Shown: piece by piece, positions 1-64,000 of the stretch
Layout: each line of letters starts with the position of its first letter
How positions within the stretch are numbered: position 1 is the first letter of the stretch
Assembly: GCA_008080735.1 (NCBI GenBank)
Contig: SHMW01000012.1
Location: forward strand, 1 to 64,000
Length of the DNA: 64,000 nucleotides
DNA from: Promethearchaeota archaeon
Lineage (GTDB): Archaea; Asgardarchaeota; Lokiarchaeia; Sigyniarchaeales; SOKP01
Direction of reading: 5' to 3'
The notes under the pieces: model-generated
Seen by the model: the letters and a program-made list of their open reading frames with translations, nothing else
The model's database searches: none
What the model was told of the DNA's origin: nothing
Translations under genes and position numbers: made by a program

Positions 1-433
1 GAGCAGAGTTTACTTGAGGGAAAAAACTGGTCTACTTCTTGATAGGGTTTGCCACGCCATTCAAGCTTAGCTTATATTGTAGGATGGTTTTAAATTGATA
101 CCACGAAAAGTCGAGGGTCAGCGATTTTGAGAGGCCACCATTGAATCGCTGCATGCCCTTTATGTTGAGATCCTCCTAAATGACGGCATCAAATGTGTCT
201 GCAAGCTGAAGGTTGATTTTATGAGTCCAATCACGCTTTTGATTGGCTATCTTCTCATAGAGGCGGGCTAACCGAAGTCGTGCTTTCCCGCGGTTTCGTG
301 AGCCTTTTTTCTTGCGAGAAACCCGTCGATGTAGCTTTTTAAGGGGTGCCTTTGAGGAGCGATAAGACCGAGGGTTCAAAATCTTTTCTTGCCCTAAAGG
401 ACATGACTTTCTGCGAGAAAAGTGGTAGAATAT
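1..433 (-). pseudogene. tnpB: Decayed IS200/IS605-family TnpB (OrfB) fragment, truncated by window edge
   Basis: Minus-strand translation KKLHRRVSRKKKGSRNRGKARLRLARLYEKIANQKRDWTHKINLQLADTFDAVI-TAG-EDLNIKGMQRFNGGLSKSLTLDFSWYQFKTILQYK, then after a frame change VDQFFPSSKLCS. This is the TnpB core with an in-frame stop and a frameshift. Confidence 0.85.
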
Positions 434-502
434 CTAATATTATCAAACCCAATTGATATAAAAAATTACGCCAGTATCTTTGTAATTTATTTCTTTATAA
501 TA

Positions 503-2209
503 TTAATCATACATTTCTTTTGGGAGAGTGAGCACGCCCGTGAGTGGATTATTAAGCGGGTCCTGGCAATATTGCACTGTGAAATATATCAAATCGTATA
601 GGATATTGGGGTCCTCGCCATTCTTAACCTTATAATCATAGAGAGACAGTTGATATTCTGCTTCTGTTATAGGGGGTTCTGCATAACTCACATTCCCGAA
701 CACACTCTGTAAAAGCGGTTTGAGAAAGGGCGAATAGAGAAATCCCAGCTCTTTAAGTTCATCTTTAAGATAGAAAAACATTCTCTGACATGCTTGCATC
801 ATATATCGTACGGGCTGGTCCTCTGGTCCTAAATATTGTTTTGCAAACTCTGGATCATACTGAGAAAGAAATTCGCGTGTTAAATTTCCTGCGGGTCTGA
901 ATAATGCGATTAATCCTCTCTCGACGGCTCGTTTTCTGTTAGATGCGATAGTTTCGCTGCCCGCATCAGGCACCCATGTTCCTTGTGCCAGAAGTTTTCG
1001 AGCTTTATAACATAGTGTTTCAATCAATAATCCGATTCCAATTCTTCGACAAATAGAAAGCTGTGCATCGCATACTCTTACTTCAATCGTATTCCAATCG
1101 GTAAAAGGAAAGACATCTTGAAATCTTCCATCTTCTAAACTAGCCTTTGCGATAACATTAAGGAAATGTGTTTGAGCGTCTTGATTGGTTGAGGTGAGAT
1201 AAGGAATGAAATGTTTTGGATCATTATTACTCAACATAGATGCATTGAATTTAAGGCGCAGAGAACGCACACAGTTGGGTGCGGTTATCCGATTTTTAAT
1301 AATTTTCACTACATCTGTCGGTTTATTGTTTATAATCGGCGAGTTGGGAGAAAGTGCTATTAAGTGCGGCAGAAAATTCCTGATCATGCAATAGGCTTGT
1401 ATTTTCTCCAGTTCTGACTTAAAGCTGCCTAGATGATGGTGGTCACCCTGCGTTAAACCTCTCTGATATTCCTTTGTAGCTGGATTCACCGCAGAAGCGA
1501 TGATATGAAGATCACTTGGTAATGTAGTTTTTGCTAAGAGGAATAATGTGCTGGACCAATATGCCAATTCTTCAATGTATTCACACGGAGGTGTGACAAG
1601 TTCTAAAATATATGTAATAGCCGTGACATTTCCATCTCGTCCAAACGTATCAATATCTACTGAAGAATCACCAACTTGATATCGAATATCCATTACATAG
1701 CCCTTTTCAATATCTTCTTGCCCCCACGGTCGGGCTAAAACCTTATTCCGTATAAAGTCGGGGACTGGAAGGAAATCACTGCGTCCCTCATATAGGATTT
1801 GATCCATAATTTTTATCGCATCTTTCACAATTTCCTTCATCCGATATACCATCTCATCTCCAGGAGGATAATTTCCATCATCATCGGCGATAATTAGTTC
1901 CATTTCCATCCCATGGGTGTAGGGCAATGGTGTCCAATGTTTTAAATCGTTTAATATTTCTGACCAACTCCGCGAATCTGTAAAAATTTCTCTATAATCA
2001 GATCCCAGAAATAATTTATCTCCAGATCTATCTACATATTCTCCAAATCGGTCTCCTTTATTACCCGGGCTAAAATCGGGGATCTTTCGCTCAGTGGAGC
2101 TACCCATTGGATTACTGGATCCTTTAATTAATTGAGAAAATGTCCCGAAAGGGCTGGCAGCTTCCTCATTATGTTCATCATCTTTTTTCTTTTTCTTTCT
2201 CAAGCCCAT
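503..2209 (-). CDS. Glutamate-cysteine ligase GCS2-family (carboxylate-amine ligase-like) protein
   Basis: 568 aa ORF with THGMEMELIIAD, SSVDIDTFGRDGNVTAITYILELVTPP, GDHHHLGSF and NTIEVRVCDAQ, typical of the GCS2 fold. Confidence 0.8.
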   Translation of the reverse strand: MGLRKKKKKDDEHNEEAASPFGTFSQLIKGSSNPMGSSTERKIPDFSPGNKGDRFGEYVDRSGDKLFLGSDYREIFTDSRSWSEILNDLKHWTPLPYTHGMEMELIIADDDGNYPPGDEMVYRMKEIVKDAIKIMDQILYEGRSDFLPVPDFIRNKVLARPWGQEDIEKGYVMDIRYQVGDSSVDIDTFGRDGNVTAITYILELVTPPCEYIEELAYWSSTLFLLAKTTLPSDLHIIASAVNPATKEYQRGLTQGDHHHLGSFKSELEKIQAYCMIRNFLPHLIALSPNSPIINNKPTDVVKIIKNRITAPNCVRSLRLKFNASMLSNNDPKHFIPYLTSTNQDAQTHFLNVIAKASLEDGRFQDVFPFTDWNTIEVRVCDAQLSICRRIGIGLLIETLCYKARKLLAQGTWVPDAGSETIASNRKRAVERGLIALFRPAGNLTREFLSQYDPEFAKQYLGPEDQPVRYMMQACQRMFFYLKDELKELGFLYSPFLKPLLQSVFGNVSYAEPPITEAEYQLSLYDYKVKNGEDPNILYDLIYFTVQYCQDPLNNPLTGVLTLPKEMYD

Positions 2210-2428
2210 TGTTTTCTAATCCCTATAAATTTGCTCGATTATGTAATTAAAAAATAATATGTACAATTGGTGAAATATTGAATTGTGTTATATTAAAGTT
2301 ATAAATACAGATTTATAACTTTAATTACAATTTAAGTGATCGAATCATAGCCCTTTTATACAAGGAGAAATAAACTAAAAAAGGAGGAGATATGAATATA
2401 AAAATCATAACAATTATTTTCTTTTCCT

Positions 2429-4165
2429 TTAGACTAAGAGATTGATGCAATTTGAAAATTCTTCATATTGATTAATAAATTCATAGGAAAAAACCAAATT
2501 GATTGGACGAGTTATCTGTTGGTTGAATATTTTCATAAGATACCCTATTATCTTCCCACCCTCGAATAAGTCTGTATTCAAATTAATGTTTATACTGCTT
2601 AATTCGTTTTGTAGCTTTTCTTTTAGTGGAAGTCCTCGAGATTCTTCAGCCCCTATGATTAAGGTTGGTTTCCCGAGATAGGGGATGAAATCGATATTAT
2701 AGATTTTCATCTGCGTAGCATGAGTTTTACTTGCGATGAGCTTTTTTAATACTTCTGAAAGAATTGTAAGTTCTTCTTGATTAAGACTTTCTTTAGAGGG
2801 AAAAATCACATATCCGATTCGTTTCTCCCCTTGTTGGATAATATCAGAATATAACCGATCTAAAGTGGGAAATAGGCTGAATTCTTGGCTAATCAAAGAA
2901 ACTACAAGACTATCAAAATCAAATTGCCCTGCAAGGATATTATCACTTACATTTCCGCCCATAGCTGCGAATTTTCTAAAATTTTCTCCTTGGTGAGTTG
3001 ATATGTTTACTCGATAACGATAGGAAGCAATTGATTGAGGCTCAATTCTTTCCCGTAGCTCATCAACCATATGGTAAATATCATCAAATAGGTCTTTTGC
3101 CAGTTTTTCTTTCAATTGCTGATCTTCTATTGATAGTATCACCCTATCGGCTTTTTCTGGTGAAAAAATCTCAGCAATACTATATACAACATCTTTCATT
3201 AAATTATAATCCTTGGTCTCTCCGTTTTTAGCCAAATAGAAAAGCTTCATTAATATTGGTTCCGCTTGTTCACTTTGATTGGTATTAAAGAGATTCTGGA
3301 TGATCTGAAATATGCTCCGAACATAAAAATCTCTCTCATCGCGTAATTTTTCTAACACCTGAAGAGCGTCGGATGGTTTCTTCTTCATTAAATCCAATAC
3401 CACAGTTTTCATCAATGTAGTCTTATCGCTAACATCATCAATTAAATCAATTGCATTCACCATACTTTCAAAATCAATGAAAAAGTAGGCACGGATCGCG
3501 TTTCTCAACAGATCTTGCATATTCTGTTCATTGGAATGTTCCCGGATTATGGATAAAGCGTTATCGAAGTCTTGATTATGGATATATGCTTTTACTAATG
3601 ATTCAAGACATTCATTTAATTCATTATGCAAATCAGTGATTTTTATTGCCTCTTCTGGAGATGTCTCTTGTAATTCATCTTCCAACTTGCAAATACCTTT
3701 ATTTAGTTTTTTCATTTCTCCTTTTGATAAATCCAATAAAAATTTATTAGGATCAAAACTTTGTGGTTGCAAACTCGCAGATAAAGTATATTTCTGCCAA
3801 ATTTCATTCAATTTTTTACTAGGTACAGTCTCTCGTACTTTCTGAACCTTTACCGTAAATTGAATTACTTTAAGCCATTCTACTCCGATCGAGATGATAC
3901 CAAATCCATCTGCCTTCGGAGTGATCTCCAGATCAAGAATTATATTCTTATTTGCAGGAATTGAGATAGTATCAGCATCACCATTTTTAACAGTGATATC
4001 TACCCGTTCCCCAGAAATGTTTAATCTTACATTTTGTTCCTTATCGGAATTATTGATAATTCTCAATTTAAGAATATTTTTAATTGAGGGAAGTAATAAA
4101 TGTTGCGGAAATTGTATGGTCTCTACACTAATAACGTTATTATTATACGATTCTGACATAGCCAC
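2429..4165 (-). CDS. Uncharacterised protein: N-terminal beta-sandwich domain, helical-repeat middle, alpha/beta C-terminus
   Basis: 578 aa ORF; N-terminus reads as an Ig-like/appendage-like beta domain, followed by TPR-like helices; no recognised family. Confidence 0.75.
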   Translation of the reverse strand: MAMSESYNNNVISVETIQFPQHLLLPSIKNILKLRIINNSDKEQNVRLNISGERVDITVKNGDADTISIPANKNIILDLEITPKADGFGIISIGVEWLKVIQFTVKVQKVRETVPSKKLNEIWQKYTLSASLQPQSFDPNKFLLDLSKGEMKKLNKGICKLEDELQETSPEEAIKITDLHNELNECLESLVKAYIHNQDFDNALSIIREHSNEQNMQDLLRNAIRAYFFIDFESMVNAIDLIDDVSDKTTLMKTVVLDLMKKKPSDALQVLEKLRDERDFYVRSIFQIIQNLFNTNQSEQAEPILMKLFYLAKNGETKDYNLMKDVVYSIAEIFSPEKADRVILSIEDQQLKEKLAKDLFDDIYHMVDELRERIEPQSIASYRYRVNISTHQGENFRKFAAMGGNVSDNILAGQFDFDSLVVSLISQEFSLFPTLDRLYSDIIQQGEKRIGYVIFPSKESLNQEELTILSEVLKKLIASKTHATQMKIYNIDFIPYLGKPTLIIGAEESRGLPLKEKLQNELSSININLNTDLFEGGKIIGYLMKIFNQQITRPINLVFSYEFINQYEEFSNCINLLV

Positions 4166-4312
4166 TTATGAAAGTGAATTTTAGATTTATAGTGTAAAAT
4201 ATAATTTAAGTGTATAAATTTTTATCCTCTATTTAAATATGAAAATATCTTTAATATAAATCAATAAACTGAGATATCATAAAATTTAATGAATTAAGAT
4301 TTATTCCATTTT

Positions 4313-4960
4313 ATGAAACATGTGCAAATATCCGACTTACTCTTGGAATATGAGCGTGTGGAATGGTCCTACAGGGAAAAAGTAAATATATTTGAAAAAT
4401 TGATTGTTCGGAATGTCTGTTACCCTCTTTTGATAGGTATCCCTATATTAATAACTATATTATTTTTGAGTCTTTGTTTTAATTGGGAAATAGTATTTGG
4501 ATTCGCAATCGCATTTGGTCTCTTTTCTGCACTTTTTTTTATTGTCCCTGAAGTATATAATTATATCCAGATAAAAAAAACATTACAACTCTCAAAAATG
4601 GATTTGAGAAATTATAAAAGGGCACTTTATTTAACCAATGAACGGTGGATTCAAAAGTCCTATAAAGTGCTAAATATTGATTTGAAAAACTTTCCAAATC
4701 ATCAATTAACGAGAGATTTCTTTATTTTAAATCATACGGATATCAAGACTATAATAATCTCAACCTACAAAAAAGAGCACACAATATGGGTTTCAGGAAA
4801 GGATCCAGAAAAAACTATTAAATGGGAAAATTATATCACATTTAAATTACCAAGTGGTCAATTTGATGAATTATTTGAGAAGATCAGAAAATATATTTCT
4901 CTAGAAATTCTTGATGATTCAATTGAAAATGTGACCCTGTATATATCTCTCGATAAGTGA
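4313..4960 (+). CDS. Hypothetical membrane protein with two N-terminal TM helices
   Basis: 215 aa ORF with paired hydrophobic segments (YPLLIGIPILITILFLSLCF; IVFGFAIAFGLFSALFFIV). Confidence 0.65.
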   Translation: MKHVQISDLLLEYERVEWSYREKVNIFEKLIVRNVCYPLLIGIPILITILFLSLCFNWEIVFGFAIAFGLFSALFFIVPEVYNYIQIKKTLQLSKMDLRNYKRALYLTNERWIQKSYKVLNIDLKNFPNHQLTRDFFILNHTDIKTIIISTYKKEHTIWVSGKDPEKTIKWENYITFKLPSGQFDELFEKIRKYISLEILDDSIENVTLYISLDK

Positions 4961-4991
4961 AAACCAAAAATTAACGGAAAAAAAATAGACC

Positions 4992-5735
4992 TTATTTTCC
5001 TCTACGTCTATTCCTTTCGATAAATTCTTCCAAATCAGAAACAAGTAATTCTGCGGAATATTGAGGCCAGTATTCATTTCGAAATTTGAACTCCGCATAT
5101 GATGCGTCCCATAAACAAAATCCAGAGATACGGGCACCGTCTTCCATCCCTGTTCTCACGATAAAATCTACTTCAGGAAACGAATTGGTATAAAGATAAT
5201 TTTTAAGGGTATTTCTATTAATCTCATCGGGATTGACATTATTTTTAATCATTGTTTTAACCGCATCTACGATTTCTGCTTGTCCATCATACATAATCAA
5301 AATGTTTACAAAATTTTCATTGAAATCCTTGGTAAATTCATGGAGCTCTTCCACCTTTTTTCGCACCTTCTCCGGTAAAAGATGTAATCTTCCGAGTATG
5401 CGGAATTTCACTTGTTCTTTGACTACGATTTCTTCGCTCATTATTGTCTCTATAGCTTTTATGATGATTTTATAGATATATTTGAGTTCCTCTTTGCTGC
5501 GTTTTCGGGCATTTTCTAAAGAAAGCGCATACACCGTAAGGTATTTGATTCCTGCATGAAAAAAGGAATATAAGATATCTTTAAGAGTTTTGTAGCCATT
5601 TAAATGCCCCATTTTAATATCTAAGCCTTGACTTCGTGCCCATCTACGGTTTCCGTCAGGTATGATTCCCACATGCTTAGGCAGCTTGTCCCCGACATCA
5701 TCCTTCAATTTCTTCAGTAATTCAGTACTTTCCAT
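4992..5735 (-). CDS. uppS: Isoprenyl transferase (cis-prenyltransferase, UppS family)
   Basis: HVGIIPDGNRRWARSQG, GHLNGYKTLKDIL, YALSLENARKRSKEEL and DFIVRTGMEDGARISGFCLWDASYAEF motifs. Confidence 0.95.
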   Translation of the reverse strand: MESTELLKKLKDDVGDKLPKHVGIIPDGNRRWARSQGLDIKMGHLNGYKTLKDILYSFFHAGIKYLTVYALSLENARKRSKEELKYIYKIIIKAIETIMSEEIVVKEQVKFRILGRLHLLPEKVRKKVEELHEFTKDFNENFVNILIMYDGQAEIVDAVKTMIKNNVNPDEINRNTLKNYLYTNSFPEVDFIVRTGMEDGARISGFCLWDASYAEFKFRNEYWPQYSAELLVSDLEEFIERNRRRGK

Positions 5736-6209
5736 CGCTGTAAAACTTAATATGTTTTTATTAAAAATTTATAATATTATTAATAATAGTAAATAAATGA
5801 ACTTTTGGTTTGATAAAATGGTTGTTTGAATAAAAACTTAGTTAAACAAATTATACATATTTAATATTTTTTTGTCTTTGAAAATGTAGATTAGAGCCTA
5901 TGAAATCTTCTTTTTTAAAGTTTGATATTCTTCATCTGGTACTTCATAGGAATAATAAGATACCTACAATTAAGAATATCAACTGTTAATAATATGTAGA
6001 TTATCTCTTGATCTCTGTTCTCTTTTACTAACTATGACAATATGCTAAGTTAGGAAAACCATCTCAGCAAAAGAGTTAAATATGAAGCTGTGTTTATTAG
6101 ATTAAGTTTTTATTAGAAAATTAATTAATCAATTAAAAATTACATTTATTAATTGGTTGCTATATAGATTTATTCGAAATCATTAGAACAAAAGAGAATT
6201 GAGATTACT

Positions 6210-7838
6210 ATGATTGGAAATGATTATCTTTTTACGGACATTGGAATAGATTCTTTTTCCTTCCATGCTCCTCGGTATTATATCAATTTAGAAGAGCTAG
6301 CGAGAGCGCGAGGCGTTGACCCTGATAAATACAGCAAGGGATTGATGCTGAAAGAAATGCGCTTTCCCGAAGCTGACGAAGATATTATCTCGATAGGTTT
6401 AAAGGCAGCATATAGTGCTTTACTGCGAGGAAATATCAATCCGAAAGAAATTGACGCGATCTTTGTAGGCACTGAAACCATTACATACGCAGTAAAATCT
6501 GTGTCTAATATTTTTGCTGAACTGCTTAATGTGAATCAAAATTGTTTAACTCAAGATATTTATAATGCCTGTGCTGGAGGCACATTGGCAATTCTAAATG
6601 CTATTGCCTTAATCGAGAAGGATGTGATCAATAAAGCGTTAGTAATTAGTGCAGATATTTCAAAATATCCCTTAGGAAGTCCCAGTGAGCCTACACAAGG
6701 TTCTGGGGCGATTGCCTTAATTATCTCTCGAAATCCTAGAATTGCGAGTTTTAGTAAAAAATTTGGGAAAGTCTCAGGAAATGTAAATGATTTCTGGAGA
6801 CCACCAGGTACAGACACTGCGGAAGTCTTCGGCCATTATTCTGTCGATAGCTATTTGAAATTTCAACTGGAAGCATATGACGACTTGATAGACAAGATTG
6901 GAGAATTTTACGCGGATTTTTATGCATTCCATGCCCCATTTTCAAAGCTTCCGCTAAAATGTATGCGGCAGATCATAGAAAAAAGATGGGTTCATAATCT
7001 CAATAATTTACTTAAAGTGAATCGAACACAATTAAAAGATTCACTTTTTCAGAAATTAGATTCATTTTTACAAGATATTAGTGTTTTGCCTGAGTATGTA
7101 TATCTGAATCTAAAAGAGCGGGGTCTATCCTCAAAGAAGTTGGAAAAATTGTCTAATTGGGTCGTTTCTAACGTCAAAGGAAAGATTTTACCGCATCTTT
7201 CAGTACCAATGCATTTTGGAAATATGTACAATGCTGCGGTCTGGGCTCAAATAATGTATATTCTCGAAAATTATGCAAAAGAAAATAATACCATTTATTT
7301 CGGCTCATATGGATCTGGCGCTACATGTATTACAGGGATATTGAAAACCAAATATGGATTTAGAAAGGTGGTGGATCGTGGACCAAAAATTGACGATTTT
7401 CTACAAAATAATAAGGAACATAAAACCATAGAGGAGTACGAAAAACTCAAATCGGGAGAAATCCAACCAGAATTTGTAGTAGGGAAAGTCGTTGAGCATG
7501 AATTAAACGATAATCGAGGTTTTTATCTGAGATTTTGCGATGAGGGTTGTATAATTCCTAATATTGAAGGATTAAATTATTGTCCTCAAGGGCATTCCGG
7601 GTTTCATGAACGATTTTTCCCCTTATATGCAAAATTAGACTCAGATCCTATTAAAACGGATACTTATGATCTCAGTTATCTTAATAAAGGATATGTGCGG
7701 ATTGAGAGTAATGTGAATAAAGAAAACACGTTGGAATATGAAATTCGACGAGTAAAGATGAAAGATGAGGAATTAAGCGCAAAAGGTTTGCTCAACTGGA
7801 GTCCCAAATACATAAAAGCTGGGCGTATTGTGCATTAA
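6210..7838 (+). CDS. Hydroxymethylglutaryl-CoA synthase, long form with C-terminal extension
   Basis: 542 aa; NACAGGTLAILNAI (active-site Cys), SADISKYPLGSPSEPTQGSGAIALII, FYAFHAPFSKLPLK, FGSYGSGATCITGIL. Confidence 0.9.
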   Translation: MIGNDYLFTDIGIDSFSFHAPRYYINLEELARARGVDPDKYSKGLMLKEMRFPEADEDIISIGLKAAYSALLRGNINPKEIDAIFVGTETITYAVKSVSNIFAELLNVNQNCLTQDIYNACAGGTLAILNAIALIEKDVINKALVISADISKYPLGSPSEPTQGSGAIALIISRNPRIASFSKKFGKVSGNVNDFWRPPGTDTAEVFGHYSVDSYLKFQLEAYDDLIDKIGEFYADFYAFHAPFSKLPLKCMRQIIEKRWVHNLNNLLKVNRTQLKDSLFQKLDSFLQDISVLPEYVYLNLKERGLSSKKLEKLSNWVVSNVKGKILPHLSVPMHFGNMYNAAVWAQIMYILENYAKENNTIYFGSYGSGATCITGILKTKYGFRKVVDRGPKIDDFLQNNKEHKTIEEYEKLKSGEIQPEFVVGKVVEHELNDNRGFYLRFCDEGCIIPNIEGLNYCPQGHSGFHERFFPLYAKLDSDPIKTDTYDLSYLNKGYVRIESNVNKENTLEYEIRRVKMKDEELSAKGLLNWSPKYIKAGRIVH

Positions 7839-7891
7839 ATTTTTTTATAACATATTAAAATTTATTTTTAGCTATCTTTTTAATTTAGTAA

Positions 7892-8869
7892 GTGAACATC
7901 TTGAAATCTGTGAAATCAATATCTCCCGGAAAGAGCATTTTATTTGGGGAACACGCGGTTGTGTACGGTTATCCTGCAATCGCGATGGCAGTTTCTATTA
8001 CGTCGAGCGCTATTATTCGGGAATTAAAAGACCCTAATCTAATCATTGATTTAAAGGATAATGATCTAATAATAGAAGTTTCAGACTTAAAGGAGTTAAT
8101 TTCGAATATTCCTTCAAAATATAGTCAGTACGGTAGATGTTTAGAAATCTTCCAAAAACGGTTTGATCTACAGATTGAGAATATCGAGATTATATTGCAG
8201 AGTGAGCTCTTTCCAGGCGCTGGATTAGGTTCCTCGGCATCTCTTTCGGTTGCCCTTGTGTCTGCATTAAATTCTTACTATGAAACGGGGTTGGAAAAAA
8301 ATGGTATCAATGAAATCGCTTATGAACTGGAAAAAATAATTCATGGTACTCCTTCAGGGATCGATAATACCATCACCACGTTTGGAAATGCGATTTATTA
8401 TCAAAAGAGTGAATTCAATTTCATCGATCTTACCAGAGAAATCCCTCTCCTCATCACATATTCTAATATTGAACATAATACAAAAGAAGCAATCGATCGC
8501 ATTCGGAATTTGAAGGAAAAAAATCCCCAAAAAGTCCAAAAGATTTTAAAAAATATAGGTAAAATCACAGAGGAAGCTAAGAAAGAATTGCAAAGAGGAA
8601 ATTACCAAGAAATCGGAGAGCTCATGAACTTAAATCAAAAATATCTGGCAGAATTAAAGGTGTCAAATAAAGCCATTTCTCAAATCGTTGATATCTCCAC
8701 TCAAAATGGAGCCTATGGCTCAAAATTGACCGGAGCGGGGTTGGGCGGATGTGTGATAAGCATCGGGGAGAAGGATATGTTGAAAAATATCGCCGATATA
8801 TTGAAAGATCAAGGATTTCGCAGCTTTTTAGCTGAAAATGATAAAAAGGGTGTAAGAATTGAACAATAG
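7892..8869 (+). CDS. mvk: Mevalonate kinase (GHMP family)
   Basis: SPGKSILFGEHAVVYGYPAIAMAV, LFPGAGLGSSASLSVAL, GTPSGIDNTITTFG, KLTGAGLGGCVIS. Confidence 0.95.
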   Translation: MNILKSVKSISPGKSILFGEHAVVYGYPAIAMAVSITSSAIIRELKDPNLIIDLKDNDLIIEVSDLKELISNIPSKYSQYGRCLEIFQKRFDLQIENIEIILQSELFPGAGLGSSASLSVALVSALNSYYETGLEKNGINEIAYELEKIIHGTPSGIDNTITTFGNAIYYQKSEFNFIDLTREIPLLITYSNIEHNTKEAIDRIRNLKEKNPQKVQKILKNIGKITEEAKKELQRGNYQEIGELMNLNQKYLAELKVSNKAISQIVDISTQNGAYGSKLTGAGLGGCVISIGEKDMLKNIADILKDQGFRSFLAENDKKGVRIEQ

Positions 8870-9680
8870 CACGATAGAGCCAGTTATGATAGTAAAATTA
8901 GGGGGCAGCTTAATCACTAATAAGAGTAAACCGTTTTCCCTACGGAAGAAAGTGATTAAAAATGCAATTTCTGAAATCATAGAGAGTAAAAAAAAAATCA
9001 TAATTGTGCATGGGGGAGGATCTTTCGGACATCCCATAGCGAAAAAATATAATATTAATTCTGGGATAGATCCTACAATACCCAACCAAATTTTTGGTCT
9101 GGCTAAAACACATAGTGTAATGACCGAATTGAATAAATATATCATAGATGAGTTAATAAAAAGACAAATTTCGGCAATATCAATCCAACCTTCATCCATT
9201 TTTTTCAATGTTCCCCAAAAAGGAATTATTTTCAACTTCGAGCCTATTAAATTAAGTCTTGAATTAGGTATGATTCCGATTTTATATGGAGATATAATGC
9301 TCAGCAGTAGGAGCAATTTCTCGATTCTTTCTGGCGATACAATAATCCTAAAAATATGCGAAAAGACTGAGGATTTCAACATCTCTAAAGTTGTTTTTAC
9401 GATGGAAACTGACGGACTTTATATAAAGAACCAAGATACTGATGAGATTGAATTAGCCCATGAAATCAATTATCACCAAATAGATGCCATCCAGCTTGCG
9501 AATTTAGGTGGAAAAATTGATATTACTGGAGGGATTAGAATCAAACTAAATAATATAAAGGAAATAATGAAGTTGGGAATCCCAATCCAGCTTATAAATG
9601 GTCTTAGAGAAAATAACATTTACAGTGCCTTAAACAATAAATCAGTAAAAGGCACCTATTTTCAGCCACCTAAATCATAA
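8859..9680 (+). CDS. ipk: Isopentenyl phosphate kinase
   Basis: Amino-acid-kinase fold: VKLGGSLITNKSKPFSLRKKV, IIVHGGGSFGHPIAKKY, GDTIILKICEK, DGLYIK, DITGGIRIK; overlaps the end of mvk. Confidence 0.95.
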   Translation: MNNSTIEPVMIVKLGGSLITNKSKPFSLRKKVIKNAISEIIESKKKIIIVHGGGSFGHPIAKKYNINSGIDPTIPNQIFGLAKTHSVMTELNKYIIDELIKRQISAISIQPSSIFFNVPQKGIIFNFEPIKLSLELGMIPILYGDIMLSSRSNFSILSGDTIILKICEKTEDFNISKVVFTMETDGLYIKNQDTDEIELAHEINYHQIDAIQLANLGGKIDITGGIRIKLNNIKEIMKLGIPIQLINGLRENNIYSALNNKSVKGTYFQPPKS

Positions 9681-9845
9681 AGAATTTTCATTCTAAACCG
9701 ATTTATAGTAATATTCAAATAGGTAAAATAGATTCCTAGTCTAATAGATCATTTTCTAATTCTAGGATTATATTTTTAAAGATTCTCAACTAATTATCCA
9801 TAGTTAAAAAAATAATTTCAAATCCAATATCATAAGTGATCCAAA

Positions 9846-10358
9846 TTGAGTTTCATAGATTGGGAAAGCTGTGAAGAGAAACCAACTAAATCCCAAAAAG
9901 TCGAAGGCAGATTCTTATTAGATCTTCGCTCCAAAATTAATGATCTAGAAAGACAATTAAGAGAGAAGAGTCTGAATTTTGAAGAAATAAAAAAAGAATT
10001 TGAAAAGGCTGCAGCAAAAGCGAAAGAATTAAAGAGCAAAATCGAGAGCAAGGATGAGAAAATATCATCACTTCTGAATCAACTGGAAGCTAATGATTTG
10101 ACTATTCAAGATCTTGAACAAGAGTTGTCAAATAGTCGTATTCAAATTAGAACTCTTGAGAAGGATTTTAGTTCCAAATTAGATGAGAATATGGATCTTA
10201 AACAGAAGATTTCTAATTTTGAGAAAAAGCTAAATCTCCCCGAAAAGATGGAATACTTAATCAATAGACTGAATAAGATAATGGAGCATAAAGGATTTGT
10301 ATCCGAAAAAGAATTAGAAGATATCGTTAATGGAAAGAAAATCTATGATTTTAGCTGA
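9846..10358 (+). CDS. Coiled-coil protein, paralogue of the 13973-14776 gene
   Basis: 170 aa, TTG start; shares SQKV.GRFLLDLR.K..DLE at the N-terminus and KGF..EKELE.I..GK at the C-terminus with the second copy. Confidence 0.75.
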   Translation: MSFIDWESCEEKPTKSQKVEGRFLLDLRSKINDLERQLREKSLNFEEIKKEFEKAAAKAKELKSKIESKDEKISSLLNQLEANDLTIQDLEQELSNSRIQIRTLEKDFSSKLDENMDLKQKISNFEKKLNLPEKMEYLINRLNKIMEHKGFVSEKELEDIVNGKKIYDFS

Positions 10359-10381
10359 CTGGTTTCTTTTTAACTCATATC

Positions 10382-10768
10382 CTATAATTTGAGGTATCCT
10401 TCAGACGCATTTACATAGACTTCTTTATTATTCGGTATTTTATCTATATCAATTCCTTGAACCATTGGAATGTCTGAAATAATTGCTCCTACTGCTACGA
10501 TTGCCTCTGCTTCAGCATTTATAAGAGCAATAGGTGCTTTTTGATTTTTTTTCAATTGATATATGACATAAGATCCCACTGTAGACCCTTTTCCAAGAGG
10601 AAATACGAATACTTTCCCAGCTATCGATTGTCCATAAAGGGCATTCTGTTTATCTACTATAGTGCCCTTGTCTGGATCAACATCTCCGAGAAAGGATATA
10701 GGGGTAGTACTAACTAGACTTCGTGCTTTTACTTTCCCTGGGACAATGGACTTACCCTTTAATATCAT
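10382..10768 (-). CDS. Aconitase X swivel domain protein (DUF126); phosphomevalonate dehydratase small subunit
   Basis: 128 aa; KGKSIVPGKVKARSLVSTTPISFLGDVDPDKGTI, FVFPLGKGSTVGSYVIYQL. Confidence 0.9.
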   Translation of the reverse strand: MILKGKSIVPGKVKARSLVSTTPISFLGDVDPDKGTIVDKQNALYGQSIAGKVFVFPLGKGSTVGSYVIYQLKKNQKAPIALINAEAEAIVAVGAIISDIPMVQGIDIDKIPNNKEVYVNASEGYLKL

Positions 10769-11894
10769 TTAAAAGTTCCTCTCTAGGTTTTAATATCGTT
10801 TTTATTTGGGACAATGTTTGCGAATAGTGTGCGGATTTAGTAGAGTCGGTAGCAAGACATTCAATACCTAATTTCTCCACAGGTGCCACAACCATACATG
10901 TATCTGAAAAAATTTTTATATTTGAGGGTACAGCTTTAATCTTTTCTTTGGCTTGTTTTGTCGTACATATCCAAATCTCTTTATTGGTTTTGTTTTTTTG
11001 TATTATTTCTTCAATCTCTTCTAATGAACAATGTGGACATCCAAAACTTATAATATTTGGCCTATCGCAATTTGTTAAATCTTCTTGAATAGAGATCAAT
11101 TCTTCGTGGTCCACGTGAATCCTTTCGGGCTTTTCAATTATACGAAATTCGGGTGTGATATTTTTTATCATGAATAAGGGTATCCCTCCTGATGCAGCAG
11201 CTCCTGCTCCCAGTGATTTAAGTTGGATCTGGTTTGCTTTCTTGATTCCAGAGATGATTGGGATTTTATTTTGTGCGTATTTACCAATATAATACCCCAA
11301 CAATGAGAAATCAAAATCCGTGAGGTCAAAATCTACTTCAAAGAGGATTTCTCCAACTCTATTCCTCTCCAAATGCATTCCATAATTTGGTGTTTTTCCG
11401 ATTAATGCCGCTGAGAGGGCACTTGGACCTCCCTCCCTATTAGTCATGGCTCCTAATATTGAATTTGCAAACACTACCGCAGACGACTCTGACCATGCAA
11501 TATGACTCCCTTTAGCTGGAATCAAACCTGCATGATATGGTGTGCAAGTGCAACTTTTTTGGATACCCATTGAAGTGAGCGCATCGATTATTCGGAGTTG
11601 TTTATTGGCAAAATCTTCAGATATCCCCATCTCTTTCCAATTAATAAGATCCATCCCCGCAGGATTCATCCTAGTTTCTACTACTACCTTTGCGTGGGAC
11701 CAATCTTCTAAAAAGCTCAATCCGGCATCTCCAATTGTCTTGTAAGAAACTCCCGAAACTTGCACTGAATCAATTGGTATTAACTTATCAGCATCAAAAA
11801 TATCTCCCAAAGTAGCTAGAATACGCATCGCTTTGGCCTTTATTGGTCCTAATTCACCATCTAAAATCTTTTCTTCCTGTTTTGTTAGAAACAT
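10752..11894 (-). CDS. Aconitase X catalytic domain protein; phosphomevalonate dehydratase large subunit
   Basis: 380 aa; CTCTPYHAGLIPAKGSHIAWSESSAVVFANSILGAMTNREGGPSALSAALIGKTPNYGMHL, FGCPHCS; overlaps the small subunit start. Confidence 0.92.
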   Translation of the reverse strand: MFLTKQEEKILDGELGPIKAKAMRILATLGDIFDADKLIPIDSVQVSGVSYKTIGDAGLSFLEDWSHAKVVVETRMNPAGMDLINWKEMGISEDFANKQLRIIDALTSMGIQKSCTCTPYHAGLIPAKGSHIAWSESSAVVFANSILGAMTNREGGPSALSAALIGKTPNYGMHLERNRVGEILFEVDFDLTDFDFSLLGYYIGKYAQNKIPIISGIKKANQIQLKSLGAGAAASGGIPLFMIKNITPEFRIIEKPERIHVDHEELISIQEDLTNCDRPNIISFGCPHCSLEEIEEIIQKNKTNKEIWICTTKQAKEKIKAVPSNIKIFSDTCMVVAPVEKLGIECLATDSTKSAHYSQTLSQIKTILKPREELLNDIKG

Positions 11895-13150
11895 TAAAAA
11901 CCAGCTTTGTTGAACTCTTCATTGTTTATTATCGGTTTGGTCGCATCCATCCCATATTTACATGTAATAGAATCTTCTGAGGAGGGATCTAAAGATGATC
12001 CTTTTGATTTTGGAACAAGAATTAGATCTTTATCTGCTTGAAAACGAGTTGCCACTGCCCATTCCACCTCATCAGGATTGGTTAGATCAATATCCTCATC
12101 AACAATAATCACACGTTTTAAACTAGGATGGGCTGCTAGAGAAGCTAATATAGCATTTTTAGGATCTCCTTCAGTTCTTTTTTCTATCTGAACGACTGCG
12201 TGTAACCAAGAACATCCTCCTTGAGTGAGAACCACATTTCTTACCGTAGGAATGGTATTGGAAACAGCTTTGAAAATCCGTGGTTCTTGTGGGATCCCCA
12301 TTAACATTTTGTGTTCCCTTCCGCCTGGTAAGATTGTTCTGAAGATCGGATTCTCTCTAAAATAGAGTGTATCCGCGATAAGAACTGGTTGTTTTCGAAC
12401 TCTATCTGCAGTTCCCGTTAAATCGATAAAAGGCCCTTCATCCGCTAATTGAGGTGTGATTCTCGCTTCAACTACAAACTCAGATTCGCAAGGTACAAGT
12501 ATTCCATTTGGTAATCTGAACACATCCAGACCATTTAAAAACGAAGAACTCAATTCTAACTCATCCAACTCGGGTGCGGAAAATGCAGAAGCAATTTCTA
12601 TTGCGGGGTGGATTCCGAATACGATGGTGACCTTTAATTCCTTTCCGCCTTTCAAAGCGTATTGATATGCATTATCTAAGTGTCTCTGGGCAACTATTCG
12701 AATTGAAAACCTATTCTGACCAATATACATCATCCGATGAAACGATGCGTTTTGACGTTTCTCATTTGGATAATCCACAATAACGACACTTGAAGTTGTG
12801 TATTTTTTGCCCGAATAGAAATCGATTACAGGTAAAAACTTATCAATTGTATTTTCTGAATCTAATTGAATCTTGTTCTTTAGGAAAGAAGCTGAATCCC
12901 TTATCTCGTATTTTCTAACATTTTCTAATTTTTTTAATATCTTTGGTATAGTATTTTCTTTAGTAGTGTTTAAAGCTAGCGCCACACTCTTTCGATTTGT
13001 AATCAATCCCGCAAGAATCATCGCATCGTATTCTTTAACTTTATAAATTGTTGGTGATTCATTTCGATCTTTAATTAATTTGGCGAGTTGAGTTATTTCA
13101 ATAAGATCTTCAAATTCTGTAATTCCAATTTTTTCCAAGAAACTTCGCAA
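11894..13150 (-). CDS. UbiD-family decarboxylase; probable trans-anhydromevalonate-5-phosphate decarboxylase
   Basis: 418 aa; UbiD motifs FGIHPAIEIASAFSAPELDELELSSSFLNGLDVFRLPNGILVPCESEFVVEARI, EGPFIDLTGTAD. Confidence 0.92.
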   Translation of the reverse strand: MRSFLEKIGITEFEDLIEITQLAKLIKDRNESPTIYKVKEYDAMILAGLITNRKSVALALNTTKENTIPKILKKLENVRKYEIRDSASFLKNKIQLDSENTIDKFLPVIDFYSGKKYTTSSVVIVDYPNEKRQNASFHRMMYIGQNRFSIRIVAQRHLDNAYQYALKGGKELKVTIVFGIHPAIEIASAFSAPELDELELSSSFLNGLDVFRLPNGILVPCESEFVVEARITPQLADEGPFIDLTGTADRVRKQPVLIADTLYFRENPIFRTILPGGREHKMLMGIPQEPRIFKAVSNTIPTVRNVVLTQGGCSWLHAVVQIEKRTEGDPKNAILASLAAHPSLKRVIIVDEDIDLTNPDEVEWAVATRFQADKDLILVPKSKGSSLDPSSEDSITCKYGMDATKPIINNEEFNKAGF

Positions 13151-13210
13151 TTGAATCTACCTCTAAAATTTGAGTTATTATAAAATATGTTAACATTCTA
13201 AAAGATTTGA

Positions 13211-13759
13211 CTAAAATTCTCCCCAGCGTTTTATGTTTGAATCTATCCCCACCAGATCTAAAATGCGTCCTACGATATTTTCATTGAGTTCTTCAATAGA
13301 TTTTGGTTTTATATAATAGGAAGGGATGGGAGGCGCAATAATTACCCCTAATTTGGCTAATTTCAGCATATTTTCTAAATGGATTGCATTAAATGGGCTT
13401 TCTCTTACCGCCAAGATAAGTTGCCTTTTTTCTTTTAAGCTAACATCCGCGGCTCTCGTTATTAAAGTGTCTGCGAATCCGTGTGCAATTGCAGATAAAG
13501 TTTTCATCGAACAAGGAATAATTATCATTGATTCAAATTTATAGGATCCACTTGAGGGTGGAGCGGTTAGGTCATTTTCAGAATGACATCTTGTTGCAAG
13601 ATTTTGGATCCTATCTATTGCAAAATCCGTTTCTAGTTCAATCACATCTTTTGCATTTTCCGAAATAATTAAATCCGTTTCAATATTGTGGTTCTTCAAA
13701 GCTTCGAGTAATTTTACCGCGAAATTTACTCCAGAAGCGCCAGTTATAGCTACTATCAT
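13211..13759 (-). CDS. ubiX: UbiX-family flavin prenyltransferase
   Basis: 182 aa; MIVAITGASGVNFAVKLLEAL, IIIPCSMKTLSAIAHGFADTLITRAADVSLKEKRQLILAVRESP. Confidence 0.95.
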   Translation of the reverse strand: MIVAITGASGVNFAVKLLEALKNHNIETDLIISENAKDVIELETDFAIDRIQNLATRCHSENDLTAPPSSGSYKFESMIIIPCSMKTLSAIAHGFADTLITRAADVSLKEKRQLILAVRESPFNAIHLENMLKLAKLGVIIAPPIPSYYIKPKSIEELNENIVGRILDLVGIDSNIKRWGEF

Positions 13760-13972
13760 TTTTAGGGCGTAATTATTAATGAAGAGACTTAGATTTAACT
13801 GATCTAATTGATGCTGATATATTTATTTGTGTGTTATTAAGGAATAAATCTTGAAACTAATAAGAATTAATGCTTTAATTATCAGAAAAGAAAAGTATAA
13901 ATTATTTTGAAAAAAGATATAATAATAGTAAAAGCATAGTTCTATAATTATACAAACTTAGCATGATCAAAA

Positions 13973-14776
13973 ATGAGTGTTGACTGGATAAAGGCAGAAG
14001 AAAACCCAGATAAGTCTCAAAAAGTATCTGGAAGATTTCTATTAGATTTAAGAGCCAAGACTTCAGATTTAGAAAAGCATTTAAGCCGGCTAAAGTCTGA
14101 ATTAGAAGATAAAACTGAAAAATTAGCTGATTCGAAAGAAAAACTCATCAATTCTGAAAAATATTTGGAAGAACTTACACTTAAATTAAAAGATACTAAT
14201 CAAAAAATAAAAGATTTAAAGAAAACCCGAGAAGAATTGAATCAAGAAATCTCCAATTTGGAACACAGGTTAGAAGAAAAAGATGCTATCATAGATCATA
14301 TGGAGGAGAAAATGAAAGAATCTTCTGAGAAGGTTATAAAATTAAATAACATAATCAATGAAAAAGAAAAACTTTTGAAGGATAAAGACAACCTCGTACA
14401 AGAAAGAGAGAATACAATAAATGAAAAAGATAGATTAATCGGAAATCAAACCTCAAAGATCACCGATCTTCAATCAAAAATAGAGAACTTAAACTCTCAA
14501 TTGCAATCTAAAGAAGAACAAATTAACAAATTCCACCAAAATATTGAAAAACTGAAAGAGGAGGAGGAAAAAATAAAAAATAGCTACGAAGAGAAGCTTT
14601 CCTCCAAGCAAGAACAAATCGATGATTTGAAAATGGATATTAAAACAATCAATGACACGATTGAAGAAGCCCAAGAAATTCAATCCCTTATGAAGAAAAT
14701 GTCAGAAGTGATGGAGCTTAAAGGTTTTATCAACGAAAAAGAATTGGAAGAAATAAAAGCAGGGAAGCAAATTTAA
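13973..14776 (+). CDS. Long coiled-coil protein, paralogue of the 9846-10358 gene
   Basis: 267 aa; MSVDWIKAEENPDKSQKVSGRFLLDLRAKTSDLEK, near-continuous heptads, then KMSEVMELKGFINEKELEEIKAGKQI. Confidence 0.8.
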   Translation: MSVDWIKAEENPDKSQKVSGRFLLDLRAKTSDLEKHLSRLKSELEDKTEKLADSKEKLINSEKYLEELTLKLKDTNQKIKDLKKTREELNQEISNLEHRLEEKDAIIDHMEEKMKESSEKVIKLNNIINEKEKLLKDKDNLVQERENTINEKDRLIGNQTSKITDLQSKIENLNSQLQSKEEQINKFHQNIEKLKEEEEKIKNSYEEKLSSKQEQIDDLKMDIKTINDTIEEAQEIQSLMKKMSEVMELKGFINEKELEEIKAGKQI

Positions 14777-14945
14777 ATGCGCTTATAGGTTTCTTAACCG
14801 TTTACGATAAATTATTCATAGCGCTATTTTATTTTCCATCATTCTTCTTTTGAAAAAAATTATTATAATATGAATAATTAGAAATCCTATCATTAAATTA
14901 AATTTAAGCTCACTTTCCCATTATTAGGCAATTTAGGTTTTTATA

Positions 14946-16067
14946 GTGAATACTCTACCACTCATGTTTAAAAAATTGGGGGAAAATGAACGTGTTTTAG
15001 GATGTTTTCCTCTCTATCCCCCCTTGGAATTACTGGATTCAATGAACTTCACACCCTTTATTATGTGGGGATTTAAAAATCTGTTTTCAAATACCCATCA
15101 GAGTGACAAACATATTCAGAATTACGTATGTTCTATTGTCAGGTATCTCACAGAATTTTCCATCTCCGAATATGGGTCTATCCTAAAAGGTCTGCTTTTT
15201 TATAATGCTTGCGACAGTTTGAGAAATTTACCCGAAATATTAACTACCGCCCTCAGAGGAAAGAATCAAACTATTCCATCTATTCATTTTCATCTTCCAA
15301 TGAAATCTATGGAAAAATCTTATGTTCATAATTTTCTTATAAATGAAATAAATCTTCTTATTCAAGATCTTGAGAAGCTTTTTCAAACTACATTCAATTT
15401 TGAACAATTTCGAAAAAGCGTGAATAACTATAGAAAATATCGACAATTGTCTAAGCAATTAGAAGATGCAGTCATACAAAATAAGAAATCTTATGAAGAT
15501 TATGTGAAGACAATGTTTCAGTCGAATTATCTAAATATTCATGAGAAAATAAAATTAGTAAATTCCTCTCTCAAGAAAATCTCCGAAAAATCAACTTTAG
15601 AGAAGAATTCAAATATGAACAAGGTAATTTTATCGGGAATCTTCCCTCCTCCTCTAAAAGTGATTAAGCTTATTGAAAATTCTGGATTTCAAATAGTGGG
15701 TAACGATATTGCCTCGCTTAGGCGAAGTGTTCATTATACCCCACCCGAAAATTCATATCAGAATGTAGGAGAGTATTATGTTGAGTTTTATCAAAACCAT
15801 TTTCCATGTCCGACCCTACTTTATACCTCAGATAGGCGAATACCAAAATTTCTGGAATTGATTGATTTTACCGATGCTGATGGGGTGATTTTTATTGGGG
15901 AAAAGTTTTGCGAATATGAATATTTCGAATTCCCAACACTGAAGAATGCTTTAAATAAAAATGGAATAAAAACACTGGAATTGGAGTTTTCAGCAGAAGA
16001 AACCTATAATATAGAGGCTTATAAAACCAGAATCGAAGCCTTTTATGAATTAATTTCAAATATATAA
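14946..16067 (+). CDS. 2-hydroxyacyl-CoA dehydratase family protein (HgdB/BcrB-C-like), subunit 1
   Basis: 373 aa; N-terminal LGCFPLYPPLELLDSMNFTPF, LLFYNACDSLRNL, GVIFIGEKFCEYEYFEFPTLKNAL; adjacent to a clear family member. Confidence 0.78.
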   Translation: MNTLPLMFKKLGENERVLGCFPLYPPLELLDSMNFTPFIMWGFKNLFSNTHQSDKHIQNYVCSIVRYLTEFSISEYGSILKGLLFYNACDSLRNLPEILTTALRGKNQTIPSIHFHLPMKSMEKSYVHNFLINEINLLIQDLEKLFQTTFNFEQFRKSVNNYRKYRQLSKQLEDAVIQNKKSYEDYVKTMFQSNYLNIHEKIKLVNSSLKKISEKSTLEKNSNMNKVILSGIFPPPLKVIKLIENSGFQIVGNDIASLRRSVHYTPPENSYQNVGEYYVEFYQNHFPCPTLLYTSDRRIPKFLELIDFTDADGVIFIGEKFCEYEYFEFPTLKNALNKNGIKTLELEFSAEETYNIEAYKTRIEAFYELISNI

Positions 16068-16085
16068 TCTGGAAGGAAGAAAAAA

Positions 16086-17351
16086 ATGTCAAAATCACGA
16101 AGATTAGAAAAGTCTGCGAAAAATCTCACGAAGATGATGGGGATGTATTACACATACAATAAAATTCAAGCGAAAAAAGGTAAATTTGTCGTCTGGATCG
16201 CGATTGTAGTCCCTGTTGAATTATTAAAAGGATTTGATGATCTCATCATCGCCGTCCCAGAAAATCATTCCGCCATGTGTGCGGCTAAAAAATTAGGTCC
16301 TACTCTTGCTGAAACTGCCGAAAGTAAAGGATTTTCGATGGATTTATGCTCCTACGCACGAATAGATATGGGTTCCATGTTTGGTGATGGAGAAAACTCT
16401 CCTATTGGGGGACTACCTAAACCAGATTTACTAATTTCAAATACTAATAACTGTTCTTTGCTGGTAAAATGGTTTGATGTGTACCATCGTGAATATGATA
16501 TTCCCCACTTTATCTTGGATATTCCCTTCTGTTATGAGGAGCAAAAAGAAAAAGATTTGGAATATATTGTAAGGCAATATAGGGAATTAATCGATTTTAT
16601 TGAAGATTTATCTGGAAAAGAATTCAGTATTGAAAAAGTAAAGGAAGCAATTAAATACTCAAATCAAGCGATGAAGCACTGGAAGAGATTTCTCGGATAT
16701 GCGGCACATCACCCATCGGGAATTTCTGCCTTCGATTCTTTTGTGCATATGGCCCCGTACTTAAGTTCTCATCGAGGTACCCCCTTAATTGTAGAACATT
16801 TTAAAATGCTTGCAGATGAGACCCAAGCCTTAATGGAAGAAGGAGAATATCCAGTCAAAAATGAAAAATATAGATTATTATGGGATAACATCGCTCCTTG
16901 GCATCAATTACGACCTATGTCTTCAAAACTTGCAAAAATCGATGCAAATATTATTTATGCGACATACACTTCTTGCATGGGAACTGTAGAAGGCGAGATT
17001 GAACGGTATTCATTAGATCCGAACAAACCATTGAGATCTTTAGCACGAATCCAGAACTCTACAGTCTGTCCTTATGGACTTGAATTACGATTTAACGCTA
17101 TGTCAGAGATGATAGAATGGTTTGATATCGATGGTGTGGTATTCACGAGCAATTTCAGTTGTAAACCTTATTCGGTTATGCAATTAGATCTAATGAGGAA
17201 GATACAAGAATCCTATCCTAAAGTCCCTTGCGTAATGATCAATGTGGATCACGCAGATGTAAGAAAATATAATGAAGAGAAGGTTTTTCTGAAAATAGAG
17301 ACTCTTATAGAGGAAATCGAATCCATAAGAGAAAAAAGTATTGAGAGCTGA
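16086..17351 (+). CDS. 2-hydroxyacyl-CoA dehydratase family protein, subunit 2
   Basis: 421 aa; PENHSAMCAAKKLGPTLAETAESKGFSMDLCSYARIDMGSMF, PDLLISNTNNCSLLVKWFD, CPYGLELRFNAM, FSCKPYSVMQLDLMRKIQE. Confidence 0.92.
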   Translation: MSKSRRLEKSAKNLTKMMGMYYTYNKIQAKKGKFVVWIAIVVPVELLKGFDDLIIAVPENHSAMCAAKKLGPTLAETAESKGFSMDLCSYARIDMGSMFGDGENSPIGGLPKPDLLISNTNNCSLLVKWFDVYHREYDIPHFILDIPFCYEEQKEKDLEYIVRQYRELIDFIEDLSGKEFSIEKVKEAIKYSNQAMKHWKRFLGYAAHHPSGISAFDSFVHMAPYLSSHRGTPLIVEHFKMLADETQALMEEGEYPVKNEKYRLLWDNIAPWHQLRPMSSKLAKIDANIIYATYTSCMGTVEGEIERYSLDPNKPLRSLARIQNSTVCPYGLELRFNAMSEMIEWFDIDGVVFTSNFSCKPYSVMQLDLMRKIQESYPKVPCVMINVDHADVRKYNEEKVFLKIETLIEEIESIREKSIES

Positions 17352-17604
17352 TCTTATTCAATTGTGTAGATATAAGAAGATATGACATTGAGTTTACTAT
17401 AAATTCCTCAGTTTTGAAGTAATTGATTAAAATATCCTTAATTATATTCTATTATTATTTTAACCTTTTTTGCTAAATTGGATATTTCAGTCCGTTATTA
17501 TCTGCTTATTTGAGTAAGACAGAAATGAAAATTATAGCTTTAAATAGAAGTATGACAAAATTATCTTATCATACATACAAAAAATATCTCAAAAAAGATC
17601 GATT

Positions 17605-17970
17605 ATGAAATTAAATGTTATAAATACTAAAAATCCAGATGTGATGGTTCTCATCTGGTTATTAGGCGGAGCGATAGGAGCCCTTTCTGGTTCACTTATC
17701 TTGACCACTTTTGGCGATACTTCTACCTACCTAAGATATCTTAGCGATAAAGTAATTACACTACAAACACTTGGGATTATGATATTTATAATTGCATTGA
17801 TTCTACTAATGTCTAATATTGTATCATTTCGAAAAGCAACCGATAGAATCAATAGCAGTGTGAATGTCCAAATATTTATTTTTGCCAGTGTTTTACTCGC
17901 TATTATGCTAATGATAACTAGTCTTATTATAGGTAATGACTATTTAGCAAATCTAAATGTAGTTGACTAA
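17605..17970 (+). CDS. Small polytopic membrane protein
   Basis: 121 aa, about 4 hydrophobic segments. Confidence 0.65.
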   Translation: MKLNVINTKNPDVMVLIWLLGGAIGALSGSLILTTFGDTSTYLRYLSDKVITLQTLGIMIFIIALILLMSNIVSFRKATDRINSSVNVQIFIFASVLLAIMLMITSLIIGNDYLANLNVVD

Positions 17971-17989
17971 TTTATTAAGGTGATAATTT

Positions 17990-18346
17990 ATGAATATAAA
18001 AAACTTAGAAATACAACCCCACAGATTGGATGCCATCCTCGGAGTATTCTTTTTAGGAGTTTCCTTTATGATGTCTCTTACAAATATTTTGATAAGAGCC
18101 ATTAACAATTCTATTATGATTGAAAAGATGGAGCCATTAGTCTATAGTAATTTGGGAATATTCATTCTAGGGCTCTTATTGATTCTAGTGAATATTATTT
18201 TAGTGTGGAAAGCAAAATACTCTAAAACAGAAAATGGAAAAGGAGATAATATAGTCTACAGTTTAATTTTATTCTCCATACTTCTCTTCATAATAAATAT
18301 AATTCTGTTTATGACTCCAAATCCATTAATTGGTTTAATAAATTAA
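17990..18346 (+). CDS. Small polytopic membrane protein
   Basis: 118 aa, about 4 hydrophobic segments, 19 bp downstream of a similar gene. Confidence 0.65.
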   Translation: MNIKNLEIQPHRLDAILGVFFLGVSFMMSLTNILIRAINNSIMIEKMEPLVYSNLGIFILGLLLILVNIILVWKAKYSKTENGKGDNIVYSLILFSILLFIINIILFMTPNPLIGLIN

Positions 18347-18580
18347 TTTCCAATTTAAGAAACATACATTTTTTATTTTTATTTTTTTAAATTCTCCCTG
18401 TTAGATCTTCTTATAATTTGGATTATAAATCTAAAAATATCTAAATAGATATCAGCGTAACCCAATTGAGATTCCTTTAATCTTAAGTGTAATTAGAGAG
18501 CTTTCATGTAATTTAACCGTAAAACTGAAATAATTAGAAAAGATTAATTGTAAATATAAAAATTTATGGAAAGTTAAATA

Positions 18581-18850
18581 ATGAAAGCAATTGTATCTGT
18601 TATAGGAATGGATAAACCAGGAATCGTCGCAACGGTTTCTCAAATACTAGCAGATCATAAAGTGAATATCACTGATATATCTCAATCATATGCTCAAGAA
18701 TTTTTTACAATGATCATGGTCGTCGATTTTGAGCGGACTGATTCAACAATAAAACAAGTAAATGAGGATTTAAAAAAAGCCGGTGAAGAGATTGGCGTAT
18801 TTATATCAATTCAGCATGAAGATATATTTCGAGCAATGCATAGAATATAA
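18581..18850 (+). CDS. ACT domain protein, UPF0237 family
   Basis: 89 aa; MKAIVSVIGMDKPGIVATVSQILADHKVNITDISQSYAQEFFTMIMVVDFE. Confidence 0.92.
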   Translation: MKAIVSVIGMDKPGIVATVSQILADHKVNITDISQSYAQEFFTMIMVVDFERTDSTIKQVNEDLKKAGEEIGVFISIQHEDIFRAMHRI

Positions 18851-18888
18851 CTACTAAATTTTAGTAATTATTAAAAAGGAAAAATAAA

Positions 18889-20346
18889 ATGTCATTTACT
18901 CCAGAAGAAGTATTAGAAACTAAAAGAATGATTCAAGAGCAAGGACTAGATGTTAGGACAATTACAATGGGTATAAATTTATTAGACTGTATCGATCCAA
19001 ATCTGGACAATATGTTGGAAAAAATTGAACGTAAAATTCTTTCTATGGCTAATAATCTTTCTAAGGTCGCCACTTCAATAGAGGAGGATTTTGGGATTCC
19101 AATAATTAATCGAAGATTGACAGTGACTCCTATATCATTACTCTTGGGTTCTTTGGAAGCAATTCAAGAGCTGCCTTTAGAGGATATCCAAGCATTCAAC
19201 GATCCATTATTTCATAAATATAAGGTCGCAAACCCGAAGATTTCTAACGAAGCAATTAAATCCTGCATTGCTATAGCAAATACCCTTGATCAAGCGGCAA
19301 AAAAGGTGGGTGTTGATTTTTTGGGAGGATTCTCCGCTTTGGTGCATAAAGGATTTACTCGTGCAGATTTATGTTTAATACAGAGTCTTCCAGATGTTCT
19401 CTCATCTACGGAGAGAGTCTGTAGTTCGATCAATGTCGCTGCAACTAGGGCGGGGATGAATATGAACGCTGTGAAAATGATGGGAGAGATAATCCATCAA
19501 ATTGCGATGAATACGAGAGAAAACAATTCTATTGGATGCGCTAAACTTGTCGTATTCGCTAATGCAGTAGAGGATAATCCTTTTATGGCCGGAGGGTTTC
19601 ACGGTGTAGGAGAATCTGAATGTTGTATAAATGTGGGGATTTCTGGCCCTGGAGTAATACGAAATATCGTAAAACATCAAAGAAATTCGGATTTTGAAAC
19701 ACTTGCAGAATCAATTAAGAAGACCGCCTTTAAAATTACTCGAATGGGTCAATTAGTCGCTCAAGAAGCATCTAAACGATTAAATATTCCTTTTGGTATC
19801 GTCGATCTTTCATTGGCACCTACCACAAGACCTTTTGATAGCGTTGCTGGAATTCTGGAAGATATGGGGTTAGAAACAACCGGTGCCCCGGGTTCAACAG
19901 CAGCCTTAGCATTACTAACTGATGCTGTAAAAAAGGGTGGATTAATGGCCTCCTCGTATGTGGGTGGATTATCTGGTGCGTTTATTCCCGTAAGCGAGGA
20001 TAAATTTATGACAGAGGCTGCGCGAAAGAATATTTTAACAATCGAAAAACTTGAGGCAATGACGTCTGTATGCTCCACAGGTTTAGATATGATCTGTATT
20101 CCCGGTTCTACACCTCCAACGACCATCGCAGGAATTATCGCGGATGAGGCAGCGATAGGGATGATGAACCAAAAAACTGTGGGAATAAGATTAATACCTG
20201 TAATTGGGAAGGATATCGGAGAGGAAGTCGCGTTTGGCGGTCTATTAGGGAACTCAATTGTTATGCCGGTTGAGCGAAGCTCATGTGAGATGTTCATAAA
20301 TAGACAAGGAAGGATCCCCGCACCCGTCCATTCTCAAAGAAATTAA
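18889..20346 (+). CDS. UPF0210 (DUF711) family protein
   Basis: 485 aa; DVRTITMGINLLDCIDPN, PFMAGGFHGVGESECCINVGISGPGV, SLAPTTRPFDSVAGILEDMGLE, CSTGLDMICIPGSTPPTTIAGIIADEAAIGMMNQKT. Confidence 0.93.
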   Translation: MSFTPEEVLETKRMIQEQGLDVRTITMGINLLDCIDPNLDNMLEKIERKILSMANNLSKVATSIEEDFGIPIINRRLTVTPISLLLGSLEAIQELPLEDIQAFNDPLFHKYKVANPKISNEAIKSCIAIANTLDQAAKKVGVDFLGGFSALVHKGFTRADLCLIQSLPDVLSSTERVCSSINVAATRAGMNMNAVKMMGEIIHQIAMNTRENNSIGCAKLVVFANAVEDNPFMAGGFHGVGESECCINVGISGPGVIRNIVKHQRNSDFETLAESIKKTAFKITRMGQLVAQEASKRLNIPFGIVDLSLAPTTRPFDSVAGILEDMGLETTGAPGSTAALALLTDAVKKGGLMASSYVGGLSGAFIPVSEDKFMTEAARKNILTIEKLEAMTSVCSTGLDMICIPGSTPPTTIAGIIADEAAIGMMNQKTVGIRLIPVIGKDIGEEVAFGGLLGNSIVMPVERSSCEMFINRQGRIPAPVHSQRN

Positions 20347-20370
20347 TATCGCTTCCTTAGGAATTTTATT

Positions 20371-21102
20371 ATGGAACAATTTATCGGATGCGATTCATGT
20401 TCTGCGGGGTGGATGTGCTTTATTTTTGATTCTGATATGAAATGGCAATTAAAATTGTTTCAATCTGTGCGAAAATTATGGTCTTCATATTCCCAATCCA
20501 ATTTAGTGTTAATAGATATGCCAATTGGATTAAGAGATGATTGTGGTAAACCTCGGATATGTGATAAGGAGGCTCGAAAATATTTAACAAGAAAGCGCTC
20601 ATCATCTATTTTTCCCACCCCTTGCAGGGAAATACTAACGATAAAAGATTACCATCAAGCAAATAAACGAAGTAAAAAGAAATGCGGAAAGGGGATATCA
20701 AAGCAAACATGGAACATTATTCCTGAAATTATTGAAGTGGATGAATTTCTCCAAAATAACGAGAAAGTACAGAATATTTTTATAGAGTGTCATCCAGAAG
20801 TGTGCTTTGCCGCTCTTAATAAAGATAATCCATTAGAATATTATAAAAAAACTGAAAAAGGGATAGAAGAACGACTTGAGTTATTAATGTCTTATATGAA
20901 CTATGACAATAATCCCTTAAAAACAGGTCTTCAAATGTATAAAAGAAAGGATGTTGCTGTTGATGATATTTTGGATGCTTGGGTATTAGGGCTCTCTGCG
21001 TCTCTTGGGAGAAAAAACTTTTCCTATCTACCAGAAGACTATGAGTATGACGTAAAAGGCCTTCCAATGAGGATTGCCAAACCTCATTTCTTTGATAGCT
21101 GA
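20371..21102 (+). CDS. DUF429 domain protein
   Basis: 243 aa; GCDSCSAGWMCFIF, VLIDMPIGLRDD, CDKEARKYLTRKRSSSIFPTPCREIL, ECHPEVCFAALN, DDILDAWVLGLSA. Confidence 0.85.
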   Translation: MEQFIGCDSCSAGWMCFIFDSDMKWQLKLFQSVRKLWSSYSQSNLVLIDMPIGLRDDCGKPRICDKEARKYLTRKRSSSIFPTPCREILTIKDYHQANKRSKKKCGKGISKQTWNIIPEIIEVDEFLQNNEKVQNIFIECHPEVCFAALNKDNPLEYYKKTEKGIEERLELLMSYMNYDNNPLKTGLQMYKRKDVAVDDILDAWVLGLSASLGRKNFSYLPEDYEYDVKGLPMRIAKPHFFDS

Positions 21103-21119
21103 GGTATGAGATGATGAGC

Positions 21120-22187
21120 TTAAAATTCTCTCTCTGCTACAAAATTCAGAAGAGTTTCGAAAAATTCCAATTCATCTTCATGGATTACACCTTTTAATCG
21201 ATCTAAGGCTTCAACGGCTTCCTTATAATAAGATTTCGCTAATTCTCTACAAAATACGTCTGCTTTGGATTCCTTGAAAAGCTGCTTTACGAGTACTACT
21301 TCCTCATCAGTAATATTTTGTTTCTCTATGATTGATATTAATCTATTTCGTCTCTCATCGGATAATTTATTTAATGCTTCGATTAGTAAGCAAGTTTTCT
21401 TTCCCTCTTTAATATCGGAATCGGTAGGCTTGCCCGTTTTTTTCTCATCTCCGAAGGTTCCAAGGATATCATCAATTATTTGAAAAATGATCCCCAAATT
21501 CATACCGTATGTACTTAGGGACTTCAGATATTCTTCCTCTACTTGTGCATAGACAGCGCCTATAAGAATGGATTTCTCAATCAATGCACCGGTTTTCAGT
21601 GAAATCATCTGAATGTATTCATCCATAGTTAAATCCGTCTTATTTACGATATCAGTTTCTATTAATACCCCGTTGGCAATTTCTATAAAGGCTTTCTTAT
21701 ATAAATCCACGCCCTTAATGTTTAGATTGCTACTGAAACCGTTATTCAGGTATGCTTCTAATCCCAGAAAAAATGCCGAATCACCACCAATAATACCGAT
21801 TGATGTCCCAAAATCTTCAGCTTTCATCTTTTTTAAGTTATATTTTTGATGATATTGGCGATACCTATAATGAAAAGAAGGTTCTCCCCTTCTTATTTCG
21901 TCATTGTCAATAATATCATCATGTATGAGAGAAGCATTATGTAGAAATTCTGTCCCAACGCAAGGTGTTAGGATTTTATCATCTCTAGAATCTGAAAATG
22001 CCATATAGGTTGCGATACATAAAAGTGGACGGATTCTTTTTCCCCCAGCTAAAAAATAGCTCTGGAGTTCTGTGTAATACTCTTTAAGAAATACATTATC
22101 GACAGCTTCGATTTTTCTCTTATATATCGATCCTATGACTTGATTTATTTTTGGTTTATATTGCTTACTATATTCTATAAAATTCAT
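21120..22187 (-). CDS. Polyprenyl synthetase family protein (geranylgeranyl/farnesyl diphosphate synthase)
   Basis: 355 aa; GGKRIRPLLCIATYMAF, LIHDDIIDNDEIRRGEPSFHYRY, LKTGALIEKSILIGAVYAQ, IFQIIDDILGTFGDEKKTGKP. Confidence 0.95.
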   Translation of the reverse strand: MNFIEYSKQYKPKINQVIGSIYKRKIEAVDNVFLKEYYTELQSYFLAGGKRIRPLLCIATYMAFSDSRDDKILTPCVGTEFLHNASLIHDDIIDNDEIRRGEPSFHYRYRQYHQKYNLKKMKAEDFGTSIGIIGGDSAFFLGLEAYLNNGFSSNLNIKGVDLYKKAFIEIANGVLIETDIVNKTDLTMDEYIQMISLKTGALIEKSILIGAVYAQVEEEYLKSLSTYGMNLGIIFQIIDDILGTFGDEKKTGKPTDSDIKEGKKTCLLIEALNKLSDERRNRLISIIEKQNITDEEVVLVKQLFKESKADVFCRELAKSYYKEAVEALDRLKGVIHEDELEFFETLLNFVAEREF

Positions 22188-22463
22188 GATTGTTGATTAT
22201 TCCTTCATTCTCAAATTAGAATTAAAAATTTACTTTATTTAATAACAGAATTCAAATTAAAAATAATATTAGAAATCTCAAATCTACTTAATTTATCATT
22301 AATATTTGGAATCATATTGATGCTATAGATTTATATATCGCCTACTTTTTATTTGTTCCTATTTTGAGAAATAAAAACTGGTCTAAAGATTTTTTATAAG
22401 ATGAGTTGGATATTTTTTATTTAATAAATAATTAAGAAATTGATATCAATGAGTTGATGTGAA

Positions 22464-22748
22464 ATGCTTGATAAAATAAAATCAGATATGAAATATGATG
22501 AGGAAGATGATATGATTTATAGAAATTATGAAACGATAAGAGAAACAATAAAAGGAATTATCGATATTTTCGAGATAAAAATAGCCAACGATGATTTCTT
22601 TTATCAAGCGGGTGTTGAAAATTTAAGGGCTCTGCATGAGTCTGTCATCGATATTTTAGAACTTTACAATTCCCCCATCAAAATTCAGAAAATGATTGAA
22701 GAAATTCGCTATAAAGAGAATCAGCTAACTAATAACAAGGGATTTTAA
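22464..22748 (+). CDS. Hypothetical protein
   Basis: 94 aa intact ORF in its own intergenic space; no recognised family. Confidence 0.55.
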   Translation: MLDKIKSDMKYDEEDDMIYRNYETIRETIKGIIDIFEIKIANDDFFYQAGVENLRALHESVIDILELYNSPIKIQKMIEEIRYKENQLTNNKGF

Positions 22749-22793
22749 TTACAATTTAAATAAATAAAAAGAAATTAATGAGATTAACCATTT

Positions 22794-25589
22794 TTAAACT
22801 GTTCTCTCAAACTCTATTTGTATGGTTGCTATAACATGAGGATCTAAAGTTATTCTAATACTCTGATTTTTTATATCCTCTATTGTTGCTTTGATTACAT
22901 TTTTTGGCTCCTCTTCTAATAAATTCACAATAGTAGCATCTCGGATTTTAATAACATCATGAAAACGAATTACTCCATTTTCCATCTTATCTGACAAATT
23001 ATACGCTCTTAGTATAAGATTATTCCCTTTTTCGCTTTTTTTTATGGCAGAGATGAGGATCGCATCGTTATCAAGTTGAATAAAACTCATCTCATCCGGT
23101 AAATATCCTTCTGTTATTTCCTTATCTCCTCCTAAATACAAGGAGAGCGTTCCGCGGGGCTTTAAAACTACCTTATCTAAAAGCCTGATATTAGAATCTG
23201 TCATAGAGGGAAATATGGGTAAGAGTTTATTGTTGAATTCTTTTCCGTATTTATGGATACTTGCTTGAAGCCAATCTGCTTTATCATTTTCAATAACTAG
23301 TGAGAATTCAAAAATGTGGCTTCCTAAACATTGTGCACCGGGGGTATTCATTTCTGGACCTGCGTGGGAACTTCTCGTTTTAAAATCATCTCGAGATAGC
23401 CACTCAACACATCTCAGTAGGGTAAGTGCCAAGGTTATCGTTCCATCATTATTTTTTATAGCTTCATATTCCGGCAAGCCCTTATTCAGAACTGCGAATA
23501 CTCGTTCATTATCACATAAAGCAACAAAATCTTTTTGATGATTAGTTGGTAATGGTTTTTGAACCCAATCTTCTGCATCTGGTAAATCTATATCCCTTTC
23601 TAAAACATGAAAATGCCCGTCCACATGCACTTTATCCGCCTTCATAGAAGAGGGAAATAAAACCCGAAGTCTATGGTCCCTGCTATTATTGAACATTTCA
23701 ATTCGAAAATCAATTCTCTTAATACGTTCATAGAGCGTGATATATAATCTTAATGGATTATCTGTGAGAAAACTCTCCCGCTCGTATCTTTGTTCGGTCA
23801 GTGATACGGGGAGTTTGAGGTTCATTTCCATTTTCACAGTCTTTTGTGTAGGTCCATCGACCACATATTGCATCTCTGTTAGTTGTGCATCTTCAGTAGT
23901 ATATTTCATATCAAACTGATTATCTTTTGGACCAGAAAAGTCATATTCATCCCCCCAATCGCCCACATCTTCAAATGCACAGATATCATTAAACCATATC
24001 CCACTACTTTTATCTAATACGTTAATTTTTCCTTCCGGATTTATATTAATCTGATAAAACTCATTTTGAAAAGTCTCTCCAATGACTCTATAAGACTCTT
24101 CTTTTTTAATAATCTTGGAAGGCTCTTCATCAGGATTAAGATAATAAGTCTTATAACCACACGCCGGAACTTCTGCCAAAAAACTAAAGCGTTTCGAAAT
24201 ATTCGTTTCTTGTGTATAGCGAGGCTCCTCTTTTATTAAATAGCCTTGATATTCAATCTCCTTTCCTGTATTATCTATTAACTTAAAATGCGAGGGAAAT
24301 CCTTCACTTCCCTTTTTCGGGGTAATACCATTGAACTCAACAATATCTTTCCTTTTATAAGGTAGAGGATTATACACGACTAAAGGAATCCAATTATTCA
24401 TGTCATACTTATACTCAATTGACTCACTGAGATGAATTACAGAATTTTTAATAATTTCTTCTCCGATTTGCTCTGCCCAATCAAATCTGGTTCTCATTTC
24501 TTCGTGAACTTGGTCAATAGAGCATCCACAGATTGAATCGTGAGGATGGTTTTTAATCAACCATTTCAAACCGGTTAAAATATAATCTTTGGGATATTTT
24601 TCTGGTTGGTTTTTACTTAATATCCAAGTTAATGTGGCAAGAGGCTCGGTATATTTTTCATATAGATATTCTATCGCAGTATTTCTCTGTTTAATCCACA
24701 TACGTGCGGAAAAGACGCCTGAAAGTAGATGTGCATATTTTCCACCTCTAAGTTCTCCTTGAAAGTCCTTTAATTCCGGATTTGATTCCAATACTTTTTC
24801 TATATAGTATTCAAAGTCAGTTTGTATGATTTTCTTCTCTGGATTCGCCTCATTCCATTGTGAAATTATTTCTGGGATCTCTGGTTGTGCTTCATCGTGA
24901 TCTGAACCATTATTAAGCAAAACATATGGTGTTGTAGTATAATTCTCCATTTGGTCAACTACACGTTTGATTTTTCTTAATGCTACCTTATACTGGCCAT
25001 TTCGTTTTTTAGTATTTATATTCGCTATAGAGCCATAGCTCAGAAGTAAATGAATTGCGAGTATGGAAGTTGCTTCTCCTGGAGCTTTCCATCGGAATTC
25101 TATATTTAAGTTGTTTTCCTCAAATTCATTTCCAAATCCCCTCCAGAAGATCACAGATGGAATTTCAAATCCTTTCAAAATTTGGGGAAGTTGACTAATA
25201 TGACCGAAAGGATCGGGGATATAACCCGCTTTCATAACTCTCCCCACTTTACGGGCAAAGTGATGCCCAATCATTAAATTACGTATAAGAGATTCCCCAC
25301 TAATAAGGAATTCGTCGGGTAATATATACATCGGTCCAATAGATAAACGTCGCTCCTTTACATATTTCTCTATTTTCTCCTTATTTTCAGGACGAACTTC
25401 GAGATAATCCTCAATGGGTATTGTTTGCCCATCAAATGTAAAACTATCGTAATCTGGATTAGTTTCCAGAATTTCTAATAGCTTATCGAACATAAGAACT
25501 AATTCTGCTCGAAACTCTTGAAACGGAAGATACCACTCACGATCCCAATGGGTCTCAGGTACCAGAATTATTTTTTCTGCTTTTACCAT
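22794..25589 (-). CDS. Glycoside hydrolase family 38 alpha-mannosidase
   Basis: 931 aa; LVPETHWDREWYLPFQEFRAELV, AGYIPDPFGHISQLPQIL, NNGSDHDEAQPEI, WLIKNHPHDSICGCSIDQVHEEM. Confidence 0.95.
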   Translation of the reverse strand: MVKAEKIILVPETHWDREWYLPFQEFRAELVLMFDKLLEILETNPDYDSFTFDGQTIPIEDYLEVRPENKEKIEKYVKERRLSIGPMYILPDEFLISGESLIRNLMIGHHFARKVGRVMKAGYIPDPFGHISQLPQILKGFEIPSVIFWRGFGNEFEENNLNIEFRWKAPGEATSILAIHLLLSYGSIANINTKKRNGQYKVALRKIKRVVDQMENYTTTPYVLLNNGSDHDEAQPEIPEIISQWNEANPEKKIIQTDFEYYIEKVLESNPELKDFQGELRGGKYAHLLSGVFSARMWIKQRNTAIEYLYEKYTEPLATLTWILSKNQPEKYPKDYILTGLKWLIKNHPHDSICGCSIDQVHEEMRTRFDWAEQIGEEIIKNSVIHLSESIEYKYDMNNWIPLVVYNPLPYKRKDIVEFNGITPKKGSEGFPSHFKLIDNTGKEIEYQGYLIKEEPRYTQETNISKRFSFLAEVPACGYKTYYLNPDEEPSKIIKKEESYRVIGETFQNEFYQININPEGKINVLDKSSGIWFNDICAFEDVGDWGDEYDFSGPKDNQFDMKYTTEDAQLTEMQYVVDGPTQKTVKMEMNLKLPVSLTEQRYERESFLTDNPLRLYITLYERIKRIDFRIEMFNNSRDHRLRVLFPSSMKADKVHVDGHFHVLERDIDLPDAEDWVQKPLPTNHQKDFVALCDNERVFAVLNKGLPEYEAIKNNDGTITLALTLLRCVEWLSRDDFKTRSSHAGPEMNTPGAQCLGSHIFEFSLVIENDKADWLQASIHKYGKEFNNKLLPIFPSMTDSNIRLLDKVVLKPRGTLSLYLGGDKEITEGYLPDEMSFIQLDNDAILISAIKKSEKGNNLILRAYNLSDKMENGVIRFHDVIKIRDATIVNLLEEEPKNVIKATIEDIKNQSIRITLDPHVIATIQIEFERTV

Positions 25590-25756
25590 TCAATTTCAAA
25601 CCTTTAAAGTAATTATTTAATGTAAAATGAATAAGACTATAAATCTATTCTTTCAAAATAATTTAAATGAAATCTAAGATCTTTACAAAATAGAGTGGAT
25701 TACAAATTTTTATCGTTTAGTTTAATTCTTAATTAAGGAAATGAAGCTTGAAGAGC

Positions 25757-26218
25757 TTATTCGAAATCATTATCATCCAAATCAAGAATTACTCGTTTTT
25801 TATTCTTTTCCTCACTTATCGTGGCCCCTCCCTTTCCTAATTTCTCCACATCCTGGAATTCAACATTAGGGTTTAACATATCCATAAACTTCTTTTCTTC
25901 TTCGGTTGGTTGATACGGCTCTTTCATCATTTTATAAAATTCCTCTATCAATTCTTCATTTTGAGTATAACGTTTAGCTGTTTGTTTGAAAAACCATCCA
26001 ACGATTTTTTCCCATAGCTTTTTCAACCACCCTATCATCCCAGAAGATTTTTGTTTTTCGGTCTTTTGTTCCATACTTCTCCGATGCATCAGTTCTTGTT
26101 GAACATATTGAGCCCATTCTTCTCTGGGAATATTCATTCGTTTAAGCTCTTGTTTCATATCTCGTATTATTTCTCTTTCTTTCTCAGAAAGAGAAGATTT
26201 GTGCTTATTTTTCGTCAT
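25757..26218 (-). CDS. Hypothetical charged protein
   Basis: 153 aa ORF with an amphipathic/aromatic segment MIGWLKKLWEKIVGWFFKQ. Confidence 0.6.
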   Translation of the reverse strand: MTKNKHKSSLSEKEREIIRDMKQELKRMNIPREEWAQYVQQELMHRRSMEQKTEKQKSSGMIGWLKKLWEKIVGWFFKQTAKRYTQNEELIEEFYKMMKEPYQPTEEEKKFMDMLNPNVEFQDVEKLGKGGATISEEKNKKRVILDLDDNDFE

Positions 26219-26325
26219 TTATTCTCGCATTTAATAATTAATTGAATCTAAAATAATTTTCCCATTAAATTAATTTATCAGATCGAAGAACGGTAAATGA
26301 AAAGAAAAAATGGTAAAATAAGGAT

Positions 26326-27288
26326 TTAATTAAAATTTAGTGGTCTTTCTAGCGGCCCTTCTATTCCCAAACGCTTAGCGAATTTTCGCATAAATTCCCT
26401 TCGCGATTTTAAATACACTTCCAATAGGATCATAACGGGGATCATAAGTACTGTAATGATAATTGGCATTATTGGCAACATGATTGCAGCGATTATAAAC
26501 CCCGGATTTGTAGGATCATTATATCTGCTTAATACATCCATTAGGAAAAAAACATAGGAAAAGACCACCCCTATACCAGCATAGCCTTTTAAGAGATAAT
26601 GATACCAGCTCCCCATAGAGCGAACCTCAATAGGTTCAATTGTATCCTTAACCTTTTGCTTGTTTGTGAATACAATCCCCGCATCTAATAAAAACCAGAC
26701 TGGTGAGAAGATACCCATAGAAATGGCAGTCATATAAGGGATTAAAGACGCAAAACCTACAATTGGCCATAAGCTTTCACCCCCCCCACCTCCTAAATAT
26801 CCTGGAGATACAACAAAATTATATGCAAAATCGCTTATACCTAGTAAAAGAGCAAAATTTACTGCTAATAAAGCGGGAAATATACCTTTCCATATATTTT
26901 TAAATTTTTCTGGTTTTTCTCTATGCTGTATGCCAAATTCCATTCTGAAACCAATTGTTTTTTTATAAAAGAACAGCATCAATGGGGCGAAAAGATAGCC
27001 CGGTAAAAACCCTCCTATTATCCCCCCGAGAGGAATAAGCAAAACAATAGCCATGATTTGTAAGATTAAAGTATTAAAGGGAAGTATGGTAGTCATTCGG
27101 TCTGCTCCGCCATCTGCCAGATAATTCAGAGGGATAAAGGGTATGGTAAAGAGAAGATAAATTGCCAAAAATATAATTATTGCTTTACGATATCTTTTAA
27201 GGTTCATTTTTAAATTGTAACTCTGCTTTTTATAACAAATATATAAATTAGATATATTTAAATATCGTTTAACAAAACCCCATAGCAA
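26326..27288 (-). CDS. Polytopic membrane protein
   Basis: 320 aa with multiple hydrophobic segments; an internal Met (MNLKRYRKAIIIFLAIYLLF) may be the true start. Confidence 0.7.
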   Translation of the reverse strand: MLWGFVKRYLNISNLYICYKKQSYNLKMNLKRYRKAIIIFLAIYLLFTIPFIPLNYLADGGADRMTTILPFNTLILQIMAIVLLIPLGGIIGGFLPGYLFAPLMLFFYKKTIGFRMEFGIQHREKPEKFKNIWKGIFPALLAVNFALLLGISDFAYNFVVSPGYLGGGGGESLWPIVGFASLIPYMTAISMGIFSPVWFLLDAGIVFTNKQKVKDTIEPIEVRSMGSWYHYLLKGYAGIGVVFSYVFFLMDVLSRYNDPTNPGFIIAAIMLPIMPIIITVLMIPVMILLEVYLKSRREFMRKFAKRLGIEGPLERPLNFN

Positions 27289-27342
27289 TAATTCTTGAAA
27301 ATTGAAAAAAATTTTACCTCTTTTAAATTGGGAATATTTTGA

Positions 27343-28857
27343 TCAATCAAACAAATTCTTCCCCACAACACTTTTATGAGGTTCAATTCCAAGTAAATAT
27401 AACAAACTAGGAACCATATCAGTCGTTTTACAGTATTCACTCTCAAGATTTGGGATATCTCCACTCCCTCCTATAATAAAAGGAACATTCATAGATTTTC
27501 GTAAAGCAATATCATGAGAATAGAGATGCTCGTTCATTGTTTTACCATGCTCATAATTAAATGCATATTCGCCCAATGTTGATATTAACACATCAGAAGA
27601 GCGTGGATTTGTAAAAAACCGAGGTATTTGATCAATTATCATGGGAAAATCGATATCATATGTTTTTGCCAGCCATTGGTCTATAGAGTAATATTCTCCA
27701 TCCAAAAGAGATTCAACTTTTTCATTATTTTGATATCCGAAAATATCCACCTCATCAATAATATATCTCGTTTTCATCCTTTTTCCCATATCTTTATATT
27801 CTATTGAAGCAGTGGAGATTTGACCCGTTCTGCTGTTTTTTCTTTTGATATGGATAATTCCTTGTTCAGGCGTATTTTCATCATCTCTAAAATACATAAG
27901 CTTTATTCCAGGAATTTCCCATAGAACATCAAACAAATTTATCGACTTTTCGCTCCCTATAGAAGTAAACTTTTCCATTTGTCCTATATTCGGATGATGG
28001 TTCCAATTATTTCCTGGAAAATTAAATGAACCAACACATCCAAAATTGGCATCAAAATCCCCCTTACCTGTTTTCGGATCATAAGGTTGCAATCCCTTTG
28101 ATTCGAAAAATGGTTCCAAATCATATGACCTTTCCGCCTTATAATTCCCATGGTCCGAGATTATTCCAATTGCCGTAGAGTCATAATATCCTTCAGATTT
28201 CAAAAAGTTAATAAGATTTCCCAGATATTCGTCGCATTTTAGAATTTCGTTAATATATTCAGGATGGTCAAAACCTCTCTCATGTAAGAGCTCGTCTGTT
28301 TTGGGAACGTATCCGACGGTAATTTTCGGTACTTCTTTTTCAGAGAAAAATTTTACGGGATTTTCGTAGGCATTTTGGATATTTTTAAATACATTTTCGG
28401 TATTAAACTTCTGAGGTGGGGAAAAATAGGATCCTCGAAACACGATATTAAGAGAGCTAAAAAAATTGCCTTCTCCTGCTTGTTCGAAAATGGTTTTTAC
28501 ATTTTTCCCCAAATCTCTACCGATTTTCCAGATATGGCTTCCGATTGAATAATTCCGGATAAATGGAGGTTTTTTTCCCTTTGAAGGTGGATCGCTCCGG
28601 GAAATCCAATGATATGCGGGGATACCACTCCCTTCTTCTGGATAATATCCCGAGTATGCTCCGGTAATAATATTCGGATAACACGGGAAGGTAACGCTGG
28701 GAAACGATGTTATGCAATTCTTACTGGATATGCCATTTTTTGCTAGGCTTGCAAAATGAGGTAACTTTCCTTTTTCCATTAACTCAAAAAATTGAGATGA
28801 TTTCACGTCATCTAAGATTAATAAAATTACTTGGTTAATTTTCGTTTGTTTTACCAT
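27343..28857 (-). CDS. Alkaline phosphatase superfamily / type I phosphodiesterase-nucleotide pyrophosphatase
   Basis: 504 aa; VILLILDDVKSSQFFELMEKGKLPHFASLAKNG, SFPSVTFPCYPNIITGAYSGYYP, GIISDHGNY, TDMVPSLLYLLGIEP. Confidence 0.88.
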   Translation of the reverse strand: MVKQTKINQVILLILDDVKSSQFFELMEKGKLPHFASLAKNGISSKNCITSFPSVTFPCYPNIITGAYSGYYPEEGSGIPAYHWISRSDPPSKGKKPPFIRNYSIGSHIWKIGRDLGKNVKTIFEQAGEGNFFSSLNIVFRGSYFSPPQKFNTENVFKNIQNAYENPVKFFSEKEVPKITVGYVPKTDELLHERGFDHPEYINEILKCDEYLGNLINFLKSEGYYDSTAIGIISDHGNYKAERSYDLEPFFESKGLQPYDPKTGKGDFDANFGCVGSFNFPGNNWNHHPNIGQMEKFTSIGSEKSINLFDVLWEIPGIKLMYFRDDENTPEQGIIHIKRKNSRTGQISTASIEYKDMGKRMKTRYIIDEVDIFGYQNNEKVESLLDGEYYSIDQWLAKTYDIDFPMIIDQIPRFFTNPRSSDVLISTLGEYAFNYEHGKTMNEHLYSHDIALRKSMNVPFIIGGSGDIPNLESEYCKTTDMVPSLLYLLGIEPHKSVVGKNLFD

Positions 28858-29302
28858 GATAAATCAAGATAAATTTATAATAGTATTATAGTAATGCTTT
28901 AGATCTATAAAAAGATAAATCTTTCACTTCAAAGTTATAGGTATATATAATTTGGCAGCGCTAAAAATATAAGACATAGGAAAAAACAAAAGTGAATTAA
29001 ACCGATTATAGTATAAAATAGAAGTTTTCTAATCTTAAGATAATCCATTGTTTTTAGGTTTGTGTTCATTATAATCATCAAGCAGAAGGATTTGGTATGA
29101 TTTTAAGTGATGGCTTCTTTTCAATAATTTGAATCCATTTATACAGAAAAAGATTGTTTATAGAATATAGATATAGGTATATTGAATATATAGTTCATTA
29201 TCATATTATTCGTATTTTATCATAAGAATTTTTAAATCTCTGATATTTGAGCTTCATTTCTGTTGTAAATTTAATTAAAAATTGTAGATTTTACAGATTG
29301 AT

Positions 29303-29779
29303 ATGAAAAAATTGTATATTCCAAACTGTGGAGAAATTTTGATTAGAAATATTTTGTTTGATGTGAATGGCACAATTCAGTTTTCAGGGAGTATTTCAAA
29401 AGACCTGATTCCCAAATTTCAAAAAATTAAAGAAATATATGATGTGTATTTAATCTCTGCTGATACACGTGGGAATTTAGAGGAACTTGCTAATCAACTT
29501 CAAGTCAAATATATCAGAATTAATCCAAAAGAGATTTCAGAATCTCAAGCAAAAAATTATCAATTAGACAAATTAGGAAAAAATGAAACAATTGCTGTGG
29601 GGAATGGAAATAATGATTCTTTAATGCTGAAAAATGCCTTACTTGGAATCTTAATAATTGGCAATGAAGGCGCAACTAGAGAAAGTCTCTTTAATTCTGA
29701 TTTGGTTTTCACAAATCCCATTGATGTTTTAGATTTCCTTATCGATGAAAAAGCAATAATAGGTACTTTGAGAAAATAA
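29303..29779 (+). CDS. HAD-superfamily soluble P-type-ATPase-like phosphatase (COG4087-like)
   Basis: 158 aa; ILFDVNGTIQFSG, VYLISADTRGN, AVGNGNNDSLMLKNALLGI. Confidence 0.82.
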   Translation: MKKLYIPNCGEILIRNILFDVNGTIQFSGSISKDLIPKFQKIKEIYDVYLISADTRGNLEELANQLQVKYIRINPKEISESQAKNYQLDKLGKNETIAVGNGNNDSLMLKNALLGILIIGNEGATRESLFNSDLVFTNPIDVLDFLIDEKAIIGTLRK

Positions 29780-30015
29780 ATACCTAAAATTAGACCACCT
29801 CAAAAAACTTTATTCTTATCCTATTTACTCCACCTTTTTGTGGGATATATAAAGACTTTATACCTATATTCAAATGATTGAGATTTTCTAATTTTTCTTT
29901 ATTCTAATCAAATATCAAAGGTGAATTTAATAGAAGTAATTTTATTATAAATATATGACAATAATTTGGTATTTTCGAAATTAAGGGTGTAAAATATCAG
30001 ATTTCTACAAAAAAA

Positions 30016-31740
30016 TTGACTAAATGTCATGATTCATTAATGGCTAATTTGAATAATCAAAGCAAAGAACAGTATATTAAAAAGCTTGAAGCTTTAAATA
30101 AAGAATTTGAATATAAAAACACTTTACTACAAATTCAAAATGCAATTAGTAAATTAGTAATGCTTAAAGAGGATACCAAAGAATTGATTAAGGAAGCGTG
30201 TAATCTTCTCTCATCGAATCAAATTTTCAGACTTTCATTTGTATTATTATATGATTCGAAACAAAATTTACATATTATAAAATGTTTTCAAGCCAAGGAG
30301 CAATTTTTTGGAGAATTAGAAAAAGCTTTAAAAGACGCCTATATTCCAAAATGCATTTCTAAAGCTTTAGATTCGAAAGAAAGTAAAATTATTGAAAATG
30401 ATTCGAAATTATGTAAAACCTGTAATCTAAAAAAATATAAAACGAATGAGTTAGTGAAAATCACCTCTTTAGAATATAATCAAAATTGTTATGGTTTTTT
30501 ATTCACATATATTAAAGAAAATGGGTATAACTTCAATCGAATAGCTCAAAAATTAGATGAGATCTCAGAGGAGCTAGCATATGGAATTTATAATATTAAT
30601 TCAGAAAAGGAAAAAATAATTTATGCGAAAAATCTGGAAAAGTCTGAGAAAAAATATCGCTTATTAAGCAACAGTGCAAAAGATTTGATTTATGCCCATG
30701 ATTTAGATGGCAAAATAATTTATGCGAATGAAGCCATGTTAAATTTTGTGGATTTAAAGAGAAAAGAACTAATTGGTCAAAATGTATTTGATTTGACACC
30801 CAATAAAGAAAAGGAATCAATGTTAAAAAGATCTAATTTGCGTCACTCAGGAAATAAAAGCCATCTTATTTATGAGATTGTTGCTAAAAAACCAAATGGA
30901 GAGAAAATACCTCTAGAGGTGAATTCAGTTCCAATAATGGAAAATGGAGAAATCATTGGAATCCATTGTGTTGCGCGAGATATCTCTGAACGAAAAGAGG
31001 CAGAAAAAGCTCTAAAGAAGTCAAAACAAGAATATCAAAACGCATTTAATCGAGCTGAATTTTATAAAGACTTATTTGCTCACGATATTAGAAACATACT
31101 TCAGGGGATGTTAACTGGACTTCAATTAATAGAGTTTCAATTAAAACAAAATATAAATCAATCTGAAACAATAGAGAACTTGGGTACTGTAAAAGATCAA
31201 ATAGAAAGAGGACAAAGATTGGTATTAAATATTAAAAAACTCTCTCAAATTACTCACGACGATCTTGGATTAAAAAGCATGGAAATATTACCAATATTGA
31301 ACGAATGCGTGAATAATATTAAAAAAATATTCACTAAACGACCTATGACAATCAAGATTAACTGCGAAAACGAAGAGATAAGAATTAAGGCAAATGAACT
31401 CTTAGGGGATTTATTTGAGAATTTAATTATAAACTCAATTAAACATAACAATAATGAACACATTGAAATAATGATTAACATAAGTGAGATTGAGCAAAAA
31501 CAACAAAAATTTATAAGATTTGAATTTATCGATAACGCAATGGGTATCAAAGATTCACGCAAAGAAATTCTTTTTCAAAGAGCTTATTTTAAACGAAAAA
31601 AACATGAAGGATTGGGTTTAGGATTATCGTTAGTCAAGAGAATAATTGATTTATATAGAGGAAAAATTTGGGTAGAAAACCGAGTTAAAGAAGACCATTC
31701 CAAAGGAAGTAAATTTATTTTTGAAATTCCTAAATTTTAA
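30016..31740 (+). CDS. PAS-domain sensor histidine kinase
   Basis: 574 aa; PAS YRLLSNSAKDLIYAHDLDGKIIYANEAML, FAHDIRNILQGM (H-box), NLIINSIKHNN, HEGLGLGLSLVKRIIDLYRGKIWVEN. Confidence 0.93.
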   Translation: MTKCHDSLMANLNNQSKEQYIKKLEALNKEFEYKNTLLQIQNAISKLVMLKEDTKELIKEACNLLSSNQIFRLSFVLLYDSKQNLHIIKCFQAKEQFFGELEKALKDAYIPKCISKALDSKESKIIENDSKLCKTCNLKKYKTNELVKITSLEYNQNCYGFLFTYIKENGYNFNRIAQKLDEISEELAYGIYNINSEKEKIIYAKNLEKSEKKYRLLSNSAKDLIYAHDLDGKIIYANEAMLNFVDLKRKELIGQNVFDLTPNKEKESMLKRSNLRHSGNKSHLIYEIVAKKPNGEKIPLEVNSVPIMENGEIIGIHCVARDISERKEAEKALKKSKQEYQNAFNRAEFYKDLFAHDIRNILQGMLTGLQLIEFQLKQNINQSETIENLGTVKDQIERGQRLVLNIKKLSQITHDDLGLKSMEILPILNECVNNIKKIFTKRPMTIKINCENEEIRIKANELLGDLFENLIINSIKHNNNEHIEIMINISEIEQKQQKFIRFEFIDNAMGIKDSRKEILFQRAYFKRKKHEGLGLGLSLVKRIIDLYRGKIWVENRVKEDHSKGSKFIFEIPKF

Positions 31741-31831
31741 AATAATTTGAGAAATAGATTCGGAAATTTAACCCGAGCAAGGCATTCATCAAATAAATCT
31801 GCAAATTTTCTTATTTGAATCATCATTTTAA

Positions 31832-32698
31832 TTATTTTCCGCAATTTTTAGATCTTTGTTCATTGATTTTTATAAAGGCTTCTTCTTGTTGATTTCTAAG
31901 CTTAGACTTAACATTTCTATTGACTTGACTAAGAAATTTATAAGCACTTTTTTTGCCATGATTTATATTATCAAAAAGCTCCTCCTTACCCACTCCTCCT
32001 GAAATAGTGAGAGCGGTTTGAAACGTTTGCTGTGGTTCAAGCGTTTTAAATTCGATCTGTAGCGCTGACAATATTTCCGCGGGTTTATCGTGTAAGGTGC
32101 TGGAAAGATCTAATTTATCTTGATCTATATGGAAATCATTAGTCAACACCGTCTCGTAATTTGTAGAGCGGGATATAGGAGAAAATCCCGCATAGAGTCC
32201 GGTTTTGTCATATTGATAAATGATATCGTGTTCCTTATCATAACCAGATAAATCATTGTCAAATCCTTGTAGCCCGTTGATATCAAAGTCGAATACGAAA
32301 TAGATATTAAAATCGATAAGATCATAATCAGAGATATTCTTGAAAGTGAAGAATGTATTTATGTAAGGTACCATTGGCTTTGAAAAGATATCTACATATA
32401 ATCGAATATACGGGTTTTCTTTCTTAAAGTTTAATGGTTCCAAGTCGCCTTGATCTATCAATTTTTTCAAATATTCTTGAATATCAAAATCTAAGGTAAT
32501 TCGGTCAATATGAGTGCCTTTTCTACTATTTACTAATTTATATATCGGGGTTGGCTCGATGTTTTTCAATATAACTGGAACAGTTCCAACTTTCTTACCA
32601 TGCATTTTGAAGCTAAACCATGGACCTGCATATTCTTGCTCAGTTAGATAAAGCAAATATTTTCCTTGGTAAGTCAGTTCCTTTAGCGAGAAGCCCAT
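31832..32698 (-). CDS. Uncharacterised beta-rich protein
   Basis: 288 aa intact ORF; no recognised family. Confidence 0.65.
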   Translation of the reverse strand: MGFSLKELTYQGKYLLYLTEQEYAGPWFSFKMHGKKVGTVPVILKNIEPTPIYKLVNSRKGTHIDRITLDFDIQEYLKKLIDQGDLEPLNFKKENPYIRLYVDIFSKPMVPYINTFFTFKNISDYDLIDFNIYFVFDFDINGLQGFDNDLSGYDKEHDIIYQYDKTGLYAGFSPISRSTNYETVLTNDFHIDQDKLDLSSTLHDKPAEILSALQIEFKTLEPQQTFQTALTISGGVGKEELFDNINHGKKSAYKFLSQVNRNVKSKLRNQQEEAFIKINEQRSKNCGK

Positions 32699-32909
32699 AA
32701 GGTATCCAGAAGTATTTCAAGTGGCGAGTACGTCGTTGAATGAGACTTTTAAAACTATTTTTTCTCAACCTCCATAATGTTAATTCATTACTATTAAATG
32801 ATTTATTCATAATAAAATTCTTAATTTTTTGAAAAATATAGATTGATCTGGTGGATAATGTGAAAATTCTAGTTAAGAATTAAAATTAGGATTTTTTAAA
32901 ATGGAAAGT

Positions 32910-33875
32910 CTAGATCCTTTCTAAAAATTTATACGCGATATAAGAAAAGGCATCATTCACATTTTCTCCTGTCTTTGCTGAAGTGATAATATAATTAAAA
33001 CCATGCTCATCTGCCGCGTTTCGTACATCCTCCTCGCTTATCACGATCTCATCGATCAGATCACTTTTATTGGCAACAATGATGATTGGGATACGAATTT
33101 TTACTGATTCTTTAATATCTTCAACCCATTTTTCTACGTTTTCTAAGGTTTCTTTTCGTGTTCGATCCACGACTATCATGGCACAATTCGCCCCTTCATA
33201 AAACCTTTTACGATATGGCGCAAGATTTTGCCCTCCCACATCCCAGATTATGAAATTAATCTTAGTCTTTTCACTTAAATCAACCACATGCTTTGTAATA
33301 TCGACACCAATCGTAGAAATATATTCATCCTTAAACTTGTTTTCGACAAATCGGCGAATTAAAGAAGTCTTGCCAACTTTCCAGTCTCCTGTTAAAATGA
33401 GCTTTGTTGAATATTCCCCCTCTGGGAGCTTCCCGCCTCTTGTTTGAGACAAAACTTTAATGATTTGAGGGATCTCTGTAGATACATTTTCCTTTCCTCC
33501 AATTAATAGTTCCGCCTTCCCTGCCACATGCTCGGAAAGCACTTTTAATTCAATATCTCCTGTATCTGGGTTAGCAAGCGTCGTGAGGATCGTTTTTTCT
33601 CCTTGTGAACAAAACGAAAACTTCTTATCACCCGTAGTGGTGATATTGAAAAATGAGCTCTCTGTTCCAAATTCTCTTTTGATTCGTTCAATATATTCAT
33701 CAAGGATGGCTGATAATACTCCAATAACGGTATCAGAGTTCTCTTGCGCTTCTTCTCTGGTCTCTGAAGCGATAATTAACCCATCCTTATCGACTAAAGC
33801 GACAGCGATGACTCCCTTCAAGCTATTCATATAATTATTTAATAAGGCATTGAGTTGCCGTTCCATTCTTATCAC
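32910..33875 (-). CDS. Roadblock/LC7 domain fused to Ras-superfamily small GTPase
   Basis: 321 aa; N-terminus GVIAVALVDKDGLIIASETRE (Roadblock-like); C-terminus GDWKVGKTSLIRRF, STIGVDITKH, IWDVGGQ, NKSD, TSAKTGENV. Confidence 0.9.
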   Translation of the reverse strand: MIRMERQLNALLNNYMNSLKGVIAVALVDKDGLIIASETREEAQENSDTVIGVLSAILDEYIERIKREFGTESSFFNITTTGDKKFSFCSQGEKTILTTLANPDTGDIELKVLSEHVAGKAELLIGGKENVSTEIPQIIKVLSQTRGGKLPEGEYSTKLILTGDWKVGKTSLIRRFVENKFKDEYISTIGVDITKHVVDLSEKTKINFIIWDVGGQNLAPYRKRFYEGANCAMIVVDRTRKETLENVEKWVEDIKESVKIRIPIIIVANKSDLIDEIVISEEDVRNAADEHGFNYIITSAKTGENVNDAFSYIAYKFLERI

Positions 33876-34038
33876 AGATTTCTATTAACTCTTGTTATAA
33901 CTTTATTATTGAAATGATATTTAATAAAAATATCTATTTACTATTGTTAACTGCCTATCAAATAGGATACTTTTTTATGATTGTGGCAATATGATGATAA
34001 TACAACCTTTATTAATATCCCATACCTAACTAGAATGT

Positions 34039-34200
34039 ATGATAGGTTCATCACCTTCAAAATATGAAGATAATATCGCACAATTATTAGACCGTTCTAT
34101 TATACTATTCAGACGAGTTGGGAATGATGAGCTTGCCGATAAATGGGACCGCATTTTGAAAAATTATCATATGAGTTTAAGAGAAAAAAGGCAAGGTTAG
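34039..34200 (+). CDS. Small ORF, 53 aa (not in the supplied ORF track)
   Basis: ATG...TAG: MIGSSPSKYEDNIAQLLDRSIILFRRVGNDELADKWDRILKNYHMSLREKRQG; composition looks protein-like. Confidence 0.4.
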   Translation: MIGSSPSKYEDNIAQLLDRSIILFRRVGNDELADKWDRILKNYHMSLREKRQG

Positions 34201-34428
34201 GAAAATCAGCAATTGCTAAATCTTTATAATAGAGTTTAGAGTTTGCCGCTTTTTCAACTTGATTGAATATTTTGGTCTTAATCTTTTAATTTAGGAGAAT
34301 AAATGTTTAAATCTCTTCCTTCAACAAAGTATTGAGCATGAACAAGGAAATTTGATTAAATAGAGAGCCTCATCGATTAGATTTCTTTCGCGCTTTTGAG
34401 AAATCCGAATAGATTACTTGAAAAATCA

Positions 34429-35367
34429 TCATCGATTAGATTTCATGGATAATTCATACGCCTTTTTTGTGAGCGTTTCATATATTTTTTCTATTACAAT
34501 CGCAAATGCTTTTGGATGTTCCAGATTTGGGGGAAGTCCCAGATTTTCTAACGTTTCTATTATTTTTCCCGGTTTTCGGAATTGGAAATCAATGTCCTCT
34601 AATTTGTCTTTTAATTGAGCCTTATCTCTAAATTCATTAATATTGATCATTGGAATATCAAAAGAGAACACTTTATCATTTTCCCGTTTTTCTTTTGTTA
34701 TTTCACTCTCCTTATTCTCAATGGGTCCAACCTCCTTTCCTAATTTAAGTTCGGATAAAAGCTCCTTCTTTGTTTTTCCCCTCAATTTTAAGAGTATTAA
34801 GGGTTTATAATCCACAACACGTGAGATATAGAGTATTGTTGCGGCGATATGTTTACAAGGAATCGCTTTATCGGGACAAGAACATGAAGCATTTAACCCT
34901 TCGGACACATCGGGATAAAGCGAGTAATTATACTTCTCGAAAATATCTATAATATTTTCTGATAATTTACCCTCTAATAAATTAATTAAATTTAGAATAG
35001 AATGAGAGAGCTCTTTAATGATACTTTTCCATCCCCCTTCGGGAATTTGCTTAAATTTAATTCTCACACGATAAGGGGTTGGTGCGGTTCCCTGGACCAT
35101 TGCGAAAATCTCTCCTTTGTTAATTCTTAAATTACTCAATCGCTCTTCATCCTCAGCGTACTGAATACCTCTTCTCATACGATAGGGACGTCCAATTTTG
35201 AGGATCGAATGGATCCACTGTTTTCCCCACGATGTTTTTGCATAATTCACTAAATCTCGCTTAATTTGCATAACTTCTTGGTGTTTCTTTTCTTTATCCA
35301 TCGCGTAATGCTTTTCTTTATCTGAACGTCTAAAATTCCTTCTTTCATTCATTTTTGATATCTTCAA
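34429..35367 (-). CDS. SWIM zinc-finger protein
   Basis: 312 aa; GLNASCSCPDKAIPCKHIAATILYI (CxCx..CxH SWIM signature). Confidence 0.9.
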   Translation of the reverse strand: MKISKMNERRNFRRSDKEKHYAMDKEKKHQEVMQIKRDLVNYAKTSWGKQWIHSILKIGRPYRMRRGIQYAEDEERLSNLRINKGEIFAMVQGTAPTPYRVRIKFKQIPEGGWKSIIKELSHSILNLINLLEGKLSENIIDIFEKYNYSLYPDVSEGLNASCSCPDKAIPCKHIAATILYISRVVDYKPLILLKLRGKTKKELLSELKLGKEVGPIENKESEITKEKRENDKVFSFDIPMININEFRDKAQLKDKLEDIDFQFRKPGKIIETLENLGLPPNLEHPKAFAIVIEKIYETLTKKAYELSMKSNR

Positions 35368-35370
35368 ATT

Positions 35371-38300
35371 TTATTTACTTATTGATATTAGATCTTTGAT
35401 TTTCTCATCGCTCAATTCTGATATCCATGATTCGCCGCTTGCAATTACCGCATCAGCTAATTCTTTTTTCTCTTGGATTAATTTATCAATCTTCTCTTCT
35501 ATCGTATCTATTGTTATGAATTTGTAAACATTAACGGGTTCAGTTTGTCCGATACGATATGCGCGATCCGTGGCCTGTCTCTCCACTGCAGGATTCCACC
35601 ATCTGTCAATATGGAATACAGTATTTGCTCCCGTGAGATTTAAACCCGTTCCACCCGCTTTTAGTGATAAGATTAGGATTGGTGGGCTTCCTATAGAGTC
35701 CGATTGAAAGCTCTCAACTATAGTTTTTCTTTTCTCTGCCGGAACGCTTCCGTGGAAATATAGAATTGGAAAGTCGTACTTATACTGTAGAATGGTTTCT
35801 AGAATGTCACCCATTTGAGTAAATTGCGTAAATATGATGGCTTTTTCATTTTTGTCTATGACTTCATCGAGCATATCCAGTAATCGTTCGAGCTTAGGAG
35901 ATTGAGATATAAAAGAATCATAATTTTCTTTCAAAATTTCATAAGTGAGTTTCTTGTGTAAATATTGATATGGGTGATTACAAATTTGTTTAAGTTTGGT
36001 AAGCATGCTCAATATCAAGATGCTTTTTCCTTGTTCTTTACTCTCTCCACTTTCAAATTTATTTAAAATATCGTTTACTAGCTCCTTATACAATTTTAGT
36101 TGCGTCTCACTCAGTTCTACATAAATTTTCATTTCATTCTTTTCAGGTAGATCTGATATGACAGATTTATCAGTTTTAACCCGCCGAAGAATGAAAGGAG
36201 AGATGATGGTCTTGAGCTTCTCAATTGCCTCCTTGTTATGGAAGCGCTCAATTGGGATGACAAACTCTTCCTGAAATTCTTTCCTGCTCCCCAGCAGCCC
36301 TGGATTCAAAAAGTTAAATAACGTCCAGAGTTCCATTAAACGATTTTCAATGGGAGTACCGCTCAAGCAGATGCGATATTGACTCTGCAGTTGGTAGATT
36401 GCTTGAGTTTGCTGGGCCTCGTAATTCTTCATATTTTGTGATTCATCTACTATAACGCCGCTAAACGGGAGTGTCTTTAATAGGTCAACATCGTTCCGTA
36501 TTGTTCCATAAGAAGTTAATATAATTTGATATTCTTGGAGATATGTGCCAATGTTTTTAGGATCTTTAATCCGATTTGGACCATGATGCATTTCAACCGC
36601 TAAATCCGGACCAAACTTGTTAATCTCTCGCTTCCAATTATATAATACAGAAGTAGGACAAATTACCAGAACACTATTTAATTCCTCTCCATAGTTCTGT
36701 TTGAAATGTTGCAGTAGTGCGATTATTTGAATAGTTTTTCCCAATCCCATATCATCCGCTAGACACAAACCAAAATTAAGCGCACACATGTTTGTCATCC
36801 ATGTTAATCCAGTTTTTTGATATGGTCGTAATTCTCCCTCGAAATTTTCTGGTTGTGATACTTCCTCAAAATTCTGTAATGATTTAATCCTTGAGACAAT
36901 TTCCTCGAAATGCCCTTCAATAACGACTTCATAGGTCGGACCAGTTTCATCCACTCCAACTTTTCCGGCTAAACCTAGCTTTATTGCTTCCATATAATTT
37001 ATCTGACCTTCGGGTTGAGACAGCTTTCTTTTTACATCTGAATTTTCAAAAATCTGCTTTAAGTTAGCAACATCTCGATTATCCAAAAGGATCCATTCTC
37101 CTCGCCAATTAATCAAAGATTGTTCGTTTTCTAATAATTCGTTTAATTCTTCTTTAGATAGTGTTTCATCTCCGAGTTCGACCTCCCATTTGTACTTAAT
37201 CATATCATTAATCTGGAACATAGACTTAGTAGAAGATGAGATTCCTTTGCGCTTTTTTTCCTTCTTAGAAGTAATCACCATCTTAGTGGAAAGTCTCTGC
37301 CTTCCCCCTTTCTTGAAAACATCGGGAAGTATGACATTAAATCCACTTTGTATCAATAAATCTTTCGGATAACCCAAAAAATTCATTACTTCTGAGGAGG
37401 AGAGTGCAATTGGTTTTGGATATGATCCATTTAAAGCTTGTCTACTTGGAGGGTAAATTTTCGAAATAGTTCCTAAACTTCTAAGAAGTATTTCGATAAA
37501 TTCCTCTTGTGAGTTAAAAGATTTTAAGAATTCCAATTCTTCACTTTTTTCTGACTCCCATAGCTCGGATAGAGTATATGATTTTCCACTTTTTTGAGAG
37601 TGCAGAATGGGTTGGAGTTGCCATTTTTCTTGATCCACATCGGGGTAATCTAACTTCAATCCTATTGTTAAACTATGTTTCAGAGTGGAAGTTTGAGCTA
37701 TGTTTACCCAGTTTTTTATCAATTTTGGAATGATTGTTTCATGAAACTGGGTTATGGAAAAGTCATTTTCATCTTTTAATAGACTTTTGAGGAACTTATA
37801 ATCCCAGCTTAAACCAAATTCTCTGCGTTTTTCTTTCATTTTATCTATATTATAAAACTGAGAAAGTTCGCGAAAATTCGACTTTTTTAACATGGATCGG
37901 ATTAATAAATCTCCAATCGTGTCAATATAATCCGAAAAAAGATAGGAAGGATGCCACAGATTTTCTGTATAAATATCTTTTAGTCCAGATTCGGAATTTC
38001 TAATAAAATTTCCGGGAATATTATATGCAAAATATGGTGCGTACTGTAAAATCTTTTGATAACGCTCGTGATCATAGTTGTCTTTGAGAATTAACCTCCA
38101 ATGACCTGTAAATTTCTTTTCTGTTCTTTTTTCTAAAATTGGAACAAAATTTCCTCTATTTAAGAGTTCAAAGATCAATTTTGTTATTAATGCCCAACTT
38201 CTAATCGAATCGGAATAATAAAATTCTAATTTTGAGTCATCTTTCTCGAAGATTTCCAATTGATTTAACATTTTTGAAGCGGGCAGTAATGGAAGTATTT

Positions 38301-38589
38301 TTGCATCTACTTTTCTTATTAGAAAGTGCCCTTCATTTTGAGTATTCTCCGAAATAAAAGCCAGATTGACTTGACAGCTAAGTAATTTATCTAATGGGAT
38401 CTCAGAGAAACATCGACCAATACTTTTTTCTAATTCTGTCACAGAATTGCCTTTTGATTGCCATAATATAAAAAAGCTTGCTTCAGATGGAATGTTTTTA
38501 CTTTTTTCGGTTAAAATAAATTCGCTCCTTTCGTCATTCCAATACTCTGATGGGATATAAGTCAATTGAAGTTCGTTGATATTATTCAT
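35371..38589 (-). CDS. SNF2-family DEAD/DEAH-box helicase/translocase
   Basis: 1072 aa; LRPYQKTGLTWMTNM, LADDMGLGKTIQIIALL, VDESQNMKN, LSGTPIENRLMELWTLFNFLNPGLLG, LSLKAGGTGLNLTGANTVFHIDRWWNPAVERQATDRAYRIGQ. Confidence 0.97.
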   Translation of the reverse strand: MNNINELQLTYIPSEYWNDERSEFILTEKSKNIPSEASFFILWQSKGNSVTELEKSIGRCFSEIPLDKLLSCQVNLAFISENTQNEGHFLIRKVDAKILPLLPASKMLNQLEIFEKDDSKLEFYYSDSIRSWALITKLIFELLNRGNFVPILEKRTEKKFTGHWRLILKDNYDHERYQKILQYAPYFAYNIPGNFIRNSESGLKDIYTENLWHPSYLFSDYIDTIGDLLIRSMLKKSNFRELSQFYNIDKMKEKRREFGLSWDYKFLKSLLKDENDFSITQFHETIIPKLIKNWVNIAQTSTLKHSLTIGLKLDYPDVDQEKWQLQPILHSQKSGKSYTLSELWESEKSEELEFLKSFNSQEEFIEILLRSLGTISKIYPPSRQALNGSYPKPIALSSSEVMNFLGYPKDLLIQSGFNVILPDVFKKGGRQRLSTKMVITSKKEKKRKGISSSTKSMFQINDMIKYKWEVELGDETLSKEELNELLENEQSLINWRGEWILLDNRDVANLKQIFENSDVKRKLSQPEGQINYMEAIKLGLAGKVGVDETGPTYEVVIEGHFEEIVSRIKSLQNFEEVSQPENFEGELRPYQKTGLTWMTNMCALNFGLCLADDMGLGKTIQIIALLQHFKQNYGEELNSVLVICPTSVLYNWKREINKFGPDLAVEMHHGPNRIKDPKNIGTYLQEYQIILTSYGTIRNDVDLLKTLPFSGVIVDESQNMKNYEAQQTQAIYQLQSQYRICLSGTPIENRLMELWTLFNFLNPGLLGSRKEFQEEFVIPIERFHNKEAIEKLKTIISPFILRRVKTDKSVISDLPEKNEMKIYVELSETQLKLYKELVNDILNKFESGESKEQGKSILILSMLTKLKQICNHPYQYLHKKLTYEILKENYDSFISQSPKLERLLDMLDEVIDKNEKAIIFTQFTQMGDILETILQYKYDFPILYFHGSVPAEKRKTIVESFQSDSIGSPPILILSLKAGGTGLNLTGANTVFHIDRWWNPAVERQATDRAYRIGQTEPVNVYKFITIDTIEEKIDKLIQEKKELADAVIASGESWISELSDEKIKDLISISK

Positions 38590-38657
38590 GGATTTGGCTC
38601 CAAGAGGTAATATTTAACTATTAATATAATATTCGGAATATCATTATAAAGGTTATT

Positions 38658-39245
38658 CTAAAGCGAACCTTTGGTTGATGGAATTTCATCTGAAACTATT
38701 TTTTTTGCTTTTTTTATAGCTCTTGCCAACGATTTAAATGCGGCTTCCACTTTATGGTGTTGATCCATCCCATAAAGGATATGAAGATGTAAATTCATTT
38801 TTGCGTTTTCTGCGAAAGAATTGAAAAAATGATATACGTCTTCTACTGCTACGTCTTCAATATCACATTCATTTAGTTGGAGATCCAAATCTAAAGCTTT
38901 ACGCCCACTGAAGTCAATTACACATCTTGCTAAAGATTCGTCCATTGGAACAAATGCAGTACCATATCGGTTTAATCCCTTTTTATCTCCTAAAGCTTTA
39001 AGAATGCCCTGTCCAAGACTGATTCCTATATCTTCTATTATGTGATGAGTTAAATCTCCATCTGCTTTAACTTTTAAATCTATCTGAGAATGCTTTGCCA
39101 AAAGAGTGAGCATATGGTCCATAAAATTATAACTTGTATCAATCTCACTTTCTCCCGAACCATCAAGGTTCAGCTCTATTACAACTTGGGTCTCTTTTGT
39201 TTCCCTATTAATTTGAGCAGTTCGATCCATTTTTTTCGCGTCCAT
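38658..39245 (-). CDS. hisB: Imidazoleglycerol-phosphate dehydratase
   Basis: 195 aa; FMDHMLTLLAKHSQIDLKVKADGDLTHHIIEDIGISLGQGI, HILYGMDQHHKVEAAFKSLARAIKKA. Confidence 0.96.
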   Translation of the reverse strand: MDAKKMDRTAQINRETKETQVVIELNLDGSGESEIDTSYNFMDHMLTLLAKHSQIDLKVKADGDLTHHIIEDIGISLGQGILKALGDKKGLNRYGTAFVPMDESLARCVIDFSGRKALDLDLQLNECDIEDVAVEDVYHFFNSFAENAKMNLHLHILYGMDQHHKVEAAFKSLARAIKKAKKIVSDEIPSTKGSL

Positions 39246-39439
39246 AAAGATAATAATTATACTATCTATAATTCTTTATGATTTTTATCGGTTTTTTATT
39301 TTAATAGATATATTAACTCAAATCTTATGAACTTATATTATCTTCTATCTAATTTTATTTTCCAAAAAACTCCATTATCCGATTTTACTAAGCCTATTAT
39401 TCATTCTTAAAACAAAATCTCTTCTATAAAAGTGTTGGA

Positions 39440-40588
39440 TTATCTGGTATAGTCTTTTATTACTTCTGAAATCATTTCGAGTTTTCGGATATTCCCATTT
39501 GGAGGAAATTCATCAGAAACTCCTAATATTAATCGAGGGAAGAATAGATCGAGAACTTTTTTGGTAAAATCTAAGACTTGTTTATCAGAATATTCATTCA
39601 AGAATAAAATTGAGGGGATCCCATCAAGTAAAATTTTCGATCCAATAGAATCTCTTAGCTCTTCCAAAGTAACATCCCCTTGAGGCTTAGCAGTTAAGGC
39701 TTCCAGTCCATCAAACGGAAGATCTTCTAGAAAAGGCAATAAATCTTTTAGAGAACCGTCCATATGAATATGGCTCATTATTCCTGCCTTATGTAGCTCT
39801 TTTACTCTTTTATTATAATATGGAACTAGATATTTTTTGAAATATGGAGGCGGAGAAAGATTTGCGTCAAGGTTTTCCCCAAAATTTATTATCTTCAACG
39901 GGCTTTTATTGACCACATCAAAAATCTGATCATTCCAAGAATCAATAAAATTCATAAATTCTTCAATCTCTTTAGGATGTTTCCTTAAAAGCAAAATCGT
40001 ATTGACGAATCCTATATAATCAACGACTAACCGCATATAGGGGGATCGGGGGATATATTCGCTTATAACTCCGCTATCTCCCATCATTTCTTTTGCTTTC
40101 TCATAATTTTTATGATTAAACTGAAACGTGGAATTATCCAGAACTATTTTCATAATCTCAATGTCATCCAAGGATTTAATTGGATATTCTTGGATATGAA
40201 AATGCTTTATTCTACTGGTAAGCTCTCCTTTAGGTGTTTTGAATATTTTAATGATTTCATTTCTATCTTTCCCTCGTTTGTTTTGGATTTCAACACCCGC
40301 GTCAGACTCTATAATTGTGTCGAAGAGTGAAATAAAATAGGTCTCGAAGACATATCTTGGACTAGCATTAAGCATATCATAGATTTCTTGTTGCGATTTT
40401 CCATCATAATTCTCTGGGACGTGTTTCTTTTGACCACCCTTTTTACTCTTAAAAAACACTTTATTTTCATTATACCAATAATAAATACGAGGGCTAAATA
40501 CGATTTGATCAATTTTTTTACCTGAAAAAGTATTTAAAATTCTTTCTTTCGGACTTTTAGTCATAAGCAATAAATTTCTTTTGATCAT
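39440..40588 (-). CDS. Uroporphyrinogen decarboxylase-fold (URO-D/MtaA-like) protein
   Basis: 382 aa; TKSPKERILNTFSGKKIDQIVFSPR, IINFGENLDANLSPPPYFKKYLVPYYNKRVKELHKAGIMSHIHMDGSLKDLLPFL. Confidence 0.83.
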   Translation of the reverse strand: MIKRNLLLMTKSPKERILNTFSGKKIDQIVFSPRIYYWYNENKVFFKSKKGGQKKHVPENYDGKSQQEIYDMLNASPRYVFETYFISLFDTIIESDAGVEIQNKRGKDRNEIIKIFKTPKGELTSRIKHFHIQEYPIKSLDDIEIMKIVLDNSTFQFNHKNYEKAKEMMGDSGVISEYIPRSPYMRLVVDYIGFVNTILLLRKHPKEIEEFMNFIDSWNDQIFDVVNKSPLKIINFGENLDANLSPPPYFKKYLVPYYNKRVKELHKAGIMSHIHMDGSLKDLLPFLEDLPFDGLEALTAKPQGDVTLEELRDSIGSKILLDGIPSILFLNEYSDKQVLDFTKKVLDLFFPRLILGVSDEFPPNGNIRKLEMISEVIKDYTR

Positions 40589-40652
40589 TATTGATAATTA
40601 ATAAATTTTGAAAAATAGTTATCCAAAAAATAGTTTTTGTTTTCAAATAGAT

Positions 40653-42581
40653 CTATTCTATTGCTCTACTAATATATCTTAAGTGCCGATCTTTGATACC
40701 ATAAAGAGAATAAACTAATCCATTAATTTTTTGTTGCCGTAAAGTCTGATTGGGCTTTTCCCGAGCAGGATTTAATAGAATTTGGATATTTTTACTTATA
40801 TCTTGGGCAATCGTTCTTTCAAATCTATTTTCGGCTATCTTGATAGGTAGGGATTTTATTTTTTCAATTAAAATACGCGGAAATAACTGCTTATACGACC
40901 CAAACGACTTCAAAAAATAATAAGATAAAAGAGAGGAATTTATTAATCCAAGCAGATAAAAATTGTTAAATTCGGGCAGGGGGGACCTCAGAATCTTTAG
41001 ATTATAGAAGCTTTGAGAGCATAAGGAGATATTAGGATCGTAGGCGGCACAAATAAGTCCATCTTGGCTAATTTGACGTATAATAATCCTCGCTTTATAA
41101 TTATCAAGATTTTTATACTGGATTCCTTTTTTTGTGATATTTATATTGGAATATTCGGTAATTCTATAACGTTTCATCGAATAAATATAGGGCAAATATT
41201 CAGATTTTTGTGCAGGTTTTGGAATCGAGTCTAAAATAATGCTCTCGATTGAATCGTCGCTAAATTTGGAACCGCAATCACTACAGACGGGTTTCTTAGT
41301 AGGTATTGGATAATATTTGTCGCAATTTCGACAATAAAAGATCTTTCCTTCCTTCGTAAGCTCAACTCCTCTATTTAACATTATCTCAAAATCTTCTTTT
41401 GAGTTAAGGATTTCAAGAGAAGCAAAATTAGAATTTAAATAGTCTATAATCTCAATATCCTTCTGATTTAAATTGATTAGGTATCGATAATTCCATTTTT
41501 GTAATTGGCTCTGGGGCAAAATATTAGTTTTTTCCCCCGCATCATTATGGAAATTAACCTCAATGGAATTGTTTTGTCTATTCTTCGAATTTTCTTCTCT
41601 TCTAAGAATTAGGATAAGATTTGAAACTATGCTATTTTCAAATTGGGAGCCAACAATATGAATCTTTTTGATTTCCGAAGTGTGGTAGATAAATTTCCTA
41701 ATTACATGTCTGTTTGAAAGAGCTAATAATGAATCTGGAATAATATAACCCAATTTTCCACCATCTCGTAAATATTTGATCCCTAGTTCTAAAAAAATTT
41801 GGTAATAATCATATTGTCCTGTGTTGGTCTCGAAATTATTAGACTGAATAATGTTTTTATGCTTTTGCGGAATATCTCTAATAAATAGGTAAGGAGGATT
41901 TCCAACTACATACTCAAATTTCCTTGGAATTTCAACAAAATAATTATCAGTTATTAATCTGAGACTATTCAAGTTATAAACTTTAAATTGTGGGGGTGTG
42001 AAATCATTCAAATATGTTAACATCTGCCTATATAACTCAAATAATTGTAAATGGAAATTTATTTGGGCTAAAATACAGGCGGTGGGATTTATATCAATTC
42101 CATAAATATTTTCTTTTATATCTTGAATAATCAGTTTTGTCTCTTCCAAACTTAACTCTGAAATTGCTTTTTTGTTGAAACGTTTCATATAAAAAGCGAT
42201 TTTTCTTTGTATTGCAGTTATTAGAAAACTTCCTGAACCGCAACTTAGGTCTATTATTTTTTGATTTTCTATATTACTGTTCGGATGGAATCCACACTCA
42301 TCTAAAATAAATTCGACAAGTTTTTGAGGGGTATAGATTTCACCTTGCTTTTTTCTTTTAGAATACGAAACTTCTTTCTTGTAGATTATCCCAATATCGT
42401 GAGGCTCATCATCTATGACTAATTTGGTTTCAGATGAATATAGATACTCTATAATTCTTTCAATGAGCGGGATATTTGCTTGATAATCCTTTATATTGGA
42501 GGATTTTCGATAATTTCGAATGATTTTAGGGATAATATCTTCCTCACATAAGTAAATAATTGCTTCGCGTATATTCATCAT
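40653..42581 (-). CDS. N6-adenine DNA methyltransferase (Eco57I/TaqI-like) with internal zinc ribbon
   Basis: 642 aa; GEIYTPQKLVEFIL, IIDLSCGSGSFLITAI, YVVGNPPYLFIRD (NPPY), FYCRNCDKYYPIPTKKPVCSDCGSKF. Confidence 0.92.
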   Translation of the reverse strand: MMNIREAIIYLCEEDIIPKIIRNYRKSSNIKDYQANIPLIERIIEYLYSSETKLVIDDEPHDIGIIYKKEVSYSKRKKQGEIYTPQKLVEFILDECGFHPNSNIENQKIIDLSCGSGSFLITAIQRKIAFYMKRFNKKAISELSLEETKLIIQDIKENIYGIDINPTACILAQINFHLQLFELYRQMLTYLNDFTPPQFKVYNLNSLRLITDNYFVEIPRKFEYVVGNPPYLFIRDIPQKHKNIIQSNNFETNTGQYDYYQIFLELGIKYLRDGGKLGYIIPDSLLALSNRHVIRKFIYHTSEIKKIHIVGSQFENSIVSNLILILRREENSKNRQNNSIEVNFHNDAGEKTNILPQSQLQKWNYRYLINLNQKDIEIIDYLNSNFASLEILNSKEDFEIMLNRGVELTKEGKIFYCRNCDKYYPIPTKKPVCSDCGSKFSDDSIESIILDSIPKPAQKSEYLPYIYSMKRYRITEYSNINITKKGIQYKNLDNYKARIIIRQISQDGLICAAYDPNISLCSQSFYNLKILRSPLPEFNNFYLLGLINSSLLSYYFLKSFGSYKQLFPRILIEKIKSLPIKIAENRFERTIAQDISKNIQILLNPAREKPNQTLRQQKINGLVYSLYGIKDRHLRYISRAIE

Positions 42582-42786
42582 TAATTCGAGATACTTTTGA
42601 AATAAACCATTAATCTATTAATTTTTCTCTCATTTTACATAATAAAGAATAAATTGTTCTTTAACTAATATTTAATCTAGCGACTCATCCAATCGAGGAA
42701 AAGAATATTTTTAATATATAAGAATATATTATCTTTGTCTAAGAATATTTTTTCCAAACAAACAATTTGTCGAGATAATCAGTTCA

Positions 42787-43893
42787 ATGATATTAAATAT
42801 TGTTTTAATCTCCATAGCTTGTGTCTTTTCAATCATTGGTTTAGTTTATCTCATACAAAATAGAGAAAAATACGTAATTGACAATACTGAAAAAATATAC
42901 ATCTCATTATATTTAAGTTCAGAGACCTTATTCTTCATCTTTTTGAATTTGTCTTTCATAAGCGTGTTTCCAATCCGGGCGGTATTTATTTTCTGGAAGG
43001 TTTCAATTATGCTTAGAATTTTTAAGGTTGCATTTCTCAGTTCAATACATATCTATGTATTATTTAAAAATTATGTAAAATTTTTGCCCGCATTTATATA
43101 CTCTTTTTTAGGAGGGATTATTGCGAGTTATTTGATTGTAGGAAATTGGTTTGATATTAATATCACGCAAGGACAATATCTTTTTACACTCAATAACAAT
43201 ATTTTTTTTCTCTTGTTAATCTTCTTCTATATCTCAATTATCTTTTCCACGATTTTGGGTCAGATGAGAGGTGCTTCAAATATAAGCTTTAAAAAGACCA
43301 CTAATCTCGTCAGTATTATTCTATTTCACTTTTCCATCAATACATTAGTATATCTAACTTTCTTGACATTTCCTTCTACATATTTACGGTTTTTGTTTTC
43401 ACTATTATTCTTAAGTTTCTTAGGTGTGTCAGTCTTCATTACCATTAAGGAATTTGATTTATTTGTAGTAGTAACAAATAAGATCTATGATTTTGTAATC
43501 TTTCACAGATCTGGCGTATTATTGTTCTCATATAATTTTGAGGAAAATAAAGAAATTGATGATTCCCTATTGAAGGGGTCAATATTAATCGGTATTAATC
43601 ATATTCTTTCGAATTTTATTAACAAGAAAAGCAAATTAAATATTATTAAAATGAAAGAACGAGATATCATCTTTGAGTACGATGATAATTTTGGTTATGC
43701 AATCTTAGTAATAGTCAGCCATCGCAATAAAATAGTAGAGAAGGCAGTAAACTTGTTTATGAAGGACTTTACAGAACATAATGGACAAATATTAGAAAAA
43801 ATCAATAAACAGGCTCAATTAATAGATGTTTCGGCATTTAAAAATTCAAAAAAAATAATAGAACGATATTTTAAACCATATCTCACCATATAA
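42787..43893 (+). CDS. Multi-TM protein with C-terminal longin/roadblock-like domain (copy 1)
   Basis: 368 aa; multi-TM N-terminus, then VTNKIYDFVIFHRSGVLLFSYNFE...ILIGINHILSNFINKKSKLNIIKMKERDIIFEYDDNFGYAILVIVSHRN. Confidence 0.75.
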   Translation: MILNIVLISIACVFSIIGLVYLIQNREKYVIDNTEKIYISLYLSSETLFFIFLNLSFISVFPIRAVFIFWKVSIMLRIFKVAFLSSIHIYVLFKNYVKFLPAFIYSFLGGIIASYLIVGNWFDINITQGQYLFTLNNNIFFLLLIFFYISIIFSTILGQMRGASNISFKKTTNLVSIILFHFSINTLVYLTFLTFPSTYLRFLFSLLFLSFLGVSVFITIKEFDLFVVVTNKIYDFVIFHRSGVLLFSYNFEENKEIDDSLLKGSILIGINHILSNFINKKSKLNIIKMKERDIIFEYDDNFGYAILVIVSHRNKIVEKAVNLFMKDFTEHNGQILEKINKQAQLIDVSAFKNSKKIIERYFKPYLTI

Positions 43894-43995
43894 AGTTTAA
43901 TGGAACAGGTGTTAATTTAACAAAGTAAGGAATTTCATAAAAAATAACTTCTGTATAAATATATAAGCAATCAAGAGTTTAAGAATATTTAAAAG

Positions 43996-45114
43996 ATGTC
44001 TAATGGTGTAGTGATTTTATTCCTTATTGGATTAATTATATCTATCTCGATTAGTATCATTACATTGATCTATATAGCTTTTAATCGAGATAAATATGGT
44101 ATCAATACAATTCCATATTTGAATTCTCTTTCAATCAGTTTTATTGGAATAATATTTTCCTTATTTTTCTTTCTCTCTACCCAACTATTCTTTTCAGAGC
44201 CAGTAAATTTATTCCTATTCTATATAATGCTGATTTTTGAATGCATCTCCCTCCTAATTTATTGTCTAGCATTCAGTTTTTTAAGAAAATTTGGTCATTT
44301 TCCTGTCTATATTTTTTTGATATTTATTGTCCTACTTAGTCTTTTAATAGGGATTTTAAATACCCCTCAGTCTATAGCCATAGAAATAAATATACTTCCT
44401 CAAATTAATTATTCAATAGCAATCCTTCCAAAGGTCTTAATTATAATTCTGAATATTTCTGGACTTTTTTATATCTATTATAAAACATATCAAATATGGA
44501 AAGTTACTGATTATACATATTTCTTCTATAGGTTGATAGTATATCTTGGTATTTTATCAATTTCGATACTTATTTATTGTTTTTCCATTACTTTTGATTC
44601 CTGGCTTTTAATTGATACATTCATTCTTTTCTTTTGGACATCTTTTGGGATGAAATGTTATATGGCAATATATTATCCAAAAATGTTTATTGCTTTAACT
44701 AATAAGATCTATTTTATAAATATCTATCATAAAACAGGTGTGTTGCTGTATTCTTACCAATTCGAAAAGTCTGTTCCTCAAGAAGGGGACTCCTCTATTT
44801 GGGGTAATATACTTATTGGACTCAATCATATTCTCTCTGAATTTATAAATAAAGATGATCAGATTGATGTATTACAAACTAAAAACGCAGAAATTGTTGT
44901 AAACTATAATAATGACTATGGGTTTGCTGTCCTCGTTATTACTAATCAAAGGAATTCACTTATAGAAAAAAATATGCGGGAATTAACTCAAGAGTTCGAA
45001 AAACGATATCAAAAAGAACTTTCTGAACTTTTAGATATTAACAGAATTATAAACGTTTCTGATTTTGAAGATGCGGATAGAATTATTGAAGAAAACTTTC
45101 AGCTTTTCTTATAA
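43996..45114 (+). CDS. Multi-TM protein with C-terminal longin/roadblock-like domain (copy 2)
   Basis: 372 aa; LTNKIYFINIYHKTGVLLYSYQFE...ILIGLNHILSEFINKDDQIDVLQTKNAEIVVNYNNDYGFAVLVITNQRN; collinear with copy 1. Confidence 0.75.
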   Translation: MSNGVVILFLIGLIISISISIITLIYIAFNRDKYGINTIPYLNSLSISFIGIIFSLFFFLSTQLFFSEPVNLFLFYIMLIFECISLLIYCLAFSFLRKFGHFPVYIFLIFIVLLSLLIGILNTPQSIAIEINILPQINYSIAILPKVLIIILNISGLFYIYYKTYQIWKVTDYTYFFYRLIVYLGILSISILIYCFSITFDSWLLIDTFILFFWTSFGMKCYMAIYYPKMFIALTNKIYFINIYHKTGVLLYSYQFEKSVPQEGDSSIWGNILIGLNHILSEFINKDDQIDVLQTKNAEIVVNYNNDYGFAVLVITNQRNSLIEKNMRELTQEFEKRYQKELSELLDINRIINVSDFEDADRIIEENFQLFL

Positions 45115-45141
45115 GAATTATCACATTTCTGAAAAAGGTTT

Positions 45142-46740
45142 TTACCAATTTTCCTTATTTTTGAGTAATTTATAGATATAAGAATCCACCAATGCGTCCC
45201 AAGAAGCTACTATGATATTTCCATGAGCTCCAATGGTACCCCACGAGTCTTGCTTATCATAGGTCTCAGCCAATACTCGGACCTTTGATGCAGTACCCGC
45301 TTGATTAATAATTCTTACCTTGAAATCGCTCAATTTTATCTCCTTGATACTCGGGTAGAAATATACTAGCGCTTTTTTCAGAGCATTATCTAAAGCATTC
45401 ACGGGGCCGTTACCCTCTGCTGCGGTATGATACTCCTGTCCTTCCACCTTAACTTTGATTGTCGCCTCAGAAATTAAATTATCCTTATACATTTCTGTTA
45501 ATACTCGAAATCCTTCTAATTCAAAGAATTTTTTACGATAATAATTAGGATCTTGAATGTTCATATCCATCCCTCTCATTAAAATTTCTAATGTCCCTTC
45601 TGCGCCTTCAAAAGAATACCCTTGATTTTCTTTTTCTTTAATGACCCTCAAAATCGCATTAACCTTTGGATTCGTCTCAGTAAGGGGAATATTAAACTTC
45701 TCTGCCATATGGAGGATTGAGCTTTTTCCTGCCAATTCAGAGACTTTAATATTTCTATTGTTGCCAATTAATTCGGGATTGATGTGTTCGTAGGTTTTTA
45801 AGTTTTTTAACATAGCTGAGATGTGGACTCCGCCTTTATGGGAGAAGGCATTTTTTCCCACGAAGGGTTGGTCAGGTTGACCGGGAAGGTTTGCCATCTC
45901 ATAGATAAAATGAGATACCTCTGTAAGATTTTTGAGTTTATTCTCATCAATACAATCAACTTCCATTTTTAGTTTGAGAATAGGAATTATCGCAGTTAGA
46001 TCTGTATTCCCACACCGTTCTCCAAAACCATTCATCGTTCCTTGGATTAGATCGACGCCTTCTCTCCATGCTTCAAGAGCGATTGCATTCGCAAGTCCTG
46101 AATCATTATGAGCATGAATCCCAAGGACCGTGTTTTTTATTTTCTCCTTAACATCATTCACAATCTCGCGTAATTCATAAGGTAAAATCCCTCCATTCGT
46201 ATCACATAAAACAATCCATTTAGCTCCCGCGTCTCTAGCAGCTTCTAGACATTGTATTGCATATTGCTTATTGTTCTTATATCCGTCAAAAAAATGTTCC
46301 GCATCAAACATTACCTCAATTTCGTTTTCGATTAAATAGGAAATCGTGTCAGAAATCATGTTAAGGTTTTCTTCCAAAGTCGTTTCCAAAGCATCTTTGA
46401 CATGTAAATCCCAAGTTTTTCCAAAAATCGTTGCATAATCTGTCCCCGTTTCGATGATTGCTTTAATACTATTATCTGCTTGAACCTTAGAACTCTTTCG
46501 TCTCGTGGCTCCAAATGGGAATATCTTTACATTTGTAAATTCCCTTTGGTTGATCCTCTGGAAAAATTCGATATCTTTCGGATTTGAACCCGGCCACCCT
46601 GCTTCAATCATCGAGATACCGAGATCATTTATTATCCTTTCTAAGATTCTTAATTTATCTTCCATTGAGAAGGCGATCCCTGTTTTTTGACACCCTTCCC
46701 GTAATGTTGTATCATAGATAAGAGCTTCTCTTTTTTCCAT
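45142..46740 (-). CDS. cimA: Citramalate synthase (CimA; LeuA/HMGL-like family)
   Basis: 532 aa; IYDTTLREGCQKTGIAFSMEDKLRIL, IEAGWPGSNPKDIEFF, GIHAHNDSGLANAIALEAWREGVDLIQGTMNGFGERCGNTDL, C-terminal regulatory domain. Confidence 0.92.
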   Translation of the reverse strand: MEKREALIYDTTLREGCQKTGIAFSMEDKLRILERIINDLGISMIEAGWPGSNPKDIEFFQRINQREFTNVKIFPFGATRRKSSKVQADNSIKAIIETGTDYATIFGKTWDLHVKDALETTLEENLNMISDTISYLIENEIEVMFDAEHFFDGYKNNKQYAIQCLEAARDAGAKWIVLCDTNGGILPYELREIVNDVKEKIKNTVLGIHAHNDSGLANAIALEAWREGVDLIQGTMNGFGERCGNTDLTAIIPILKLKMEVDCIDENKLKNLTEVSHFIYEMANLPGQPDQPFVGKNAFSHKGGVHISAMLKNLKTYEHINPELIGNNRNIKVSELAGKSSILHMAEKFNIPLTETNPKVNAILRVIKEKENQGYSFEGAEGTLEILMRGMDMNIQDPNYYRKKFFELEGFRVLTEMYKDNLISEATIKVKVEGQEYHTAAEGNGPVNALDNALKKALVYFYPSIKEIKLSDFKVRIINQAGTASKVRVLAETYDKQDSWGTIGAHGNIIVASWDALVDSYIYKLLKNKENW

Positions 46741-47056
46741 TGTTCTCTTTTTTTGAATTATTTAATTGATATAAATTTTTTACAGAAATTTTAAACAATA
46801 AGAATCGAACAGAAAAGAAAAGTCGAAAAAGAGTTTAAAATTTCTTTTATGAAATTAAATAATCCCAATAATAATAATAAATGATTCCTTTGGAATTATT
46901 TTATGTTTCATAGTTATTAAAGAAAAAGAACCTTTTCTTTAAATTTTTTTCTAGGACTAAAATTGTTAATTTTAGATGCATTTTTAAATGCATAAAAATC
47001 TTTAAACGGAAAAAACTTCATTAAATAATTAGAATAGCGAAAATTATTTCTAAAAA

Positions 47057-47656
47057 ATGAGTCCATTAAAGTACTGCCCGAAATGTGGCTCGGAGATTGA
47101 AGACCCCGATCAAAAGTTCTGTAAAACTTGTGGAGCAGATTTGAAAGCTAGAGAAGCCCAAGAGACACCATCTCCCATGAGAATTGAACGAAAGGTAGAG
47201 CCTGCCGTCAAATTGCAGCCCGAATATGGTGGTTTTTGGGAACGCTTTGCAGCATTTATCATTGATTTTATTATTTTAAGGATAATTTCTGAGATCATTC
47301 TCTCTTTGATTAATTTACCACTATTGCTGGCAGATCCCGTCGGATATTTGTTAGACGTACGACTAATTTTTAATAGAAATCTGTTTGATTGGGGTATTGG
47401 TTTCCTATATTTCTGGATTTTGGAAGCGTATAATCAAGGACAGACTTTAGGAAAAATGGCGCTTCATTTACGCACTGTTGATGAGGATACTTTAGAAGTT
47501 GCTAAGCCTGTGAATTATGCTGTAAATAACCTCGCAAAACCGTCTTTATTCCTAATCCTAGATCTAATTATCGGATTCTTGGTAAGCGAAGGTGATCTCA
47601 AAAATAGATTCAGGGTACTCCAAGATCTTTCCCATACCGTAGTCATTAAAGAATAA
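47057..47656 (+). CDS. Zinc-ribbon + RDD family membrane protein
   Basis: 199 aa; YCPKCGSEIEDPDQKFCKTCGADL, then FWERFAAFIIDFIILRII...YNQGQTLGKMALHLRTVDE. Confidence 0.88.
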   Translation: MSPLKYCPKCGSEIEDPDQKFCKTCGADLKAREAQETPSPMRIERKVEPAVKLQPEYGGFWERFAAFIIDFIILRIISEIILSLINLPLLLADPVGYLLDVRLIFNRNLFDWGIGFLYFWILEAYNQGQTLGKMALHLRTVDEDTLEVAKPVNYAVNNLAKPSLFLILDLIIGFLVSEGDLKNRFRVLQDLSHTVVIKE

Positions 47657-47796
47657 AATTACTAATATCTTTTTTCCTTCTAATCTATTTTAATTTCTTT
47701 CATTTTTGATCATTATATTCGAGAAAATTATTTAAATACGAATTTCCTTAAGCTTAATGATAACAAATAATATTTAAAAAATAGGAGGGGTTTTTT

Positions 47797-48012
47797 ATAG
47801 AAAACCAAAAAATTATTGAGGATACAGAATGGGCGAATGATTGGAAAATTATAGTGGATATTTTTGATCTAATAGACCAATTTAAACATAAATTTGAGCA
47901 ATTAGACGTGTCGTATCTTCGGGAGTTGCAGCAAGAGATTATAATCTTAAATCTCGAAAAATATGCGTGGTCTTTACAGAATTATATAGTTGAAAAATAT
48001 TCAGAAAAATAA
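47797..48012 (+). CDS. Small ORF, about 71 aa, with candidate non-canonical ATA start (not in the ORF track)
   Basis: GGAGG at about 47784 followed after a short spacer by ATA-GAA-AAC...; reads (I)ENQKIIEDTEWANDWKIIVDIFDLIDQFKHKFEQLDVSYLRELQQEIIILNLEKYAWSLQNYIVEKYSEK-stop. Confidence 0.4.
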   Translation: MENQKIIEDTEWANDWKIIVDIFDLIDQFKHKFEQLDVSYLRELQQEIIILNLEKYAWSLQNYIVEKYSEK

Positions 48013-48023
48013 TATACAATAAT

Positions 48024-48800
48024 TTATCTTATCTCTCTCTTCTTCTTTTTAGGTTTTTCTTCATCCAACTCTTTTTCCAGGTCAGATTCTTGAATTATTT
48101 TTGCTTTTCCATCTTTTTCTTTAAGCAACTCTGTGAGAATCACATTATTAAAGGAGAATAACATTCTGGGGATATAACCCGCCGCCAAATAGCTTCCGTC
48201 TTCGATATCACTTTCTAAAGGGAACAATTGCTTTTCTTTTATCGTGCTTCCCATATAGTCTCTATCATACTCTTTGTAGCCATAAATCTTGTTTTTAACG
48301 ATAACCATCTTTCGTTCAAAGCCTTCGGGGAGTCCAGCTTTTTCTAACACTAATAATATCTTTTCTCGTGAAAGAGAATCAAGTAGTTCAATATCTTCTT
48401 GGCTACCTTCATATGAGGGACCTTCTTGAATTGTTTCATAGTCGATTTCCTCCTCGAGACCAACCATTATTTTAAACGCCATTGTTTCATCACCTTCATC
48501 CACTGCAGTAATCTTGTAAGAGATCCCATGCTCGTCTCGTACTTTCGGGGCGATTTTTGCTGCGATAAACTTCATTCTGGTGGTAACATTATTTCCATGC
48601 CACACCCACACCCTATATCGCTTCGGGTCTACAAAAAGAAGTACAAAATCAGAATCAAGAAGTTCGTATAGCTCTAAATCTTCATCAAACTGAAGTTCTT
48701 GAAATTCTTGGAGTTCATCATTAAATTGGAATACAATTGGTTCTTCTTCCTCAATTTCGGGAATCTGACCTTTCTCACTGTTTTCTCTTTGATTGGACAT
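48024..48800 (-). CDS. Gelsolin-like domain protein (Asgard-type candidate)
   Basis: 258 aa; DFVLLFVDPKRYRVWVWHGNNVTTRMKFIAAKIAPKVRDEHGISYKITAVDEGDETMAFKIMVG resembles a gelsolin repeat. Confidence 0.65.
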   Translation of the reverse strand: MSNQRENSEKGQIPEIEEEEPIVFQFNDELQEFQELQFDEDLELYELLDSDFVLLFVDPKRYRVWVWHGNNVTTRMKFIAAKIAPKVRDEHGISYKITAVDEGDETMAFKIMVGLEEEIDYETIQEGPSYEGSQEDIELLDSLSREKILLVLEKAGLPEGFERKMVIVKNKIYGYKEYDRDYMGSTIKEKQLFPLESDIEDGSYLAAGYIPRMLFSFNNVILTELLKEKDGKAKIIQESDLEKELDEEKPKKKKREIR

Positions 48801-48908
48801 CGTTACGTATTATTTGTTTCTTGCACATTTAATATTAATCTTGTATAAAATAATTTACTCTTCACATTAATCGCATAATTCTCAACTTCACCCATTAGAA
48901 AAATTGAG

Positions 48909-48993
48909 TGCGGGAAGGGAGATTTGAACTCCCGAACCCCTACGGGACTGGATTCTGAGTCCAGCGCCTTTGGCCAAACTTGGCGATTCCCGC
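48909..48993 (-). tRNA. tRNA-Leu (anticodon CAG)
   Basis: gcgggaa...ttcccgc acceptor stem; anticodon arm ctgga-CTCAGAA-tccag; long variable arm ccc-gtag-ggg; T arm gggag-TTCAAAT-ctccc; no encoded CCA; no intron. Confidence 0.96.
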
Positions 48994-49109
48994 GTGATTA
49001 TAATATCTTTTCGATATGATTAGGTAATTAATATTTAAACTCCTAAAAAAAGCTTAGTAGTTATAGAATTCAGTGAAATTATGATCTAGTATTTTTAGAT
49101 GGATATATT

Positions 49110-51272
49110 CTAATGAATTTCCAATTTTTTACTACATTTAGGGCAATATAACGGTAGTTCCTCCTCGCACGGTTCCAATTGGTCATGATCGATTAATTGT
49201 CTCCAGCAGACTAATTTATCATCTTGTTTAATCATATCTCTCCCATGATGTTGGGGAAGAATTCTTTTTGTCTTACAATTTTCGCAAATTATCGTCTTAA
49301 CATCATTTTCTAAAGTTTTTGTTGAGATTTCTTGAAATTTTGATTTATATCGAAATATTCGCATTCCATTTAATAACACGAATAGAGACACCCCCATATC
49401 CCCAATTCCAACAGCTAACCACAATGTCATAAATCCAAGTACTGTAAGGAAAGCAAATGATAATTTCACGATAATTGACGTCCAAATGTTTTGCTTTATA
49501 ATTTTATTAGTTTTTTTGGTAATATCTATATAAGTAAGAAGTTTCGTAAGATCATCATTTATAATGACAATATCGGCGGTTTCCAACGTTAAATCCGTTG
49601 CAGAAGCTCCAATCGCAATCCCCAAATCTGCTGAGGCTAAGGCAGGAGCATCATTAATTCCATCTCCGACCATCGCTACTCCACGGGAGTTGTTTTTAAT
49701 AGATTCGATCTGTTCTATCTTTTGATTTGGCAAGAGACTACCTTGCACATCCTCAATATCTAAACAGCCACCAATTGTATTACACGCCATTTGAGTATCC
49801 CCTGAAATCATAGTAGTCGAATAACCGCGCTCTTTGAGCCCTTTGATGAGAATCGGTGCAGATACTCTCAACAAATCTCTGATCGTTATGATCCCCACTA
49901 AGGTTTTATCATTTCCGATAAGAACGGGAAGTGTGCCATTCTCTTTTATATCAGTTAGATTAGTCTCGGGGATTTCCAATTTTAATTCTTGGAAAAATTT
50001 CTCACTCCCTGCATAAAAAATTTCATTATTGATATATCCTTTAATTCCTCTGCCCGTTATAATTTCAAAATCTTCTACCTCATAGAAATTTGTGCGTAAA
50101 CCTTTCGCGTAGTTGACTATCGCTTGTCCGATGGGATGCTCGGATAATCGCTCTAAGCTTGCAGCTATCTTCAAAACCTCCTCCTTATCCTTATCATGAA
50201 AAGATCTTATCTCATATACTTTAAGTTTGCCCTCCGTGAGTGTTCCGGTCTTATCGAAGGCGAAAGTCTCGATATCATTGACCAGTTCAATAAAGCGATT
50301 TCCCTTTACTAATATCCCCTCTTTTGCTAGTTTTGTTAATGAAACGACATTTGCTAAGGGAGTAGATAATGTCAATGCACACGGACACGATACAACTAGT
50401 AAAATTAAGCCTCGATAAAACCAGTCCGTAAAATTAAGGTTAAATAATAAAGTTGGGATCAGTATAACTAATAGAGATGCAATGAGAATAGAGGGAGTAT
50501 AATAGCGCGCAAATTTTTCAATGAATTTTTCTTTTCGGCTTTTATTTTGTTGAGCATATTGGATAGTTTTAGCGATTTGAGCAATCACAGTATCATTACT
50601 TTCGCGTGTGACTCTTATATCGACAAAACTCTCTGAATTTATACTTCCCGCAAATACTTCTGCCCCATTCTCTTTAAAGACTGGAATGGATTCTCCGGTA
50701 ATTGCGCTCTCATCAAAATAGGATTCACCCTTTTCGATCATACCATCAAGCGGGACTTTCATAGCAGGTTTTATTCCAATAATTTCGCCTGCTTTAACTT
50801 CTTTAGAGGGAATGTTTAGATACCCTCCAGCTGTCTTCACCAATGCCTCATCAGGAGCCAGTTCCAAAATCTCTCTAATGGCATTCCTTGATTTATCTGT
50901 AGTAAGTTCTTCTAAATGTTCAGCTATCGCATACAATAGGATTGCTGTGGCGCCTTCTTGTCCATGAAATATGAAAAAGGACGCAACAGCTGCGATCACC
51001 ATCAATAAATTAGCAGTAATGCGCTTTTCCTTGACATTTTCTATAGTTTCCTTTATCACTTCATAGCAGGAAAAAATGATTGAGATAATTGCCAAAACTT
51101 GGCTTATAAAGAGATAATCCAAGAAAAACTCAATTAAAATTGAGCCTAATATGAATATAGCTGAAAAACCAATAAAATACCAAAAATATTCACCAAAAAA
51201 TGATTTTTCATGGTGGTGGTGACCCAACTCATATGCAGAACAATGGGAACAAGAAGGTGATCCTTTAGTCAT
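49110..51272 (-). CDS. Heavy-metal P1B-type ATPase (Zn/Cd/Pb exporter-like)
   Basis: 720 aa; SCPCALTLSTP (CPC), AFDKTGTLTEGK, SEHPIGQAIV, MVGDGINDAPALASADLGIAIG; His-rich N-terminus and Cys-rich C-terminus. Confidence 0.95.
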   Translation of the reverse strand: MTKGSPSCSHCSAYELGHHHHEKSFFGEYFWYFIGFSAIFILGSILIEFFLDYLFISQVLAIISIIFSCYEVIKETIENVKEKRITANLLMVIAAVASFFIFHGQEGATAILLYAIAEHLEELTTDKSRNAIREILELAPDEALVKTAGGYLNIPSKEVKAGEIIGIKPAMKVPLDGMIEKGESYFDESAITGESIPVFKENGAEVFAGSINSESFVDIRVTRESNDTVIAQIAKTIQYAQQNKSRKEKFIEKFARYYTPSILIASLLVILIPTLLFNLNFTDWFYRGLILLVVSCPCALTLSTPLANVVSLTKLAKEGILVKGNRFIELVNDIETFAFDKTGTLTEGKLKVYEIRSFHDKDKEEVLKIAASLERLSEHPIGQAIVNYAKGLRTNFYEVEDFEIITGRGIKGYINNEIFYAGSEKFFQELKLEIPETNLTDIKENGTLPVLIGNDKTLVGIITIRDLLRVSAPILIKGLKERGYSTTMISGDTQMACNTIGGCLDIEDVQGSLLPNQKIEQIESIKNNSRGVAMVGDGINDAPALASADLGIAIGASATDLTLETADIVIINDDLTKLLTYIDITKKTNKIIKQNIWTSIIVKLSFAFLTVLGFMTLWLAVGIGDMGVSLFVLLNGMRIFRYKSKFQEISTKTLENDVKTIICENCKTKRILPQHHGRDMIKQDDKLVCWRQLIDHDQLEPCEEELPLYCPKCSKKLEIH

Positions 51273-51435
51273 TTTCTCTGTGTTATTTAGCTTTTTAAGA
51301 TTATAAAATGCACTTTTTATTATCTATAATATTATTCAAGAGTTTGATATTTCAACGATGAGAGTTAAGCACGAAAAATTTTAAATTATAAACAGATTGA
51401 AAATTAACTTCCGAATTAAATTATGAGGGATAAAT

Positions 51436-52332
51436 TTACTTGATGACGTATTTTAATTTCAGTCCTTCTTCCTCTTCAAGGTCTAACTCTTTTCTGATTG
51501 CATTTCGAATCAAATATCCTCCCACATGAAGGACAGAATCTCTTAATATCGGATCTTGGTCCATTGAAGCATTACAAGGATATGCATGGTGAGCTGAGCT
51601 AATCATCTCATTTAATGATTTCTTGTTTGCTTTTCCATTAATGAAGTATTTTCCCTTCAATTTTTGAACAATATAATAAGTAGATCCGCAAGGTGCACTC
51701 CTTATTACACACGCATCCTCAATTGCCTTTCCGCTTTTATCTAATTTAAAAGATATCTTTGGTTTTCCAATCTGAAAATAATTAACAAATTTATTTATGT
51801 TGTCGTGTTCATGAGTTAGATTAAAACCGGCTTTATTATATTGATCTTCCTCTGTACTGAGCGAGCAGAAAGGCTTAGGAAATGCCGCCTGAATACCAAC
51901 CTCTTCAAATGCCTCCAGTACTTGCTTTTGTAATCCTGGAGGAACCCATTTTGGGTCTTCGATTGGCACGATAACACCTTTTATATCTGAATCTTTCAGT
52001 AATTCGGGCAAGCCCGCCAATAAATCTTCATGGATGCCAATTACCAATAAATATTCTAAGGGAGGGAGATCTTTAGGTAGATATTGAACGGGATCATCTA
52101 TAAATTGCGGGAGATTTTGTCCTATTTGTTTATAATAGAAAATATTATTTGAAAAGCTCTCCAGCCCTTTTCTACACTCATCGCATTTTACTTTCTGTTC
52201 TAATTCTTCGCACGCCGTACAAAATTCATCATGGTTGACTAAATGTCCTACAAATTTCTTGGTCAAGTCTAATGTATCTGGATCTGAGCCATATAGAACT
52301 CCCAATTTATAAAATGCGTTTTCTCTCTTCAT
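51436..52332 (-). CDS. DUF166 family protein
   Basis: 298 aa; CTACEELEQKVKCDECRKG, VIRSAPCGSTYYIVQKLKGK, HHAYPCNASMDQDPILRDSVLHVGGYLIRNAI. Confidence 0.8.
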   Translation of the reverse strand: MKRENAFYKLGVLYGSDPDTLDLTKKFVGHLVNHDEFCTACEELEQKVKCDECRKGLESFSNNIFYYKQIGQNLPQFIDDPVQYLPKDLPPLEYLLVIGIHEDLLAGLPELLKDSDIKGVIVPIEDPKWVPPGLQKQVLEAFEEVGIQAAFPKPFCSLSTEEDQYNKAGFNLTHEHDNINKFVNYFQIGKPKISFKLDKSGKAIEDACVIRSAPCGSTYYIVQKLKGKYFINGKANKKSLNEMISSAHHAYPCNASMDQDPILRDSVLHVGGYLIRNAIRKELDLEEEEGLKLKYVIK

Positions 52333-52519
52333 TTTTTTATTTTAATATTTTTCTCTTTTTAATCTAATGACATCTTAAAATAAAGTTTGCCCATTTATAA
52401 TCCTAATTTCGAACATGTTCACTTAAGTGCCTCATAAATTTATAAATAAGCATATATAAAAATTTCAATTCTTATATCTTAAAAATAGAGATATACTATT
52501 TGGTGAACATCTGATACAA

Positions 52520-53359
52520 ATGGACATCGAACATAGATATAAAATGATTTTTTTGAGTCTCCCCGATAAGATTTCTAAAATTGTTGGGGATCTCGATACT
52601 ATAAAGGTCGAGCGCTTGAATAGTAAGAAGAATCTAGTTTTTGACCTTTCTGTTGAAGATTCTTCAGACACTCTTCAGAAAGACTATATTTTAAAATACT
52701 ATCGAACTAAAAATGCGGATATAGAATTTACTACTCTTTCACACTTATATAAGCAAGGGCTTGATGTCCCCTCTGTGATCTCTTATGAAAAACCTTTCCT
52801 TTTGCTTGAGAAAATAGATGGAATTAATTTATGCGATTTTATTAATGAACCTCTCCACAAGATAAGTGAAATATCTGAGCTTGAGTCTGAAATGCGCAAA
52901 AAAATTATTAAAAGTATAGATATGCTTGCCAGCTGGCTCACTGACCTTCATAAGCGCAATATTATCACTCATAAAGATTTGGAGAAAACAATCGTACTTA
53001 ACAAGGGAGATACGCGTCTTCGGGATTTTATCATTCAAATGGACAATAAAATGGTCTATGGACTAGATTTTGAGGAAGCGTATGAAGGGAACCATATAGA
53101 TGATCTTGCGTGGATTTGTTGTTCTCTTATTGATACTAAACCCGGTTTATTTGAACTAGACGAGCCATATCATAAAATTGAATTGATGAATGAGTTTTTA
53201 AAACACTATTATAAAATAAATAATGATTTTACATTTTCCTTCAGTTATTTCGCGGAAGCATTGATAAACAACCTGAATATCGTTATTAAGCGACGGGGGT
53301 TAAATGTTGGGAAACTAGATAAAAAACGAATTCTAAACAATATTACAAGCAACTTTTAA
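52520..53359 (+). CDS. Protein kinase-like/aminoglycoside-phosphotransferase-like protein
   Basis: 279 aa; DYILKYYRTKNADIEFTTLSHLYKQGLDVP, LTDLHKRNIITHKDLEKTIVL, VYGLDFEEAYEGNHIDDLAWICC. Confidence 0.75.
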   Translation: MDIEHRYKMIFLSLPDKISKIVGDLDTIKVERLNSKKNLVFDLSVEDSSDTLQKDYILKYYRTKNADIEFTTLSHLYKQGLDVPSVISYEKPFLLLEKIDGINLCDFINEPLHKISEISELESEMRKKIIKSIDMLASWLTDLHKRNIITHKDLEKTIVLNKGDTRLRDFIIQMDNKMVYGLDFEEAYEGNHIDDLAWICCSLIDTKPGLFELDEPYHKIELMNEFLKHYYKINNDFTFSFSYFAEALINNLNIVIKRRGLNVGKLDKKRILNNITSNF

Positions 53360-53505
53360 AGACTTAACCCATGATCTATTTACACAATCATATAATCCAT
53401 ATCAAAATTTTAAAACTGAACAAATATTTACCTTAAGCACTAAATGTTTTATATCCTCATCACCATAAAATTATTAATATAGAAAATTAACAAGATCCAA
53501 AAAAA

Positions 53506-54261
53506 ATGAGTGGAAATATAACTGATTCAAAAACCGCTATTAAGAAAATTCTCTTATTAGTAGATGAAATAAAAGGTATCAATTCAGATTCGATTCCCAA
53601 ACTAACAGACCAACCTAATAAATTATTGGAAACGGTAGAAGCCTTTGAAGCAGAAAAAACGGCCGATTTAAACACGATTGAATCTAACTCCGATGAAATT
53701 ACCTCCTTAAAAAATAAAATAACTCAAAACAAGCGAGACATCGTTAAATTAAATGAAGATATTGACGATCTTAATGCTAAACGTCAAGAATATTTGGATA
53801 AGATACAACAAGTTCAAAATAAGCTCACAGAAGTTCGTGAAGAAATTAAGAGTAAAACCAATGAATATAATTCGAGGAGCGATCGTTTGAAAGAATTGGA
53901 AGAAACCATCGCAGAACTGAAAATTGAACAAGATAAATTTGATGAAAAAATCGCCAAATTACAAAGTGAGCTCGAAGATACATATCTCAATCGACAAGCA
54001 TTCGTAGAGAATTATGAAAACCGAGTGGAGGCAATGAATTTGTTGATTCAGAAGGATTATATTCAATCTGATCAGATTAAGTTGATCAAGGCACTCCAAA
54101 AAGACGCTGCGTTAGAGTTGAAGAATATTCTTGTCGCGATAGATTTACGAGAAGATAAAGCCGATAAAATCTTGAAAAAGATGGTTCAGCAGAATGGACC
54201 CATTGAATATAATGAGGAAGCTGGAACTGTTAAACTACTAGAGGAGGTGGATTTCAAATGA
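53506..54261 (+). CDS. Coiled-coil protein with C-terminal winged-helix-like tail
   Basis: 251 aa; long heptads, then IKLIKALQKDAALELKNILVAIDLREDKADKILKKMVQQNGPIEYNEEAGTVKLL. Confidence 0.78.
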   Translation: MSGNITDSKTAIKKILLLVDEIKGINSDSIPKLTDQPNKLLETVEAFEAEKTADLNTIESNSDEITSLKNKITQNKRDIVKLNEDIDDLNAKRQEYLDKIQQVQNKLTEVREEIKSKTNEYNSRSDRLKELEETIAELKIEQDKFDEKIAKLQSELEDTYLNRQAFVENYENRVEAMNLLIQKDYIQSDQIKLIKALQKDAALELKNILVAIDLREDKADKILKKMVQQNGPIEYNEEAGTVKLLEEVDFK

Positions 54262-54995
54262 GTTCTCCTAAAGAAATTCTGAGCTTGATTGAACAATTTG
54301 AAAACGTCTTTGATACGTATCAACGCTCCTTACAGAAAAATTTTGATGAGATTATCCAGAATGTGAGCAACATCTGGAAGAATATGAAAGCGGAGCAAGA
54401 AGAGGTTGAGAAGTTGGCTGAGACCATTCGTCAACAAAATTCCGAGCTAACTGAATTGAAAACCGAATCAAATGAATTGGATAAACAAATCGGAGATTTG
54501 AAAGCGAAGAAGGAGGAATTAAATACAAAAATTCTTGACTTAAAAAGTACTTTGGAACGCAATACAAATGAACTTAAAAAGCCTGAATTTGAATTACAGA
54601 CCTTGACCTCAAATTTGAACTCTGTCAATGAGAAAATTCAAGAAAAAGAGCAGCAAAAAGCAGAATTAGATCAAAAGAAACTTGACAATGAACAGAAGGA
54701 AAAAGAACTGAAATCCAGCTACTCCGATGAAAAAATGGAAGAATTGGAGAAAAAACTCGATAGGGTGAAGCAAGAGCATTTCTTCAGCTCATTCTTGATT
54801 GAAAACTCTGATGAAAATATCCCTGAAGTGGATATCCTTGCTAGTATTATGTCCGAAGGGGGGCAAGCAAATATGGACGACCTCAAAAAGCAACTCGACG
54901 TACCTCCTATCATGGCCGTTAGAACGATTAAACAGTTAGCGGTAAAGGGGATCATCAATCTGAACGAAGACACGAACCAGATTACAATGGTATAA
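54258..54995 (+). CDS. Coiled-coil protein with C-terminal winged-helix domain
   Basis: 245 aa; overlaps the upstream gene by 4 nt (ATGA); DILASIMSEGGQANMDDLKKQLDVPPIMAVRTIKQLAVKGIINLNEDTNQITMV. Confidence 0.8.
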   Translation: MSSPKEILSLIEQFENVFDTYQRSLQKNFDEIIQNVSNIWKNMKAEQEEVEKLAETIRQQNSELTELKTESNELDKQIGDLKAKKEELNTKILDLKSTLERNTNELKKPEFELQTLTSNLNSVNEKIQEKEQQKAELDQKKLDNEQKEKELKSSYSDEKMEELEKKLDRVKQEHFFSSFLIENSDENIPEVDILASIMSEGGQANMDDLKKQLDVPPIMAVRTIKQLAVKGIINLNEDTNQITMV

Positions 54996-55049
54996 CCATA
55001 CTTACATGTTTTATTTTTAATTTTTTTTGATACTCAAATTTTACTCAAT

Positions 55050-55214
55050 TTATTTTTCATAACCTTCCTTAATTAATTCTTTTACCATGATTTTTTGATG
55101 CTTATCACAGAGGGAATTCATATCATCATTTTTCATAAAAATTTTCCATTCCCCTCCATTTTTCTCAATGAACTTTATTATTAAGACTCTCTCCTCCTTT
55201 AATTTAGATCTCAC
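55050..55214 (-). CDS. Possible small ORF, 54 aa (GTG start; not in the ORF track)
   Basis: VRSKLKEERVLIIKFIEKNGGEWKIFMKNDDMNSLCDKHQKIMVKELIKEGYEK; protein-like composition. Confidence 0.3.
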   Translation of the reverse strand: MRSKLKEERVLIIKFIEKNGGEWKIFMKNDDMNSLCDKHQKIMVKELIKEGYEK

Positions 55215-55295
55215 CTCTAAATAGTTAGTCTCAAGGTTTTCTTGGTATTGATAAGAAAATCAAGAATAAAAAGCAAAAATGGTATTATGTCTTTA

Positions 55296-56633
55296 TTAGG
55301 ATTTAAGGCTCTGAAAGAATTTTCTTACCTTCTTTTTAGATATAGTCTTGGTTTTAAGAGAAAGACGTCGTAACTTTCCGAGTTTTCTTAAGCTTCTTAT
55401 ATCATTAAAAGGATTATTTTCCAGATTGAGGTACTCAAGATTCTTTAGTTTATTCAATTTATTCAATCCGCTGATGTTATGTATCGCATTGAACTTGAGA
55501 TTAAGAAAATATAAATTCTTTAGCTTACTAAGCCCTTCTATCTTCGAAATATTATTCCATTCCAAATTTAGAACTTCTAAATTTTGGAGATGAGGTAATC
55601 CCTTAATCTTTGAGACAAGATTATATTGTAGGTGGAGCTCCTTTAAATTACGGAGATTGTCTAACCCATCTATCTCGGAAATAAGATTGCATTTCAAGAT
55701 TAATATCTCCAATTTTGAGAGATGGTCTAACCCTTGTATTTTTCTCAGATTGTTATACTCGAAATCCACTCGTTTTAAATTTTGTAGATTTTCCAAGTGA
55801 TTGATCTGCTTTAATTTACATCCGCTAATTACAAGTATCTCCAATTTGGTAAAGTTCTTAATGATTTCTAATTCCATGTGGGGATTATTCTCGATGACAA
55901 GAGTTCTCAGCTCTTTAAATTTATTCAGACAGTCAAGCTCTATTTCGCCCGAAATTCCTAACCCCTCTAAGCTTGTTAACTCTTTTAAGCCGTTTATCTC
56001 GCTTAATCTTTTTCTCTTGATGGGATATAAACTTAGTTTTGAAATAAATCCCTCTTTTACCTCATAAAAAGCGATTTCATTCCTCTTCAACAGATGGTCA
56101 ATAAACTTGAAATTGTGGAGCATGGATATTAATTGATTTAGGGAGAACTCTGTATAATCGGTTTTGGAAAATATAGTTCTTAATTCTCCTATATAATAGT
56201 GAATGGGATAGATATCTCTCCTTTTGAGGATTTCTTTAATTTCTCTGATGACAAATGAACGAGTCAATTCTGTATCTCTTTGCTTTAAAAGTTCAAATAT
56301 GCTGTAAAAAAAGTCTGGGGATGATTCCATTCGCAAAGCCCATCTTAAGGCGGTTAAGCCTTTTTTTAAATAGGTTTTCACGATCATTTCAGCACTAAGC
56401 CTTCTCAGATTTCTATCCGAATCCGAAATTAGAATGTTTTCAAGTAATAGAAAGAGATTTATATTTTTAACATCTATTTTCTGAATGATCTCGAGGCTCT
56501 TACTTCTTATATCTGGGTTATTACTATGTTCGATATATGAACGTAATAAATCTAATGCTGTCGTTTCCTTTAAAGCACCATCCTTATATTTCCGATAAAT
56601 CTCCACCGGCTTTTGTATACTCAGAATAATCAC
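55296..56633 (-). CDS. HEAT-like + SDS22-like leucine-rich repeat protein
   Basis: 445 aa; N-terminal helical repeats, then successive LRRs (LEILILKCNLISEIDGLDNLRNLKELHLQYNLVSKIKGLPHLQNLEVLNLEWNNISKIEGL...). Confidence 0.9.
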   Translation of the reverse strand: MIILSIQKPVEIYRKYKDGALKETTALDLLRSYIEHSNNPDIRSKSLEIIQKIDVKNINLFLLLENILISDSDRNLRRLSAEMIVKTYLKKGLTALRWALRMESSPDFFYSIFELLKQRDTELTRSFVIREIKEILKRRDIYPIHYYIGELRTIFSKTDYTEFSLNQLISMLHNFKFIDHLLKRNEIAFYEVKEGFISKLSLYPIKRKRLSEINGLKELTSLEGLGISGEIELDCLNKFKELRTLVIENNPHMELEIIKNFTKLEILVISGCKLKQINHLENLQNLKRVDFEYNNLRKIQGLDHLSKLEILILKCNLISEIDGLDNLRNLKELHLQYNLVSKIKGLPHLQNLEVLNLEWNNISKIEGLSKLKNLYFLNLKFNAIHNISGLNKLNKLKNLEYLNLENNPFNDIRSLRKLGKLRRLSLKTKTISKKKVRKFFQSLKS

Positions 56634-56767
56634 AATTGGATGTGTGAATCTTTAGTTAAATGCCTATGTCGGTTCTTCAAAAATTTACATCACAATTAAT
56701 ATAAAATTATTATGTGAAAAAATTTTATGGCTTATTTTTTTGGCTATTTTTGGGAAATATTTCTAAT

Positions 56768-57958
56768 CTATTGAATTCGATCAGCAACAATGTCTTCAAT
56801 ATTCAATACTTTTATCTCTTTATTCATTTTTTGTATAGCTAAGTTGAGTTGATTCTTACAAAATACACAAGAAGTAGCAATTATTTCTGCTCCTGTTTTG
56901 AGCGCCTCTTTAATACGGATTTTCGCTATTTCTAATGAATCCTCTGGAAAACCTGCTTTAAAACCCCCTCCAGCCCCACAACATATAGCTTCCTGTCTAG
57001 TATGTTCCATTTCTATCAATTTGACGGCAGGGATGGCATTTAAAATCTTCCTTGGTTCATCATAAATTCCCATATGCCGTCCTAAATGACAAGGATCGTG
57101 GTAAGTAATTTTTTTTGGCCATTTTTTAAAATCAATTTCTTTTTTTTTTAATTTATCAACTATAAATTCTGATAAATGAATAAGTTGAAAGGGTAGTTGT
57201 GACTCTGTAAATTTACCCCAATCATTTTTAGCTGTTTTATAGCAACCAGCACAATTAAAAATAATTTTTTTAACTCCCCTTTCCTTAAGAGTATTGATGT
57301 TTTGTTTGATATAATCTTCCAAGTGAAATTCAATTAACTGATTTTCATAACTAAAAGTTAAATCCACTAATCCAGTTCTCAAATAAGGGCTTCCGCAACA
57401 ATATTCATCTTCCTTTAATAATACAAATCCCTCTTTTAGTATTTTAGATAAAATCTTCGCCGTATTGATAGCGCATTCTTTAGCTCTATAGGATGATGTA
57501 CAGCCTACGAAATATGCATATTTGCCTGAAGATGTAATATTTAACTCCTTATTCATCCATATCATTCTATTTTGCTGTGGTTCTCCATAAGGATTTTTAT
57601 TCTCGACTAAATAAGGAATAAATTTATTTTGTTTGTCAATTGTTCTCTTCGCCTTATTAATAATGTCTTTACGTATCTTTTCGAGAATTTCTACATAATC
57701 TAATTCAATAGGACATATTTCTTCGCATCGTTTACAAGTTGTACAAAAAGCGATCATTTCAATAAAATCTCCCGAAAATTTTAAGCCCTCTTCAATAAAA
57801 GTTCGTAAAATTCTCATTCTCCCACCAGCAAATTTGCTTTCCTTTCTTGAAATTAAATAAGTGGGGCAGACTTCTCTACACATTGAACAATTACTGCATA
57901 ATTTGATATAATCCTCATAATCAGAAATCTTTAGTTTTTTTTTAATCACCATTCTCAA
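56768..57958 (-). CDS. Heterodisulfide reductase/GlcF-type iron-sulfur (CCG) oxidoreductase
   Basis: 396 aa; CSNCSMCREVCPTYL, CTTCKRCEEICP (2x 4Fe-4S) and CCG domains (CCGSPYLRTG; CCGAGGGFKAGFPE). Confidence 0.92.
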   Translation of the reverse strand: MRMVIKKKLKISDYEDYIKLCSNCSMCREVCPTYLISRKESKFAGGRMRILRTFIEEGLKFSGDFIEMIAFCTTCKRCEEICPIELDYVEILEKIRKDIINKAKRTIDKQNKFIPYLVENKNPYGEPQQNRMIWMNKELNITSSGKYAYFVGCTSSYRAKECAINTAKILSKILKEGFVLLKEDEYCCGSPYLRTGLVDLTFSYENQLIEFHLEDYIKQNINTLKERGVKKIIFNCAGCYKTAKNDWGKFTESQLPFQLIHLSEFIVDKLKKKEIDFKKWPKKITYHDPCHLGRHMGIYDEPRKILNAIPAVKLIEMEHTRQEAICCGAGGGFKAGFPEDSLEIAKIRIKEALKTGAEIIATSCVFCKNQLNLAIQKMNKEIKVLNIEDIVADRIQ

Positions 57959-57982
57959 CCCATAATCTTAATTTAATTCGTT

Positions 57983-59473
57983 TTATTCAACTTTATTCTC
58001 AAATATTGGAAATATTTTTTCCATACCCAGTTTTACAGCCATTTTCCTCCAAAACAAGTTTAATTCAAAAATACTGTTGATACGTCTGTATGAAGTAAAC
58101 GAATTTATAAGCTTATTGGGGTTTAAAATATATTGAGGATCATATTGCTTTTTTTGTGTTATTAGTTTTTCTTTCTTTTTTGGCTCGAATTTATCCAAAT
58201 AGATGCTATTATATAATCCATAATCATATAATTCACCCAGATTATTTTGATATGCAAATTTTACAATTCGATGCAATATGCCTTTACTTGAAAGGAAATG
58301 AACTATAAAATCATTATTGGTGAAGGTAAATAAGACTAATCTTACTTCATTTTTGTTCCCTAAAACCCCAATAAAACCTTCATTTAAATTTCTCTGTTTA
58401 GATAATTCTCTGAATCTTGTTAAAATTATTGCTGTATATTTAATTTTGATTAAAAAACTCTGCAACATTAAAACTGGTATATCTTTCTTTAAGCGCATCT
58501 CATCTTTCAAAATATTTTGCCACATTTCATTGGAGATATCATCTTCAATTGATACTATATCATATTTTTGGTTACTAGATGAGATGATCTTTTGAATATC
58601 TTCTCTTAGTCTTTCATTTTCAATTACCAAAAGGCAATAGTACTCAAAATTTGCAGTATCATACAATTTTTGAAAATAATTTCTATCAAAAAAACTAAGA
58701 TAATAAATCTCTTCCTTTTCCTTAAATTTCTCAATAAAATCTACTAGATTTGTAAATTCTTTAAATCCATATAATAAAGAAATTTTTTGACGTTTTTTAC
58801 TCAATTTAAAAGTGACTTCTATTATGATAGCAAATAATCCATATGTGCCAATAAATACATTAAATTCCTCTGGGCTTTTGAGGTGTTTCAGACCTTCACT
58901 AGGACTAATAACTTTTAACTCAAGAATGTGTTTTGAAAAACTATTATGCTTTAAAGTACCAATTCCAATTGATCCTTTTGTATTTAGCCACCCACCTATT
59001 GTAGCAGAAAGAGCGCTAGAAGAAATGGAAGGGATTTCTAAATTTTCTTCGTCTAAATATTCCACTAATTTTCCCAGATTCACACCGGCTTGAGCAGTAA
59101 GAGTATTTCTGTTTTTATTTAATTCAAATTTATTGAGGGTTTTTAAATCTAATACAACATCTCCCATTGAAGGTACACTGGAACCATAATATCCTGTTCC
59201 TCCACCCCTAATCGTAATTGGAACATTATATTGGATTGCTAAATTAACTATTATTTTAATTTGATCTGCACTTTTCGGCCAAATAACTATTCGGGCAATG
59301 TAATCTTCTTTCCAGCGCCAGTGGTAGAATGGAATACCAGATAAATCTCCGCTGACACTAATACGTTCAATTAATGATTCTGAAAATTCTATTGGATTTA
59401 AAGATTCTAATTCTTTTTTGAAACTCTTGAAATCAGGTTTTTCAGGTATATATTTTTGTGATTTCTTAAACAA
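57983..59473 (-). CDS. FAD-binding oxidase, GlcD-like
   Basis: 496 aa; VPITIRGGGTGYYGSSVPSMGDVVLDLKTLNKF, TAQAGVNLGKLVEYL, ATIGGWLNTKGSIGIGTLKH (PCMH-type FAD domain). Confidence 0.9.
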   Translation of the reverse strand: MFKKSQKYIPEKPDFKSFKKELESLNPIEFSESLIERISVSGDLSGIPFYHWRWKEDYIARIVIWPKSADQIKIIVNLAIQYNVPITIRGGGTGYYGSSVPSMGDVVLDLKTLNKFELNKNRNTLTAQAGVNLGKLVEYLDEENLEIPSISSSALSATIGGWLNTKGSIGIGTLKHNSFSKHILELKVISPSEGLKHLKSPEEFNVFIGTYGLFAIIIEVTFKLSKKRQKISLLYGFKEFTNLVDFIEKFKEKEEIYYLSFFDRNYFQKLYDTANFEYYCLLVIENERLREDIQKIISSSNQKYDIVSIEDDISNEMWQNILKDEMRLKKDIPVLMLQSFLIKIKYTAIILTRFRELSKQRNLNEGFIGVLGNKNEVRLVLFTFTNNDFIVHFLSSKGILHRIVKFAYQNNLGELYDYGLYNSIYLDKFEPKKKEKLITQKKQYDPQYILNPNKLINSFTSYRRINSIFELNLFWRKMAVKLGMEKIFPIFENKVE

Positions 59474-60380
59474 GTCCTACACCCCAATAAATAATTCCAA
59501 ATATAAAGTTAAATCCCCAAGATCCCAATGCTATATATCCTGAAGGTCTATGTCGTATCCCGCTCAAACCCTTTAATGCGCCATATACACAAGCAACAAA
59601 ACCTACCGAACCCAAAACTATATGAATAAGATGCCATATATCCACGAATAATGTAGTTGTCCAAAATACGATCAAATCAATTGATTCTGGGATAATAGAA
59701 ATAAGATTTATAGATGACAGAACTAAAGCAAATGCCGAAAGCCTCCCATGCGTTTTAATATACTTTCTATAATCAATTTCTGATACGATCGTCGCTATTG
59801 ATAAAGAAACTATAGCAATCGCTCCCAAATAGATATTATAATGATCTAACAGAGCGCCAAAAAATCGTGCAATATAATCAAAAATACTTGCTTGATCAAC
59901 AATGATATTAAATACGATATAAGCAATATAAGGCTTGCCCGTTCCATCGTGAATCCCTTCAGGACTTCTCACATAAAATAAGATATCATAAATACCCCTC
60001 TGTTTGGGACTCGTTATCGTAAAATTTACGGATATGCTATTTGCTGTGCCATTTCCATCATAAATTGAATTATCTGGTATATAATCCGAGGGATGTGCAG
60101 TAAATTTATTATTATCAACTGAAATACTATTAAATTCTAGAATGGCACCTGTTCCTCCACCTTCCATTTTTATTGTAAAGTTTTGATTCGGATCTACGGT
60201 TATAGATGTAGCAGATTCTGTTTTAATATGATATTCACCCGAAATATGACAATTATCGTTTGGATCATCATCGGGAGTAGAATATCCTTTTTTTGAAAAT
60301 AAAAGTAGTATGAGCAAAATTATTGTTATTGATAAGAAAATTCTCTTTTTTAAGAATGCTTTAGGACACTTATTGTACAT
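59466..60380 (-). CDS. Exported beta domain + multi-TM cytochrome b561-like protein
   Basis: 304 aa; signal-peptide-like N-terminus, extracytoplasmic beta domain, four TM segments with conserved-looking His (KTHGRLSAF; WHLIHIVLG; IRHRPSG). Confidence 0.6.
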   Translation of the reverse strand: MYNKCPKAFLKKRIFLSITIILLILLLFSKKGYSTPDDDPNDNCHISGEYHIKTESATSITVDPNQNFTIKMEGGGTGAILEFNSISVDNNKFTAHPSDYIPDNSIYDGNGTANSISVNFTITSPKQRGIYDILFYVRSPEGIHDGTGKPYIAYIVFNIIVDQASIFDYIARFFGALLDHYNIYLGAIAIVSLSIATIVSEIDYRKYIKTHGRLSAFALVLSSINLISIIPESIDLIVFWTTTLFVDIWHLIHIVLGSVGFVACVYGALKGLSGIRHRPSGYIALGSWGFNFIFGIIYWGVGLV

Positions 60381-60677
60381 TTTTACGAATGAATGAGGTT
60401 TTAATATAGAAAAATATCCAATTAGTCTAATTAATCCTTATGAATTTGTTAACATAACGAGATTAATTAATTTTCTTATTAAATTAGTAATCTAGGTGGT
60501 TCTCTATTTGAATCTTATCTCTAAAAATATCACTATAAAAAGATGTTTTTCTCTAATTTGGAAATTTTCTAAAGTTTTGTAATATTCTGACCTAAATTAA
60601 AGCATTATGTTCATTTATACATAACATTTTTAAATTTCTCTACCCTATTATTTCTAGAATTTATATACAAATTTTTA

Positions 60678-62180
60678 GTGAAAAAAATGGAAACAAAAGA
60701 TGGAATTATTGGAGTTTTAATAATTGCCATAGTAGGATTATCAGGTGGCTTAGGATTTATCTTAATAAATCCTCCAACTACCACTACTCCGGGGGGACCC
60801 GATCAACCGATAGTCTACGATTCAGCACTTCCTGATGATTGGAGTAGTGCACCAAATGCTTCATATTTCACATTTAATAATCAAACGGATAGCGATATAC
60901 AAGTATCACTGGAAGAAATATTAGATGCCGTTAGAAGTCTAGAAGTCAATGGGGAGTACTCTTGGGAAGGGGGAATTGAAGTCAGAACTATAGTGGATCC
61001 TGATTCTGGAATGTATATTGCCGGAATAGCTATCACAGACCTATTATTTCATCTAAATACGCATTTTCCAGGTGATATAGAGTTCCTTGGTAAAAAAGAT
61101 GATTACGGTCAACAAGCTAAATTCACAACTTCGGCAAAGCAAATAATTGAAAAACTTGAAGATGGTGAAGAAGATATTTTAATCGCCATCGCAGTAAATA
61201 AAGAATGGTTGAGAGATTCTCCTTTATCTGAGTGGGGAGATTTTGCGCTTGTTGGAGAAGGTATGAATACAATTAAGGAATTAGATGAGGTTAATGTTCT
61301 GAACAATTGGACTTTACCTATTAAGGTAGATGGGAATGTGGTTTACGAATTACAACCCCAAAATATAACCAGTTATACAGATACTATTCCATATTATGCC
61401 TATGATCGGACTGATGATTGGAGCATTAATAGAAGTTATTGGGGAATGAACATATCTCGTATTTGTGATTGGTTAGATCTTAACGAATCTGTTTATTTTG
61501 AACTTAAAGGAAGATCAGCAGATGGTTGGGCAACACCAACAGGTAGGACTGATTATACAGGAGGGCGGAGAGGCTGGAAAACAAGTGAAGTTTATGACGG
61601 ATTAGAATATGATTCGGAATATTGGTCCTATGTAAATGAAACTGATACTTACGATGGGGATCCTTTACCCGCAGAACTTGGGGGTAAACCATTGTTACTT
61701 GCTTATGCTCACCAACTTCATGGGGAGATTGATACCCAATCTGGAGATACGAACCCACCTTGGCCTGCTAGAAAAAAGCTTGGGATGTTAAGTGGTCCAT
61801 ATAAAGTTTTTGCAGGGGGTCAAGATAGAGGCGCTCAAGTTAAATATATTTCCTCTATCGAAATCTATACAGTATTAGCCTATTGGGACTCAAACGTCAC
61901 CTTTGTAGGAAGTGGTAAAGATGCAACTCCAACCTTAAATGTATCGGACTCAATACAGTTTAACTGGACGGGCAGTGCAGTATTTAATTCAACATTAGAC
62001 TTTCAATGGTGGTTCAATTCTTCAAGTACTTCATATAACTCAACTGAGAAGCATCCTGTAATTACTTTTGATACACCTGGTACATATACTATCACCTTGA
62101 CGGTTTTTGATGCCCTTGGTAATAAAAATACCCAAAAAACAGGATACTGGGATAGATTCGTTGTAGAAGACAATACCTGA
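60678..62180 (+). CDS. Membrane-anchored extracytoplasmic protein: SUOX-like domain(s) + PKD domain
   Basis: 500 aa; N-terminal anchor GVLIIAIVGLSGGLGFILI, Thr-rich linker, PKD-like PVITFDTPGTYTITLTVFDALGN; middle resembles a sulfite-oxidase-type Moco fold. Confidence 0.65.
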   Translation: MKKMETKDGIIGVLIIAIVGLSGGLGFILINPPTTTTPGGPDQPIVYDSALPDDWSSAPNASYFTFNNQTDSDIQVSLEEILDAVRSLEVNGEYSWEGGIEVRTIVDPDSGMYIAGIAITDLLFHLNTHFPGDIEFLGKKDDYGQQAKFTTSAKQIIEKLEDGEEDILIAIAVNKEWLRDSPLSEWGDFALVGEGMNTIKELDEVNVLNNWTLPIKVDGNVVYELQPQNITSYTDTIPYYAYDRTDDWSINRSYWGMNISRICDWLDLNESVYFELKGRSADGWATPTGRTDYTGGRRGWKTSEVYDGLEYDSEYWSYVNETDTYDGDPLPAELGGKPLLLAYAHQLHGEIDTQSGDTNPPWPARKKLGMLSGPYKVFAGGQDRGAQVKYISSIEIYTVLAYWDSNVTFVGSGKDATPTLNVSDSIQFNWTGSAVFNSTLDFQWWFNSSSTSYNSTEKHPVITFDTPGTYTITLTVFDALGNKNTQKTGYWDRFVVEDNT

Positions 62181-62293
62181 TGAGGCAATTATTTTAAAAA
62201 TACCTAAAAACAATATCTATTAATATTTTTTTTTAGCTTTTGTTCATTATTAAAAAATTAATCATATGATAGAGAAAAAAACCCTTTAAAAAA

Positions 62294-63178
62294 ATGGAAA
62301 AAAAAGAATTCATTAGATATATCTCCTTGTTTCTTTTAGGCTTATTCTTTATTCTCTCGGTAGTTGAAACATCATATGCATATTATGGTGAAGGGGATTG
62401 CGCACATGAACATGAAATTGTTTATATCGATGTTCCCCTCGATTCAGATGCTAATATTATTTTGGATGGAAATCCCACTGAAAATTTTTGGAAGAAAGAA
62501 TCAAATCAAAAGGGAAATATGCTTATTAAATTATCCGAAAGGAAGATAGGAACAGAAATTCCCGAGATTCATAACTTAAATATCACCTTTATAATGAATG
62601 ATAATTACATATATATTTTATGTATATGGGAAGATTCTACTCCGGAATTTGAGGATGGTAATTTCAAGGATGGATTGGCCTTTTGTTGGAATATCAATGC
62701 TCCAAATTTTTCCGCTTATTATGCACAGAATGATATGAATACAGCTAATATGGGTGGAGGGAGAGTTGATGCGTGGAGATGGAATTATGATGATCTGAAT
62801 AGTCGAGGAGAGGTTCATTACGTATTAGATGACTGTTTTGATGATGAGGGATGGATTAGTCCTAGTGAGCCTGGAAGAGATATAAAAGCAGCTTATAATT
62901 ATTCTGAGACAGATAAGTCATATTATTTAGAAATTGAGCGAAAACTCATTACGGGAGAGATCTTTGATGTACAGTTTGGCGACAAAAAAGCATATAAGTT
63001 TAATTTAGCTCTTTTCAACGATAATCAATACGAAGATCATGCAATTTCATGGACCTATGCCTTAGATTTAGGTGAAGATAATCTAATTTCTGGCTTCTTT
63101 ATTACTTTAATAGCAAGTTCAATGATAGTAGTTCTTATAATAATCTCAATTTATATAATTAGACAAAAAATAGATTAA
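62294..63178 (+). CDS. Ethylbenzene dehydrogenase gamma-like (EB_dh, DOMON-like heme-binding) membrane-anchored protein
   Basis: 294 aa; signal-like N-terminus; DGNPTENFW, DGLAFCWNINAPNFSAYYAQNDMNTANMGGGRVDAWRWN; C-terminal TM anchor. Confidence 0.72.
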   Translation: MEKKEFIRYISLFLLGLFFILSVVETSYAYYGEGDCAHEHEIVYIDVPLDSDANIILDGNPTENFWKKESNQKGNMLIKLSERKIGTEIPEIHNLNITFIMNDNYIYILCIWEDSTPEFEDGNFKDGLAFCWNINAPNFSAYYAQNDMNTANMGGGRVDAWRWNYDDLNSRGEVHYVLDDCFDDEGWISPSEPGRDIKAAYNYSETDKSYYLEIERKLITGEIFDVQFGDKKAYKFNLALFNDNQYEDHAISWTYALDLGEDNLISGFFITLIASSMIVVLIIISIYIIRQKID

Positions 63179-63185
63179 ATCAGAA

Positions 63186-63737
63186 ATGGAAACGAGAAAT
63201 TTTTATATTTTAGTTGCCTCGATTGCTGTGGGTCTTGCATCTTTTTGGCTTACGATATATGCAATTGTTACTTTAGATGTTGATATATTCCAAGACCCAA
63301 ATACAATACAAATAAAAGGGAATGGAATCAATGGAGAAATTACATTATCAGTAAACGAATTATCATCCGATCCCTATCAGCAAGTTAAAGATAAAACTTT
63401 TACAATTAAGAATAAATATGAAAGAGTCTATTATAATACATTTACGGGAGTTTCGTTATGGAGTATAATAGAGCAGAATCAACATCTTTTACTTAAAGAT
63501 CCCTCTGAACTGACATTTTTATTTAAAGCAAGAGATGCCTATCAATCACCAAAACCGTTAAATTTATCGATCGCACAAAATAATCCTACATTGGTCATCC
63601 TAGCATATTTAGAGGATGGATATCCTCTATTCGAAGATGGACCCATTAGAGCTATAATAGACCAATCTGTAGTTCCCGAAGATGAATATTCTTCTCAATA
63701 CACTGTAAAATATATGGCTTCAGTAATCATCGAATAA
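63186..63737 (+). CDS. Membrane-anchored SUOX-fold-like protein
   Basis: 183 aa; N-terminal TM; INGEITLSVNELSS...TGVSLWSIIEQ...PTLVILAYLEDGYPLFEDGPIRAIID. Confidence 0.6.
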   Translation: METRNFYILVASIAVGLASFWLTIYAIVTLDVDIFQDPNTIQIKGNGINGEITLSVNELSSDPYQQVKDKTFTIKNKYERVYYNTFTGVSLWSIIEQNQHLLLKDPSELTFLFKARDAYQSPKPLNLSIAQNNPTLVILAYLEDGYPLFEDGPIRAIIDQSVVPEDEYSSQYTVKYMASVIIE

Positions 63738-63770
63738 ACTAAATCAATTTTTATGTAATAAAAAAACTTG

Positions 63771-64000
63771 ATGATGGATATGAGTGAAGAGCAGAAATTT
63801 ATAAAAAACAAAAACGGGATGTACAAAGAAACTGGTTTTTCAACGAATCTAAGAAAACTTACAAATTTAGATTTACTCTACTCAACAATAATTGGTGTTA
63901 TGGGAGGTATAATATCCAGTCTCATTCCATTCAGTCTGTTAATAAAGGTTTGGTATCCTTTAACGGGTGGGACGCAATTAATCAGCGGACACCATGTCAT
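63771..64000 (+). CDS. 5' end of a multi-TM protein, possibly an ECF transporter S component (truncated by window)
   Basis: ORF runs off the window: MMDMSEEQKFIKNKNGMYKETGFSTNLRKLTNLDLLYSTIIGVMGGIISSLIPFSLLIKVWYPLTGGTQLISGHHV. Confidence 0.5.
   Translation, partial: MMDMSEEQKFIKNKNGMYKETGFSTNLRKLTNLDLLYSTIIGVMGGIISSLIPFSLLIKVWYPLTGGTQLISGHHV

Follow-up and report, generated by a model that had tools for sequence, protein, structure and literature searches.

The locus considered here raises two questions, namely, which route to IPP its genes would form, and where the central enzymes of this route came from in a Lokiarchaeal genome. The archaeal-type mevalonate pathway is a known type and has been reported for Asgard archaea. 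In published models, the haloarchaeal, Thermoplasma, and eukaryotic types all derive from this pathway, and the eukaryotic one is proposed to have come from Asgard archaea. The stretch analyzed, hereafter the window, comprises 64,000 nucleotides (G000:C12:1-64000) of a metagenome-assembled genome (MAG), G000, of 4.15 Mb in 140 contigs. Since this is a MAG, with estimates of 93% completeness and 7% contamination, absences from G000 are provisional. The computed results comprise the identities of the genes, their key residues, trees, and gene orders, as well as the finding that the assembly contains neither PMK nor PMD. The locus very probably encodes the archaeal-type mevalonate pathway of a Lokiarchaeote, in which a UbiD–AcnX module of another lineage was most likely transferred into a cluster that formerly used PMD.

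Gene Content of the Locus

The seven genes of the original prediction all lie at the positions and on the strands it had given. HMG-CoA synthase (HMGCS, 6210–7838), mevalonate kinase (MVK, 7892–8869, GTG start), and isopentenyl phosphate kinase (IPK, 8859–9680, listed start TTG) are encoded on the + strand, and the predicted phosphomevalonate dehydratase (PMDh) small subunit (AcnX swivel domain, DUF126; 10382–10768), its predicted large subunit (AcnX; 10752–11894), the predicted trans-anhydromevalonate 5-phosphate decarboxylase (UbiD family, prFMN-dependent; 11894–13150, TTG start), and the UbiX flavin prenyltransferase (prFMN; 13211–13759) on the − strand. The profile check proposed with that prediction places AcnX (PF04412, 449 against a cut-off of 31.5), DUF126 (PF01989, 118 against 27; NF003046 also above cut-off), UbiD (TIGR00148, 326 against 245), UbiX (TIGR00421, 248 against 109), and IPK (NF040647, 220 against 120) above the curated Pfam and NCBIfam cut-offs, and MVK (TIGR00549, 275 against 163), like IPK, exceeds its equivalog cut-off. 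Scores this high for the seven cluster genes rule out chance. The overlap of reading frames holds in the − run, where the two AcnX genes share 17 bp and the large subunit and UbiD genes 1 bp; in the + run, the MVK/IPK overlap depends on the TTG start and disappears with the ATG at 8886, which is possibly the true start of IPK.

Two further isoprenoid genes of the window, both on the − strand, had gone unmentioned. A cis-prenyltransferase (UppS, 4992–5735; PF01255 197 bits, TIGR00055 above cut-off) is a divergent neighbor that, in the gene-order comparison, stands beside the cluster in most relatives and is conserved across the order, and a trans-polyprenyl (GGPP-type) synthase (21120–22187; PF00348 201 bits) is likely a consumer of IPP/DMAPP. 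Moreover, two paralogous coiled-coil proteins, both encoded on the + strand (9846–10358 and 13973–14776), flank the AcnX–UbiD–UbiX run and share the N-terminus DW..xE..P.KSQKVxGRFLLDLRxK; the pair recurs beside the cluster in several relatives, the second gene lying beside either UbiX or the cluster. Further downstream, two adjoining genes resemble the 2-hydroxyglutaryl-CoA dehydratase D-component (HgdB-like, PF06050; 14946–17351).

By its profiles, the first gene of the + run would be a divergent HMG-CoA synthase, a Lokiarchaeal form of 542 aa that scores above cut-off with PF01154 and PF08540 and at 236 bits with TIGR01835, below the equivalog cut-off of 360. The catalytic E89, C121, and H241 are invariant in 22 homologues, and the protein carries an insert at about residues 260–325 and a C-terminal domain (residues 415–542; window 7452–7835) with invariant C443, C447, and C458. 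The predicted structure of the whole protein is poor (pLDDT 56), and that of the C-terminal domain alone is better (82). The best PDB matches of this domain are DUF35 chains, the scaffold of the thiolase/HMGCS complex, and aldolases; because the E values reach only 0.07–0.2, the resemblance of the modeled domain to DUF35 is weak and serves as a lead only.

Functional Assignment of AcnX and UbiD

The large AcnX subunit carries three cysteines, C117, C286, and C333, that are invariant in an Asgard alignment of 15 homologues and align to C110, C283, and C342 of the Thermococcus kodakarensis protein (7CNR), which are its Fe–S ligands (PMC8184944). This protein (7CNR/7CNS) is a full-length homologue of the window AcnX with the same three ligands, although the T. 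kodakarensis protein itself is described as a putative enzyme (PMC8184944). In the active Aeropyrum pernix enzyme, ApPMDh, a [4Fe–4S] cluster is held by the three conserved cysteines C122, C297, and C356 (PMC10040528). The window AcnX has equivalents of these three residues together with a separate small subunit (PF01989), the features of type IIb, and its separate subunits score 222 and 77 bits against a cut-off of 700 in a profile search. Thus, it is predicted to be a phosphomevalonate dehydratase of the heterodimeric type.

In the phylogeny that had been called for, the window UbiD is placed among AcnX-linked archaeal UbiDs and is separated from HmfF, AnInD, and AroY (92/95, with few outgroup sequences); in its clade, the genes of archaeal UbiDs commonly lie directly upstream of that of AcnX. 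The motif EGPFxD is present in 107 of the 109 UbiD sequences compared, that of the window included, and the reference HmfF has EGPFGE. The window UbiD is therefore a putative anhydromevalonate phosphate decarboxylase.

A second pair of AcnX large and small genes, about 30–40% identical to PMDh, occurs in seven genomes (G012, G010, G004, G003, G017, G034, and G029; L323–L329) and adjoins RibD-like and CofG/H-like genes in G003 and G004. It was not found in the window genome. The idea that this pair is a relic of the other module type described below was rejected, as it is a distant paralogue of a third kind, which has a small subunit of its own.

The Proposed Route and Its Completion on Another Contig

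In the proposed route, HMGCS would provide HMG-CoA, which would be reduced to mevalonate by the only HMG-CoA reductase (HMGR) detected in the genome, encoded on contig C4, and phosphorylated to mevalonate 5-phosphate by MVK. The AcnX heterodimer would then dehydrate mevalonate 5-phosphate on its [4Fe–4S] cluster to trans-anhydromevalonate 5-phosphate, and UbiD would decarboxylate the latter to isopentenyl phosphate. UbiX makes the prenylated FMN (prFMN) that UbiD enzymes require, and the window UbiX would supply it for this step. Finally, IPK, the only one found in the genome, could form IPP, and the type-2 isomerase on C4 could convert it into DMAPP. The archaeal-type (phosphomevalonate dehydratase) route originally proposed from these genes is thus supported by the profiles, the Fe–S cysteines of AcnX, the UbiD tree with its EGPFxD motif, and the failure to find a PMK. 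It shares MVK, the AcnX heterodimer, UbiD, IPK, and the same Fe–S cysteines with the known archaeal-type pathway, but differs from it in that the set is clustered with UbiX, HMGR and the isomerase lie in a carotenoid cluster, and the module differs in lineage from the one in most of the family.

HMGR and IPP isomerase are absent from the window cluster, as had been observed; a single HMGR and a single type-2 IPP isomerase (IDI2) exceed the cut-offs in the genome, and both belong to a cluster on C4 (G000:C4:73221-81708; L107:7221-15708) that comprises DMD-like, HMGR, CrtI-like, CrtB-like, CrtZ-like, second HMGCS, and IDI2 genes. This cluster also occurs in the close relatives G003 and G004, in pieces in G002, and, minus the CrtZ-like gene, in the more distant G016. 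HMGR and IDI2 would be shared between the mevalonate pathway and carotenoid synthesis. No PMK was found among the six GHMP kinases of G000, which are MVK, the DMD-like protein (TIGR01240 246 bits, cut-off 171), two best matching pantoate kinase and beta-RFAP synthase, and two sugar-kinase-like or unassigned proteins, and no haloarchaeal-type PMD (KYHG motif) was found in its assembly; this KYHG-type PMD is present in G012 and nine other family genomes. With HMGR and IDI2 on C4 and neither PMK nor PMD found, no route other than the dehydratase one is visible in full in G000. As to the possibility, raised at the outset, that a PMK and a DMD elsewhere in the genome would replace the dehydratase route, only half of such a pair, the lone DMD-like gene, was found in G000.

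Division of the UbiD–AcnX Module into Two Lineages within the Family

A UbiD match is present in 31 of the 37 genomes of the window's family. In six of them (G000, G002, G003, G004, G010, and G012) UbiD is 63–65% identical, and in the other 25 only about 36–40%; in the relatives L157 and L158 (Candidatus Lokiarchaeota) identity is 63–66%. AcnX splits the family in the same way. In the UbiD tree, the window clade (100/100) is joined to Heimdallarchaeota (99/94) and one Aenigmatarchaeote (98/91), and the remaining family joins G055 and a group of Bathyarchaeota, Nanohaloarchaeota, and Asgard sequences. This affinity of UbiD to Heimdallarchaeota and Aenigmatarchaeota is not reproduced with support in the tree of the AcnX large subunit, sampled without Heimdall AcnX. 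A single family clade is rejected for UbiD (AU p 8.6e-66), the AcnX large subunit (AU p 0.0044), and MVK (p 2.2e-7), the MVK of the window type grouping with families f2 and f5 and that of the other type with G055 and two f4 genomes. The UbiD–AcnX module of the window is thus not orthologous to that of most of the Lokiarchaeal family. UbiX of all family members forms one clade (98), the gene being inherited vertically in the family, and HMGCS, MVK, IPK, and UbiX are native in the window cluster.

As a species guide, EF-2 was used, of which these genomes have two paralogues, and only the well-sampled one was taken. In its tree the family is monophyletic (100), the window genus g1 stands beside g3, which has the other module type, and G010 and G012 lie elsewhere; thus, the two module types are interleaved among species.

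Gene Order and the Probable History of Replacement

Families f2 and f5 have the order HMGCS–PMD–HMGR–MVK–IPK, or the greater part of it, and neither UbiD nor AcnX gave a match in them. The order in most of the window's family is HMGCS–[PMD]–HMGR–UbiD–AcnXL–AcnXS–MVKb–IPK–IDI2, in which a four-gene cassette (UbiD–AcnXL–AcnXS–MVKb) lies between HMGR and IPK; some species still have PMD. In the window clade, the native MVK has been kept and UbiX–UbiD–AcnXL–AcnXS forms a separate run; the clade member G012 retains PMD and the order HMGCS–PMD–HMGR–MVK up to MVK, and both PMD and HMGR are missing between HMGCS and MVK in G000 and G004. The original view of the cluster as unusually compact does not survive this synteny comparison, since many relatives have HMGR and IDI2 in the same run, nor is UbiX inside the cluster a special feature, as it is also found there in G056, the Aenigmatarchaeote L160, and others.

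Since f2, f5, and the window-type G012 keep HMGCS–PMD–HMGR–MVK, the dehydratase/decarboxylase modules probably entered an ancestral PMD (haloarchaea-type) cluster at least twice, PMD being lost afterwards; from synteny and trees we infer this direction of replacement. However, an archaeal-type module but no PMD is found in family f4, which makes the ancestral state of the order ambiguous. PMC11052028 gives the haloarchaea-type pathway (PMD and IPK) as the sole route of Candidatus Prometheoarchaeum syntrophicum MK-D1. The flanking order HMGCS..HMGR–MVK–IPK of that type is the same in the related families f2 and f5, whereas the window genome has no PMD and UbiD–AcnX would take its step. On balance, we favor the wider reading that the family was converted at least twice from PMD to the dehydratase/decarboxylase route, through independent transfers by which different UbiD–AcnX modules, one of them bringing an MVK of its own, reached one and the same ancestral cluster, that species with both routes are living intermediates, and that the window lineage draws its HMGR and IPP isomerase from a carotenoid cluster holding an orphan DMD.

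The locus is a patchwork, in which a core that differs in origin from that of most of the family stands beside older native genes, and it offers a clear snapshot of pathway replacement. Together with its relatives, it suggests, inside one family, a direction opposite to that of the published models, with an essential lipid pathway rewired via module exchange while the neighboring genes and UbiX, the enzyme for the cofactor, stayed put. In genomes that carry PMD as well as the dehydratase route, it can be tested which of the two operates and what makes it prevail. Chimeric Asgard sets have been described, with PMK, DMD, AMPD, and AcnX in Hodarchaeales and DMD but no PMK in the order CR-4 (PMC11052028, available text); like G000, the latter combine archaeal-type genes with a DMD homologue but no PMK in a single genome, but that text describes no two-lineage module split in one family, companion MVK swap, or DMD in a carotenoid cluster. 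These features, including the presence of HMGR and IDI2 along with the DMD-like gene in the carotenoid cluster, appear to be new relative to the text available, with an earlier description possible outside the open-access literature, in which, beyond PMC11052028, no paper was found on Lokiarchaeal PMD, Lokiarchaeal carotenoids, IPK–isomerase fusions, or Myxococcota phosphomevalonate dehydratase.

Alternative Explanations

The role of the window genes could be minor or redundant if IPP or isopentenyl phosphate in fact came from the DMD-like decarboxylase on C4. Its neighbors HMGR, the second HMGCS, and IDI2 would fit such a role, and PMC11052028 argues that mevalonate 5-phosphate may be a further substrate for DMD homologues of the order CR-4. 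Nevertheless, no PMK accompanies the DMD-like protein among the GHMP kinases, the C4-type cluster has a patchy distribution (G000, G002, G003, G004, and G016) whereas UbiD is widespread in the family, and IPK, required by either isopentenyl-phosphate route, lies in the window, so this explanation is improbable. The DMD-like enzyme could possibly provide a second, parallel entry to isopentenyl phosphate, provided that it accepts mevalonate 5-phosphate. It is more improbable still that AcnX and UbiD serve another pathway, for instance as a hydroxyproline dehydratase and an aromatic-acid decarboxylase, and stand beside MVK and IPK by chance: substrates do vary among members of the UbiD family, but the AcnX has the type II cysteine pattern without the type I site-C cysteine and a separate small subunit, UbiD adjoins AcnX in many archaea, and the linkage to MVK, IPK, and UbiX extends across Lokiarchaea.

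With regard to history, the main rival to transfer is differential loss, in which the family ancestor held both UbiD–AcnX types and each lineage retained one. Two old copies followed by losses would also be expected to give the interleaving seen with EF-2. However, a second UbiD is absent from all 31 family genomes in which UbiD was matched, the second AcnX of some genomes is the distant paralogue mentioned above, and the two types differ in gene order, one being accompanied by a different MVK; differential loss is thus unlikely, although it deserves more weight than the other alternatives. An assembly or binning artefact, by which the odd module would come from another organism, might be suspected in a MAG with this estimated contamination, but it is hardly credible, as it is contradicted by independent genomes: the same module lies beside Lokiarchaeal UbiX in five other genomes of three genera, including G004 (about 10 contigs), and two records among them are named Candidatus Lokiarchaeota. 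Transfer of the module into a formerly PMD-using cluster is the reading we retain.

Related Arrangements in Other Genomes

IPK and the type-2 IPP isomerase are fused in one reading frame of about 630–637 aa in 13 genomes, including G010 (L109:7726-9630), and are separate genes in others; the fused frame of G024 is shortened by the contig end. In addition, Myxococcota/Deltaproteobacteria MAGs (L165, L187, L190, L182, and L186) have an AMPD-type UbiD, mostly adjoining AcnX, and L165, L187, and L190 also have IPK-like genes, two of them together with UbiX. These bacterial loci look like archaeal-type mevalonate clusters.
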